This document shows positions 1 through 64,000 of a stretch of 64,000 nt of DNA, piece after piece. Within the stretch, counting starts at the first letter, position 1, and each line of letters begins with the position of its first letter. This stretch comes from Edaphochlamys debaryana (taxonomy: Eukaryota; Chlorophyta; Chlorophyceae; Chlamydomonadales). A program made the translations under genes and the position numbers. The stretch is from contig JAEHOE010000002.1 in the NCBI GenBank assembly GCA_016858145.1, forward strand, positions 3,472,001 to 3,536,000. Reading direction: 5' to 3'. A model generated the notes under the pieces. That model had not been told where the DNA came from. It saw only the letters and a list, made by a program, of their open reading frames with translations, and did not search any database.

Positions 1-61
1 CCGCATGTCTGCCATACTGTACGTATGGTCCCGCCTGCAACGATCCGTACGTGCCGTACAG

Positions 62-3000
62 GTACGGCATGTGGCGCGGCCGCAAGCCGGCCTACGTGTC
101 CATTCTGGCGGACGGTACCATCCAGGTGTGTGTGTGTGGGGGGGGGGGGGGGGGGTCGAGCTGGGAGGTGGGGAATGAGTGGAGGACAACAGGGACGAAT
201 TTTTCAACGATTCAGGCAAGCCGATTCCAGAGGCCCGGTCTCGGGGCTCACGGTCCTGCTGGACCGCGTGCTCCTGTACGGCAATTGAGCGGTGCGGTTC
301 CCGTACACGTCTGCCGTACGCAGGTGGCGTGCTACGGCATCGAGATGGGCCAGGGCCTGTTCACCAAGGTCGCTCAGGTGAGTGAGATCTGCATGGGAAT
401 TGGGAAAGGAGATGCAGCGCTACGGACACCGCGCCTTGCAGTGCTGCACACCGCACACGGTGGTGCTGTACGGCGTACGACACCGTCTTCACGGCATCAT
501 CCCGCGTTCCTCCTCCCCCCCCACTCCCCAGGTCGCGGCTCACGCGCTGGGCGAGGCGCTCCCGGCCTCCCAGCGGCCCCTGGACATGGGCCTGATCAAG
601 TGAGGGGGGGGGGGCAACAGGGGGGAGAGGGGCAGGAGGCAAGGGGAGGGGGGCAGACAAGGGAAGGCGGGAGGCCAGGAGCGGCCCCTGGACATGGGCC
701 TGATCAAGGGAGGGGGGGGGGGGTGTTTGAAGCTGAGAACCGGGAGAGCGTCTTCAGGAAAGCTTAGACTGCGATGGTACATACCACCGAGACGTCCAGA
801 AGAGCTCCTGGGGGGGGGGAAGGCAACAGGGGGGAGAGGGGCAAGGGGAGGCAGGGAGGCAAGGGCACGGTGAAGGCAAGGGGAGGGGGAAGGCAAGAAG
901 AGGTGTGCCCCTGGACATGGGCCTGACCAAGTCAGGGGACACGGCTAGGGGAGGGGGGGCAGGCTTGGCATGGGTTCGAGGAGGAGGGGGAATGGGACGG
1001 AGGGAAAAAGAGGGGATGGCCAAGAGATGGATGCGGGTAAGGCAGAAAGACGAAGGGCCACGGACGGCTCCCACGCGTCACGAAACACACACGTTCCCCC
1101 CCTCCTTTTCCCCCGCTTTCCCCCCGCCCCCAGGGTCATGGACAACAGCAGCGAGCTGCTCCCCAACGGCGGGGTCACGGGCGGCTCCACCTCCTCAGAG
1201 CTCAGCTGCGCCTCGGTGCGCCTGGCGTGCCTTAAGCTGGCGGAGGGGCTCAAGGTGGGGGGAAATGCGGGGGAATGGAGGGGGAAAGTGTGTGTGTTTT
1301 GTGACGCGTGGGTATGGGTTTTGCGTGCGGCATGGGTGCGCCTGGCGTGCCTGGCGGAGGGGCTCAAGGGGGGGGGCAGGCGGCGGGGGAAACGGAGAGG
1401 GGTAAGCGTGTGTTTTTCTTGACGCGTCGGGCCGCAGGGCCGGCGATCCGCCAGGCGGGCTCTTGAGCGGGTGACCACGGCCCGTACCGGGGGGTGGACA
1501 GGCCCTCACCCATGCATCCCCGTCCTTGCTCCCATCCTCACCACCACTCCCCACCCCCCTCTCCCCCCTTCACCCCCTTCACCCCCCTCTCCCCCCTTCA
1601 CCCCCGCAGAAGCAGGCCGAGGCCAAGTTTGCCGACAAGCCCGACTACACATGGAAGGCAAGGGGGGCCGGGGGAGAGGGGGGACGAAGCGGAGGGGTAA
1701 ACCGTGTGTGTGTCGGTGACGCGGCGGTATGGGCCGAGCGGTTGCTGACAAGCCCGACTACACGTGGAAGGCAAGGAGGAACGGGTGGAAAGGGGGGTGG
1801 GAAGCAAACCGTGTGTGTTTCGGTGACGCGTCGGTAAGGGCCGAGAGTTTGCTGACAGGCCCGGCTACACGTGGAAGGCAAGGGGGGCTATAGGCCTCGG
1901 GGGGACGTGCCGTGGTGTGTTGGCGTCCCACTATGGCAAGGCAAGGCCGGGCGCGTCGGTGCACCGCTCGGACCCTGTCCTGCGGGTGCGCGCTGGGCGT
2001 ACTTGCGCCCGTCGCTCCAGCGACATCGCTGAGACCCTCATCCCTCCGGCACTTCCCCTTACCCCCACCCATCCCACCCACCCCCTCGTCCCACCCGCCT
2101 TCCCCGCCTTTCCTCCCTTCCCCCTCCCATCCTCCCTCCCCCTCCCATCCTCCCTCTTCCCCTCCCACCCCCTCCCGCCCCCCTTCCCCAGGAGCTGCTG
2201 ACAAGCACTGGCGGCATCATGGGCGCAACGGTGAGGGGGCGGGGGGGAAAGCGCGTGTGTTTCGTGCCGGCTGCGTGTCTGCCGGGGGGCAACCCCCCCC
2301 CCCCGTCCGTCTGCGGATCCCCACTGCATGCCCCTTGGCCCCACCGGACCACCCGCGACTGCTTCCCCCGATCCCGATCCTGAACCCCGACTCACCCTCA
2401 ACCCTCATCCCACTCCCGGAAAGAAGCGGGTGAAAGCGTGTGTGTTTCGTGCCGGCTGCGTGCCGGGCGTTTCCATCTCACCCTCATCCCGCTTCCCCCC
2501 CGATCCCCAGATTGCGCTCTCGGCCTTTGCCCACGGCGACCCCACGGACCTGCCGGAAGCTGCCGGACCGGACACGCCCGGACCCGTGGAGCCGGACTAC
2601 TCGGTGTTCGGCGTGGCGGGCGCCCTCGTGGAGGTGGGGGAAAACTGGGGTAAAATCGGGGGAAGAACGTGTGTGTTTTGGGGGGACGCGTCGGTCAGGG
2701 GTCGGGTCGGGGGTGGAGCGGGACAAGGTGGGAGAAACGAGGAGGCAAGGGGTGGCATTCTGCTTCCCACGCGTAGGCATAACATTCACACGCTCGCCCC
2801 TCCCCCCCGCTTTTCCCTCCCCTTCCCCCCCTAAGGTGGACGTGCTGACGGGCGAGCGGCGTGTGCTGCGCTCCGACATTGTGTTCGACCTGGGCCGCCC
2901 CATCAACTCGGCCATCGACCTGGGGCAGGTGGGTTGCTTGGGGGGGAGGGGACCTGAGAGGGGGTGCAGAGAGATGGGGGGGGAGGGAGGGTAGAGGGAG

Positions 3001-4439
3001 GGTTCGACCTGGGCCGCCCAATCAATCCGGCCATCGACCTGGGGCAGGTGGGTGGGGTCCTTGGGGGGGGAGGGGGGCAAGGACCTGACAGGGGGGGGCT
3101 TAAGAGGGCTCAAGAGGAGGGGCCGCTCGGCCATTGCTATCGGGCAGGTGGGGGCAAGTGCGGAAGGAGATACTCATAAGCTTTAACAAGTTTAGAGCGA
3201 GCTTCGCCCGACCCTGCTCCTGCCTCCCTCCCCGCCAATCCCTCTCCGTTCCCCCCTCCATCCCTCCCCCCCCCTGTCAGGTCGAGGGGGCCTTCGTGCA
3301 GGGCATGGGCATGATGCTGGCCGAGAAGGCAACGTACGACCCGTCGTACGGCGGCGGCCTGGAGCAGAACAGCACGTGGTCGTACAAGCCGCCCGCCGCC
3401 TCCTGCGCGCCGCAGCAGCTCAACGTGACGCTGCTCAGTGATGCGCCGCTCATCTTCAACGTAAGGCTGTCTAGGTGCATGCGGACCGTAGAGAGAGGTA
3501 CCGTAGAGAGAGGTTGGGTAGCAACGTGAGCTAGCGGATGGATGACGGTAGTTGGGGTCGCTTGGATCAGAGAAGTAGCTAGTTTGGGGCTCGTGAGGGT
3601 GCATGGGATAGTTGGGTTGGCGCAATGGGCTAGGGTGAGGCCTACTGGTCATTGAGAGCCGTTGCATTTTCCTGTGAAGGGGGTGGGACGCTGGTGCGGT
3701 GCCAGTCCTCCCCCCCGTGCTCTGCCTCCCCTTCCCTCCTGCCCATCCTTTCTGTGCTCAGCTCAGACCTCCCTCTCTTCCCCCTGTCTTTCCCTCCCCC
3801 CCCTGACAGGGCCCCCTGAGCTCCAAGGCTGTGGGCGAGCCGCCCCTGCTCCTCTCATCTGCCGTACTGATGGCCCTGCAGCGCGCCGCCAACGCGGCCC
3901 GCTCAACCGCCGTAACCGTCCTCGGCAACGGTAACGGCGCAACCGCCAACCACTTCCAACCGCTGCTGGCGCCCGCCACCGTGGAGCGCGTGCGGGCGGC
4001 GTGCGGCGGTTGGAGCGCCGCTGAGCTGGTCAAGGTGGGGGGGGAGGGGGGCCTTAAGGGCGACGTTTCTCGAGGGAGACCGGACGAGGAGGGAAGCTGG
4101 AAGGGGGGAAGAGCGGTACGGGTAACTGAGCTGGTCAGGGTGAGGGCGGTGGGAAGGAGGGGTGGGGGTCCAATGGTTGAAGGACGAACGGGGGGCTGAG
4201 GTGAGGGAAGGAAGATGGGTGAGTGATACTGAGTCCGGGAGAGGGGTTCAAGGGGGTTTCGGTTCGCGCCCTCACGAGTGAAGGCGGGCACCGGCGCAGC
4301 AGGATCCCCACCGAGCGGGCTCTTTCAGTTGGCTGGACGGATCCCTAAACCTCGTCCCCTCGTCCCACCAGCAACAAGCACCCCCTCATCCCACCCCTTT
4401 CTCCATGTCCATTTCCCCGAGCAGGCGAGCTCGGCGTAA
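62..4439 (+). CDS. Aldehyde oxidase / xanthine dehydrogenase family, molybdenum domain, 3' part only
   Basis: Molybdopterin-dependent hydroxylase that oxidises aldehydes or purines. Only the C-terminal 342 residues lie in the window. Exons read in phase: 62-125, 324-377, 532-599, 1134-1254, 1610-1657, 2192-2230, 2511-2633, 2836-2928, 3281-3460, 3810-4034, 4425-4439. Family signatures are visible: GIEMGQGLFTKVAQ (first exons), VTGGSTSSE, DLGRPINSAIDLGQ, VEGAFVQGMGMM, and SKAVGEPPLLL carrying the active-site glutamate of the VGEPP motif. The segment NSTWSYKPP resembles plant aldehyde oxidase more than animal xanthine dehydrogenase, but substrate cannot be read from this part. FAD and iron-sulphur domains would lie left of the window. 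The intron after 1657 has a GC donor. The last exon encodes only ASSA and a stop, and a second copy of it lies at 4517-4531. A TGTAA at 5212 is a possible polyadenylation signal. Confidence 0.9.
1071..2796. repeat. Intronic GTGTGTTTCGTGACGCGT motif copies in the oxidase gene
   Basis: Forward copies near 1288, 1406, 1703, 1810, 2251, 2436 and 2667. Inverted copies occur at 1071-1096 and 2767-2796, next to acceptors. Each forward copy follows a G-rich stretch after a donor or donor echo. Further copies lie outside this gene at 17155, 37915 and 38094 (forward) and 21228 (inverted, partial). Confidence 0.8.
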
Positions 4440-4531
4440 AGTTGCCTGGACGCGATCTCTAACCCTCGTCCCCTCATCCGACTCCCCTTGTCCATTTCCC
4501 CCCCCCTCCCGAGCAGGCGAGCTCGGCGTAA
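4425..4531 (+). repeat. Duplicated terminal mini-exon with acceptor
   Basis: The acceptor and 15-nt last exon of the oxidase gene (gagcag followed by GCGAGCTCGGCGTAA) occur at 4425-4439 and again at 4517-4531. A similar stretch of about 90 bp precedes each copy. Either copy would give the same four-residue C-terminus and stop, so splicing to either is neutral for the protein. Confidence 0.8.
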
Positions 4532-7516
4532 GCAGAAGCAGAAGAGCAGGAAGCAGAGGAGGGAGAAATGGCGAGGAGAGGAGGCGGGGACCGTCCCCGG
4601 TGCCCAGGGAGGCGGGGCTGAGATCTGCAAGCGTGGACGGCGTGGAGCTGCGCCCAAGGGCAGGGGCCAATGAAACGTATTTTAAAGCCCGCTGAGGGAA
4701 GGGAAAGACGCGCGGGCTGATGGTTCTAGCTGGCGCGGAATGCCGGGTTTGCGGGTCCGCGCCCTTTTGCAATTCAGTTGAGAAAGTATCTTGAGTGTTG
4801 GGACGCCAGCAGGCGGGACGCAGTTTATTTGAGGTTTGACGCTTCTATGGCTCGCGGGATAGGTACTGATGGTCGAAAGTTGCGTCGAGGACTTGGGCTC
4901 CTCGAGATCTCACTAGCGCCGTTGACGGTGCGTGCGAGGTTCAGGGATGCGGATTGATGCTGCCCGAATGCCACTAGCCACAATGTCCCTCGTCTTTGCT
5001 TTGAGGGCCTGACTGGGTTGTGCTGGAGGCGTTTTGGATGATCAGGGGCTGCGTGTGGCTTCCGTGTCGCCTGCACTCTACATATGTACGGTATTCGCTT
5101 GCTTCGGTATTTGGCTTAGCTCGTCGTTGTTTTAGCTCGGTTCGCACCCTCCTGTCGCAAGGCGCCCTACTTTGGCATACTTCATGGACTCGTCAGGCTC
5201 GTTCGATGGATTGTAACGTACCCCTTCCACACGCGCGCCTTGCCTGGCCAGCAGCGGAGAGGGCAGCCCGTGTGAGAAACCTTCGCAGGCCAACCCTAGC
5301 TGAGCTTCGAGGCGGCTGATACGTGCATGGGGAAACGGGAAACGCACGCCTGAACGCGTCTTGAATCTTCAAGAGAATGGAGACGCCCTGGCAGCCAGCC
5401 TGTATCAGGCAACCAGCCGGGTGACCGGCCGGGCTTCCAACAGGTCCCGCCCCAGACCCAACACCCGACGGTAACAAGTAACCAGCAGGCTACTGGCCGA
5501 CTGGGGTCTGGGGGCCCAGGCCGTCCCCTCGTGCACTGGCTTTGCATCAGGCGGTGGCTGCCGTGGACGGGAGTCGTGGCGAGGGCCGGAGGCAGGGTGG
5601 TATGAAAGCGGAGCGGTGCCACATCAGGAACACCGTCCTAGGTGCGCAGCGCAGCCCAGCACAGGTGTGTTGCCGCCAGTACGCGATGTGGGGGCTTGAA
5701 CCTCGAAGGGTTAGAGGATATGTCAGCGCGAGGGTGGTGCGTGTCGAAACGGGGACGAGGTAACGCGAAAAGCAAATGGGCTTCGGGGGGTGTAGGAGGG
5801 TGCAAGGTAAGTGTGGCAGGGTTGCCAATACGTATCAGTCCCCGTATTGATACGGATACGGATTGATACGGATACGGCCTCTCGCTGCCGTACTAATACG
5901 GCATGCGGCGTGGGGGCACCGGCCGGGCAGCCGGGGGCCGGCGGCGGGGGGGGGGGTGCTGGGGGGCTGGGGGGCGTCGGTCGGCAGCTCAGCCGTCCGT
6001 TCCGCCGTAGCCGATGCCCTACGCGTTCCCTACGCTTCTACGTGAACGCGGAGCGCATTCGCTCGTGCACAAGGCGGCAGTATGGGCTGCCGTACGCTGC
6101 CGTATAATTACGGCTGGGCGCCGCCGTATCAGAGCCGTATTAAGCCGTATTAGCGAGGAGGGGGCCGTATTGCGTATTAATACGCGTATTTGCCCCGGGG
6201 GCTGCCGTATTGTGCAACCCTGAAGTGTGGGTGGTGGCGCGTGCTCACGGGGGAGCTGGCGCTGAGGTCAGATGATTGCGTGGGAGAGGGAGGTGGAAGA
6301 GCTTCAGATGAAGAGCAGTCGTAGACCCCTGCGCGCAACCACCGAGGACCGAGGACGGAGCGCATCGATCAGCCTGGGCAGCTGGGACGTTAAGAGGTGG
6401 TGGCGGCGGGTGGTCGGGGCAGGGTTGAAGCTTGAAGAGATGAAGGCTCCTGATAGCCCTAAAGCAAAATAAGGGCGAGCGACCTGATGTAATGAGAAGA
6501 GTAGGGGTACCGTATGGGGTAGGGGGAAGCCTTGGGCCGCCAGCCCCGCCACGCTGCCAGCCACTGTTGCTATCTTGATCACCGAACTGGACGACTACAC
6601 CCAGGGCAGACAGCAGCACGCCTGCCAGCTGCCACTGCATGGGAGGTACTTGGCCAGGCAGGGGGAAGGGGGCGGCTCATCTAGGTAAGGCGGGACGGAT
6701 GGGGGGGGTGGGTGGCAGCAAAGGGGGGCCGCAACGCCAGGCAGGAAGGGGACAGGGGAGGAAGACAGGTCGGCCGAACGCGCAGGGCAGGGAGGTGCGG
6801 TGCAGCAGGGGGCGGGGACGAGGGCGGGGGTTTTGGGGGGGGGGGGGGGGGCGGACGGGGACCAAGGGAAGGGGGCTGGAGTTGGGGAGCGGCGGGCGGG
6901 CCCGCTCTGGGTGGGCGCTTTTCACAATACTCAATATGGTCAGCCAACGTTTGCTCGTGCGACTAGTACATATCGGCCCCAGCTTCCGTAGACCTGGTCA
7001 GCTGCAGCCGCGGCGGACATGGTCGCTTCGTAGGGCGAAGACGCAGCTACTGCCGAGGGCCAGTTTGCTGATGCTGGTTGCTGACCATTGGGTACTCTAT
7101 TCCTTGATGGATCGACGTCGTCGCGGGGCCCAGCACAGGAGCTCGGGTCGGCCCATGCAGGCCTGGATCCGAAACTCGCCGACCCCACACTTGAGCGAGG
7201 TTGGAGGCCCAGGCCCGTCCACACTGCTCGAAGAGGAACCAGTAACGACTCCCACTAGCTTGTTACGCTGCCAGCACCCGAGGGTGCAGACAGACATAAA
7301 GCGCCGCGAGCACATAAACCAGGGGCTCGTTCGTTTGCTCCCGAGCCGAGCCCCGAGCTAGCTTCGTATACCCAATGGGTCGCTAGACTAGTTGCGCGTG
7401 TCAGAGCATCAGCTCGCTCGAGGAGGCGTCTGTCGGCGAGAGCGAACCATCAACGCTTCTCTGGGGCGTTCGGGGCCGTTGGTCGGCGAAGTACGCTGTG
7501 GACGTAGCAAGCTATT
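4532..7516. other. Intergenic region, oxidase 3' side and CAP gene 5' side
   Basis: I see no convincing gene. The left part should hold the oxidase 3'UTR (TGTAA at 5212-5216). Positions 5825-5880 and 6070-6210 are rich in short CCGTATTA and GATACGG units. A long G run lies at 6835-6851. The right part upstream of 7517 should hold the CAP gene promoter, but I recognise no element in it. Confidence 0.6.
5825..6210. repeat. Cluster of CCGTATTA / GATACGG short units
   Basis: GATACGGATACGG is repeated near 5848-5880, and variants of CCGTATTA recur about ten times between 6070 and 6210, including TATTAATACG palindromic stretches. This is lower in GC than the surroundings. Function unknown. Confidence 0.5.
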
Positions 7517-10500
7517 ATGCCGACGCCAAGGACGGCAGCCATGAGCGGCTTTCGAGGAGCTGCTCTGGCCATCGCACTCCTTCTCGCACTTTTGAGCGGC
7601 GGCACACGCCTCGCCCTGGCGACCGATAATGGGTAGGGCGCGCGTGTGGTTGCAATCTGACAGCAAGACGATGCGCCTGGCCCCCGAACAAAGGTGTCCA
7701 CAAGTTGAAGCGTTAAATGGCATGCGTCAGCGACTTTCAAAATCCCTCTCTTTGCCTTGTTTGCCGCAGACCGCTGGCTAGCTTGGGCCTAACAAGGCGT
7801 GAATTGGAGGGGCAACAGGCGCAATACCCTGTGGCCGCAACTCTTGAGCTCCCCGTCAACATTACGGGCTCCCAACCGGCTCCCAGACAGCCACGGCGGC
7901 CGAGACGTCCGGATTCCCTTCCCAGTCCCAGCCCCCCTCCCTCTCCCAGCCCTTCGCCGTCTCCTCCGACCCACCCGAGCCCAAAGGCGCCCCGCCGGCC
8001 CAGGCGCCCTTCGGCTTCCCTACCCAGCCCCAGCCCGAGTCCTAGCCCCTCACCCTCTCCCTCTCCCAGCCCCTCTCCTAGTCCCCCTCCTTCGCCGCCC
8101 ATCCACCCAAGCCCCAAAGAGCCCCGCCGGCCCAAGCGCCCTTCGGCTTCCCTACCCAGCCCCAGCCCGAGTCCCAGCCCCTCACCCTCCCCAAGCCCCC
8201 CTCCTTCGCCGCCCATCCACCCAAGCCCAAAGGAGCCCCGCCGGCCCAGGCGACCTTCGTTCCTCACCCCCATCCCCAGTCCCAGCCCCTCTCCCTCTCC
8301 AAGCCCCCCTCCCTCGCCGCCCACCCACCCAAGCCCCAAGGAGCCTCGCCGGCCCAGGCGTCCCTCCTCTTCCCTCCCCAACCCATCCCCCTCTCCGTCT
8401 CCCAGCCCCTCTCTATCTCCCCCGGCCAACCCAAGCCCCAAGGAGCCCCGCCGGTCCCGTCGGCCCCCCCCTGCCTTCCCCAGCCCGTCTCCCTCTCCCT
8501 CTCCCAGCCCATCTCCCATCCCCATCCCCAGCCCCAGCCCCGAGAGGGGGCGCAACAGGCCCCACAAGCCGTCAGCCAAGAGCCCCCCTCCGGCCCACCC
8601 CGCCAACAGCCCTAAGCCCCAGGCCGGCCCAAGCTCAGACCCCGGATCGGACCCCAAACCCAAACCAAGCCCCAAGCCGAAACCCTCGCCGGAGTTTGGG
8701 GGCTGGGGCCTCCTGCCCTCTGACCGTGTCCGGCCGCCCCGTGCCAGCCCCAGCCCGCCGCCCTCCAAGCGACAGCCCCGGCCCGCCTCCCCGGCCCTGT
8801 CCCCGCCGCCCCCCAAGCGCTGGCCGGGGACCGGAAACGTCAAGCTCTCCCCCCCGCCGCCCATTCCTCGCGCGGGCGGGAGCCTTGGCGCCCGGCCCCC
8901 GCCCGCCGCCAAGGGTATGGTCTCGGGCGGGGCGGGGGGGGGCCGCTCGCCGCCTCCTCGCCGCCCCTCCCAACCGCCGCCTCAAGGCAAGATCATCGAC
9001 CCGGACATCATCGGTGAGGTCGTTGGGGGTCATTGGGGGCGGTTGGGGGTCGCCGAAGGTGGTTGAGGTTTGGTAGGGGTCATGGGGGGGTCGTTACAAT
9101 CGTGGGGAAGAGGCAGTGAGCTTTCCGAGCCCATTGCGGCCAGTCCCTTACCCAGCGGCAGCCGCTCCCTATCCCACACAAGCTGCAACCCGCGCCCCTT
9201 CGCCCCCGCTCTCAAGCACTTCCGACACTGCCCAACCCCAACCCCCGCCCCGCTCAGCAACAAACACCCCCGCCCCGACCCCCCTCCCCCCTTCACCCCA
9301 GTCGAGGCCCACAACAAGGCCCGCCGCGAGACCGGGGCGCCGCCGCTGCGCTGGAGCGACCGCCTGGCGAGCATTGCCCAGGCCTGGGCGGACCGCTGCG
9401 TGTGGCAGCACTCGTCGTACCGCCTGGGGGAGAACCTGGGTGGGTGGGTGGGAGGCTGGCTGGGTGGGTGGGTGCCAGGTGGGTGGGATGGGGTGCGTTG
9501 GGGAAACGGGGATGCCTTGTGGGGTTTTCACTCGTTGGATGGTGAGGAGTTGGCCTGACCTTACAGTCGTGGGGAGGGCAAGGAGGAACGTTTGGGGTGG
9601 CAGGGTCCTGACCTGTACTATTGTCTCCACTCCGCTCCCCTTCCTTCCTCGCTGCAGCCGCCGGTAACTACAAGAAGGCGAGCGATGTGCTGTACGGCAT
9701 CGGGATGTGGTACAACGAGGTACGGACCCGTCAATAGGCTCTGCCCATCCCTCATGCGACCTGCGCGCCTATAACTTATATGCGTCGTTCTGGCACGTGC
9801 ACCCTCTACCCCGTTTCTAGATCTGCGAGTACGACTTTGACAAGTCCGGCTGGCAGGGGGGCGCGGGGCACTACACGCAGATGGTGTGGTGAGTGTACGG
9901 CAGGGGCTGGGCCTGGGTGGGGTGGGCCTGGGCCGGGCTAGGCCGGGCCTGGGCGGGCCTCGCGTGTGGATTTGTGCCCATGGCTATTGCGTCGGCCGCT
10001 CCGCCACTGGCCTGGCCCTCTCCCTTCCATGTTCGCGTCCGGCCTGCTCCTTTTCGGCTCCTTTTCGGCCCCGTTTTGGCCCCTTTTCGGCCCCTGTCTG
10101 ACCTGCCCTAGCCCCAGTCCATCTGCTCCGCCTCTCGCCTATCTCACCCTCCCGCCCTGCAACCCCCCACCCCACCCCACCCCACCCCACCCCACCCCAG
10201 GGCCGACACCACCGAGGTGGGCTGCGGCTACACGCTGTGCGCCGACCTGGTGGGGCTGTGGAACAACGTGGGCATGCTGGTCTGCAACTACAACCCACGT
10301 AAGGAGCCGGTCGCGTCATAACCTAGGAGGAGGAGAAGGAGAGGGCATTTGCATCCTCGCGACGGCGGGCTGGTGGGGCCGCCCCAGCTCACACCAGGTG
10401 CCGAAAGGATCGCCCTGCCCCTGCCCCTGCCTCCGCCCTGCCCGCAGCCGGCGACATCCTGTCCCACCTCTCCACCTTTCTCGACCCCCCTGCTCTTGCG

Positions 10501-10610
10501 CCGCCCCGCCCTCCGCAGCCGGCAACATCCTGTCGCAGTGGTACTTTGAGGTCAACGTGGGGCGGCCCTCGAGCTTCCCGGCCATGTGCCCCAAGGGGTG
10601 GAAGGGCTAG
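7517..10610 (+). CDS. Secreted CAP/SCP (PR-1-like) protein with extensin-like Ser-Pro stalk
   Basis: Predicted 605-aa extracellular-matrix or wall protein. Exons 7517-7632, 7770-9013, 9302-9439, 9658-9719, 9821-9888, 10201-10298 and 10519-10610 join in phase. Exon 1 encodes a signal peptide: a basic start, then ALAIALLLALLSGG, ending near residue 36. Residues about 60-415 are a low-complexity stalk of (SP)n runs alternating with PKEPRRPRRP blocks, typical of volvocine hydroxyproline-rich glycoproteins. Residues 454-605 are a CAP domain: VEAHNKARRETGAPPLRW, GHYTQMVW (CAP1 signature), CGYTLCADL, then LVCNYNPPGN (CAP2 signature). Substrate or ligand is unknown; some CAP proteins bind sterols. 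Start chosen at the first of two in-frame ATGs (second at 7541). The acceptor of the last exon has an echo at about 10441-10470. Confidence 0.9.
7914..8550 (+). repeat. Coding tandem repeat of the Ser-Pro / PRRP stalk
   Basis: About five degenerate copies of a 100-120 bp unit inside exon 2 of the CAP gene. Each encodes a run of SP dipeptides, then HPSPK(E/A)PRRP(R/K)RPS. Copies differ in the number of SP pairs, which suggests unequal exchange. Confidence 0.85.
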
Positions 10611-13600
10611 GCGGCTCTGCCCGTGCCGCTCCGGGCCGGTAGGCTCCTGCCCCTGCCGGCCGGCTGGCGCCGGGCCTTGCAAGCGGGCGCCCCGCCAGCT
10701 TACCGACTGGAAGGCCTGCGTCGGCCGCAAGAAACAAGCGCCCCAGCCGCAACCGTACCACATGGGCCGTTTTAAATGCTGGCTTGGTGGCGCCGGACCC
10801 CTGCAACGGCGGGGGCAAGCCGCGGGCAGACGCAAGGACCTGCTGGATGTACGGCAGGCGATGCCGCAGAGGATCAGCTCGAGCTCGTCAGTTCTCGCTG
10901 GCGGGATACCCCCTTCTGGCGTTCCGGGCAGGCGGCGGGGCGGCCAACCGCCGTCAGGTGCTGCCCGCTTCGAGGCTCAGGCTGGCGGGCTCCGCCTGCT
11001 CCGCCGCTCGGCCTCATGCAACGGCACGCGGCAAACTGGCGGCCAACCGCCGTCACCGGCCGTCTCAGGCTGCACTCCTTGGCCGGCTCCGGAGACCGGC
11101 GTGGAGTTCCCTTGGCGGTCGGGTGCTGCCCTCGTCGGCGGGCTCAGGGGCCCGGCGTGGAGCCCCCTGGCACTGCTGGACCCTGGAGGCAGTGCCGGAT
11201 GTGGAAGCGGCAGGACGCAGGAGGCACGCGGCCGCCACAGCGACAGTATCGGGAACCTCATCGGAACGCCACCGCGGCGTCGCGTCGTCAGCGAGCTCCG
11301 GAGCCCGACCTGGAGTGCCCTGCCGGCAGGACGCTGGGTCCTGGAGGCAGCGCTGGGTGGCGAAACGCTCAGCGCGCAGGAGTCACGCGGGCCAGGGCTC
11401 TCGTGCGTCGCCCCGCCGCAGCGTGCGACAGGGGCAAGGGCAAGTCTTCGCCATGCGCGGGAGGGGGGAGGGGTGCAGGGGGCCGGGGCACAGGGTGGCG
11501 GGGGCCGCTGCGGCGGTGCTCACGACCAGTGTTGGTCGCGGGGCGCAAGCCGGTACGGGAGCTGGCTGTCCCGATTCATGCAGGCGGATCGCAGCGCAGG
11601 AGGAGAGGTGGGGATGAGGCTGCCAGGGGCCCTCAGAGCAAGAGGTTGGGTTGGGGAATGGTTAAGACGGTTAAGACGGGGTCAGCGCAGTGTTTGCATT
11701 GTATGGGTGGTGAGTTGCATTGGGCGAGCCAGGGCGCACCAGGTGCTGTGCTCTCAGTTGCGTGGCTGCGCCTACCGAGCGTGATCGGTTCTCATCCTGA
11801 GTGATCCTCTAGCATGCCAGCCAGGCGTGATATGCGTTGACCGTGCTGAAGCCCAAGTGTGCGAAGCAGTGAGCCGTCTGTCTGCATTGTGTTCTGCGCC
11901 CTCGGTTGTTTCAATGAGGAGCCCCTAGTGGCGTTGAGTTACGCGTTGATCTTGCCATGCGATGCCAAGAAGAACTGGTGTTGTGTATGTCGTCTTGCAT
12001 AGAGCTGTCCATAGACCTGCGTGCATGCACGCGCTCTTTCCTAGGCGCCAAACGCGCGCTTAGTTGCCTGAGGGTGCCGACGCCAAAAGCGCCATTAATT
12101 CGGGGCCCTCTCTCGTAGCTTTAGCAGGCTTTAGCAGAGCGGGTCTCCGTGTCCCGCTTAGCACACCTAGTGACCGGGCTGTGTTATTGACTGCGAGCAG
12201 TGGAGTAAGGACGGCAGGCGGTGATACGACCGACCTAGGGTAGTCTAGGCAGGCAGGGCCCTAGCAGGCAGTCGCTTGACCAAACTCTTGGACCCGGGGT
12301 GTGCGGGCGTGCACGCGTGTTTGTGTACGCGTGTGATGCGCAAGTTCACGAGTTGACGATCACGAACCGACTTTACACCGTTGGCCGTTGGTGGTTGGGA
12401 GTTGGAAGCAGGTTGGAACATAGCTTGCGTGGTTGCCGTTGCCGTGGCTAGGCCCGGTTTCAGCCTTGCAGTGCATGGGGTATGAGGGAGGATCCCTGAC
12501 TGGGCCTCATCAGGCTTTTCGGGGGGGGGGGATGCAGGTGCATGCCACGCCGGCTTCCTTGAAGCAGAGGGGTGTGCGTAAGGCACAGGTTTGCCGTGCG
12601 ACGCTGGGGTTATTGGGGCATACAGGCGAAGGGGCACATGGGATTTTGGTTGTACGAGTGACTGCAGTACGCCGTATTGACAATGGGTACGGTACACGTG
12701 TATGCTCCGTGTGAGTCGAGCAGGGGTAATGCAGGTTGCTTAGGGCTGTAGGGCGGGAAGTCTAAGATAAGCGCGTGTTGCGCATATGCCCCTGGCATGA
12801 CGCTTCTGCGCGTCCGCTCTGTGTAGGGCCGCTGCGGGTGAGCTGCTGGGTGCGGGCCGGGTGCCTGTTTCACACTCACATGTGCACGAGAGGTGTGAAA
12901 GCTCGAATGACAATGGCACAGACGCTTTCAGTACTGAGTACCGCACCTGGATAGGTGGTGCTTGTACGCGCGGCGCTCCGCCTACTAGAGCACGTGGGCC
13001 GGCGAGGCACAGGCACAGGGACAGGCCCCATACCCGCCACAACCAAGCGACCTTTGATACTCCTAACCCCATACCCGCCCGCGTGGGCGTTTGGTGCGGA
13101 GGTCGGGTTGGAGTTGCGATCCCGCGCTTGAGTTGCTTGTGGTGTGCACGGGCAGCAGCGAGGCCCCCAACTCCGCTGATCCAGTCCCCAGTTGAGTGTG
13201 GGGACCTTGAGGCCGCGGCCCCTGGATTTGGGAACTCCGGCTCTGGTCTGGACCGGCTATGAGCAGGGCTCCGGTTGACCGGTACCGGCTGTTCCCGGCG
13301 TGTGTGCACTGTGCAGAGGAGGGGCGACGGGAGTGCCGGACCCCAGAAGGATGCCGACCGATGGGGGGTTCTGTGCTCGCAGGAATGTACGGGGCTGGGA
13401 GGTGGGGGCGCGGGCGCCTGGGTTCGCGAGGCCTTTGTCTTGGCCTGCTGGCGGCAGCGGGCGCGCACTGAATGCAAGCCCCTCCCCGGCGCCCCTTCCC
13501 TCCAATACCACACCCGCGCGGGCTTGATGACTGGGCGCCGAATGTGCGAGGGGCCCCAGCCTCGGGCGGCAGGAGGTGGCCCCCCGGGATTACTATAGAC

Positions 13601-13933
13601 AACGGGGCGAAGTGCCGCGGGGGCGGCAGGAGGGTCGGCCGGGTGCCCGATGACGCCAGGAGGTGACGGGCGATGGTGCCGGGTCGTGTCGAACCCGGCC
13701 CGCACCAAACGTATGGAATCCCAGGCCAGCAATTCACGCTTTACCATATTCTTAGGCTTTAGCAACGCCACAATAGCAGAGCTGTAAGATCCCTTGTCCT
13801 AATACCAAGTTTCAAGGCCTCGCAAACCCATTTTCCCAGCTTGTGAGCTGTGCGCGATGCCATCGCTCCCCCCAGCCGAAACTAACAGTCTGTGTGAAGG
13901 CCGGCGAGAAAGGGACGAGGAATAAGCAGCACC
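10611..13933. other. Intergenic region, 3.3 kb
   Basis: Long open frames exist on both strands here (for example about 410 codons on + ending 11784 and about 340 codons on - from 13771), but they show no recognisable domain, lack convincing starts and look like GC-driven open frames. The left part should be the CAP gene 3'UTR and the right part the promoter of the ankyrin-RING gene. I recognise nothing else. Confidence 0.55.
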
Positions 13934-16900
13934 ATGGCCGGGGCGGTGCGTGCAGCCCCAGCCCCAGCCGAGCGTCCACGCTCGCGTGGAGTCGGTTGCT
14001 GCCTGTCCTGCATTGCGGGACGGTCGCCATTCTTCTTCGCGGTGGAAGAAGGTGGGGTGCAATGCGCGTCGACGCGACAGCGGGGGCCGCGTGAAGCGTT
14101 ACCGCTGCCCCGTATCTGCTGCAGGAGACGTAGATGAGGTCGCACGCTACCTTAAGGAGGACCCAAACTGGCTGAAGCAGCTGGACAAGCGCGGGCGAAA
14201 GACACCATTCCATCTCGCCGCGGAGCTGGGCAGACTAGAGGTGGATTGGCGAGGTATTCAGCGTACTGGACCTGTACGCGTGTGGGCTGCTAGCGAGGCT
14301 CGCGAGGCCCGTTCGGCACGCCCAGCTCGGGTCCATAGCCCCTCCCTCCCTGGCCTCGCCCAACCAGCTCCGGGCAAGCTCAGGGCCGAATGCCACAGCC
14401 TGGGCTCGTGGTTCATACTGAGGGGGAGCGAAACCCTTAGGGCTGGGGTCAGGGCGCCTCCCTCGGCCCCGGACATGACTTGAGGTGGACAAGGGCAGGG
14501 GTTGCGGTCCCCTTCCCATCCCTCCCAGCCGACCCTCCCTCCCCATCACCCCTCCCCCCCCTCCCCCTACCTCACCCTACGCCCCCCCCCCCAGGTGCTC
14601 AAGGCGCTGATTGCGTGTGCGCGCCAGGACCCCGTCCCCCACGCCCCCGCCCGGGGCCCCGGCGGGCTCAGCCTGGTGGCCTCCCTGTCGGCCTCCCTGG
14701 GGCGCAGCGCCTCCCCCGATGAGGTCGGGGCGGGGGTGGGGGGTGTGATTGGGGGTGTTTGAATGGGGGGGATGGGGTGGGGGTGGGGGTGGGGGTGGGA
14801 GAGCAGGGGTAGTCTGCTGTTGTATGAGGATTAGGAATGGGGATAGGGATAGGGATGATGGCGCAGCTCTTCCCCCAATGTGGTGGGGGCCGGGGACGGA
14901 AGCGGTATGGGGCAACGGGGGGCAGACCTCTCTTGTTCGGAGGGGTAGGGATAGGGATGGGGATTGGAATGGGGATGGTCCGAAGAGCGCCAGCCTTTGG
15001 AGCCAGTCCCTTTCCCAGCATTGGAACAAACGAGTAAGGTTTGCCCGTGTCGCGGGATTTGTGTGAGCAGGGAGGCCCCCCTGCACCCCCCCCCGCATCA
15101 GCAACCCCTCCCCCCTCCCTCTGGGCCCCCCCAATCCCCCTCCCCCTCCCTCAGCGGGTGGCTGACCTGCTCAACGCCCGCAGCGGCCGCGGCTACACGC
15201 CCCTGGCCCTGGCCGCCATGCACGACCGTACGGATGTGGTGGCGTACCTGGTGGATCAGGGTGCGTGGGTGGGGGGGCAAGGACCTGACAGGGGGGGGAC
15301 AGGGGGAGGGGGACAGGGGGGAGGGGGACAGGGGGGAGGGGGACTGGGGGGAGGGGGACTGGGGGGAGGGGGACTGGGGGGAGGGCGGAGGCACGGCCGC
15401 ACCGAGGTGGTGGCGTACGTGGTGGAGCAGGGGAGGCAAGGGGGGGCGGAGGGTGCTACCTGACAGGTTCTCGACCCCCCCTCCCCAAACAGGCGCGGAT
15501 CCCTGGATGGGGGACTATGAGGGGCGCAACGCCGCACACCATGCGGCCCGAGTGGGGGCCCTGAAGGGGCTGCAGGTGGGGAGCGCGGGGGGGGGGGGGT
15601 AAACGGGGAGGGGGAAAGGGCCGACCTCGTGCCCCAGCATGTGGTGTCGTGGAGGCTTGGGAGCTGGAAGGAGGCAGGACGCAAGGAGAGAGTCTTGCAG
15701 GACAGGGGCACAGACGCGTTCCCACGTGTGCATCGGTCGACCCTTCATCCCCCCCTCCATTGGTTGTCCCCCCCCCAGTCCGTTCTGGAGAGGCCCAAGC
15801 CCTACAGCCGCCGCGCGGCCTCCACCAACACCCCCAACACCAGGTGGGAGGCCGGGTCCAGCCCAGGCCCAGCCCGGGTCCAGAGGGGTCCAGGCCAAGA
15901 CCGGGGGGGATGAGTCAAACAGCACCACTAATGCACTCCCCCCCCCACGCCCCTCTCCCCCTCTCCCCTGCACCCCAGGTACGTGGACTCGGCTGACTCG
16001 TTCGGCTTCACGCCCCTGCACTACGCCACGTGGAACAACCACCGGGCGGCCATGTCATTACTCATCAACTTCGACGCAAACATGATCGCGCGGTCAACGG
16101 TAAGTCAACGCCGCCAGCTTCTGCCCGTCGCTCTACCTTCCCTCTGTCGTCGTTGCTTTCACGCTTCCCGTGCACGCTGCGACCTTTCCGTGCGCATCTC
16201 TTGAATTGAACCTCCCTTGCTCTTGCACCTGCCGTACTTTTGCCGTACGCTTGCCGTACACAGCTGCTTCACACCGAGTACTACAACCTGCCGGCGGGCG
16301 CCACGGCGCTCCACATCGCCTGCCTGCTGGGGGACCTGGAGCGCGTCAAGCTGCTGCTGAGGGCTTACGTAAGGAGAACGGTTGGCGGTTGGGGCTTACT
16401 AAGGCCTTGTTAAGGGGGCAGGGGGCTTATCAAGACGGCTGTTTGAGGGGACACCTCGTTGCACCCGCACGGCCCGCCTTTCCTTGCCTCCACCCCTCCG
16501 CTGCCCCCTCCCGCCCCCCTGGGGTTCGCTGGCTGCCGCTCCCGCTCTCCCTTCGCTCCCTTTCTGCCAGCACCCTCCGTCCAACGATCAACCCCCCCTC
16601 TCCTCCTAGCAGCTTCAAACACCCCCTCCGCCCCCCCCCCCCTCCGCAGTACGAGACCGCCGCCGACCTGCTCCCCTCCCAGACCGCCCTGCTGGGCACC
16701 CAGGAGCGGCGGCGGCGGCAGCGCTCGCACCCCGACCCCCGCCTCATCCTCACGCGCACGCAGCGCCTGCCCTTCCACGTGGCGGCCAGGCAAGCGGGGA
16801 GTCAAGAGGGGGAGGGGGAAGGGGAAGGGGGAGGGGGAGGGGAAGGGGGAGGGGGGAGGGGAAGGGGGAGGGGGGGGGGGCAAGGGGGGGAGAGGGGGAG

Positions 16901-19900
16901 GTACTGGGGCTAGGGGCCGGACACAACCGCTACCGCCAGTGGGTCCAACCTGCCCTCCCCCCATCCCTCTCCCCCCTCTCCCCCCCCCTGTCAGGTGCGG
17001 ACACAGGCACCTCCTGGAGTGGCTGGACCCCTCAGTCCCCCTCATGTTCCTCTTTGGGGGGGAGGACGAGGCGGGACCGGCCGGCGGCACGGAGGGCCAC
17101 CAGCAGCTGGTGGGGGTGTCCAGGTGGGGAACGGGGAGTGAAGGGGGGGGGGTAAACGTGTGTGTTTCGTGACGCGTGGGTAAGAGGCGCAGAGGGCCAC
17201 CAGCAGCTCGTTGGGGTGTCCAGGTGGGTAGCCGGGGAAAGGGGCGGGAAGCGGGGGGAAAAGGCTCTTGTCTTGATGGGCTTTCTCCGCCCGCCTGATG
17301 CGGCTCTCTCAACCTCTCAAAGCTCCGTCCCTTACTTTCCGTACTCGTACGGCGATGTACGGCAGGCTGACCGTGATCGCGGCTCGCGCGCTGCACCAGT
17401 CCCTCCTGTCCTCCCTGGAGGGGGCGGCGGAGGACATCAAGCGACACGTGGCGGCGGCGGCGCAGCGGCGGGACGAGCGGGAGCGGCGGCGGGAGCTGCG
17501 GGCGGCGGCCAAGGCGGCGGCGGCGGCAGCGGCGGCGCTCAAGCAGGGCAAGGTGGGGCCCGGGAGTAGGGCCCGAGGCGGACCCCGGTGGGCCTGGTGC
17601 GCGCTCCTGTCGGGCCCGGGCCCAAGTCTTCGTCGAGGGGACGGGCCCTGGGGCCCGGGGCGGGCCTGTTGGGCCCGAGTCAAGGCCTTCCCTAGCGGCC
17701 TGCTGCTGCACGTGAAACCCTGTTGCCCGAGCAATCACCTGTCCTTCTCGAGCCTCTCACCTGAGCCTCTCACCTGACATTTCACCTGTCATTCCCTCCC
17801 TGCCCCAACGCCCGCCCGTTTACATGTCCCGCAGGAGCCTCCGCCCGAGGGATTCAGCAGCACTCTCCGCCGCTACCTGGGCCGCAAAGGCAAGGGCGGC
17901 GGCGGCAGCGGCGGCGGCGACGGAACCAACAGCCGTACAGCCTCGGGCGCGCCCCGCTCGCCCGGGCGACGGCGGCGGAAAGGCCCCTTCGGCAGGTTCA
18001 ACGCGTCGCCGACGGCGGCGGGAGCGGCGGCTCCTGCAGCCGCCGCCAGCCCTGCCGCCGTCGCCGCCGCCGCTGGTGACGGCGGCGGATCGTCGTCAAG
18101 CTCTGACTCGGAGCCGCCGTCGCCGGCGGCCAGCCGCCGAATGATGACGTCACCAGCAACCGTCGCTGCCGCCACCGCCGCAGCCGCCGCCAGTGCTGGC
18201 GGCGGTGGCGGTGGCGGCGGCGGCGCCGTGCACCGCTCTATGCAGGCGGAGCGGAGCACCGCCGCTGCCGCCGCCGCCGCGGCGGCGGCGGAGGCGGACG
18301 AGGAGGAGGTTCTCGACGCGGCGGCGGCGGCGGCGGGCGGGTCCCCCGGCCTGACTCGTACCATGCTCCGACGGCTTTACAGAGTGGCACTGGGGCGGAG
18401 GTCGGGGGTGGGCGCGTCCAGTCGGACTCACGCAGCCTTGCTTGCGAGGCTGTACCGGGCCGGCATCACGATCCCGTCGGGTCCCGACGACTCCGTCGCA
18501 ACGTTCGAGTGAGATCCGGATCCGGGTCGTACGGCTGTGATCGGGGTGCCCGGGATGCACGGTACGGGGGCACGTATGTGTACGGCCAATGGAGGTCGTG
18601 TGGGTGCACGCGCCATCGGCCCCGTTTATACCCTCTTGCCCTTGTGCCCCCCTCCCCGCAGCCCCTCACGCCACGTCCCAGACTACCGCCTCCCCACCCG
18701 CATCGTCCTCGAATCCACCCCCTCCCAGCGGCCGTCCCTTTGCGGGCTGGGCCACCCCGGCCCAGCGCTAACTGGCGGCGGCGGCGGCGGCGGCGGGCCG
18801 CTGAGCCTGGCGAGCCCGGGCACGGGTCAGGGGCTGACGCAAACACAGGTGCTGAGGTTTGAGCTGGGGCCGGCCGGGCGGATGTCGCTGACGGGCCTGC
18901 CCTTGGCGGCAGTCGACGGAGGCCCGGCGGCGGCGGCGGCGGCGGCAGCAGCAGCGGCGGCGGCGGACCTGGCGGCGGCGGCGGCAGACCTGGCGGCGGC
19001 GGTGCCTCTGCCTCTGCCGTCGTCGCGGCCCGCGACGGCCGCGGGTGACGGCGTCGAGGCAGCGGCGGCGGTTGCAGACGCCGCCGCCATCACCACGACC
19101 GCTGCCGCCGCCGCCGCTGGCGACGGTCAACGGTCAACGTTCTTGCTGACTCAGCTCCTGGGTCGGGCGGACAGCGAGGCAAGCTCGACGGGTCACCGCG
19201 CTGACGGGGAACACGCCGCCGCTGGCGCTGACGGCGGCGGCGGCGACGCGGCATCGGCAGCGGCGTCGTTGGACCCGCCGTCGACGCACGGCGGCGCTGT
19301 CGGGCAGTCAAGGCTACGCCAGGGCTCCACCGCCGCCAACCCACAGCCCCAACCGCCAACCGACGCCAAACCGGCTGCATCCGAACCGGCATCGGCGGCG
19401 GCAGCACTCGGCGGCGGCGGCACTGGCAGCCTGCCGCGCCTGGAAGACGAACCGTCGTCCGCCGCCGTCGGCGGCGCCGACCTGTGCGCCGACGGCGACG
19501 CCGCCGCCCAGCCGTCGGGCGTGAGGCGCGTGGGTGCGGGCGCCAAGCAGTTGCTTCAGAACCTGAAAGCGTCGCTGCGGAGGGCGGGGGCGCAGCACCG
19601 GAGCGAGGTACGCTGGGGCTACTTCCGAGGCAGTAGAGGGGCTGTTGAGAAGGGGCAGGGGGGGACGGTTGGAATAAGTCTCGGGGCCGGTGAGGGCGCC
19701 GCTGCGTAGGGCGGGGGCGCAGCACCTGGACGAGGGTAGGGGCGAGGGCGGGCTGCAGGGACTGACTAGTTTCAGCGGGGGTTTCACCGTGGGAGAGGGC
19801 AGCGGCGGTCCGGCGGTCCGGGCAGGGCTGGTCGCAGAGAGCAGTCAATCTGACAGCATTTGGCGAGGATGCGCTGACGTCGACACGGGTTCTTGCCGCA

Positions 19901-21903
19901 AGTTGGAACTCGTCCTGGGGTGCGGGTCCGTGGGATCAGAGCGGATTGGGCGTGCGCGCGCTGCCGTCGACGCGGGTCCTGTACCCTGTCCTCTGAGGGC
20001 AGGGCCCAGCATTGCCCTCCACCCACCCGCCCCCGCGGCTCGTGCGGGATGCGCGCCTCCTATCCCCTATGCCCGGAAGGCCCAGCCTAGGCCCAGCGCT
20101 TGCCTCTCCACTTTCTTTTTTTCCCTTTCTTTTGCCCCATTCCTGACGATGCCTCGCTCCCTCCTCCCCTCCCCTCCCCTCCCCTCCCCATTCCTGCCTC
20201 TCCCGGTTCCTTCCCCATCCTGCAGGTCACCCTGCTGCCCACAATCACCCTCACACAGCACTACCCTCCAACTTCCTTACCCTTAAATTAGCCCTATAAA
20301 GCCTGTCCCGTCCCTTCTCCCTTTCTGCCCCTCCCCTGCAGGTCATCCCGCTCCCCCCGGTTACACCCGACAGCACCACAGTGGCACCCCACCCATCCCA
20401 CCTACGCCTCAAACCCTCCCGCCCCGCCGCCGCCGCCGTACTGGCCTCCGTCATCACAACCGCCTCAATCGACGCTGGCGGCGCCGCCAGCGCCCCCGAC
20501 ACGCCGACGCTGCCGGGCCAGGCGCCGGCGTCCCCCAGATCGCCGGCCGTACGGCACCGTACCGCAGGCCGTACGGGGTTACGGTTATCGGCGATGGCGC
20601 GGCACCACACGCGCGTCGCGCCGCTGGGCCTGGGCCGTCACTCCGTTAGTCATTCGGTTGGTTCGGTTGACAGCGGCGGCGGCAGCGGCCTGACGGAGGC
20701 GGACGGGCTGGCGGCGGCGGAGGCGGTGCCGCTGGGGCGGCGGAGCCGCGGCGGCGGCGGCGCGCCGCTGACCCGCCGCTCGCTCCTGGCGGCGGCGCGG
20801 CGGATGTCCGCCAGTGGCCCGAGCCCGGGCCGCCGCCACCGGCTGCACAACCGCTCCTCCGCCGCCGACGGCGACAGCGAGGAAGACGAGTCGTCGCCCG
20901 AGTGCGGCGACGGCGACGACCCGGCGGGCGCGCCCGGCGGTGCCGATGACTCATTCGTGTCCGGCGCGGCGTCGGCTCGCGGCGGCTTGGGGGATACCGT
21001 CAATACGGTGGCCTCCGGTGCGGCCGACGGCGAGGAGGACTGCTGCCCTGTCTGTCTGGAGGACGAGCCCAACCTGCTGGTGAGTGCAGATGGGACTGAT
21101 GGGATTGAGATCGAGATCGTGCACGCCTTTTGTTCTTGGATCTGGGTTGTGGGATCTGGATAGATGGGATGATGCAGGTCATCACCTCCGTAAGGTCCCC
21201 AGTGCTATGCGGTGCGCTGCCACGGGGGCCAAAACACACACGCTTCCCCCCCTGCCTTACCCCGTCGTCCCCTCACCACCAACACCACAGATCCAGGCCT
21301 GCGGCCACCCCATCTGCATGGACTGCGCCCGCGACCTCACCCGCCGCCACCGCCTGACGCCAGGTGCGGGCCCAGCGCTTGCAGCCGACAACGCCCCGAC
21401 AACGCCTTGACTGTCGCCTCTGCTGCTCTACCCTTGAGCCCGTACTTCTCTGCCCTTACGCCGTGTCCCCTGGTGTAGCGCCAGGCTGGGCCCCTTTGAC
21501 CCTTCCCACCACCAGCGCTGTCATGAAAGTCATTGCTCCGGCTCGAGCTCCTGACGCTTTGTGCTGTGCTGACCCCTCCTCTCTACCCCCACCGCCGCCC
21601 CCGCCCCTCCCGCCCGCAGCGCTGTGCCCCTACTGCCGCGGCATCATCGCCCGCTTCCGAGCGCGCTGCACCGTGGAGGCGGAGAAGGCATCGCTGCGGG
21701 CAAGGGCCGCCGCAGCCGCACCCACACTTGCAGCCGCACTGGCGCCCGCACAGACGCAGGCACCGGCAGAGGCGCAGGCAGGGGTGCAGGCGCGGCAGGG
21801 GCAGGGTCCGGGGCAGGGGCTGGGGATGGATGCGGGTACGGCACGTGCCAGCGTGGCGGCGGTCGCCACGTCATCCGTGGCGGCGTCGGTTGCCGAGCTG
21901 TGA
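13934..21903 (+). CDS. Ankyrin-repeat RING-finger protein, probable E3 ubiquitin ligase
   Basis: Predicted 1337-aa cytosolic or nuclear ubiquitin ligase in which ankyrin repeats would bind substrate and the RING recruits an E2. Exons: 13934-14051, 14125-14240, 14595-14723, 15155-15260, 15493-15575, 15779-15843, 15979-16099, 16264-16368, 16650-16789, 16995-17123, 17366-17552, 17835-18508, 18662-19607, 20342-21079, 21291-21363, 21620-21903. Ankyrin signatures: EEGDVDEVARYLKEDP, GRKTPFHLAAELGRLE, GYTPLALAAMHDRTDVVAYL, GFTPLHYATWNNH, GATALHIACLLGDLERVKLL, and LPFHVAARCGHRHLLEWL. A charged stretch (QRRDERERRRELR) follows, then about 750 residues rich in Ala, Gly and Ser. A C3HC4 RING closes it: CPVC, 11 residues, CGHPIC, MDC, 14 residues, CPYC. 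The start ATG (context ACCATGG) gives FFFAVEEGDVDEV across intron 1, a normal ankyrin entry. The intron after 16789 has a GC donor. Confidence 0.88.
15290..15386 (+). repeat. Purine-rich minisatellite in ankyrin-RING intron 4
   Basis: About six copies of a 15-16 bp unit (GGGGGGAGGGGGACT/A), followed by an echo of the preceding exon end at about 15400-15432. Confidence 0.8.
16806..16908 (+). repeat. Polypurine tract at the 5' side of ankyrin-RING intron 9
   Basis: About 100 bp of almost pure G/A on the coding strand, directly after the GC donor of exon 9. Such tracts can form G-quadruplex or triplex structure; no function is shown here. Confidence 0.7.
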
Positions 21904-23736
21904 CGTGGCGTGGCGGGCTGAGTGAGCGGGGGCCTGCATGGGGCCTGGGCCTGGACCCTGGGCGGGAGCTCTGGGCCTGAGCTGGGCTGCCAGGGGCCCG
22001 ACGCTGTCCGCAAGAGAGCGGGGGGCTGCGTGGTATGCGCAGCGGCTTGGGATGATGGTTCGAAGTTGAGGGGAAAGAGGGCGAAGGATGAGAGGATGGT
22101 AGGATGGGGACCCGGAGCCAACGAGGCGCACAGGCGGAGGGAAGGGACGTGGGGAAGGGCCTGCCGAGGCGTCTTGGATGGGGTGATATTGGGATCTCAA
22201 AAACGCAGAGGACTGGCCCAATGGGCACCGACTATGCGGCATGCGGCAGGGGCATATGCAGGCGGATTCCAAGCGCGTTCGTTCGACACGCAAAGACGCA
22301 TGGAGCATATGCAGTTGGGCAGAGTGAAGGACAGGAACGTTTCAAGCATCCGGTGATCCGGTGCTGTTGGTTGAGACCGTACGGACTCTGTAGACGGGTT
22401 TGTTGTGCTTACTAATGTGCCGTGCATGGTTCCGCGTGCCAGGCGTGGGGTTTCTGTGCTCGCAGGGGCCGTGCAGCGTAGTCCGGACGATGACGCAGGG
22501 GGATGCAGCTGAGCGCGCTGTCGCAACGCGAGGCGTGGGGCGAGGCACGGGCCCCTGCGGCACGGGGCATGGGGTCTCAAGTGCACATGTTTATTCGTAC
22601 AAACCGTTGCGTTGATCCAACGCATTTGAGGTGGCAGAACTGCACCATTGTGGCCCCGGCTGGGGTATGCGGTTGGGCGTGACATTCCGCATTCCGAGTC
22701 AAGAGGCATTCATGGGTCTCCTGCTCGCCGGGTGAGGTCGAGCTTTGTATTGCTATAGCCATAGATTAGCTAGATTCGTGATTCGTTGCCGCAAGGTGTT
22801 GGGTCAAGGCACGGCGTGGGTTCGTGGACTCCGGGTGGACGGCGTGTGGGTGGCCGGTGCTGAGAAAGGGCACTGGGCTGAGGGCGGCCGCCGGCGCCGT
22901 ATCTGGCGGCAGGACACTGACAGGACATGACAGCACACGACGCCTGGGGGATAACGTCGGAAGGATAGCTTTTGACGCTGGCGAGACGAGCGAGGGGTTG
23001 GCAGGATTAGGGCAAGGCAGGCCGCGAGGTGGAGGAGACAAGTGGTGGGGCGATGCGTGCGCCTCGGCTGAGAGGCAGTCCGGCAAGTCCATGGGCCAGT
23101 GCTGTGGTCAGTGGTCTAGCTGCATGTCGCTGATGTGGGCACACTCCGCAGAGGCAGTCGGCAAGTACAGGCATGTAACTTGCGAAGCGCGAGCGGCGCC
23201 GGCGACGGTCCGAGGCGGCGGCGGCGCAAGCACGCAGCTCCAACTTTGGAGCTGTGCTCTGGCGCCCGCTGCTCTGGAGCACCAGGTGCGTGTGTGCACA
23301 CAGGGTGGGCGTAGCAGCTTTGTCTTCCTGTGTGCGGCAGGCGCGGCAGCGAAGCGAGCAGCGATGTAGCGAAGGCTCGCGAAGCGCGCCGCGAGGCTTT
23401 GACCCTTGGGGCGGCGCGTCGACGTGGCTCGCGCGTCCGACCTGGCGTTCCCGCGCTTCCCGCCCTTCCCTCGGGCCCAAACTTCGACAAGCGCTTCCGA
23501 GCCATGGACGTATAGCGATACAGCTCACGGCGGCACCCAAACGGCAGCAGCTACCCAAACGCTGGACGCGGGACCTGCCCAACGTTAGACCCTGGGGCTA
23601 CCGCGCCAGAACCCGACCCACCCCGCGCTACGCGGACCCGGCGGCCACCCGCTTTCTGCGCTCTCGCCGCTGCTGCAGCAACTATTTCGTGCTAGCTATA
23701 GTACCTTTGTGAGCCCCGGCGACGCGCGGAGCGCGC
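21904..23736. other. Intergenic region between ankyrin-RING and zinc-finger genes
   Basis: No gene supported. It should hold the 3'UTR of the ligase and the promoter/5'UTR of the zinc-finger gene. A short perfect inverted repeat lies at about 22605-22622 (TGCGTTGATCCAACGCA). A TGTAA is present at 23176. Confidence 0.5.
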
Positions 23737-24026
23737 ATGCAGCCGCAGCCCGCGGGCCGGGCCCCGCTCCCGCCGCGGGCGCCCGAGCCCGAGCCTGAGC
23801 GCAGCCCGCTCGCCGGGGGCCCAGCGTCCAGCAGCGACCGCGGCCGCGCCTGGACCCCGCTCCAACCCGCAGCTGCAGCTTCCTCGCAGCACCACGAATA
23901 CCCGCCGCAACACCACTACCCGCCGCAATACCATCCTCAACAATATCAGCACCAATACCGCCCCCAACAACACCAGCCTCAGCTAGAGCTAGCGCTAGTC
24001 GTCGATCAACAAGAGCAGCTAGAGCA

Positions 24027-24064
<38 letters not shown>

Positions 24065-26025
24065 CGGCGTCCTATGGCAGCGAGGAGCAGAGCGACCAGC
24101 TCGCGCTCCTGCTGCGGCGCGCGGGCAGCTCCGCAGCTGCATGTCCGGCAGGGGGCGGCGGCGGCAGTGCGGGCGACGGAGCAAACGGAGTCAACGGAGG
24201 CGCCAATGGAGGGCATGCAAGGGATGGAGGAGGAGGGGGCGGTGGCGGCGGCGGGGGCCTGCCGCTGGGGGCGAGGCTGGGCCAGCGCCTGGCGGCGGCG
24301 GCGCACCGCTCGCCCTCGCCGCTGCACTTCCTGGCAGAGGCCGCGGAGCTGGACTCCCGGGCTCAGGCGCTGCTGAGTGCCGAGCAGGAGCACCAACAGC
24401 AGCAGCATCAACAGCAACAACCGCAACAACAGAAACAACAGCAATATGAACAGCAGTATCAACAGCAGTACCAACAGCAGCAGCTGCAGCAGGCGTATGG
24501 GTATGGGTACCCGGAGCCGGCGCAGGCGCTGGCGGCGGAGGCTGAAGACCCCGGGGAGGAGCCGCAGTCGGATCCCCAGCAGCAGCCGTACGAGTCGTAC
24601 GGGGCACAGGCACCGGCGGCGGCGCTGGATCTGGATCTGGGTCTGGATCTGGAGGGGCAGCAGCGGCAGCCGCCGCCGGGGCTAGGGCGGGGCCAGGGCG
24701 ACGGCCTGGCGGCGCCGCTGGGTGCCGTGCAGGTGGGCGGCGCCGCCGCGGACGCTGGGGATGTCTTGGCGGCGCCGCCGCCGGATGGCGGGACGACCGG
24801 CAACGACGCCGTCGCAGCTGCGGCAGCGGCAGATTCACTCCGCTGGGACCAGCTCCTGCCACCGCCGGCGGCGGCGCTGGTGCCACCAGCGGCGGCGGAG
24901 GCCGAGGCAGCGGCGGCGGCGGAGCGGGCAGAGGGCAGGCGGCCACGGCCGCCGTCGCCGCCGCCGCCGCAGACGACGGCGTTCCTGGCGCAGCCCTGGG
25001 TTCCGCCGCCGCCGCCGGTTGCGGCGTACGGCGACGGGCCCCCAGCCCGACGCGCACCAACTTACCAGCACCACGCGCCGTACGACAACCCGTACCAGCT
25101 GCCGTACCCCGCCCAGCTGTACGGCAGCAGCCCCCACGCTGCGCCGCAGCACTCGTACGGCGCCGCCGGCGGCGGCTATTCCTACCAGCAGCAGCCAAGT
25201 CCTCACGACAGCAGTGCGGCCGGCTTCCATGCCTCCTTCCACGCCGCCTCCTCGCCGCCGTCTTCCTCCTCCCTTCAGCACTCTCGGCCGCTCCCGCCAC
25301 AGTACGGCTACTACCCCCACCCGCACCCTTACCAACAACAGCAGCAGTACCCAGAACAGCAGCATCCGTACCAACAGCAGTACTACCAGCAACAACAGCA
25401 GTACCAGCAGTACCATCAGCAGTACGCTGGCGCCGGTTCGTACTACTCACACCAACCGCCATCCGCGGCTGCGGCGCCGCACCACACAGCAGCCAGCCCA
25501 CAGGCTGCCGCCGCCGCCGCCGCCGCCGCCCCTGGTGTCCGCACCCCAGCTCTTCTCCGCCCCCAGCCCCTTCGGCCCCAGGCGTATCCCCACGCCGTCG
25601 CCGCATGGGGCGCTGCAGCCGCTGGCTATGAGCCTTCCGGAAGCGATGGCGGCGGCGGCGGCGTTCGTGGCGGCGGAAGCGGCGGCGGCGCTGGCGGCGG
25701 TGTGTATGGGGCCGCTGACGACGGCGTACCTGGCGGCGCCGCCGGCGGCTGCAACGGGCAGTTTTCTACACCGCTCGTTTTTCAGGGCCTGCAGCAGGGC
25801 GGCGCTGACGCTGGCACGCCTGGCGGCGATGGCGGCGGCGGCGGCGATGGCTACAGCGCTGTCGCCGCCAGCGCTGCTGCCAGCGATGGCTGGGGCAGCG
25901 GCGGCGGAGCGGCACCCGCTGGCGTTGGCGGAGTCGGTTCCGTGGCTGGCGTGCAGGAGGAGTATGAAACCATACGGGGTGCGGCGCCGCTGCCACTGGC
26001 GGCGCCGCCAGCCGGACCTGGGGCG

Positions 26026-26057
<32 letters not shown>

Positions 26058-29000
26058 TAAGCCGGGGTCGTCAGGGCCTGCACTCCGTTGGCCGCCTCCG
26101 GCTCCGGCGGCGGGGGGCTCGGTTTCCCCGCAGCAGTCGGCGGCAGCTGCCGCCGCGGCGGCGGCAGCAGCAGCAGCAGCGGCTGCCGCCGCCGCGGCGG
26201 CGGCCGTGGCAGATGGGTCGGCGCTGCCGGAGGGGTGGTGGTCTGCCGCCATGCAGGCCGGGGCCGCGATGGCGGCAGCACAACCACCAACCGCCGCCGC
26301 CGCCCCCTCCGCCGCTGGCGTTACCGCCGCCGATGACGTAACGGCGGCGGCGGCTTCAGCGTCTGATGGCGGTGCTGACGTGGCGGACCTGGCCGAGCCG
26401 GGCGCCCCCGTCGCCGTCAGCGGCGCCGCCGGGGATGCAGGAAACGAGCAGCCGCCAGCCGCCAACGCCGCCCAGCCGCTGCCGTACGCCGCTGAGCCGT
26501 ACGAACAGCAGCAGTACGACACCCAGTACACGGCGGACGACTCCGGGAGCATCGGTACGGCATACGACAACGGCAGCGTCAGCGACGGCAGCACTGGTAA
26601 CGGCGGCGGTGGCGGTGGCAGTACGGCGGCGGTGCAGGGTCAGTCTGGCGGCGGCGGCGGGGGCAGCTACTACCGCGATGTCAGCGATGCCGAGGCTAGG
26701 TTCGCCTCGTACGGCACGTACGGCATGTACGGCAACCCAGCTGAAGCTCCGGGCCTGCGGCCGCTCCCGCCGTCCGTGCCGTCACTGCCGCCAGCCCTGG
26801 CCCCGCTGCCAGCACCGCCCTCACGAACGGCGGCGGCGGCGGCAGCTTCTCACGCTGTCGGGGCTCCGTCGCCGCCGCCGCCAGCCGCGCTAGCTCCGCC
26901 GCCACCACCTCTGCTGCCGCCGCCGCTGCCGCCGCCACGGCGGTCCCAGCGGTCGCGGAAGGGGGCCCTGTTTGCCGCCGCGCTCGAAGCCGAGGCGGCG
27001 CCGTCGGAAGACGAGGAGTCGGAGGATGAGGAGCCGGAAGTCAAACCGACGGGCCTCGCTGCCGCACCCCGTGACCCGCATCGGGCCGTACAGCCGAATC
27101 TGGTCCTCGGGGCTGACCAGAAGGCAGAGCTGGACAAGCTGGTGGACGAGGCGCAGCGGGCCCAGAATCTCAGCCTTGCCTTTGGCTTCGATCTGTACCT
27201 CGGATCCGGGTACGGCAGCCGCATGGGCGAGACCTCCGACATGCGGCTGGCGGCGGAGGCAGGGGAGCTCTCAGCGGCGGCGGCGGCGGGCGGGCGGCCG
27301 CGGCCAGCAGCGTGGGTCGTGACGGGCAATGAGCCGCCCGCCAGGCGGGCACGCGTGGATCGAGATCCACGCCCTCAGGCTCGGATACAGAGCGCTGACT
27401 TGGACGCCGCCATGGAGAACCGTCGGTCTCCGGCTGGAAAGGCCAGTGGCGGCGGCAGTGCCGGCGGCGGCGGCGGCACTGCCGGGGGTGGCGGAGGCGG
27501 ACCTCGGGCACGCGGCAAGCCGGCGGCGGCCTCTCCTCGGGGCGGCGGCGGCACTGGTGGCGGCGGCGGCAAAGCACGGGGCCGGGCGGACCGGCCGTCG
27601 GCGGAGGGGGTCGGCAGGCGCCTGGCGGCAGGAGCGGCCGCGGCGGCGGCGACGCCAGTCCCGCCGCCGCCGCTGTCCAGCCCCCGCACCGCTGCCGCCG
27701 CCGAGGCCGTGGCGGCGGCGGCCGCCGCCGCCGTCGGCCTGTCGTACGGCACCCCCGCCGAGCCCTTCACCCCCCGCACCCCCGCTGCCCCTGCCGCCGG
27801 CGGCGGCGCCGCCACCGCCGGCGGCGGCGGCGGACGCCGCAGCGCCAGCGGCGTCATCGCCGCTGGCGGCGGCGCCATCATCCCCGCCGGCGCGCCCGCC
27901 GCCGTCACGGCCGCCGCCGCCGCCGCCGCCGGCGACGGCTCCGGCCGGTCGTGCTATGAGTGCGGCGCCACCACCACCAAGTGCTGGATGACTCATAAGC
28001 AGTTCCCGTCGCAGCGCACCTGCAAGGCTTGCTACAAGCGGTGAGTGGATGGGCGCCTGGGCATGCGCTGCCGGGCATCGTCATGGGATGGGGGCATTGG
28101 ACATCGACCGTACTATGCCGTACAATGCCGTGGCATGCAGGGGCCTCTCACGCGTCCCCCAGCGGCCCCGGCGCCTTGCCCCATGAACCACCACCCGTGC
28201 CCAAACTTCCCACCCCCACCTACCTTCCCCCAGCTTCCTCCGCCACGGCCACTACGGCCGTGTCGCACCCCTGCCCCTCTGCGTGGGCGAGGACGAGGAC
28301 GAGGGAGCGGCCGCGGCGGCGGCGGCGGACGCGGGGCAGCCTCCGCTGCCGGCGGCGGGGCCCGGCGGCCCTGCCGCGGGCGGCGGCGCTAGCGCCAGCG
28401 GCGGCAACGGCGGCGGCAGCGGTGGCGACGGAGGGCGATCTGGCAGGCGGTGCTACGAGTGTGGGACGAGCCGGACCGGGGTGAGTGGGTGGTGGCGCGT
28501 CAGGGTTGGTGGCGGGTTTGGAAGCGTGGTAGGGGTGGTGGTCACATGCGTCGGGGCGGCCGTGTGAGTGCGGGCTTTGCGATGTGAGGAAGGGCGGCGG
28601 CCATGTGCTCAAGGGCACACCATACAATCGACCGCCTTGACATCATCTGTACAGGGAGACCCGCCCCTATGGTGACAGCGGAATGTACCGGCCTCAACAC
28701 GTACTCCACTCCCCTTGTGACTCGCTGGCCCCCGCCCTCCATCCCTCTCCCTCTGCCCCCTGTCAGGGCAACTCCTGGAAGAGGCACAAGCTGGTGGCGG
28801 GGGAGGTCACGTGCAGGTGGGTGTGTGGTAGTGGTAAGTATGCGTGTACGGAGCGTACCGTTGGATACCGTTGGACCCCGTTGTGCGTGCGCAAGCTTGC
28901 TACGGGAGGTCAGGGGAGGTCACGTGCAGGTGGGGGTGGGGGGATCGGGAGGGGCGTGGGTGAGCGTTGAGAGACAGAGGGGAATGGAGACAAGGCAGCA

Positions 29001-29383
29001 CCTAGCGCTTCACCTGCCTCTGATGCATGCCCCTCCCCCCCCATCCCCGACCCCCACTGCGCAGCGCCTGCTACAAGCGATTCATGTACAAGGTACGTAC
29101 GGGCAGTACGGCACTATTGTACCTCGCACACGGGATGTACGGAATTGGCCGGGCGTTTAGCGGTCTAGCGAGGTGGACCGCGGTAGGGGTGGGAGCCAAG
29201 CATTTTGCGGGGGAGACGGGGGCCACGGGGAGAGAGATGGGGGATTCGTGCAGGGGCAGAGCAGGGGCAATGCGCTGTCCTGCTCAGGGTAGTGGGGGGC
29301 CGTACACATATGCGTGTGTGGAGAAACATGTCCAAGCTCAGGACCTGGCGGCCATATTGGGAAAATTTGATGGAGGACAGTGA
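23737..29383 (+). CDS. Large low-complexity protein with two C-terminal GATA-like zinc fingers
   Basis: Probable nuclear DNA-binding regulator of about 1574 aa. Exons 23737-28040, 28234-28480, 28767-28816, 29065-29092 and 29288-29383 join in phase; the last is the least certain. Exon 1 alone encodes 1434 residues with polyQ, polyA and polyG tracts and Gln/Tyr-rich segments, an activation-domain-like composition. Finger 1 (residues about 1406-1433) reads CYEC, 19 residues with W and H, CKAC, then YKR. Finger 2 repeats CYEC, 21 residues, CSAC, then YKRF, split by two introns. The C-x2-C...W...C-x2-C layout fits the GATA class, but spacing and the YKR tail differ from canonical GATA factors. An acidic patch (EEEPE-like, SEDEESEDEE) lies near residue 1100. 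The first in-frame ATG was used. The terminal exon gives KHVQAQDLAAILGKFDGG before the stop. Confidence 0.75.
24024..24063 (+). repeat. CAG trinucleotide run encoding polyglutamine
   Basis: An almost pure CAG array in exon 1 of the zinc-finger gene, encoding about 13 glutamines. Further mixed CAA/CAG tracts lie at 24390-24490 and 25325-25430. Confidence 0.95.
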
Positions 29384-29495
29384 GTGGGATACGGGATGCA
29401 CGCCTTGATCTGCCGTAGAGGGGGCGCACGGCAGTCCGCGCGGACAGGGCGTTCCTAACCCCCTCCCCCCGAGCCGCTCTTACTTCGCGCTCGCT

Positions 29496-29944
29496 CAGTG
29501 TTGCTATCTTAGCTAAGTTTACGATTTTTAGCCAAGTGAACTTGGCTAATTCGTGGAACCTGAGACCTTTGTCCCTGAGGAACTTGGCTAATTTTCCTGC
29601 CAAGGCACCTCTTTTCCTTACCAGTACTTCGCTAATCTTTGGGGTGTGAGCAAGGCGTGGACCCGATAGGTAGGGCTGGCAACCCGCAGAGCCGCGCGGC
29701 AGGGTGTGTGCATGGATGAAGCGCCTTCCTGTGGACGTAGGGCGTGTGTCGCAACCTGCGCAGACCTGTTGGCACCCTACCTGAGAGAAAGGACTCATTG
29801 TGCCTGCGCCGCCCCCTGTCCGTCACTTGGCTAATTAGGCCGGCTGCAGCGCCTCAGTCCTTACATGCACTAAGCTAATCCGGCCCATCCAGGGGGGTTT
29901 GTCCCTGGAAGACTTAGCTACGCCAAAGTAAGATAGCAACGCTG
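29496..29944. mobile_element. Non-autonomous hAT-type DNA transposon (MITE), 449 bp
   Basis: The terminal inverted repeats are 16 bp: CAGTGTTGCTATCTTA at 29496-29511 and the reverse complement of CAGCGTTGCTATCTTA at 29929-29944, with one mismatch. An exact 8-bp target-site duplication CGCTCGCT flanks it at 29488-29495 and 29945-29952. CA(G)-starting TIRs plus 8-bp duplications are the hAT hallmark. Inside are at least five subterminal copies of a CTTGGCTAAT/ACTTAGCTA-like word and no transposase frame, so it depends on a transposase elsewhere. It lies about 110 bp after the stop of the zinc-finger gene, probably in its 3'UTR. The single TIR mismatch suggests modest age. Confidence 0.88.
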
Positions 29945-32585
29945 CGCTCGCTACCTGGCGCATATAGCCCCTTCCACGGTCGAGGCTAGCGGTGACCTGT
30001 TGTTGCGGGGTGAGCGAGGCGGGGCCGATCGACCGGGTCTCACAGGCAAGCTCGGCTGGGTTCAGTTCGGCTGACGTGGCCTCTCCGGGTTCTCGCGCAT
30101 GCCGATTGAAGTGGGCAGAGCCGGGCCGAGTTGAAGTGGGCAGAGCTTGCCGGCGAGACCTCTGCTGCGACCCCAAGAGGTCCCCGCACAGCTTGGCCCG
30201 AGCTCTCGGCTACAAACTGCGCGGCGAACCAACCCTTTGGCGGCCCCCTTGACGACAAACCCTGGCAAACCCATTGTTGCCCCCCCCTCTGGTCGGTCTG
30301 GCTGGGTGCCGCTGTGGCACTAGATGCCCTCCGGAATGACCTCACAACTCGTATCCTACATACGTCCGCTCCTGCCCGACCCGACCCTTCAGGGCCACGG
30401 AAGCTACGAGCGACAAACGCCCCAAGTCATGTACCGCCGATGAGTACGGATGTACGAGCGCGGGCTTACGTGGATTTCGCACGGGCGTACGACACGCGAG
30501 GGCGTGAGAGGAGAAGGCGGGGCATGCAGTCGGAGGGCGGGGTCGGGTAGCCAGGGGCAGCAGGGGCGGCGGCGATGGGAGAGCGACCGCAGTGGGCGTG
30601 GGGGCGCTGCAGCAATGCCACCGCGCAATCCGGCTGGGTGGGGAGGGAGGGCCGGTTGCGCGCTCGTGTGCTGCACTGAGCGGACGAATGAAGGTGGGGC
30701 TGGAGGCGGAATTATTGATGTGGAGGTACGATAGATGTGGCGGCGGAAACAAGGGGCTCACGAGGAGAGTGTTGAGCTGGCATGGGTTCCCTGGATGGGT
30801 CTGGAGGCACGACGAAGGGACCAAGCAAGGCGGTCCCAGGGGTGGGGTCAGGGACTGACATGCATCGGACGGACAGCAATTGATGTTGGGTTGGTGGATG
30901 GCCGGTTGAAGACGAAAGGACCAAGGCGGGGCCTGAGCGGTGCCTGAGGCAGGTTTGCCAGCGGAAGTGATGTTGGAATGGGTGGTTGTATGGATGGGTG
31001 CATAGAGGGAAGGTGTGGGAGGCTTTGTTGGGGGTGACGTCCAGAGCGGCGGGGCAGGGCGCCAAACTTTCGGGCTGAGCCGCCGCCGTCAGGCTCTTCG
31101 GGCGGCGAAGCCCCCCGGGATTACCCCGTGTCGGCGTGCGTGCGTGCGTGCGTGTGTGCCTGCGTCACGCAAGAACCTGCGATTTACGCCTAGCCCTCGA
31201 TGCCATAAGCTTCAGTTCCCTTATCCCTATCGCTTGCAACTGAGAACAGGGAAACTTATCGACCACGCTCCAACATGCCGGCGACATGTCTGGGAGCTCA
31301 ATCAACCTCCACGCGCGTACTCAGTCAGAGACAACCTGCTAATTACGCGTTAAAGCTCGGTTGGAGTATAGTGCGCCCACGGTTGCCGCGGGGAATGGGT
31401 CGCGTAGCAGATGGGTGAGGGGCTCAGCCCTTTTCCGCCCCCATGGGCCCGCCCCGCTTGTCGGGTGACGTCGTGGGTCCAGAGCGGCGTGGATGGCGCG
31501 CTTACGGTTACGGTTTAGGATGAAGGGCATCCCTGACGGGCGCCAATTCCGCCAAACCTTCTGCCTTCTTGTTATGTAGGCAGAGCCCTGCTGGCTGCCT
31601 GTGACTAGTCTTGACCTTTGTGGCCAGGGGTCCCCACATTGACCGGCCCCGCCGTCCAGCGTCCACGCACCGACAGCCCGCCCTCGCGCGCGCCACAGAT
31701 GTGCGCGTTCGATAGCGTCAAGATAGTTAGTCATAGCAATCAGTCCAAGAATGAAGTCCCCTGGGAGTCGGTGGCAGCGCAGAGGGAGCTGACATATAGA
31801 GGTAGCTGCTGACCCCCCGCAACCCCCACAGCCTTCCCCGCTCCCCGCGCTACTTGCCTTGCTCCTCCTCGAACGTGCGTGGCCCTCCACAGCCCGTGGC
31901 AAGCGGCCGTCGAATACACCACGTGTGCCCTCATGACGCGCATCCGCCGTGCCCCGCGCCTCCGCAACAGGTCGGAGGCCGACAGTCGAAGCGAGTCGAA
32001 GGTGGGAGGTTGGAAGGCGAAACTTCGGAACCTATTCCTTTCTCGCGTACATAAGCTGGGTGCCCATTTACTGTTATCGATATCCAGCGGTCATTTTCTT
32101 GCTTTGGACTTCCAGGTCCGAGCTGTTGAGTGTCACAGGTTGGCAGGGCGGGGCTTTCGTTGGCACGCCCCGCTCCCGCTCGTAGCCGATGATTTCTGTG
32201 TTGTCGAGTGTAGCTACAAGTTGCAACCATCGCAACGCGCAGGGCTTGGGCTCAGCCGAGGTCGCGAGCCATCGCGGAGAGCTTGCGCGCGCCGAGGCCC
32301 TGCAACCAATTACAGTTACCTCACGTGTTATTCTGAATGACAGCAGTATGTGTGTGGGAGTTTGGCGTCCGGTGGTCGCTGTTGCGCCCGGCGCATCGCT
32401 CGTCGCCCGGCGCCTGGACCCGGCCAGCTCCCACGGCCAGACGCGGCCAGCTCCGGGCCCCAGTGGCCACAGGTTCCTGGTATATGCACACGAGTCAGTT
32501 CAGTTGCGTCTCCTAAGCACCAAGTTTTGGTCCCGAGCACTAATCAAACATGCATGTCGACGGTCCACTGCTGATAGAGGGTTGT
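29945..32585. other. Intergenic region upstream of glycoprotein gene A
   Basis: No gene supported. It contains GTGC-type simple repeat near 31134-31165 and several stretches with G+C lower than coding DNA. Open frames present have no recognisable domains. Confidence 0.5.
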
Positions 32586-32690
32586 GTCGAGAAGCCGGCA
32601 CTGGACGGACAGGCAGTTGGCTCAATCGATTAGCTCCGGAAAGTGAAACCGTCTGCGTCTGCCCCTGATAAGGGAGTACTGAAAGTCGCA
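32586..32690 (+). promoter_or_regulatory. Promoter-proximal block shared with glycoprotein paralogue C
   Basis: This block, beginning TGTCGAGAAGCCGGCACTGG, is closely matched by 62933-63030 upstream of the paralogue at 63098. The distance to the start codon is similar (about 75-180 bp). Conservation of the 5' flank shows that the duplication included promoter sequence. Confidence 0.6.
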
Positions 32691-32765
32691 TACGCGTGTA
32701 GTTGAGTCTTTAAATGGGACAGCCAAGTAGTGCAGCGACTGCAGCGCTCGATCGGCTGTGACAAT

Positions 32766-35205
32766 ATGACTACTTCGCCTGCGCTTTGGCTACTGGCGAC
32801 ATGCTTCCTCCTCGCAGCAACTTGCACTTCGGCAACGCCACGCCGACTCGCGGGCATGGGTAAGCGGGTCAAGCAAGTGGGGCGGGCCGGGTTGGGTCGA
32901 TGTGGATGTATGGCGCCACGTTGCGGAAGCCCGGGACGTGCGTAACGCAACATTCCCTGATATAAGACTAAGTCTATGGTACATTGGCTCTGCATTGGCA
33001 TCTGAGCGAGTGGTTTCGGGCTCAACCCATACTAGTATTTGTTTGCTCGCCACGTGTTGCTTGCGTTGGTAGATTCCTGCCGTAAATGGACCCCCTGCGG
33101 CCCCACCCCCACGCACATACCGGGGGTACCGGGAGTACCGGCGGCGCTTTGGTGATGCTTGCGGTGCGTTGCAACTCTCCACGTTAACCGCAACCCTTTT
33201 CCAGCCCCTCCTCCCCACGCCCCACCCACCCCCCGCCCTCGCAGGACCAAACCCGTGCAGCAGCGTCAGGTGCTGGCCCGGAGCGAGCTGCAAGCTCATC
33301 GAGGGCCGAGGCCCGACCTGCGTGTGCGCCCCATGAACGCAATCAGTGGGGTGTGCAACTACCCGCCTCCGCCTCCCAGCCCTTCTCCGCCCAGCCCGCC
33401 TCCTCCCAGCCCCCCTCCGCCTAGCCCCCCTCCGCCAAACCTCCCTCCGCCCAGCCCACCTCCGCCCAGCCCGCCTCCGCCCAGCCCCCCTCCGCCCAGC
33501 CCGGAGCCACCAAGCCCCATTCCACCCAGCCCAGAGCCCCCAAAACCCCCTCCGCCCAGCCCCCCTCCACCAAGCCCCCCTCCGCCCAGCCCCCCTCCAC
33601 CAAGCCCCCCTCCGCCCAGCCCTCCTCCGCCCAGCCCTCCTCCGCCCAGCCCCCCTCCGCCCAGCCCCCCTCCGCCCAGCCCCCCTCCGCCAAGCCCCCC
33701 TTTGCCCAGCCCCCCTCCGCCCAGCCCCCCTTCGCCCAGCCCTCCTCCGCCCAGCCCTCCTCCGCCCAGCCCCCCTCCGCCCAGCCCCAAGCCGCCCTCC
33801 CCACCTCCCCCGAGCCCCCCTCCGCCCAGCCCCCCACCAAGACCTCCACCACCCCCGCCGCCGCTATGCACCGTGACCTCTCAAACATGGGGCACAAACT
33901 ACGGTTTGATATTTGCAACTGCTTACTCGGACCTTGGCTTGATCACAGACTACACCCTGTCCACGGGCGCTAGTGAGTACTGTCTGAGGCAGGCCTTTCT
34001 TGCCGAACCAAAATGCAGTCCAGAGTGAAAGTGCACACGTACCCATCCACTACTGCTGCCGATGCACGGTAGCCACCTAGATATAGAGAGGGCGGGAGGG
34101 TGCGTGGGTTTGTGGGACCTGTATATGTACTGCTTAAGCAATCCCTCGTCTGCAACGACGGAACCACTGCATGCGCCACGCGCCACAGTAACCCGTGTCG
34201 CCTGGAGTTCAGCCGCTGCAAACCCCGGGTACGCGGCTCCTCTTGACTCGGTCCAGGTAGGTCCGTGTTGCATGCGGAGAAATCCCGCGCGGAAAGGTAT
34301 AAATATGGGATTCAGTCGCATGCACTGAGCCAAGTGGAACCGACGAAAGGCCACCAGTTCCGTTCGTCCTAGGCTTGACTCGGTCCATGTACTACATGTA
34401 CGTGCTGCATGCGTGCTTGGGTGCCGGTGCTTTACAATGGAGGCAGCTGCTGTTAGGGTGCTATTGGTGCTATGCAATTGCAAGGATGGCTGAAGTGCGT
34501 GGCTCGCTCGAGTGGCCTTGCTTCGGGCACTTCTCTGAGGCGGCCGAGCTTCTTGGCGTGATCATTGCGGGCTACCCACGCTGCCAAGCCCTTGTGCGTG
34601 GCTCGCCCTGCTGCCGCAGTTCACCTACGGAACCAGTCCAGGCGTCGTAGGCCCCTTTCACGGTGCGTGATACAATCTTTCTTGCGCACGCGCGCGCACA
34701 CGCACGTACGGTAACGGTGTCTACCTATCTACTACCCACCTAATCCACCCCTGGATGGGATGCCGTATGTCCGTCATGCATTCGGTGCATGCATGAGTGG
34801 GCGGGTGAGATGCACCCTGCTGCTGTGGCCGTGACGTACGACGGACCTCCCTACATGTATGCCTACCTGACCTTGGCAGGAGCTACAAGCCCTACGGCTA
34901 GCGTCGACATCCCCGCCGGCACCCTCATCACGTCCATGAGGATGCAGTTCTGTGCCTGCAGCTCAGCGTCTCCGTGTATGACGGAATTGCACCTCATCAC
35001 TTCGTCGGGTACGCGCTACAGTGCCGGAACCAACACGAACGGTTGCACCTCACCTATAGCCATCACTGCCACGCTGCCGGCACGCCCCTCCTGTGCCCGG
35101 GCTGGCTCGGATGGCCGCCTGATTGCCATCTCGGGCATGCTTGGTCTCAATAACTGGTTTGGCTATGGCTTTGTGCAATTCATTTGGGGCTGGCCCGTTG
35201 CATAG
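32766..35205 (+). CDS. Hydroxyproline-rich glycoprotein A with EGF-like module (frameshifted) and C-terminal beta-type domain
   Basis: Extracellular-matrix glycoprotein family. Exon 1 (32766-32859) encodes a signal peptide (ALWLLATCFLLAATC). Exon 2 starts at 33245 and encodes NPCSSVRCWPGASC then PTCVCAP, six-cysteine EGF-like spacing. It then meets TGA at 33334, because about 10 nt present in paralogue C (coding GLTF) are missing. After the lesion the frame resumes as SGVCNYPPPPPSP, a (PPSPP)n stalk to about 33860, and a domain start CTVTSQTWGTNYG. A strong donor follows at 33973. The C-terminal exon 34880-35205 encodes DIPAGTLITSM, then GRLIAISG, then FVQFIWGW and a stop. Middle exons between 33973 and 34879 are unresolved. 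The copy is either a pseudogene, rescued by unusual splicing, or carries a sequence error. Confidence 0.6.
33355..33860 (+). repeat. 15-bp coding minisatellite (PPSPP)n in glycoprotein A
   Basis: More than thirty copies of CCCAGCCCCCCTCCG and variants, encoding an extensin-type polyproline-II stalk expected to be hydroxylated and arabinosylated. Confidence 0.95.
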
Positions 35206-37452
35206 CAGGGCTAGCAGGGCGTCCCTGTCTGTCCTACGTACGGTATGTACATGGCCTTCCTTGATCTTAGCAGAGTGGCCTGGAGCGGCGGCAGGTACAT
35301 AGGCGGATAGATGTTGCATAGAACATGTACCAATGTGCAACTTGAAGATGCAGCTTGAAGATGCAACTTGAAGATGATCGGTTGGTACCCCAGATTGGGA
35401 TCTTTAGTCGATTGTACATACGTAAAACGTACTGAGTGTCTGGTGATGGCTGGGCTGCGTCCCGTTGGCAAAGGGGCCCTTGATTGGATTTCGCCTGGCC
35501 TGGGCTCGGAGGGCTCTCAGGTTCGTGCTTAGCACTTCCAGCCCGAACTTTGGCAGCTGCATTGCCACCAACCGAAAGGGCTAAGACAGGGACGGAAAGA
35601 TGGGGGTGTTGGCGAGGTTGGGAGGGAAGGAGACACGGGAACAATAATGAGGCGGGCGGAAGTGGGACGCGTTGGACGACTTGAGAACGGCAAAAAGTTG
35701 GCTGGGTGTAAGCAGCTTCCTCGAAACTGGAAAATGGGCTGAGCCTTGGACTTGCTGGGCAGCGGGGAATGCGTGCAGGCAGGGTCGCGCGGGTCGTGCG
35801 GTGCGCTCCGTGCAAGGGTCGTGCGGCGCGCTCCGTGCAAGGGTCGTGTTGCTATTAGCCGCCGGCCCAGCCGACTAAACTGGCCTGTAAGGCGAGGAGG
35901 ACCGTAGCTCAGGGCCTTTTAATACATATTAAACTTTCGGTGCGTGTCGGGAAGGGCACCACCGAACGCCGAGGGCCCGACATGGTGCGGGCGGGACGTG
36001 GCCCGGCCGTTTCGCGAGTGCATGCGTAACGGCGATGCTCGCAAGTGCCGCGACCCTGGGCTTGCCCGACACGGCTTCTTTCGGCGTATTGCGCGTGCCT
36101 ACCGCTCTACAGGCGTGTCTGGTGGAGTCTGGCGGTGCGCTCCGTGCAAAGGTTTGGAGTCGACACCAGGGGGTGGACACGGGGCGAAACACAGCACGCC
36201 GACCGATCGGCGAGGTAAGTTTAACCCAGATCGGTAAGTATATAGGTTAATATTGCATGACATCTTCACGAGCGGATATCTGCTCCGCTCCTCGGGCTAA
36301 ATATGCGAGGTGGTGCGACAACATGTTGAGTTCGCGTCAGGTCGGTTAGGACAGTTAGGAACATCGTGGGATCGGCCGGGTCCGTCAACTAGCGGCCTCC
36401 ATGGGCGGTCCGAAGGGCGTGCCTCCAGAGGATACTTCTGAAGCGCGTCGTGTGGTTGGCGAGAGCAGGGTCGATAGTTGATGGCGTTATCGCGCGATAT
36501 CTTGCCAACTAAACGTCGCATGTTGACGCCTATCATGGCCCAGCTCGACGGAAGTCGCCCTCCCGCTCGCGTGTCTTTGAATGCATGGACAGCACGGTGT
36601 TAGCGTGGACAGGGGGTGGGGTAAGTGTGAGGCTCGTGAAACCATTAGCGGACCCCGCAAGCGGGGCACGCCAACCCCGCTTTGCTGAACGTGATGAGGA
36701 CACGGGAGGAAGGGGGCAGCAGGGGTTACGGCGAGGATAACTTGCAGTAACCGTTGGACCTGTGTACGCATTAGCCGATGCGGGTTCCTGCGGCCGCATG
36801 TTCGGGGAGCTGAGCCTGCGGCGGCTTTCTCGATGGCAAGTCGGCAGTGTCTTCGCCGACCACCCCTGCGGTATCCCAGCTGTGTGGTGTGTCAGTCTAA
36901 TGTCAGCCTGGAGACACGGGGAGGGCCTGGGAAGGGGACCCGATCGGGTGGATATACGGCGCGTGGGTCGTCCGGGAGAAAGGCGGGGAGAGGGGAGAAA
37001 GGCAGGGCGACCGCGTGCCGTGCCGTCCCTGCCGCGCGTCTGCACTTGGTAGTAAATGGTGCCCTTGGCACATTGCCTACAGCGCTTACTACTGCCCACC
37101 CCTGAGCCGAGCTCAACTTGGCAAGCGTGTGGCCCACAATCGCGACGCGCAACTTGGCCACGCTTCGCCTCACCTCGCGCATCTAGCGTCAAGTACTGAA
37201 CCCAATCACCACAGTCGAAGCGCACGGGACGCGGGCGAAGCCCTTCCAGGCGCACGCTGCTGCTTCATGCCCGCGCCATCCTCGCCCGCGCCTCTTCCCG
37301 AGGCGACCCCCGAGCACTTAGCGGCTCTGGGCTTGTAGACCGGAGTCGTTACAGAAGCTGGAATACCTACGAGCTCGGGCTCCTTCCGGGGCGACAGGCC
37401 CCGTCCAGCCGCCCCTCGCCGGCCCCCTCGGCTAGACGGTCCGCCTGCCCCT
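35206..37452. other. Intergenic region upstream of the helicase-TFIIS gene
   Basis: No gene supported. TGTAA at 35707 could end gene A. A 25-27 bp unit (TGCGCTCCGTGCAAGGGTCGTG) is tandemly repeated at about 35797-35847, with a further copy near 36130-36155. I looked here for an N-terminal PD-(D/E)XK nuclease belonging to the downstream helicase and found none. Confidence 0.5.
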
Positions 37453-40400
37453 ATGGAGCAAGCGGCCGCGGAGGGCGGCGCGGGCACAGCGCCGGGGCAG
37501 GGCGAGCAGGCGCACCAGGCGACAGCGCTGAGGCGTAGGGCGGAGGCGCTGGCGACGCGGGTGGGTCCCGGGGCTATCTCTTCGGGCTCAACACGAAACC
37601 ACCGCCATCCCACTGCTAAATGCTACCCAACTACTGCTCTCCACCGCACTGCTTCTGAACCTTTACTAGCTTTCCCTTTCCTTATGTTAATTTTGAACAG
37701 GTGCTGCGGAGGGGCCTCGCGGAGATGGCCCGGCGCGCTCGAAGGCAGCGGGCGAGCCGGGGCAGCACCGGGGAGGGGGAGGAGGGGGAGGAGGAGGAAG
37801 GGGAGGGGTCCGGCGGGGAGTACGCGATGCAGCCGCGGCCCCACCAGGTGGGTGCGGTGGCGTTGCCGCTAGGGGGAGGGGGCAAGGGGGGTTGTGGGGA
37901 TGGCCCCGACAGATGTGCGTGTGTGTTTTGCCGACGCGTGCCGCGCCGTGCCGTGCCGCCAGGTGGATGCGGTGGCTTCGCTGCTGGTGGCGGTGCACGG
38001 GGACACGGCCGCCCCCGACCCCACAAACTACCTGGTGCAGGTGGGGACGAGGGGCGGGGGGGAGGGGTGTCGGGGGAAATGGGCAGGCGTGCTTATGTGT
38101 TTCGCCGACGCGTTCCGGGGTGGGCAGGGCGGGAGGGTGGCTGTCTGCGTGCGGGGCGGGGAACGGCGTCCAAGCACATTGTGTAAACCAGCACCCCGCT
38201 CCCCACTTCCCCTCACTCCTAACCCCCCTTAGCACTCCGCCGGCAGTGGCAAGTCCGCCACCCTCGCCGCCCTCGCCACCGCCCTCGCCATCGGAGGGAG
38301 CAGCTGGGCCTATGACGGTACCGACGGCGGTTGGGCGCACGGCGAGCCAACCGCCGACGGCGGTTGCGACGGTTGGTCCGACGCCACTGGGAACCGCTTC
38401 TATCCGGTGCTCGTCCTGGTGGACCGGACGCAGTTGGACGAGCAGCTTGGGGCGGCGGTGGACGCCTTCTGGGCGGGTGGGCCTGGGCCGGGTTGGAGTG
38501 GGCCTGGGCAGGGTTGCGCTGGACCTGAACCGGGTGGAGGGGCCCAGATTGCGAACGAGGCATCGTGGCACAGGACTGGGCAGGTGGAAGGGTCTAGGAT
38601 CAAGGGTTTAGGGCCCGTGGCTTGTTGGAACGCAGTGCTGAGATATGCGTGGCCGCACAGATCTCTCTTGCGCCCGTGCTCACGACTCCCTCATTGCAGG
38701 CAATGGCTGCCCACCCGCCGACCTCACTCGAGCCGCCTCCACCGCTCAGCTGCGGTCCTTCCTGGCCTCCGCGGCCTCCGCCGCCGCCTCGCCTGCCGGC
38801 CCCCGGGCCCCCCGTCGGCTGACGTCAGCAGCGGCGGCGGCGACGGCAGCGCCCACGCCCCGTGTGGTGTTGGCGACGGTACAGAAACTGACAGCGCTTT
38901 GGCGCAGCGGCGCGGGCGCTAGCGGCAAGGGCCGGGGTGGCGGTGGCGGCGGCGGGGGGAGAGGTGGCCCCGGAGGAGGAGGCGCCGCTGGCGGCGGCGG
39001 AGGGGGCGTGGAGCCATTAGGCGGTGGGCAGGTGAGGCTGCCCAGGTTCCGAATCAAGAACCAGGTCTGGACCCGGTGGTCGCTCATGATCTGGATTCGG
39101 ATCTTGTGACAGCAGCACTTGTGACCCGTGATCCGGACAATCCGGATCCGCCGCAGGCCCGCATCGCGATCATTGCGGACGAGGCGCACCGCCACCACGG
39201 CCACGGTACCACGGACCAGATCCACCAGGTAAGGCTGTACGGCAGATCACAGAGAGTCAAATTCCATGCTTTTGCGGCTCCATGACACGACCTTCCATGT
39301 CCATGCCTGCTCCTTGACTGCCCCTCTCCTGCCTGCTCTCCCCTGAACCGATGCTGGTAGATTCTGGCAGGGGCCTTCTCGAACAGCCGCCGGGGCGGGT
39401 ACCGGTACCACTTATCCTGCCCCATTCCATGTCCGCTTACTTCCGCGCCCCCTCCTTCCAATCCCGCTCCCCTGTAGATCCTAGCGGGGGCCTTCTCGGG
39501 CAGCCGCCAGGGGGGCGGCGGCGGCAGGCCGGGCCAGGGGCGCGTGCAGGCGCTGCGGCAGCCTCGGCACCTGACGTACGTGGGCTTCACGGCCACGCCC
39601 AGCCCCAAGGTGGGTGTGCGGTGCCGTGCGGCGGTGCCGTGCGGGGCTGTCTGTACGGTGCTGTGCGGTGCCGTGCGGTGCTTAGCACGAGAGGCCATCG
39701 CGCGGGCAAGGGGCCTGTCAGGCTTTGCAGCTCTCATGCACGGTGCGTGGTCCCCAGAAACCTGCTACCACAACCTTCCTCCCTGGTCCCTTGCCTGTCC
39801 CCTAACCTTCCTGCTCTCTTCCCTTCGACCACTCCAACCCCATTGCTTTTGTCATTCCAAGGCCCTTCAACTCTTCGGCGTCTCGACGCCCGTTCCAGCG
39901 GACGAAGATCACGATCCCCCGGATCTGGCTGACAGGGAGCAGGCGGCCGTGGACGCGGATGACGAGCCCGCCATGCTGTACGCGCCGTTTCATTCGTATA
40001 GCATGCGATGCGCCGTCCATGACGGCTTCGTACTGGACGTGCTGCGTTCGTACACCGCGGTTACGCCCCGGTTACGCATCGCCGGGTTGCGGAACGGCTC
40101 CGCCGAAAACGGGTCCGGGCCCCACGACAACAAAGCCGAAGGCAACGGAGCCGGGGCGGTTGCTACCGTTGGAGAGGCGGTCAACGGTACCGTTGGACCA
40201 ACCAACGGCAGGGTCGGGGCTGGCGGCGACGGAGGGTGCGAGGAGGGCGAGGCGGCTGCTGGCGAGGCGGCGGCGGGCGGGGGTCTGGCTGAGGAGGCGC
40301 TGGTGGAGGCGGCGTATAACAGCCGCGATGTGGTAGAGATCAAGGTGAGGTTTAACGGGATCCACATCCATGGAATCTGATTGGAGCATGCATGGTGGAG

Positions 40401-43400
40401 CGCAAGGTGGGCCTGACGGAACGCATAATTGCAAGGTCCCATCAGCCCGCCTGGCCTCCTCCTTCACTTGCCCCCTCCGGCCCGCATCCTTCAACCTCCT
40501 CCACCCCTTGCTCCCCCCAACCCCCACCCCACCTCAGGCCGCCTACATCGCCTCCCGCTTCGGCGAGCTCTGGGCCCGCGCCTCCGCCGCCGGATTCAGT
40601 CAACTCCGGGGCATGGTCGTGACCCGCAGCCGCCAGCACGTGGCCTGGTACTGCACGGTACGACGTGATCTGCCGTACAGCTGCATGACAGCGCCACAGG
40701 GGGGAACGGGGCCTCCATCCACCAGGTTCTAATGCTGACCCCCACCACCCCCACCCTCGCAGGCGCTGCGGCGGGCAGTGGCGCAGGAGCCCGCCCTGGC
40801 TCGACTGGCGGGTGGGGGCGGTGGGCGGGGAGGGCCAGGGGACCCTAGACGTAGGGCTTTCCCTGGTGCGGCAATTGGGTGCGATCTTGCCACGACTCAT
40901 CAGATCTCACACGCCTGACGCCGACACCGGGCGGCCAACCACGGGCACAGGGGATCGGGGGGATAAGGGATAGGGGCTTGGCGGGTGGGGCTGTGCTGCA
41001 GTCCTGGATCAGGGAGGTTAGGGGGGCTAAGGACGTAGGGTTTGCCGTGGTTGGGGGCAGGGATGAGGTCTTGATGGCTGGGCAGTTGGGAGGTGGGGAT
41101 GCTTCCGCTCGAGCTACGACTGCTCTCGGCCCCGCGCGCCACACCCTGCCCACCACCCTGTCCACCATGGCATAGGGGCTAAGGGGCATGGCCGCTTATG
41201 AGTGCTTGTCCCCATGACACGACCGCTTGAATCCCGCGCGCCCCACCTTGCCCACCTCCCTGTCCACCGCTCCGCGGTCCGCAGAGGAGGCCGCCCGGGC
41301 GGACCCCTCCGACGCCGCCGCATCCAGCCGCGGTCCTTTCGTGTACGGAGCCTTCTCAGGTAACAGCCCAGCTGACTGACTGGAATGCTGTGAAGCCTCT
41401 GGCTATGTTAGGAAGGATACCTAGAACATGCCGGCATTGACTGGCAATAAGTGTCACCCTGCCTTGGGCCCTATCTCCTTCGCACCGCGCCCTACCTTTT
41501 GCCCTTCCTTCCTCCTGGTCTCCCCATCACCCCGTGACCCCACCCGCAGGCTCCGTGCCGATGCCGGAGGATGAGGCGGAGGCGGTTCAAGCAGAGCTGG
41601 GGGCGGCCGGCTGGGCGGGGGCGGGGGCGGGGGCGGCCGCGGCGGCGGCGGGTCGGCGGCGGCAGGCGCGGCTGCGGTCCGGGCGGGACGGCGGCGGCGA
41701 CGACGAAGGGAGAGGTAAGACCAAGCCCAGCTGCAACTCCGGTATGCCTTCCCGATCATGATCCATCAAAAGAGCCGTGGCTGATTACGGTATTACTTCT
41801 CTATTGCAAGGAGAAGCTCTGAGGCGGAGGCGTGTGCGCTTGGATTGAAGAACTGCCTTAATGCGATTGCCCCTGCAACCGTGCAGGGGAACCCTCCGGA
41901 TCGGGCTCGGATGCAGACGGCGGCGGCAGGGCTGGCGGCGGCGGCGGCGGCAGGTGGCCCAAGCGCCGCCGCGTTGGCGCCAAGGGCGGCGGGGGCAAGG
42001 GCAAAGCGAAAGGCGGGGGCTGGGATGCCGCATTGGCACACCTCGAATCCCCAGCGGGCCCGAAGGGGAAGGCAGGGGCGGAAGACCAGGAAGAGGAGGA
42101 GGAGGAGCAGGGGGTTGGCGCGGACGGCGGCAGCAGCAGCGGCAGCGGCGGCGACGACGGGGCGGGCGAGTCGGAGCTGTCGAGCGAGAGCGAGGGCGGC
42201 AGCGATAGCGGGAGCGAGTGGAGTGCGGAGGAGGCTAGCCTGCCCTCCGACGACGAAGAGAGCGGGGACGAGGACGGCGGGGAGGAATCCACAGATGCGG
42301 AGGCCAGCGCCGGCAAAGGGCAATGCGACGGGCTCAGCGGCAGCAGTGACGGGGACGGCGACGGCGAGGGGAGTGGCGGGCGGCCGCCGCGCAAGCGGCG
42401 GAGAGGGCTGTCCGCCGGGCCTTCGGCCTCGGACGGCAAGGGTCCTGCCTCCGCCGCCGGCGGTGGCGAGGGTGGCGAGGCCGGCGGCGGCGGCGGCGGC
42501 AGCTCTCTGTTTGGGAGCGAGAGCCGCGGCGGCGAGGCGTCGCTACAACGGGCTTCGGGGCGGCGGCGGAGCGCCAGCGGCCGGGCTGCGGTGCGCCGCC
42601 AGGCCAGCCGCCTGTCGGTTGGGTCCAAGGGCGGGCCCGGACGGGCCCAGGCCGGGCCCTGCGGCGCTGCCATGACTGTCGACGAGTGCATGGAAGACGA
42701 AGAGCCGCCTGCCGCTGCCGCCGCCGCCGCCGGCAAGCGCATCCCCCGCGCCGCCTCGTGCACCGCCCTGCAAAAGGGTGCCTGCAAGGACGGCACACGT
42801 GCGGGAAGTGATTGTACGGCGCATAAACGTGACGGTACGGCGGTGGAGTTCGTCCAGATCAGCGAGTCGGACCTGAACGGTCGCGGGTCGGACCCGGCGG
42901 CCGCGAGGCTGCTGGTGGTCTGCTCTAAGTACGAGACCGGGTACGACGACCCTCGCCTGGGGGCCATGTTCGTGGACAGGTGCGTACGTCATACGGTGTA
43001 CGACATACCGGTACGGTGTACGGCGGCGTACGTGAAGGCGTACGACGTTCTGTGTGGATGGGAATTCGGTGCGTGTGGAGACTTGCTCAGCCTTGGCTTG
43101 CCTTCACGCCTGCCCTCCACAGGCCCCTGTCTGGAGCTAGGGCTGTGCAGGTGGGGTCCTGGGGATGGAGGTTTACAGGTGGTAGCAGTTGAGACGGAAA
43201 GCAGAAGCGCAGGGCGGCAGGGGCAGACCGGTGCTTGCATGGCCATCCTTGCGCCGCGGGGCTGGGGTGTCCGCACTCTGGTTCCTCCGCCTCCACACCT
43301 CAACCCCCGCTCCTGCCAACCCCACTTCACTCCCCCCCCCGGCCCCGGCCCCCCCCGTAACTCCCCTCCCCTTCCCCCTGACAGATCCTGGGCCGCCTCA

Positions 43401-46400
43401 ACCGCCTCTCCCCCCTCACCCCAATCCCCCACGACCTCCCCTCCTTCCATCTCCCCCATCTCCTCTCCCCCCTCCCCCTGACAGGTCCTGGGCCGCCTCA
43501 ACCGCCCCGCGCCCCGCCTGCGCAAGGCCTCCCCCCTCCTGGCCGTGGTGGACTTCGCAAACGGAGTGGGGGCGCTGCGGGAGGCGTTCGAGGACTTTTA
43601 CGACATAACCACACTAACAACAGGTAGGGTCGTATCTCCATGCGATTGCGAAACAATATACTGGACAGTTTGGTTTGAGTGTTTCGAGGGAGGCGCTCGA
43701 GGACTTTTATGAGATCACCACGCTCACCACAGGTAGGGCCCTACGGATATGGGCTACCTTAAGAGAGGCGCTTTGACTAGAGCCGCCTACGAGGGACTGG
43801 GGTATATGTGCCGTCTGAAGAGCTGCCCTGGTCTGCGGGCTTTATACTCTTAGTGGACGTTCACATGCGCACCGGGGTCCATGCGGGGTTCGTGCGAACC
43901 CGTCACATGTGGACAGCCCCCTGCCAAGGTAGGCCCCGGGCCCCATAGTCGACGCGTTTTGTGCCAGATAGGGGTGATGCTCACGACTCGTCGTCCCGTG
44001 TTTTGTCCCCAGGCAAGGCGGCCCGGCGTCTGACCCTGGAGCGCCAGCTGGAGCGCGCCCTCTCACGTGTGCTGGACGTACTGCAGCCCGCAGCAACCGC
44101 CGCCGCCGCCGCCGCCGCCGCCGCGGGCCCAACCGCCGCCGCCGCGCCAACCGCCGATCTGGGTCGCATGGGCGTACGGCAGCTGGCGGCGCTGGTCTCG
44201 TCCAGCTGGGTGCCGGCGGAGGCACGGCGGGCGCTCGAGTCTGACCTGGCGTCGTACGTGGCGGCGGCGGCGGCGGCGCGGGCCGAGGCGGCCGAGATGC
44301 CGCTGCCGTTCGCAAAGGCGCTTCTGGCCCAGGTACGGCGGTTTGGTCGTTTGTGTGGCGGTTAATCGATCGGTTGGCGGTCGGGACCGCTGGGTTGACA
44401 GTGCTTGCTCAGCTCGGACCATTCCTGCCATCACCCATTCGGCCTCCCTTTATGAAACCCTCTCCCTGCCCTGTAGATCACGGCTGACCGAGAGGCTCGC
44501 GAGCGACACCTCTCCGCCGCCACCGCCGCCGCCGCCGCCGCTGCAGCGGCCGAGGGCGGCGGCGGCGGCGGCGTCACACCGGCGCTTCCGGAGGTTTCCG
44601 TGGCGGGATGCGAGCTGGAGGAGACGTTTGCTGGACCCATCTACCTCGGGCCGCCGCCGCCGACAGCGGCGGCGGCGGCGGCTGCCCCGGCTGTCCCGGC
44701 GGCGGCGGCAGCGTTCAAGTCGGCGGCGGCGCCGTCAGCCGCTGGAGGCCCAGCGCCGGGCCCAGAGGGGGCCCAGGCGGGGCCCGGATCGGTGTCTGTA
44801 GCCGGGGCCCCGGGTGCCGGTCTGGTTGGAAGCTTCGCTGCTGCGGCGCCGGCCGCGGCGGCGCCACCAAGGCCTGCGATGCTGATCCGGCGGCTGGGCG
44901 GAGGGCCGGCGGCTTCCGGCGCGGCGGCGGCGGCTGCGAGGGGCAGGCGGTGAGCCGGCAGCTGTACCCTTTGGTGTCTGGCATGTTCCCTTTAGTACCA
45001 ATTCTTATGCACCGCTCTGTCGCTCTGTACCCCTTGCCTGCATACCGCCTCGCTCAATGCAGGGCCACGGGCGCCGGCGGGGGCAGGGGCGCTCCGTCCG
45101 GCGGCACGCGGCACTCGCGCCAGGCCGCCGCCGCCGCCATGGAGCGTCAGGTGGGGGCATGTGTGCGGCACTGTGCTGTACGGCGGCAATGTCGTACCTT
45201 CTACTCGCAAAGGGCAGATGTCTAGGCCTTCCCGCACTCAGGGTTTCCCGTTGTTTGCCAACCAACTCGTACCCAACGACACGTACGGCTCCCGTACATC
45301 GCAGGTCCGCCGCAACCGTCCCCTGGCGGAGGTCATTGCCGCTGCCAACGCCGCCCTCGACGCGGCGGCGGAGCGGCGGCTGGCGGCGGGCTTCCGCGAG
45401 GCAGCGGCGCGCCTCTCCGCCATCAACGCCGCCGCTGCCGTCGCCGCCAGCCCTGCCTCCGCCGCCGCCAGCGGCGCCGCCGGCAACGACCCGGCGCCGC
45501 CGCCGCCGCAGGACGTGTACGAGGTGCTGTGCCTGCTGCGCCGCCTGAGCCTGTGGCCCGTCAGCGTGGAGCAGCTGAGGGCGACGGCGGTGGGGCGGGA
45601 GGTGGCGGCGCTGAGGAAGCACCCGTGCGCGCAGGTGCGTGCTCTCGATATCTTCGTGTGAGGGGGTAGGGTGGGGGCGGCTTGAGGGGGGGGCGGGGTG
45701 GGTGGGTTTCTTGGGGCGGGACGTACCGTAATGGCGCGATCAGGGGGCGGGGGGCGGGGGGAGGAGGTTAACGACTCGGGACGGGTTACAATGGCAGCAC
45801 GGGAATGTGTGGCGGTGGTCCAGGGTCTGTTCGAGTGAGCCACGGCAGGGGGGCGGTGCGAGCGGTTGAAACGCGGATGCAGGGTAGCGACGGGGTGGTC
45901 TCGTGCAGGGGAGGATGGGTCCTGGCTTGGGGCAGTGGGCGACAGGACCTAAGGGCCGATACCGTAATTCACGATGAGCTGTTGCACGCGCCACTCCTTT
46001 CGCTCAATGGCTTGCGCTTACCTTCAATGCCACCTTCCCGTTTACCGCAGGTAGCAGCACTGGCACGCTCACTGGTGGCAAAGTGGAAGGTGGTCGCATC
46101 CAAGGCCGCCGCCCCGCCCGCGCCCTCCCCTGCCCCCGGCTCGGGCGCCAGCCCCGCGCCCCCCGGCTCCTCCGGCCCATCGTCCGCCCCTGCCAACGGC
46201 AACAATGCCGCGTCCGTATCAGGATCCACATCTGCCGTGGACGAGAAGCTGAGATCCAAGGCCAGATCCATGCTGGCGGATTCGTTGCGTGCCCACGTGG
46301 CGGCGGCGGCCAAGGATCAGGGCCGCCAGCCCACGCCGTCGGAGGCGGATGCAGCCCGGCTGGAACTGGCGGCACGGGGTGTGGAGGAGGCCGTGTACGA

Positions 46401-48749
46401 CATGTACGGCAAGGCCGACGACGGAGGTGCGTAATCTGCATTCTTGCTGCTCGTACTTGCCCCCTAATCATCGCCATAACATCATCCTTACTCATACGGC
46501 GCCCTCCCGAAACACCTCACCGCGCCTGTGCCGTACAATGCAGGCGCGTCGTACAAGGCGCGCACGCGCATGCTGGCGGGCGCTCTGCGTCACGGTGACG
46601 GCGTGGCGGGCAGGCTGCTGGCGGGCGATCGGGCGCCGAGGGAGCTAGCGGAAGCTGACTCCATGGCCCTGGCGCCTGCGTCACTACGGGCGCAGGTACG
46701 CACGTGGGGCCGTGCGTGGGGTCCTTCATGGGTGGGGCCGTACGTGGGGCCACGGATTTGCACGTCCTGTCAGGCGATGAGGCTTGCAGGACCGCCCAAA
46801 AATGGGCTGGTGGGGGTCGAGACACGGGTGTTGTTCATGGGTTCGATTAGGGTCCGTCATGCGTGGGGCCTTGAGCGGGGGTTTACAAGCAAAGCGCAAT
46901 GCCAGTGCCCGAGGGCACGCTCTGGCTCCACGCCTCGCGGTCCCCCTCCACCCCGCGACCCCCCGTTGCCTCGCCCTCATACCCATGCCTTGGCTCCCCC
47001 CCCCCCCCCCCCCCCGCCCTCATACCCATGCCTTGGCCCCCCCCCCCCCCCCCCCCGCCCTCATACCCATGCCTTGGCTCCCCACCCCCCCCCCCCCGCC
47101 CTCATACCCATGCCTTGGCTCCCCACCCACCCCCCCCGCCCTCATACCCATGCCTTGGCTCCCCCCCCCCCCCCCCGCCCTCATACCCATGCCTTGGCTC
47201 CCCACCCACCCCCCCCGCCCTCATACCCATGCCTTGGCTCCCCACCCACCCCCCCCGCCCTCATACCCATGCCTTGGCTCCCCACCCACCCCCCCCGCCC
47301 TCATACCCATGCCTTGGCTCCCCACCCCCCCCCCGCCCTCATACCCATGCCCCGACCCCTCAGGCCGAGGAGCGGGAGCGCAAGCGGCGGCAAGACATGG
47401 AGGCGTGGGAGAAGGTACGACATGTTGGATGTCGTACAGATGTCGCACAGATCAGGGGCGAGTACTCCTCGCATTTTGAAGTGGCGCTGTCGGCTCAATC
47501 GGTGGACGCATCTGGGCCTCGAAAGCGCCCCCGAGTACATTTACTTGGCCGCAGTGGCTGCCGCTCTCGCTTGTGCCGCACTCAAGATCGCACCCACCCC
47601 GCACACATGGTAGACGACCCCGCCGCTATAACAAGTGGGGAAGCCAAGTGCTCTCACGGCCCGAAAACGAATGGGGCCGCAGGGAAACGGATGCCCTCAC
47701 CCCGAAGCGAAAGGGCCCCCAGGCAAACGAATGAGCTCACGGCCCCGAATCGGATGGCCCCTCAAGAAACGAGTGCCTTCGCAGTGACCTCGCAGACCCC
47801 GAACGGATGGCGCCGCAGGGAAACGAGCTCCCTTGCAGACCCAAAACGGATGAGACCGCGGGGAAACGAGTGCCCCTTGCGGCGCCAAACGGATGGGGCC
47901 GCGGGGAAACGAATGCCCTTGCGGCAATAGAACGGACGGGGCAGCACGGAAACGAATGCCCTTACGCCCCCAAAACGGACAGGGCCGCGGGAAAGCAGAT
48001 GCCCTTGCGGCCCTAAAACGGATGGGCCGCACGGAAACGAATGCCCTTGCGGCCCCTCAACGGATGGGGCCGCGGGGAAACGAATGCCCTCACTCACCTG
48101 TCCCCGCCTTCCCCCCCTTGCATTGTAGCTGACCGTTCTCCTCTCCTCTCTACAGCACCACCCGCCCTTGCGGCTTGCCGGCCAGGGCGGGCGCCTCCGC
48201 CTACAAGAACACGCCCCCCTGTTCTCCTGACTCCCCCCAACCTTGACTCCCCCCGCCCTCTTCCCTCCCCCCCCTTGCCCTCACAGCTGGCCGGCCAGGG
48301 CGGCGGTGCCGCCACCCACAAGAACACGGCCGCGCTGTGCCCCTCCTGCGGGGGCCGGGGAGCCACCGTGCACACGGTGCTGAGCGGGGGCACGTACGCG
48401 CAGGAGAGGGTGCAGGTAAGAGGGTGCATGCGAAGGGTTAGAAAAGGGAGCGGGTGGAGATCAGGGGGCGGGCGACGGGGAAGAGGGAATGGAGGTACGG
48501 GAGCGAGGGGGCACGTGCGAACGGGAACGAGTGCGTGCAGGTCCGGCGGGCATGTGGATGGCGGTGAGGGAGGCGGTCCCGGCTTGTCGGTTGGTCTGCT
48601 CCCCCGCGGGAAGTCCCCTCGGGCTGAACTTGTTTCCCGCACCCTGCCCCCACTTGTTCAAGCCGCTCGACCCTGCCCCGCTGCCTCACGCCTGCCAGGT
48701 TCAGAAGTTTGTGTGCGACCACTGCGGCAGCATTTGGAGAAACGACTGA
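37453..48749 (+). CDS. HsdR-like SF2 helicase fused to a TFIIS-like elongation-factor module
   Basis: 24 exons join in phase into 1744 codons: 37453-37560, 37701-37847, 37963-38040, 38233-38476, 38700-39031, 39157-39228, 39478-39609, 39862-40344, 40538-40657, 40763-40811, 41285-41359, 41550-41714, 41887-42979, 43123-43150, 43485-43623, 44013-44332, 44477-44949, 45063-45150, 45305-45634, 46051-46426, 46544-46695, 47364-47414, 48287-48415, 48699-48749. Motor motifs follow the type I restriction R-subunit order: RPHQVDAV, HSAGSGKSAT (Walker A, about residue 112), LVLVDRTQLDEQL, ADEAHRHHG (about 311), GFTATPSPK, YAPFHSYSMR then DGFVLDVLRSYT, GMVVTRSRQH, VVCSKYETGYDDP, PLSGARAVQVLGRLNRP, DFANGVGALREAFEDFY. 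Exon 13 inserts about 360 acidic, Ser/Gly-rich residues with a WPKRRRV basic patch. The C-terminal third is TFIIS-like: LW domain (LLRRLSLWPVSVEQLRATAVG, about 1453-1513), central domain (about 1545-1668), zinc ribbon (CPSC...CDHC). Probably nuclear. Confidence 0.8.
46970..47350 (+). repeat. 40-bp minisatellite in helicase intron 21
   Basis: Ten copies of a unit built on CCCTCATACCCATGCCTTGG plus a C-rich spacer of variable length. The final copy (47339 onward, CATACCCATGCCCCGACC) runs directly into the CCTCAG acceptor of exon 22, so the array looks like amplification of the acceptor region. Confidence 0.95.
47657..48097 (+). repeat. Degenerate 45-bp minisatellite in helicase intron 22
   Basis: About ten diverged copies of a unit centred on GGCCGCGGGGAAACGAATGC, followed by CCTTGCGGCCCC and AAACGGATG. 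Copies nearer the 3' side are more alike. Confidence 0.9.
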
Positions 48750-50234
48750 GGCGCCGGGGGCCGTGAGGCCGGTGAGGGTGCTGGGGGCCGCGAGGAACGA
48801 CTGAGGGCTGCTGAGCTGAGAGCATGGCGGTAACAGCATCCAGTTGATACGTTAGGAGCCTTGTCCTTCGGGGACGGGCAAGCCAGCTGAGCGCATGTGG
48901 AGGCACGAATGAGGCTGCCGAGGGACGTGCGTGGCGGTGGTAGCAGGAGCCTCCTCCAAGCGAGGACGCGAGGGACGAGCCGTGGCTGTTGCGTTTGATT
49001 GGCCCGCACTCCGCAGAAGGCCTGCAGAGCGAGTGTGCGACTGGGGCTGGACGGCTGGTGCGTGGCAGGCGTCGGGTCCTGAGCGGGCGTCGCGCATTGG
49101 GGCAGGGCGCATTCGGGGCCGCTTGGAGACTTGCTTAGCTGCGTGGAGCCCACTACCCGTGTATCGTGGCTGACTCCTCGCTGCCTTGGAAAAGTCGGCC
49201 CAACCTCCACAGCAGCCTCGTCACGACACGATAGAGGTTGCGGACATGGAATAGAGAAGCGTGGCGGCTTGCCGCAGCCGCTTACATGCTATCGACAGGA
49301 CAAGCTGCTTCCCAACGCTGACCAGCTCAGAAGCTCTGCCCGGTAAAATCTCACACCTCACAGCTCGTGTCTGATCCCTTCCCTACGAAGGTGTCGCCCC
49401 CGCGCCCAAACCCCACCCCACCCTACTAGACTGCGGTATAAGCCTCTGCCGATCGGCTCCTTCAAACGTCCCTCCCAACCAAATTAGCCCCTAGACCAGA
49501 ACCCACCGTCGCCATCCCTCACACGGGCCCCATGCTCAGGTCACGACATCATCGTACCGCACCACTCCCACTCCAACAAGCGATAAGCCTTCCCTGCGAC
49601 TCAGGCCCTTGCCTCGAGTCGCCCTGCCCCGCCCTCCTCCGGCCAAGGAAAGGGCCCGGACAGCCCGGAGCCCTGGCCAGCCGCATCGCCGCAGCGCCAT
49701 GGGTCCAAGCCCTCCAAGGACGGGGTCGGGGGCCCTAATGCGGCAGTCCCTGTCCGGCGCCAAGCGCAAGAACGGCACCGCCTGCCGCTGTGGACCCCGC
49801 CCTGCCGCTCCCGCCTCGTTGCTTGCCACATTGCGTGCATGGCCCGAGGCCCCGGCCATGGCTGACTCCGCACCGGGCCAGGCGTCCGGGCGTGCGCCCC
49901 CCGCGCCCGCAAGCGCCCCCCCCCCCCGCCCCGCCCTCCAGCTCTCCAGCGCTCGCCCGCAGCTGCGCCGCCATCCAGGCTCAGAGGCAGGCCGCAGCTC
50001 CACGAGGTGGGGCCATGGTGCGCCCACCCCACCGCCGGTGCGGCTGCCGCCGCCGCTCAGGCTCCGTCCCCCGCCGCCAGCGCCGGCGGCAGGGCCCCCC
50101 CGTGTTGCTGCCTCCGTGAGCCTGGGCAGCGGGGCCCCGCTCGGCTCCTCGGCTCCGCCCCACGCCCAGGCGGGCGGTCCCCGGCTGCTGGCCTCCCTTT
50201 GCAGGCCGGCCTCCCTTCGCAGACCAGGCCCCCT
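48750..50234. other. Convergent 3' region between helicase-TFIIS and B22 genes
   Basis: Should contain the 3'UTRs of both genes. A minus-strand TGTAA (TTACA at about 49282) is a candidate polyadenylation signal for the B22 gene. No further gene is supported; the open frames around 49609-50495 overlap B22 UTR/exon DNA and show no domain. Confidence 0.5.
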
Positions 50235-51302
50235 CTACAGGTGGTCTCCCTTCTTGTACTCGTCGATGTAGTCGTAGTTGGGCGTGAATTTGAGCTGGGG
50301 GGTGGGGGTGGGTTGAGGGACGGGAGTGGGGGTTTGAGAGAAGCGCAGACGTGCCACGTCCCTCCCACAGTGATGGGTACCGGTAAGCACCGAAAGGCGC
50401 TGATTGGAAAGAGGGGCCGGACGCACGCCTGGGCCTCCGCCCGCCGGCCTCGACTGGCCACAAGCCCCGAGCACCCCCCAAAAGGCATCTGCTAGCTCCA
50501 GCTACAAATGCCTAGGGCTCAGGTCCCCGGGACCGCGTGGAAGAGCCCCTCACTGTGTAGGCCACGCTGTGCTCCACTCCACTCGTTCCTCAGGTGAAGG
50601 TGGTGTTGACGTGCTCTCCGTGCTGCTGCCAAGCGACCGGCACCCCCACGCCTGTGCCTCCCCCCCTCCCGGCTCCCCACCTTGGGTTGCGCGGGGTTGA
50701 TCGAGTAGGCCGTGCCACCGATGAACTCGGGCTCTGCACAAGGAGCGGCAGTGCATCAGCCCGCGTCGCGCGACACTGTGCTCCGGCCCAAGCTGCCATG
50801 GCCATGCTGTTGGGGCAACTCACTGATGAGCGGCTCCCAGTGCCGGAAGCGCGCCAGCAGCTCCTCGCCGTGCTCCACCATCCGTCGAATCTGCTCACGG
50901 TCGCTCTGCGGGCCCCAACAACGCGTCCAGGGCTCAGGGCACGCCTCACCCTCTGCACGCTCACTCCCGTCGCGGGATACCCTGCGCCAACTCACCACAT
51001 CCTTGTTGTCCTCAAACTCCTTGCGCAGGGCGTATGCCTGAGCGCGGGGCACGTGGAAGAATGCAGCTTCAGCCCACAGAAGCTCTCATGCGGCCGCTCC
51101 CAGCCGCTGCTTTATGCGCATGGCTGCTAGAGAGACTGCGTTGAGCTCCTCTTGCAGCCAGGGGCCTCCTCGCGAGCATGCTCACCCGCGGGTACCACTC
51201 GTGCCGGTTAGCGCTATAGTTGATGAGCTCCTTCAGACCTGTCCGGTACATCCGCATGACCCGGAGCTTGTGCGGCAGCGCAAGGACCGCCTCTGACGCC
51301 AT
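50235..51302 (-). CDS. NUOB22: Mitochondrial complex I subunit B22 (NDUFB9-like, LYR family)
   Basis: Accessory subunit of NADH:ubiquinone oxidoreductase, membrane arm, 132 aa. Minus-strand exons: 51302-51186, 51082-50996, 50905-50824, 50733-50681, 50294-50235; all junctions are in phase. The product starts MASEAVLALPHKLRVMRMYR (LYR motif in the variant form MYR), then TGLKELINYSANRHEWYPR, LLWAEAAFFHVPRAQAYAL, REQIRRMVEHGEELLARF, PEFIGGTAYSINPAQPK, and ends NYDYIDEYKKGDHL. Length and order match plant/algal B22. No cleavable transit peptide is obvious, as usual for this subunit. An upstream in-frame ATG at 51329 would add nine residues; the shorter form is preferred. It is transcribed away from the membrane-protein gene. 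The symbol follows algal usage and is assigned by similarity only. Confidence 0.9.
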
Positions 51303-51705
51303 GCTGATTGGCTCGCAGCTAAAAAGCAAAGGTGTTTGCTAAGCGGGGCAAGCTACCAAGGAGCACAGGCCGGTGGACAAGCAGGCGGACGTGCGACCTC
51401 TCCTCGGCGAGCACACCCGCATTGACAGTACGGCGAGTTGTTTTCTGCAAGTGCAGAGCCCGCAGCGGTCCCGACGGTACCCCCGCCCCTCTGTGAGCCT
51501 AGCACACGTAGCCGCTCACGCTCGGGTAATGTAGAGCCTGCGGGAACAGTGTCTGTCGTCAAACTTTGAATAAGCTCCGCCACTACGCCGCAGCTCAGCG
51601 GCCATAACCAACGACATATGTGCTAGTCAGGTAGAGTTCCACTACCGACAAGTCAGAGCGTCATTAGGGGCCCTGAGCGGCTGTTCTTGGAGCTGCGTGT
51701 GCACG
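51303..51705. promoter_or_regulatory. Divergent promoter between B22 and membrane-protein genes
   Basis: Only 403 bp separate the two start codons, so both 5'UTRs and promoters must share this stretch. No classical TATA box is evident near either start. Confidence 0.6.
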
Positions 51706-54700
51706 ATGGCCAAGGGCCAAATCGTCGTGTCGCTGCGCTCTAAAGGGTTGCCGTCGTTCAACAAGGCGCTCATATTCGACATCAGATACCAGGCCGTGCA
51801 GCTCGCCACGGAGTTCCTGGACATCTTCTTCTCGGCGCTGGTCACCTTCACATGCCTCTCATGGACGTCCTGGATCAGCATTGCTATCAACATCTGCGTC
51901 ATAGCAGGATCCGTCACGACGGACTGGGGCAAGATAGGCGGGGACTTTGTAAGTTGGCCGGGGCTGGAGGGGGGTTGGGGCCGTCGGCTGTTTTAAGCCT
52001 GGTTTGCGGGTATGTGACACGGCACGGTCCCCAGCCTGGGCCTGCGCATTCGCCCCCCCTCACCTCCTCACGTCAACCCACCACCACAGATCTTTGTCTT
52101 CTTCATGTACATCGTGCTGCCGCTGCTCATCACGTACGGCGTTGTCTTCCGGCGGCGCGACCAGGCTCTGTCCGCCATAGCTCGCTTCAAGGCCTCATTC
52201 GTGGCTCTGCTTATGGCGCGGCCGCCGGGGATCACAGCGGTGCAGCGGGACGCATCGGACGACCTGCACCGCAGGTGGGGCCGCCGGTGGAGATTGAGCA
52301 ACGGGCCCGGGGTCACGGTTGGGTTTGGTTACGAGGGTCAAGCAGCCCAGGTCGGGAGGGGTGGCTTGGCCATGCTGGACAGCTGGGGGGGGTGGGGGCT
52401 GTACCGAGCCGACCGCAGTTGGGCCACCGGTGACAAGCTATGGGCAGGGGGTGCAGTTTGATGCGGGGGTCAGGGATGGTTGAGGCATGGGGGCGCGAAG
52501 GACGCAGCGGGACGCATCGGACACGACATGTGAGGGAGAGCTTGGGAGCGCACGAAAACGGGCCAAAGGTCCGGTGGGTATGAGGTGTCTAGGAGGCAAG
52601 GAGCAAGTGCTGTCGTCAGTTTAGAGCTATGGGCAGCAGGTTTGCTTGGGGCGCAGGGGTGGCGTGGCCAGCAGCAGCATCCTCATCCTCAGCAGCTGCA
52701 GGGGGTTGTCATCTGTAACGTGCCGAGCGCACGCTGCGGGCAGGGCTGAGGCAGGGCGGCGGGCCCGCCGCCCCGGCTCCATTGCTTTGTGGGCCTCGGG
52801 TGGGCTGCCTGTTGGGCTAGGCAGTAGGCACTTACCTCCCGCCTCATCCCCCCACACGCCTCCTGCCAGGGCTGTGGTGTTCATCGAGGACCTGCACCAG
52901 TACCTGCAGCATCGCCGCCCCTACGCGCGCCACTTCTACATCCCCATTCGACCCTCCACGCCCTCGTCCAATGATGACCTGGTGAGGAGAAGGCGGGGGA
53001 GGAGGGAGGGGCGGGATGTTTGCGCCATCAGGGGATGGCAGGGCAGCGCAGGGGAGGGAAGAGGCTCGACCGTCATCGGTCGGGTGCATCCGGGGACAGG
53101 GTGTGGGGCTTGCGCCTCAAGAGGCCAGAGGGGTTTCCAAGGGCATCACAAGGCGGGGACGGCCGCAAAGTCAGAACGCCTTCGCACGACCTGGTACGTG
53201 TGGAGACGGGACAAGGGCAGGGCCCTAGCTCAGCATGCTGCTGCGCCCCTGTGCCCCCAACGTGTCACGTGCAAAACACGCTCGCGCCCCCTCGCTCCTT
53301 CCCCCCCGCCCCCAGCTCCGTGTCTCCCGGGAGCTGGGCATGCTGCTGCGGCGCGTGCACCGGGGCGTGCGGGACATGCACGTGCTGGTGGCGCGCATGC
53401 GGGAGGCGGGGTTCAGCGAGCAGGCGGTGAGGGGGGCGGGGAGGAGAGGTGTGTGTGCATGTGTGCTGTAGGGGACAGGGGCTGTGGACGGATGCCGACA
53501 GGAATAAGTGGAACGGGGCGCTGGGCAGGGGCCGGTGGCTGCGTGCGTGCGCCGTCCCGGTCTGCGCCAGCACTCCCCGACCCGCCATCGCCCCGCCGGC
53601 CCCCCGACCCAGATCGCCTCCACGTCTGTCCGCGTGGAGTCGGTGCATGCGGCCGTGGAGGAGCTGATCAACATCAAGGAGATGCGCACCCCGGTGGTGA
53701 GCAGTTCGCGGTTGGTTGGTTGGTGGTTGGTTGTTGTCCGGCTGTTGGTTGGCTGGCCCCACCTTGCATTTGCACACCCGCACTCGTGCTCCTCAGCACA
53801 TGACGCGTGTGCCCAGCACCAACGCCGCTCAGCGCTCCTGCTCCCGTGCCTGCCGCTGACACGCGAAACACATCGCCCTGTTTCCCCACCGCCCCCCGCG
53901 CCCCCAGGTGGTCCGTGCCACGGTCCGCTGGTTCGTAGTGGTGCTCATGCCCGTGGCCTTCGGGCCGTTCTGGAACACGGTGCTGAACACGATGGGCGGC
54001 GATGCGGCGTTTGCGGGCATATTTGGGGTCCTGGTGAGTCACTAGTGTGGTCACGTCAGCCGGGTGGGTCCGCTTGGTATGGACCAAGCGGCAAGCAGCG
54101 GAGGGGGGCTCAAGTGCAGAGTTACGGGAAGCTGAAAGCACTACATCATCCGCCCCCGTCTCCGGAACCATCCCGCGGGGCCCTGCTTGGCCTGCTGGAT
54201 CTAATTGGAAATCTGCCCTCCATGTCTGCCCTCATGTCTACCCCTAATATCTACCCCCTATGGTTGACCCCTCCCCTCCCCTCCCTCCCCACCCTGACAG
54301 ACCCACGTTGCCCTGCTGGGCCTGCTGGACACTGCGGTGGCGGTGGAGGACCCCTTCGATGACTCAGCGCTGGACGCCATCTCGCTGTTCGAGGTGCTCG
54401 ACCAAGTGGGGGTGGTGAGTCGAGGAGGGACAGACCGCGTTGGCAGAGACCTCGAACCTCTTGGGTTCACGGCGGCGGTCAGTACATCATGGCGGCAAGG
54501 CTGGCTGGCAAGGCTGCGGCGCACAACTTTCCCCTGCCCCCTTGCTTTCTGGCCTCGCGTGCATGACTTGAAGATCTCTGACTTAGCCCCATCCTTCTTC
54601 CGTACAGATGACGACGCCGGGCGGCGCCGACGCCGATGGCTACGAGAACATGGGTCTTGCGGGCGGCGCGAGCCCCAGCGGGGGCGGCGGCGGCGGCGAG

Positions 54701-55397
54701 GGCAGCGGCGAGCGCTCCGGAGGGCACGTGGCCATGTATGTGTCCGGGAGCCCGGGCCGAGGTGGCGGCGGCGGAGGGTCGCCGGAAGCCACGGCCACGT
54801 CAGCAGCTGGTGGCGTCAGCGCTGGGGCGGCGGCGGCATCGGAGGCGTCGAGCCTTGGGGTGAGTGCCGGGTTCTCAGACCGCCCCTCCTATCATCACTA
54901 GGGATCACTGCGTTCTGGGCTCTTTACCCCAGCCGCCTTGCGCCTGCCCCCTCAGCCCCTCATACACCGAGCTGCCCTTACGGCCCGCACCGGCGCACCC
55001 TTGCCACCTGCCTCGCTCTACCGCCTTACTTGCAGTCAACCCCGGTTTAGCGCTCCCTTCCTTCGCTCCCCTCACCCTCCCCTCCTTGCCCCCGCAGCCG
55101 CTCCCCTCCGGCGCCCCCGGCCTCATGACTCAGCCCAACGGCGTGCCGGCGATGCGGGCGTCCGTGGTGACGTCAGAAACGGCCGTGGGGCCCCCTACCA
55201 ACCGGGACGGCTACGGCGGCGGCGGCGGCGGGGGAGGCGGCGGGGGGCAGAGCGGCGCCATCCCCTCCATCACCTCCCCGCCCCTGCCCGACGTGACCGT
55301 GCCCCTGCGTGCGCCCATCGCCATGCCGCCCATGCCTGCGCTGGCGGGGGCGCCGCTGCAGCAGCGGGGGCCGCCCACAGCCGCAGCGCCGGCCTAG
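51706..55397 (+). CDS. Polytopic membrane protein, bestrophin-like features (tentative)
   Basis: Predicted 508-aa integral membrane protein. Exons 51706-51948, 52090-52274, 52870-52981, 53316-53426, 53613-53696, 53908-54033, 54301-54414, 54608-54859 and 55098-55397 all join in phase. Hydrophobic segments: residues about 30-70 (FFSALVTFTCLSW and ISIAINICVIAGS), 82-103 (FVFFMYIVLPLLITYGVVF), about 255-275 (WFVVVLMPVAFGPFW), and about 285-310 (FAGIFGVLTHVALLGLLD). The central part is soluble and charged (EDLHQYLQHRRPYARHFY; coiled RVHRGVRDMHVLVARM). After the last hydrophobic segment comes VEDPFDDSALDAISL, which recalls the acidic EDPFG..D signature after the last helix of bestrophin/UPF0187 anion channels; this is the only link, so the function is unproven. 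The last 150 residues are Gly/Pro/Ser-rich and probably cytosolic. Confidence 0.78.
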
Positions 55398-56947
55398 CCG
55401 TGTGTGGGGCCGGCGGGCGGGCGGGTTGGGGCGTGGGGCTCAGGCGTGGCCGGGGGCAGTCGCGGCGGCTACCACCTACCGCCGCTCTACCGTCCAGCAC
55501 CGGGCCACGTGGGCCCTGGTGCGCGGGTGGGCGCGGGTGCGCTGACTGCGCCGCCAGTGGAGGGCGCACCGCTACCACAGTGCAGACGGACCCTGCAACG
55601 AGCAGGCCGTCCTCAATGGGTAGGCTATTGCACAGCGCAGCCCGGCGATCGACGCCCCGCGCCGGCCGGTGCGGGTCCCAGTCGGGTGGCGGCGGGCCGG
55701 CGGCGTTGCACCGGCCTAGCCGGGCGGCTGCCAGAGGGGTGAGGATTTGGGCCGAGCCCGCTCACTACCCGTGGCGCTCAGGCTTAGCGAGGGCCAAGGG
55801 GAGGCTTGCAGTTGCGTCGCTGCCCGCCAGATGGTGGTGTGCCGGAGTCGACTACACTACCGGTAGGCTAGGCCGATGCGCGCCGGAGTGCGAGCACGGC
55901 CCGTCCACGGCCGCGGGATTCGGGCCTGGGCGCTTGCGTAAACCAGGGGCAGGGGGATGGGGAGCTGCGTCAGTGCCCGCACGTCGTGTGGGGGCGGAGA
56001 GGTCATGCGGGGCGGGTGAGCGCTAGAGTGCTGGCACCTGCATACACACGGTAGCTGCTCGCAGGACCGCTCTGGGCGTGCGGGCGAGAATAAGCGAGGA
56101 GTTGTGACCCGCATGCATGCATACATGCCAGGACACGACTTGGCCCGATGCGGCGGGCGGGCTTCGGGCTGCCCGGACGTGAAGCCGCAGGCGGCAGCCT
56201 GGGCTGATGAGTTGTTGGGTGTGAGTGTGTGGGGCAGACGAAGGGGGGAAACGGGTTGCGAGCATATCCCGAGTTTGTTGGCGCTTGAACGGTTCCCCCT
56301 TACTTGGAGGGATGTAGGCAAGGAGCGTGGCCCTGCAGGGCTCGGTATCCGCGCTAAGTTGCGGTACCGGTACTTTTCTTGAGTGGCTGGCCCCTTATGC
56401 CCGCCGCCCCTGAGGCCCGTGGCGGCGGCAGTGATGGAAGGCGAAGCAGGGAGTGGAGGTCGCTTGGTTGTGGCTCTAGGGCGGGCGGGCTCTCGGGTGG
56501 GCGGGCTCTACTCTGTGACATTGTGAGGGAGCTCTGCCAGGGAGTGCTGAAGCGCTGAGCGCCTCGACCGTCTGGCCGACCTCATGGGCTTGCCTCCTGC
56601 AAGCCTCGGAAGGCGCCATGGAGCGGTGGGCGAGGACGCACGAGTTCCTCCCGCCGGCCAGTCCACATAGGGGCCGAACCCCAACACGCTCTGAGTATCC
56701 CCGCTTTCCGGCAACCCAGGACCCCGTTGCGCGATGGTTGTTCGGCCAGAACAATGAAAGGTGCGAGAGCTACGGGTTAACAGGAGCAGCATTCATTCCT
56801 TTCCGATGTCGTACGCACAGGCCTGTCGAACTGGTTCGACCGGCAGTTGCACCGATGGGAAGAGCGAACCCACCGGCCCCTGCAGGGTGAACCAGCAATC
56901 ACGCATGCACACTGCACTGCACACTGCAGACTACCTGGTAGACAACG
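55398..56947. other. Intergenic region
   Basis: 3' flank of the membrane-protein gene and 5' flank of glycoprotein B. No gene or RNA recognised. Confidence 0.5.
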
Positions 56948-58312
56948 ATGACTTCGTCACCACGCGGCGGCATCGGCCCTTTGTGGATTGCAGCAACTGT
57001 AGTTTTGCTTGCAACGTGCATATCGGCAGCGCCTCGCCGACTGTCGGGCGCTGGTGAGCGGGGCTGCAGGAGGCCGGCGGGTAGGGCGGAACGTTCGTGT
57101 GCCGAGATATATATATCGGCAGCTCTATCAGCTCCCGAACCAAGCTGCACGTGCCATCGGGGCGGCCGTGACACACTACGCACGACAGAAGCGCAAATGG
57201 GGGATGCTCTGAGCGACAGGTGCTGCGGGTGATGCAAAGTTATGGGGACCCAAAGTTCTCGGTCGGTCGTCGGTCGGGGGGGGGGTCGGGGGACTTTAGG
57301 AGGCTGTGTGGCGGAACTTTGTCACCGCGGCGTAGAGCAGCGCCCAGCATCATACCACACGCCCTGAGCATGCAGCAAGGCACGAACTTATGCTGGCAAG
57401 TCACTGGTACCCGTCCAGCGGTGTTAGGGAGTCGGGACCGGTGGGACATGTCGGCATGCCGGGCCCCGGGCACACACGCGACCACCCAAAGGCGTCTCGC
57501 AGGTGCTCCCGCAAGCCCGCCTTCCACTCCCGCGCCCCAGACCGCACAACACTTGCAATGCACAGCCCTGATACCGCCCTTTGTTGCTGAGCCGTTGGTC
57601 AATTGACGGGTCGGGGTCCGTGGCATGGTCGATGGTACCCGACCTACGTGGGCCACCGGGAGTGGTCTGCGCGCCCATGGATAGAGCACACGGTCAGCAG
57701 TCCAGCGAAACGCGAAAGGCATAGAACGGACTACGTACAGGCCTTGTACGGCAGTGTCGTACACTGTACGGGTCGGTCGGTCGTCGGTCCCGGGGGGTCG
57801 GGGGACTTTAGGGCATGATATCGGGCAACTTTGTTTGTAACCCCCCCCCCCCCTGGCGTGGTTCAACAAATTCACAATTATAATGGTGCCTGCTTGCTCC
57901 AGCATGTGCGGTTGTGTCCTAGCTCCCTGATGCCGTGGCCGTGGCAGCAAGCAATTGTCGTGATGACCCCGGTTACTGCCTGTCCTTTGCAGGAGCGGAA
58001 ACTCCTGACTCCAGCGTCGACATCCCGCCGGGCACCTTCATCACCTCCGTGGGGGTTCTGTCCTGCCTCTATAATGGGTTCAACGAAATGGGAGAATGGC
58101 ACCTCACCTCGCCGTCAGGCACACGCTACACCGTCGGAAGTTACTCGGGATGTAGCTCACCAACCTACGCCAACGCCACGCTGCCAGCACCGCCTGCCTG
58201 TGCACGGTCCGGCTCGGCTGGTCGCCTGATTGCGATTGCGGGCCAGGTAGGAGTCAACGGTTGGATTGGCTATGGCTACGTGCAGTTCATTTGGGGCTGG
58301 CCCCTTGCATAG
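56948..58312 (+). CDS. Short secreted paralogue (glycoprotein B) with the C-terminal module but no proline stalk found
   Basis: Two exons can be joined in phase: 56948-57053 (signal peptide, LWIAATVVLLATCISAAPRR, then LSGAG) and 57993-58312, giving 141 aa. Exon 1 keeps the APRRL(A/S)G ending and phase-1 donor seen in paralogues A and C. The C-terminal exon parallels A: VDIPPGTFITSVGVLSC, GEWHLTSPSGTRYTVG, ACARSGSAGRLIAIAG, then YGYVQFIWGWPLA and a stop. The 940-bp intron may hide other exons, but I found neither the EGF-like module nor a PPSPP stalk there. The pattern of a G-rich strand, SPSGTRY and a final IWGW strand suggests a beta-sandwich or jacalin-like fold; this is a guess from pattern only. 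Two TGTAA signals follow at 58395 and 58402. Confidence 0.65.
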
Positions 58313-59600
58313 CTGGGAACTGCCAGGGGAGCTGAACTGACTCATGTAAGGCCATTCAGCTCGACTCGACTCGCCTGGCGCGCGGTTGGCTGCCTGTAAA
58401 GTGTAAAAAGTGATACATAGCTGTGTGGATGGACAAGTTGTGTTTGGGATTAGAGGTTCCTGCATCTGGGCAGGGCTGGACCCGTGCTTCGCTGGCTACA
58501 TAGGAAGTCAAGCAACTCTCCTAGCTAGCCTGTATATGTGGGGTACGATACATCAACCTAGACCTGCAAGGGCAAGCAAGCTGGGAAGCGGAGACGGATG
58601 AGCAGGGGGGGCGGCTTCGTTTAATGATTGGGCTGCGGATGGAGTGGGCGGGGGGCAGGTCCTTTCGTAAGAATGCCTCAGCTTGGGGAGAGGAGCTCAA
58701 GTCCGCTTTCAGGCATGGAGGGTTTAGTGCAAAGTATGGGGGCCCAAAGTTCTCTGTCAGTCGTCGGTCAGCGGGTCCGGGGGTTCTTGGGAGGTTGCGT
58801 GGCGGGACTCACCGTCCGTCCCAGGGGGTCGCGGGGCATGACGTCCGGCGCAGGGGGGGGGCAGGAAGTGTAAAAAACTTCACCACGCTTAAACTTTGGA
58901 GAGCTCGACAAGAGGAGCCCAAATCCGCTTTCAGAATGGAAATCGAGGTTCTAGGAAAAAGTTATGAGCCCTCAAAGTTTGGGGGGGGCAGGGGGGGGGA
59001 GGGGGGTCCCGAACTTTTGTACAGCTCCCGTCCGAACTTTTGTCACAGCGGCCTGACGCAGCCCAAGGGCCCTTTCCTTGCGTACACGCGTGATATCAAG
59101 GAGAGGCTGAACCGTGGGTGTGCCTGAGCACCACAGACCATAGGGATGGTGGTCGGAGGGTGGCTGCGGGTGCCACATGTCGGCATGTCCGCGCGTGGGA
59201 CACGTCACGACCGGCACTGCCACCGCTGCTAGACGTCCGGGTGTACTATTATGACCGTAGCTCATCATATAGGAGGCCTAGGGCAAGAATAGCGCGGATG
59301 CAAGGTACCGGAGAGTGGTCCATGGACGCGGGGATGGTCAATGGACAGGACCCAAGCCTCATCGACGCTTCCGGTTCACGCGCAAGGTAGTAGCGCACAC
59401 GAAGCGCAGCCGATTGGCACAAAAGTCGAGGGAAATGGGTTACATTATGGCCATGTAAGGCAGTGTGTGCAGTGTACGGCAAGGGGGTGGGTGGGGGGGT
59501 CGGGGGGGTCCGAGCTTTTGTGGGGTGGTGTATGGAACTAATGTTTTTACCCCCCCCCCTGTCCGGCAACTTTGTTTGTATCCCTGCCTTTCCCCTGAAC
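57238..59600. repeat. Dispersed GACTTT/CAACTTTG repeat units around glycoprotein B
   Basis: Related blocks of about 80-100 bp occur at 57243, 57765, 58738, 58963 and 59484. Shared words include CCCAAAGTTCTC, GGTCGTCGGTC, GGGGGACTTTAGG and GGCAACTTTGTTTGTA next to C runs. They lie in the large intron and 3' flank of glycoprotein B. No TIRs or target duplications are visible, so the class is unknown. Confidence 0.6.
58395..58406 (+). terminator. Tandem TGTAA polyadenylation signals of glycoprotein B
   Basis: TGTAA, the usual volvocine poly(A) signal, occurs at 58395-58399 and 58402-58406, 83 and 90 bp after the stop codon. Confidence 0.6.
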
Positions 59601-60958
59601 ACAAAGTCGAAAGGGAAGGTTGCAAGGTTCCCAGCCTGAGCCCCTGCCCCCTGGCCGGAGTTGCCGCCCGGCCCACCATCCTCCCTGCCCTGCCTGGTCA
59701 CACATGGCGGCTTTCGCGCATCCCTCCCCTCACCTGATCACCTGCTCCAATACCTTCAGCGGGCCAAACAGTTTGAGTTGTAAGGACCCATCAGGCGGAG
59801 GGCAGTGCGTGTGGCCGCGCGCGGTGGCTGTGTTGGGGCGGGGCGCGACGGGGCGCGGGTGCGTAGGGGCCACGACCTCTGGGTCGGCAGCCCCGGTCGT
59901 GTGCCCCCTTCCCAAAGCAACCACCAGATGCAGCAAACCCCTTATAAGCTGAGGTCAAGCCTCAACGAGTCTTGGCGACACTCGCTGGAGCGCGCAATGC
60001 GGCAGCTGTCGGCGCCACAATGCGCACGCCGCGACACACTTCTGACCTGCATGCTTATGTCCGTGCGATTAGCCCTTCGCGTCAAGTCCCTGCCCCGTTA
60101 TTGCATGTTTGCTATTTTTGGCTTTCTGCACCAGCGTTCACAGGACAGTGCTTATACAGCGTGCTGTCGCTGATTATACATTTTGAATTGAAGAACTAGT
60201 TCAATAGACGCTCACGTAACAATGGATGGCGCAGATGCGAGGAGCATTCGTGCCCTGGCTGCTGGCGCTGCTCTGGCTCTGTAACTCAGCGGAGCAACGC
60301 TTGAGGCGGACAGCGCTACGGTCTCGGGGGCCTGCCCTGGAAAGTGCTCTTTGCACCCGGCGATGAGCGCGAGGTGGGTGTCTTTCCCTCTGCCCACCCG
60401 GCCTGCCCCTGTGCAACCGGGCCCTCTCCTGCCCCTTTCTCCGCCTGTGTCTTGCGGTCTTGAGCCTTGCGGAGGCGAAAGGGGACGTGGTCTGCAGAAA
60501 CCCGTGGTTGTGTTGTAACCGGGATGCCCTGATGCCACGCAACCCGGTGGAGCTCGAGGCCCATCCCATTGCCCTTCCCCTTGCTGAGCTGAGAACGAAG
60601 GGAATCACGGCAACTGAAAGAATGGCAGCTGAGGCGCACCTGGGCCCCCGCACGTGGCAGTACTACCCATCACTGCTCCCCCCGCCCCTTCTTCCCCCAG
60701 GGTTGTCACAGACGTGGTGTGGCTCGACCAGTGGGGAGGCATCACGGACGCCATGATTCGAAACATCAGCCTGGTGGGTGCGGGTAGTTTGGCCGGGGGC
60801 AAGGGTGCTCATGGTCCCGCCGCCGGGCATCACAGGTAGCTAGGTGCAGCGGGTCCAGTGGGTATGAGGGGTCGAGACCCCTCTTAGGGCGAGGGCGCCC
60901 CGTACACTCCTGCTGTACGTACGCCTTCTGCCATACGCATGCAGGCTGCCCGGTCTGG
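59601..60958. other. Intergenic region left of the partial duplicate
   Basis: No gene supported. A possible isolated exon lies at about 60703-60773: after a C-rich AG acceptor, DVVWLDQWGGITDAM is read up to a GTGGGT donor. I could not attach it to any gene. An AT-rich stretch lies at about 60165-60205. Confidence 0.4.
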
Positions 60959-61098
60959 AGTGTGCTCTGTCCGGCACTGCCCGCTCCAAGTACTTCAAGG
61001 CCTCATTCAAGGCTCTGCTTATGGCGCGGCCGCCGGGGATCACAGCGGTGCAGCGGGACGCATCGGACGACCTGCACCGCTGGTGAGGGGGGACTTGG

Positions 61099-61168
61099 GG
61101 GGGCGCGAGACCGGGAGGGCACGAGACCGGGAGGGTACGAGACCGGGAGGGCACGAGACCGGGAGGGC
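61099..61168 (+). repeat. 16-bp tandem repeat
   Basis: Four copies of CGAGACCGGGAGGGCA with single-base variants, immediately after the exon 2 remnant of the partial gene copy. Confidence 0.9.
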
Positions 61169-61792
61169 ACAAGACCTGCTCTGCCGAGGGAGGGCGGGAG
61201 GTCCGGTGGGTAAGTGGGGCCCAGAACGCCAGGTGCACATGGCTTGGGTCCTCGAGGCAGGGAGCAATCAAGTGGGGCGCAGCGGGACGCATCGGACGAC
61301 ACGCACCGCAGGTGGGACCGCCGGAACATGGCAACGGGCACGGGGGCACAGGGTCACGATGGGGGCTGTGAATGAGGGTCAACTAGCAGCAGGTCGGGAG
61401 GCGAGGCGTGGCCGTGCCAAACAGCAGGAAGATTGACACAGTGAAACTGTACCCGGCCGAGTGCAAGCTACGGGGAGGGCTGAGGCAGGGCGGCGCGCGG
61501 GTCCGATTGTGAGTGGGTCCGATTGTCGGTTGGGCCTTGGGAAGCAGGGGATGCCGAGCGCAAGCTGCGGGCAGGGCTGAGGCAGGGAGGCGGGCCCGCC
61601 AGCCCGGCTCCATTGCTTTGTGGGCCTCGGGTGGGCTGCCTGTTGGGCTAGGCAGTAGGCACTTACCTCCCGCCTCATCCCCACACACGCCTACTCCCAG
61701 GGCTGTGGTGTTCATCGAGGACCTGCACCAGTACCTGCAGCATCGCCGCCCCTACGCGCGCCACTTCTACATCCCCATCCGCCCCTCCACGC

Positions 61793-61824
61793 CATCGCCA
61801 TCGCCATCGCCATCGCCATCGCCC
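61793..61824 (+). repeat. CCATCG microsatellite
   Basis: Five CCATCG units inserted in the exon 3 remnant, absent from the parent exon at 52870-52981. Confidence 0.95.
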
Positions 61825-62427
61825 AATGACGAGTGAGGAGAGGGCGAGGGGGGGTGAGGGTTGGGGGGCACGGCAGGGGCGGGCAGGGGAGGGTAGGGGA
61901 GGAAGGGAAGCGAAGAGGAGGAAAAGGGAGTTAGGCCCGTGCAGCCGCTCGCCCCTTCCTCCGCCTGGTGTATCCGGGGGCGAGGTGTGGGGCTTGGCGG
62001 CAGGAGAGGGCATGGGGCCTTCCAAGGGCCGTCCCAGGCCGGGGACAGCCGCCCAGTCGTGTGGAGACGGGACAAGGGCAGGGCCCTAGCTCAGCATGCT
62101 GCTGCGGCTTTGTGCACCCCTATGCGTCACAAAACGTACACACGCCCACCCTTCCCTCTCCCCGGCTCCGTGTCTCCCGAGAGCTGGGCATGCTGCTGCT
62201 GCCCCCAACGTGTCACGTGCACACCACACTCGCGCCCCCTCCCTCCTCCCACCCCCCGCCCCCAGCTCCGTGTCTCCCGGGAGCTGGGCATGCTGCTGCG
62301 GCGCGTGCACCGGGGCGTGCGGGACATGCACGTGCTGGTGGCGCGCATGCGGGAGGCGGGGTTCAGCGAGCAGGCGGTGAGGGGGGCGGGGAGGAGAGGG
62401 GGAGGCATAGCGGAGGGTTGGATGGGG

Positions 62428-63097
62428 TGGGGCAAGGAGAGGGGAGAAGAGGGGAGGGATGGGGGGCAGAGGGGAGGGGCGGGTGGGTAGGTTACTTGGG
62501 TTGAGGAAGGGCAGGGGTCCTCGGGGGGAGGGAGCGTTATTACGGTGTGCACCCAGCCACGCACACTGCAACACGCACGCGTCGGCGGTCCAGGCTTCGC
62601 GCGGCCCCTGCGTTCTGCATTTTGGTTCTGGCCACTCTCTGCTTCTACGCTGTGGCACGTACGAGCGGGCCAGCGACGCTTGAACTTCCGGAGATGGAGA
62701 TAATCTGCACATGACCGCATAGGCGTAGCTCCTGCCGAGGCGGGGGGGCGGCGGCGGGGGGGGGACATCATGTCCGGAGGACATGTCCGCCTGCCAAGCC
62801 CTGCTCGCACGGCTAGGCTACATGGCAATAGCAAGATTCCCAACACTGCGAAAAGCTACGGCCTTCGTCGCCTCACAGGCCAGTTACGCGGCAGGTCTGC
62901 GGTCCATCCACTGGTCGTGTGCCGTGTCGAGAAGCCGGCACTGGACGGACAAGCAGTTGGCTTGATCGATTGCATCCGTAAATTGAAACCGTCTGCATCT
63001 CGCCCTCATAAACTAGTACTTCAAGTCCCAAATATTTGTCGATAGCTAGTCAAGCGCAGAGGAGTTCAGCAGCGAGCGCTCGGCGGTGCGTGGCAAC
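62428..63097. other. 5' flank of glycoprotein C
   Basis: No gene. Positions 62933-63030 match 32586-32690 upstream of glycoprotein A, so the promoter was copied along with the gene. A G-rich run lies at about 62741-62763. Confidence 0.5.
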
Positions 63098-64000
63098 ATG
63101 ACTACCTCGCATGCGCTTTGGCTTCTGGCGACATGCGCCCTCCTCACAGCAACTTGCACTTTGGCAGCGCCACGCCGGCTCGCAGGCACGGGTAAGCAGG
63201 CGAGGCGGGCGGGGCGGACCCGGGTTTGGTCGAGCGATGAGCGGATGGCGCCACATGTTGCGGAAGCCCGGACGTGCAATATGCGCTGATATGCAAGTGA
63301 AGTTGAGCATCTTAGAGAGGGGGTTCGGGCTTAACCACTTTGCTAATAAGCTAAATCGCTTTCGCTGGACACGTGTTGCGTTACCGCGTCGATTGCTGTT
63401 TCGACTCCCACCCCCACGCACGCGTCCCCTCCGCCTTCGGTCGCAGGGCCCAGCCCAGGGCAGCCCAACCCGTGTAGCAGCGTCAGGTGCTGGCCCGGCG
63501 CTAGCTGCAAGCTCATCGAGGGTCGAGGCCCGACCTGCGTGTGTGCGCCAGGCCTCACTTTCAACGCCACCAGCGGGCTGTGCAACTACCCACCGCCTCC
63601 GCCCAGCCCCTCTCCACCCAGCCCCCCTCCACCCAGCCCGCCTCCTCCCAGCCCCCCACCGCCTAGCCCCCCTCCGCCAAACCCCCCTCCGCCAAGCCCC
63701 CTTCCACCAAGCCCCCCTCCGCCTAGCCCGGAGCCACCTAGCCCCCCTCCTCCCAGCCCGCCTCCGCCAAGCCCTCCTCCGCCAAACCCCCCTCCGCCAA
63801 GCCCGCCTCCCCCAAGCCCCCCTCCGCCAAGCCCACCTCCCCCAAGCCCCCCTCCGCCAAGCCCCCCTCCACCAACCCCCCCTCCGCCTAGCCCGCCTCC
63901 TCCCAGCCCGCCTCCACCAAGCCCTCCTCCACCAAGCCCTCCTCCGCCAAGCCCCCCTCCGCCAAGCCCCCCTCCCCCAAGCCCCCCTCCGCCAAGCCCA
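63098..64000 (+). CDS. Hydroxyproline-rich glycoprotein C with intact EGF-like module, 3' end beyond window
   Basis: Secreted matrix glycoprotein, paralogue of A. Exon 1 (63098-63191) encodes the signal peptide ALWLLATCALLTATC then APRRLAGTG. Exon 2 opens at 63447 in the correct phase and is open to the window end. It encodes NPCSSVRCWPGASC, GRGPTCVCAPGLTFNATSGL, then CNYPPPPPSPSPPSPPPPSP and a long (PPSPP)n/(PPNPP)n stalk. Cysteine spacing C-x4-C-x5-C-x9-C-x-C-x12-C fits an EGF-like fold. The NATS sequon may be N-glycosylated. The missing C-terminus probably resembles that of A (34880-35205). This copy shows that the stop in A at 33334 is a lesion. Confidence 0.85.
63590..64000 (+). repeat. 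15-bp coding minisatellite (PPSPP)n in glycoprotein C
   Basis: Continuous array of CCAAGCCCCCCTCCG variants up to the window edge, encoding extensin-like proline stalk, with occasional SPE and NPP variants as in paralogue A. Confidence 0.95.

Follow-up and report, generated by a model that had tools for sequence, protein, structure and literature searches.

The new analysis indicates that a gene of the green alga Edaphochlamys debaryana carries, on a single chain, an HsdR-type restriction motor followed by a TFIIS-type module. In our judgement the chances are about even that the encoded protein is a transcription-coupled DNA translocase, in which the TFIIS module would serve as the RNA polymerase II (Pol II) dock and the motor would clear arrested polymerase. 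The coding region lies at 37453..48749 on the forward (+) strand, as do all features below, of the window, the 64,000-nucleotide stretch that was analysed. Reading donor and acceptor sites along it gives 24 exons, GT-AG introns throughout and a single frame of 1744 codons plus the stop, as the sequence-only reading had proposed. The rebuilt protein is identical across all 1744 residues to the annotated HYH03_001241 (P0001), and residues common with orthologues occur in 24 of the 24 exons; at the level of sequence, the existence of the 24-exon gene is confirmed. Topic searches of the literature (titles and abstract openings) named no HsdR-motor/TFIIS fusion protein, in agreement with the earlier impression that none had been described.

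The first half of the motor is encoded by exons 2-10 (37701..40811, residues about 79-588) and is recognized by Pfam SWI2_SNF2 (9.3e-9) and ResIII (7.1e-7), by alignment and by motor profile segments. Across 65 aligned rows, its nucleotide-binding and helicase motifs are strongly conserved. Specifically, both glycines and the lysine of the Walker A motif GSGKS (exon 4, 38242..38256, residues 115-119) are invariant and its first serine nearly so; E, A and H of the Walker B motif DEAH (exon 6, 39178..39189, residues 311-314) are invariant and D nearly invariant; and FTATP (exon 7, 39586..39600, residues 364-368) has an invariant P behind a nearly invariant F-T-A-T. PFHSYSMR (exon 8, 39985..40008) is common to bacterial HsdR in the alignment, and is followed by SKYETGYDDP (exon 13, 42924..42953) and by LSGARAVQVLGRLNRP and VVDFANG (exons 14-15, 43123..43623; alignment and hsdR model match 990-1082). 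The chain has an SF2 motor whose motifs and fold are HsdR-specific, with family profiles that match below their cut-offs: Pfam T1R_D3-like at 1.7e-4 (22.5 versus 27 bits) and NCBIfam hsdR TIGR00348 at 1.1e-12, far below its curated cut-off (47.3 versus 284.55 bits).

The HsdR nuclease domain PF04313 (HSDR_N) is not listed for P0001 and was not found in Pfam scans of the gene, P0005 or P0042-P0044. The stretch ahead of the motor match measures 77 residues here, whereas in 80 prokaryotic loci, read as stop-to-stop frames, the motor begins at a median of 286.5. By these comparisons the protein is a motor that has lost the N-terminal nuclease domain. With HsdR of type I restriction, of the EcoR124I type, the chain shares the motor motifs and the fold of the motor and part of the region behind it. 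Prokaryotic relatives, however, carry PF04313+PF18766+PF22679, whereas the algal chain is without the nuclease domain and has its C-terminal end replaced by the TFIIS module.

Two further segments lie between the conserved motor motifs and the TFIIS module or interrupt the motor itself. An acidic low-complexity insert, identified by alignment, runs from exon 12 through most of exon 13 (41550..42840) and is missing from P0005; it contains basic clusters that resemble nuclear localization signals and may act as such. The region behind the motor (exons 16-18 and the start of exon 19, to LAEVIAAANAALD; 44013..45364) aligns with the HsdR helical region. Its profile match to bacterial HsdR is weak (12.9%, E 0.0022), so that its homology rests on alignment order and on a structure search in which the motor and following region of the P0005 model found EcoR124I HsdR as best match, up to model residue about 770. 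Foldseek TM-scores against HsdR were low (0.23-0.26 by model length, with an rmsd of 18-20 over the whole alignment), so the domain arrangement is not matched to HsdR.

The TFIIS-type module begins with the N-terminal LW/Med26 domain (exons 19-20, 45533..46089; PF08711, 9e-13), which exceeds its Pfam cut-off (48.3 versus 20.6 bits) and whose exon 19 part is recovered by the genome search. The central domain, or domain II (exons 20-22, 46240..47387), likewise exceeds its cut-off (PF07500, TFIIS_M, 4.6e-9; 37.1 versus 29.2 bits) and matches TCEA1; the corresponding match in P0005 stays below it (22.6 versus 29.2 bits). A four-cysteine zinc ribbon, CPSC...CDHC, follows in exons 23-24 (48338..48746). 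It falls below its Pfam cut-off (11.1 versus 21 bits), but a phmmer match to TCEA1 extends through it and aligns the four cysteines, the third of which is displaced from its usual place in P0044. The profile search proposed for the spliced protein therefore had a divided outcome, with LW and TFIIS_M over their cut-offs and the HsdR and ribbon profiles below theirs; NCBIfam TFSII TIGR01385 (6.4e-17) also stays under its curated cut-off (62.2 versus 237.1 bits). The P0005 model is confident within the TFIIS module only in the LW part, and pLDDT is mostly below 50 in the central domain and ribbon, so their reading rests on sequence.

In TFIIS, the Asp-Glu dipeptide of the ribbon hairpin is invariant and needed for RNA cleavage. 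The fused protein shares with TFIIS (TCEA1, and L001 of the same alga) the LW domain, central domain and four-cysteine ribbon in order, yet its module stands behind a motor and the dipeptide is replaced by SGGTYA[QE]ER. Here SGGTYAQER (48383..48409; phmmer to TCEA1 and comparison of the tails) stands in for the acidic hairpin RSADEP. The dipeptide is missing in all seven fused chains that reach the ribbon (P0042 ends before it), and the same genome also encodes a canonical TFIIS that has it (L001 at C115). Since the Asp-Glu dipeptide is replaced, the TFIIS part looks like a docking module rather than the complete TFIIS that the sequence-only reading had assumed; the presence of the first two domains was borne out, while the ribbon scores under its Pfam cut-off and has its acidic hairpin replaced. 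The changed hairpin of P0001-P0005 keeps one acidic residue, the E of AQER/AEER, and residual cleavage stimulation may therefore remain.

The same join in related chains suggests that the motor is coupled to transcription. In the proposed mechanism, the LW domain and domain II would hold the protein on Pol II, and the ribbon would enter the polymerase pore without stimulating RNA cleavage, so that an arrested polymerase would be marked and kept arrested. The motor would then hydrolyse ATP and pull duplex DNA, a translocation activity predicted from homology, and thereby push the polymerase over the block or strip it off, as Mfd or CSB do. With its nuclease domain gone, the chain is unlikely to carry out classical restriction by itself. 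TFIIS-like domains without the cleavage hairpin are known from Bye1/PHF3-type proteins. The TFIIS-like domain of these proteins binds the Pol II jaw and has extra domains attached, a likeness to the algal chain; these are PHD and SPOC domains, not a motor, and the homology described there concerns domain II only (PMC4100922). The motor family of Mfd and CSB/Rad26 differs from the HsdR type, with some fold similarity and a shared function that is only proposed. Mfd and CSB/Rad26 contact polymerase by other domains. In its parts, the algal chain might be likened to bacterial Mfd and the inhibitory Gre homologue Gfh1 placed on one chain.

Two other functions appear unlikely, to a similar degree. 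The protein could be a nuclear defence or silencing factor whose motor scans foreign or unmodified DNA while the TFIIS module couples the response to its transcription. Matches of the motor to the PADLOC type I restriction model REase_I (P0005 1.5e-12, P0044 2.5e-20, P0001 5.2e-5) fit such a role, and the related chain P0051, in which such a motor is combined with a TET-associated glycosyltransferase domain, hints at base modification. Against it stand the missing nuclease domain, the single copy of exon 8 in the genome search, and ten adjoining reading frames that gave no Pfam match at E 0.01, so that the surroundings lend no support. The exon-by-exon genome search also found no HsdM (PF02384) or HsdS (PF01420) family, a weak absence because the same search for PF18766 missed even this gene's own motor and is useless for counting copies. 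Alternatively, the protein could act on chromatin or in termination, as a remodeller-like translocase that shifts nucleosomes or frees Pol II at the ends of genes; its TFIIS parts would then recognize partner motifs in other elongation factors instead of polymerase. Here, the three TFIIS domains kept in order are more than a binding motif needs, and in the structure search EcoR124I rows rank above remodellers by at least 2 in Z.

Annotation tools can merge genes, and the chain is known from a gene model, but a merger of neighbouring motor and TFIIS genes is very improbable given that the same order recurs in four species and three single chains (for one of which the longest contig measures 4052 bases), that the alignment places the HsdR-like end and the LW domain within one exon, 19, and that the link exons are conserved. 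Specifically, the questioned join across exons 15-18 holds in Pleodorina, with identical over aligned residues of 35/46, 64/105, 56/104 and 9/29. At the ATG at 45139, considered earlier as a separate TFIIS start, the three other named orthologues have Leu in the alignment, and P0005 has a gap. The TGTAA signal is absent from the + strand between 38182 and 51948 and hence settles nothing on one gene versus two. An RNA-seq library of the species has been published, in a study that made a single library for each species (PMC8226300).

The motor-TFIIS fusion is not confined to the one algal gene in which it was noticed. The search in other volvocine species found the order annotated in Chlamydomonas incerta, C. 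schloesseri and Pleodorina starrii, which with E. debaryana makes four named carriers, and single chains of 1159-1190 residues (P0005, P0043, P0044) have it too, contrary to the thought that orthologues might always be encoded as two genes. These three sequences are more distant, and the join is thus kept across distant chains. The names C. reinhardtii, Volvox and Gonium do not occur in the homologue lists (41; best 120 of 496; best 120 of 499), where most rows lack an organism name and length limits apply, so that the lists cannot show absence.

A prokaryotic origin of the motor is likely, and old. In one comparison, 22 rows labelled eukaryotic-type, one of them from Balamuthia mandrillaris, form one group versus 74 labelled bacterial; in another, without an inferred root, 15 eukaryotic-type rows stand as one group apart from 80 named prokaryotic loci. 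The horizontal acquisition proposed earlier is likely as to source, but no donor is visible, and no phylum clusters with the eukaryotic-type rows. A viral origin was rejected: viral contigs scanned with two strict patterns gave 54 stretches, none confirmed; with another query, the best 80 of 159 confirmed viral loci matched no further than query residue 744, inside the motor or directly behind it, and never reached the TFIIS module. A fusion already present in prokaryotes was rejected as well, the best 80 of 575 confirmed stretches in genome contigs matching within P0005 residues 1-739 and none extending into the module.

Restriction motors are familiar from prokaryotic defence. Their domestication for transcription would be shown by a conserved eukaryotic family in which the motor persists, the nuclease is gone and a module for docking on Pol II has been added. 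A broader and more doubtful proposal, less likely than not, is that a type I restriction translocase was domesticated once, long ago, as a further transcription-coupled motor alongside Mfd and CSB, in which a cleavage-dead TFIIS locks arrested Pol II and the motor clears it, and that adaptors were later swapped among eukaryotic relatives. If true, eukaryotes would have an entire family of HsdR motors with exchanged adaptors that is as yet undescribed, including the Balamuthia chain with ARM repeats as adaptor and the glycosyltransferase chain P0051. Culturable algae would allow a direct test of whether a dedicated translocase with its own polymerase-recognition module clears arrested Pol II. 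Among PHROGs, phrog_3830 (unknown function) matches P0005 and P0044, and a helicase family also matches P0044. A plasmid search with P0047 returned 796 records, all below 60% identity; among the 40 listed, most bear the annotation of a type I restriction R subunit.

The motor and the TFIIS-type module of the Edaphochlamys debaryana fusion gene (37453-48749, forward strand) lie, with near certainty, on one chain. Rebuilding the gene by hand from donors and acceptors gave GT-AG introns and recovered the 24 exons and single frame of 1744 codons proposed by the sequence-only reading. The resulting protein is identical to the database entry HYH03_001241 (P0001), whose annotation source is given in the excerpted text of PMC8226300 as BRAKER with one RNA-seq library per species. 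Pleodorina starrii (1798 aa), Chlamydomonas incerta (1933) and C. schloesseri (1992) have annotated orthologues with the same motor-TFIIS order, and every one of the 24 exons has residues in common with these orthologues and P0005, a compact relative of 1174 aa. Specifically, the aligned positions identical to Pleodorina number 35 of 46 in exon 15, 64 of 105 in exon 16, 56 of 104 in exon 17, 9 of 29 in exon 18 and 70 of 110 in exon 19, and in the alignment the HsdR-like part finishes (LAEVIAAANAALD) and the LW domain begins within exon 19. SWI2_SNF2, T1R_D3-like, Med26 and TFIIS_M all score above their cut-offs in two more distant chains, P0043 (1190 aa) and P0044 (1159 aa; longest contig 4052 bases); P0042 (936 aa) stops within the LW domain (19.8 bits, cut-off 20.6). 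The ATG at 45139, raised earlier as a possible separate TFIIS start, corresponds to Leu in each of the other three named orthologues and to a gap in P0005. Two separate genes are therefore an unlikely reading, given the orthologue order, the conservation of the link exons, the content of exon 19 and the single chains of P0043 and P0044.

The claim of a complete TFIIS-like module holds for the LW domain (48.3 bits, cut-off 20.6) and the central domain (37.1, cut-off 29.2), but the ribbon falls short in Pfam (11.1 against 21). In phmmer, P0001 1456-1742 aligns with human TCEA1 24-299 (E 5.4e-8) and P0005 867-1164 with TCEA1 10-299 (E 6.6e-9), each across all three domains. Chlorophyte-type modules (P0001, P0002, P0003, P0005) and those of P0043/P0044 align collinearly across 241 columns (hhalign 98.4%, E 6.3e-15). 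With the chlorophyte-type profile, the alga's canonical TFIIS, taken as its first 302 residues without the ribbon, reaches 60.1 bits and so outscores P0043 (46.3) and P0044 (37.2). With the P0043/P0044 profile it stands at 21.5, above P0005 (20.9) and below P0002 (35.3), P0001 (33.2) and P0003 (23.3). On this collinearity and these scores, a single origin of the fused modules is likely but not proven.

The hairpin of canonical TFIIS reads RSADEP; it is SGGTYAQER in P0001-P0004, SGGTYAEER in P0005 and STTSMAGVGNQK in P0043 and P0044. The Asp-Glu dipeptide, termed invariant in the excerpted text of PMC8886746, where a paper on its requirement for cleavage is cited, is missing from all seven fused chains that extend to the ribbon; the third ribbon cysteine is out of place in P0044. 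At C115, E. debaryana retains a canonical TFIIS that carries RSADE (L001, read in exon pieces), and another TFIIS_M match lies at C120:15209-15403 (L002).

Architecture, conservation, loss of the nuclease and loss of the cleavage dipeptide are established for the fusion protein. It may dock on arrested Pol II without cleavage, and its motor would pull DNA using ATP; that one chain does both has about an even chance of being correct. In the excerpted text of PMC8989532, Mfd and CSB are described as binding behind a stalled polymerase and pushing it, and the inhibitory Gre homologue Gfh1 as aiding Mfd in dissociating it. By analogy, the fusion chain would combine pushing motor and inhibitory factor in one protein. 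The rival explanations to this docking and pulling are that the protein silences foreign DNA or that it acts on chromatin or in termination. The parts are of known kinds and their combination is new: in line with the earlier reading, no HsdR-TFIIS fusion is described in the titles and abstract starts of the literature searched, a scope outside which preprints and most subscription papers fall, and databases give the named orthologues as hypothetical or TFIIS N-terminal domain-containing proteins.

Three trees bear on the proposed horizontal acquisition of the motor. The 22 eukaryotic-type rows, labelled by hand by name or by lack of HSDR_N (PF04313) with a divergent motor, fall on one side of a branch from 74 bacterial-labelled motors, thinned by shared words from 250 (support 100, quick method). 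Organism names accompany P0001-P0004 and P0159 (Balamuthia mandrillaris), P0042 comes from EukProt and the other 16 of 22 labels are inferred; the bacterial side of this tree includes P0214, P0231 (named partial) and P0233, also without PF04313. The eukaryotic-type branch received 100/100 in a careful tree of 15 eukaryotic-type rows (seven long or partial ones dropped) and 36 bacterial-labelled rows (two dropped, then every second taken), and the group persists against 80 named prokaryotic loci (support 100, quick method), a tree in which no phylum is nearest to it. The trees make a single old acquisition from prokaryotes likely but do not show it, because they are unrooted and the eukaryotic-type rows are flagged for long branches and odd composition in all three. 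In the careful tree, TFIIS-fused rows occupy both branches of a 13-row group (96/94), outside which Balamuthia pairs with P0050 (97/89). The fused label does not form one side of a branch and takes at least two changes, with one change in 0% of 200 bootstrap trees; the rows in between are 470-775 aa long and stop before any TFIIS part.

Further HsdR-type motors without an HSDR_N match are P0159 (1700 aa), with Armadillo repeats in place of TFIIS, and P0056 (1277 aa), with a weak ARM-like match below cut-off; the domain scan gave no TFIIS match in either. P0051 (1503 aa) joins such a motor to a TET-associated glycosyltransferase domain on one chain (TAGT 2.1e-14), a possible link of HsdR-type motors to modified bases.

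Within the E. debaryana genome (141.9 Mb, 502 contigs), exon 8 matches itself alone among 19 candidates scored. HsdS, HsdM and HSDR_N gave no match in an exon-by-exon search, a weak absence because this search also missed the fusion gene's own motor with PF18766.

Third-position GC is 0.833 in the fusion coding sequence and intron GC 0.636. Three short tandem pairs (39357-39398/39474-39515, 43368-43415/43468-43515 and 43579-43634/43688-43743) are 83-90% alike at a spacing of 100-117 bases; since each spans an exon edge including its splice site, the neighbouring introns possibly hold decoy acceptors or donors. Intron 22 contains a minisatellite of about ten 43-base units (47647-48098), and intron 21 C-rich repeats, seen by eye, at about 46960-47360. 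Exon 13 (41887-42979) places an acidic serine-rich insert within the motor, with basic clusters PKRRRV and PRKRRR; similar clusters were seen by eye in other volvocine chains, and the insert is missing from P0005. Elsewhere, GC-rich DNA at 23713-28044 holds a 1443-codon open frame with no Pfam match at E 0.01.
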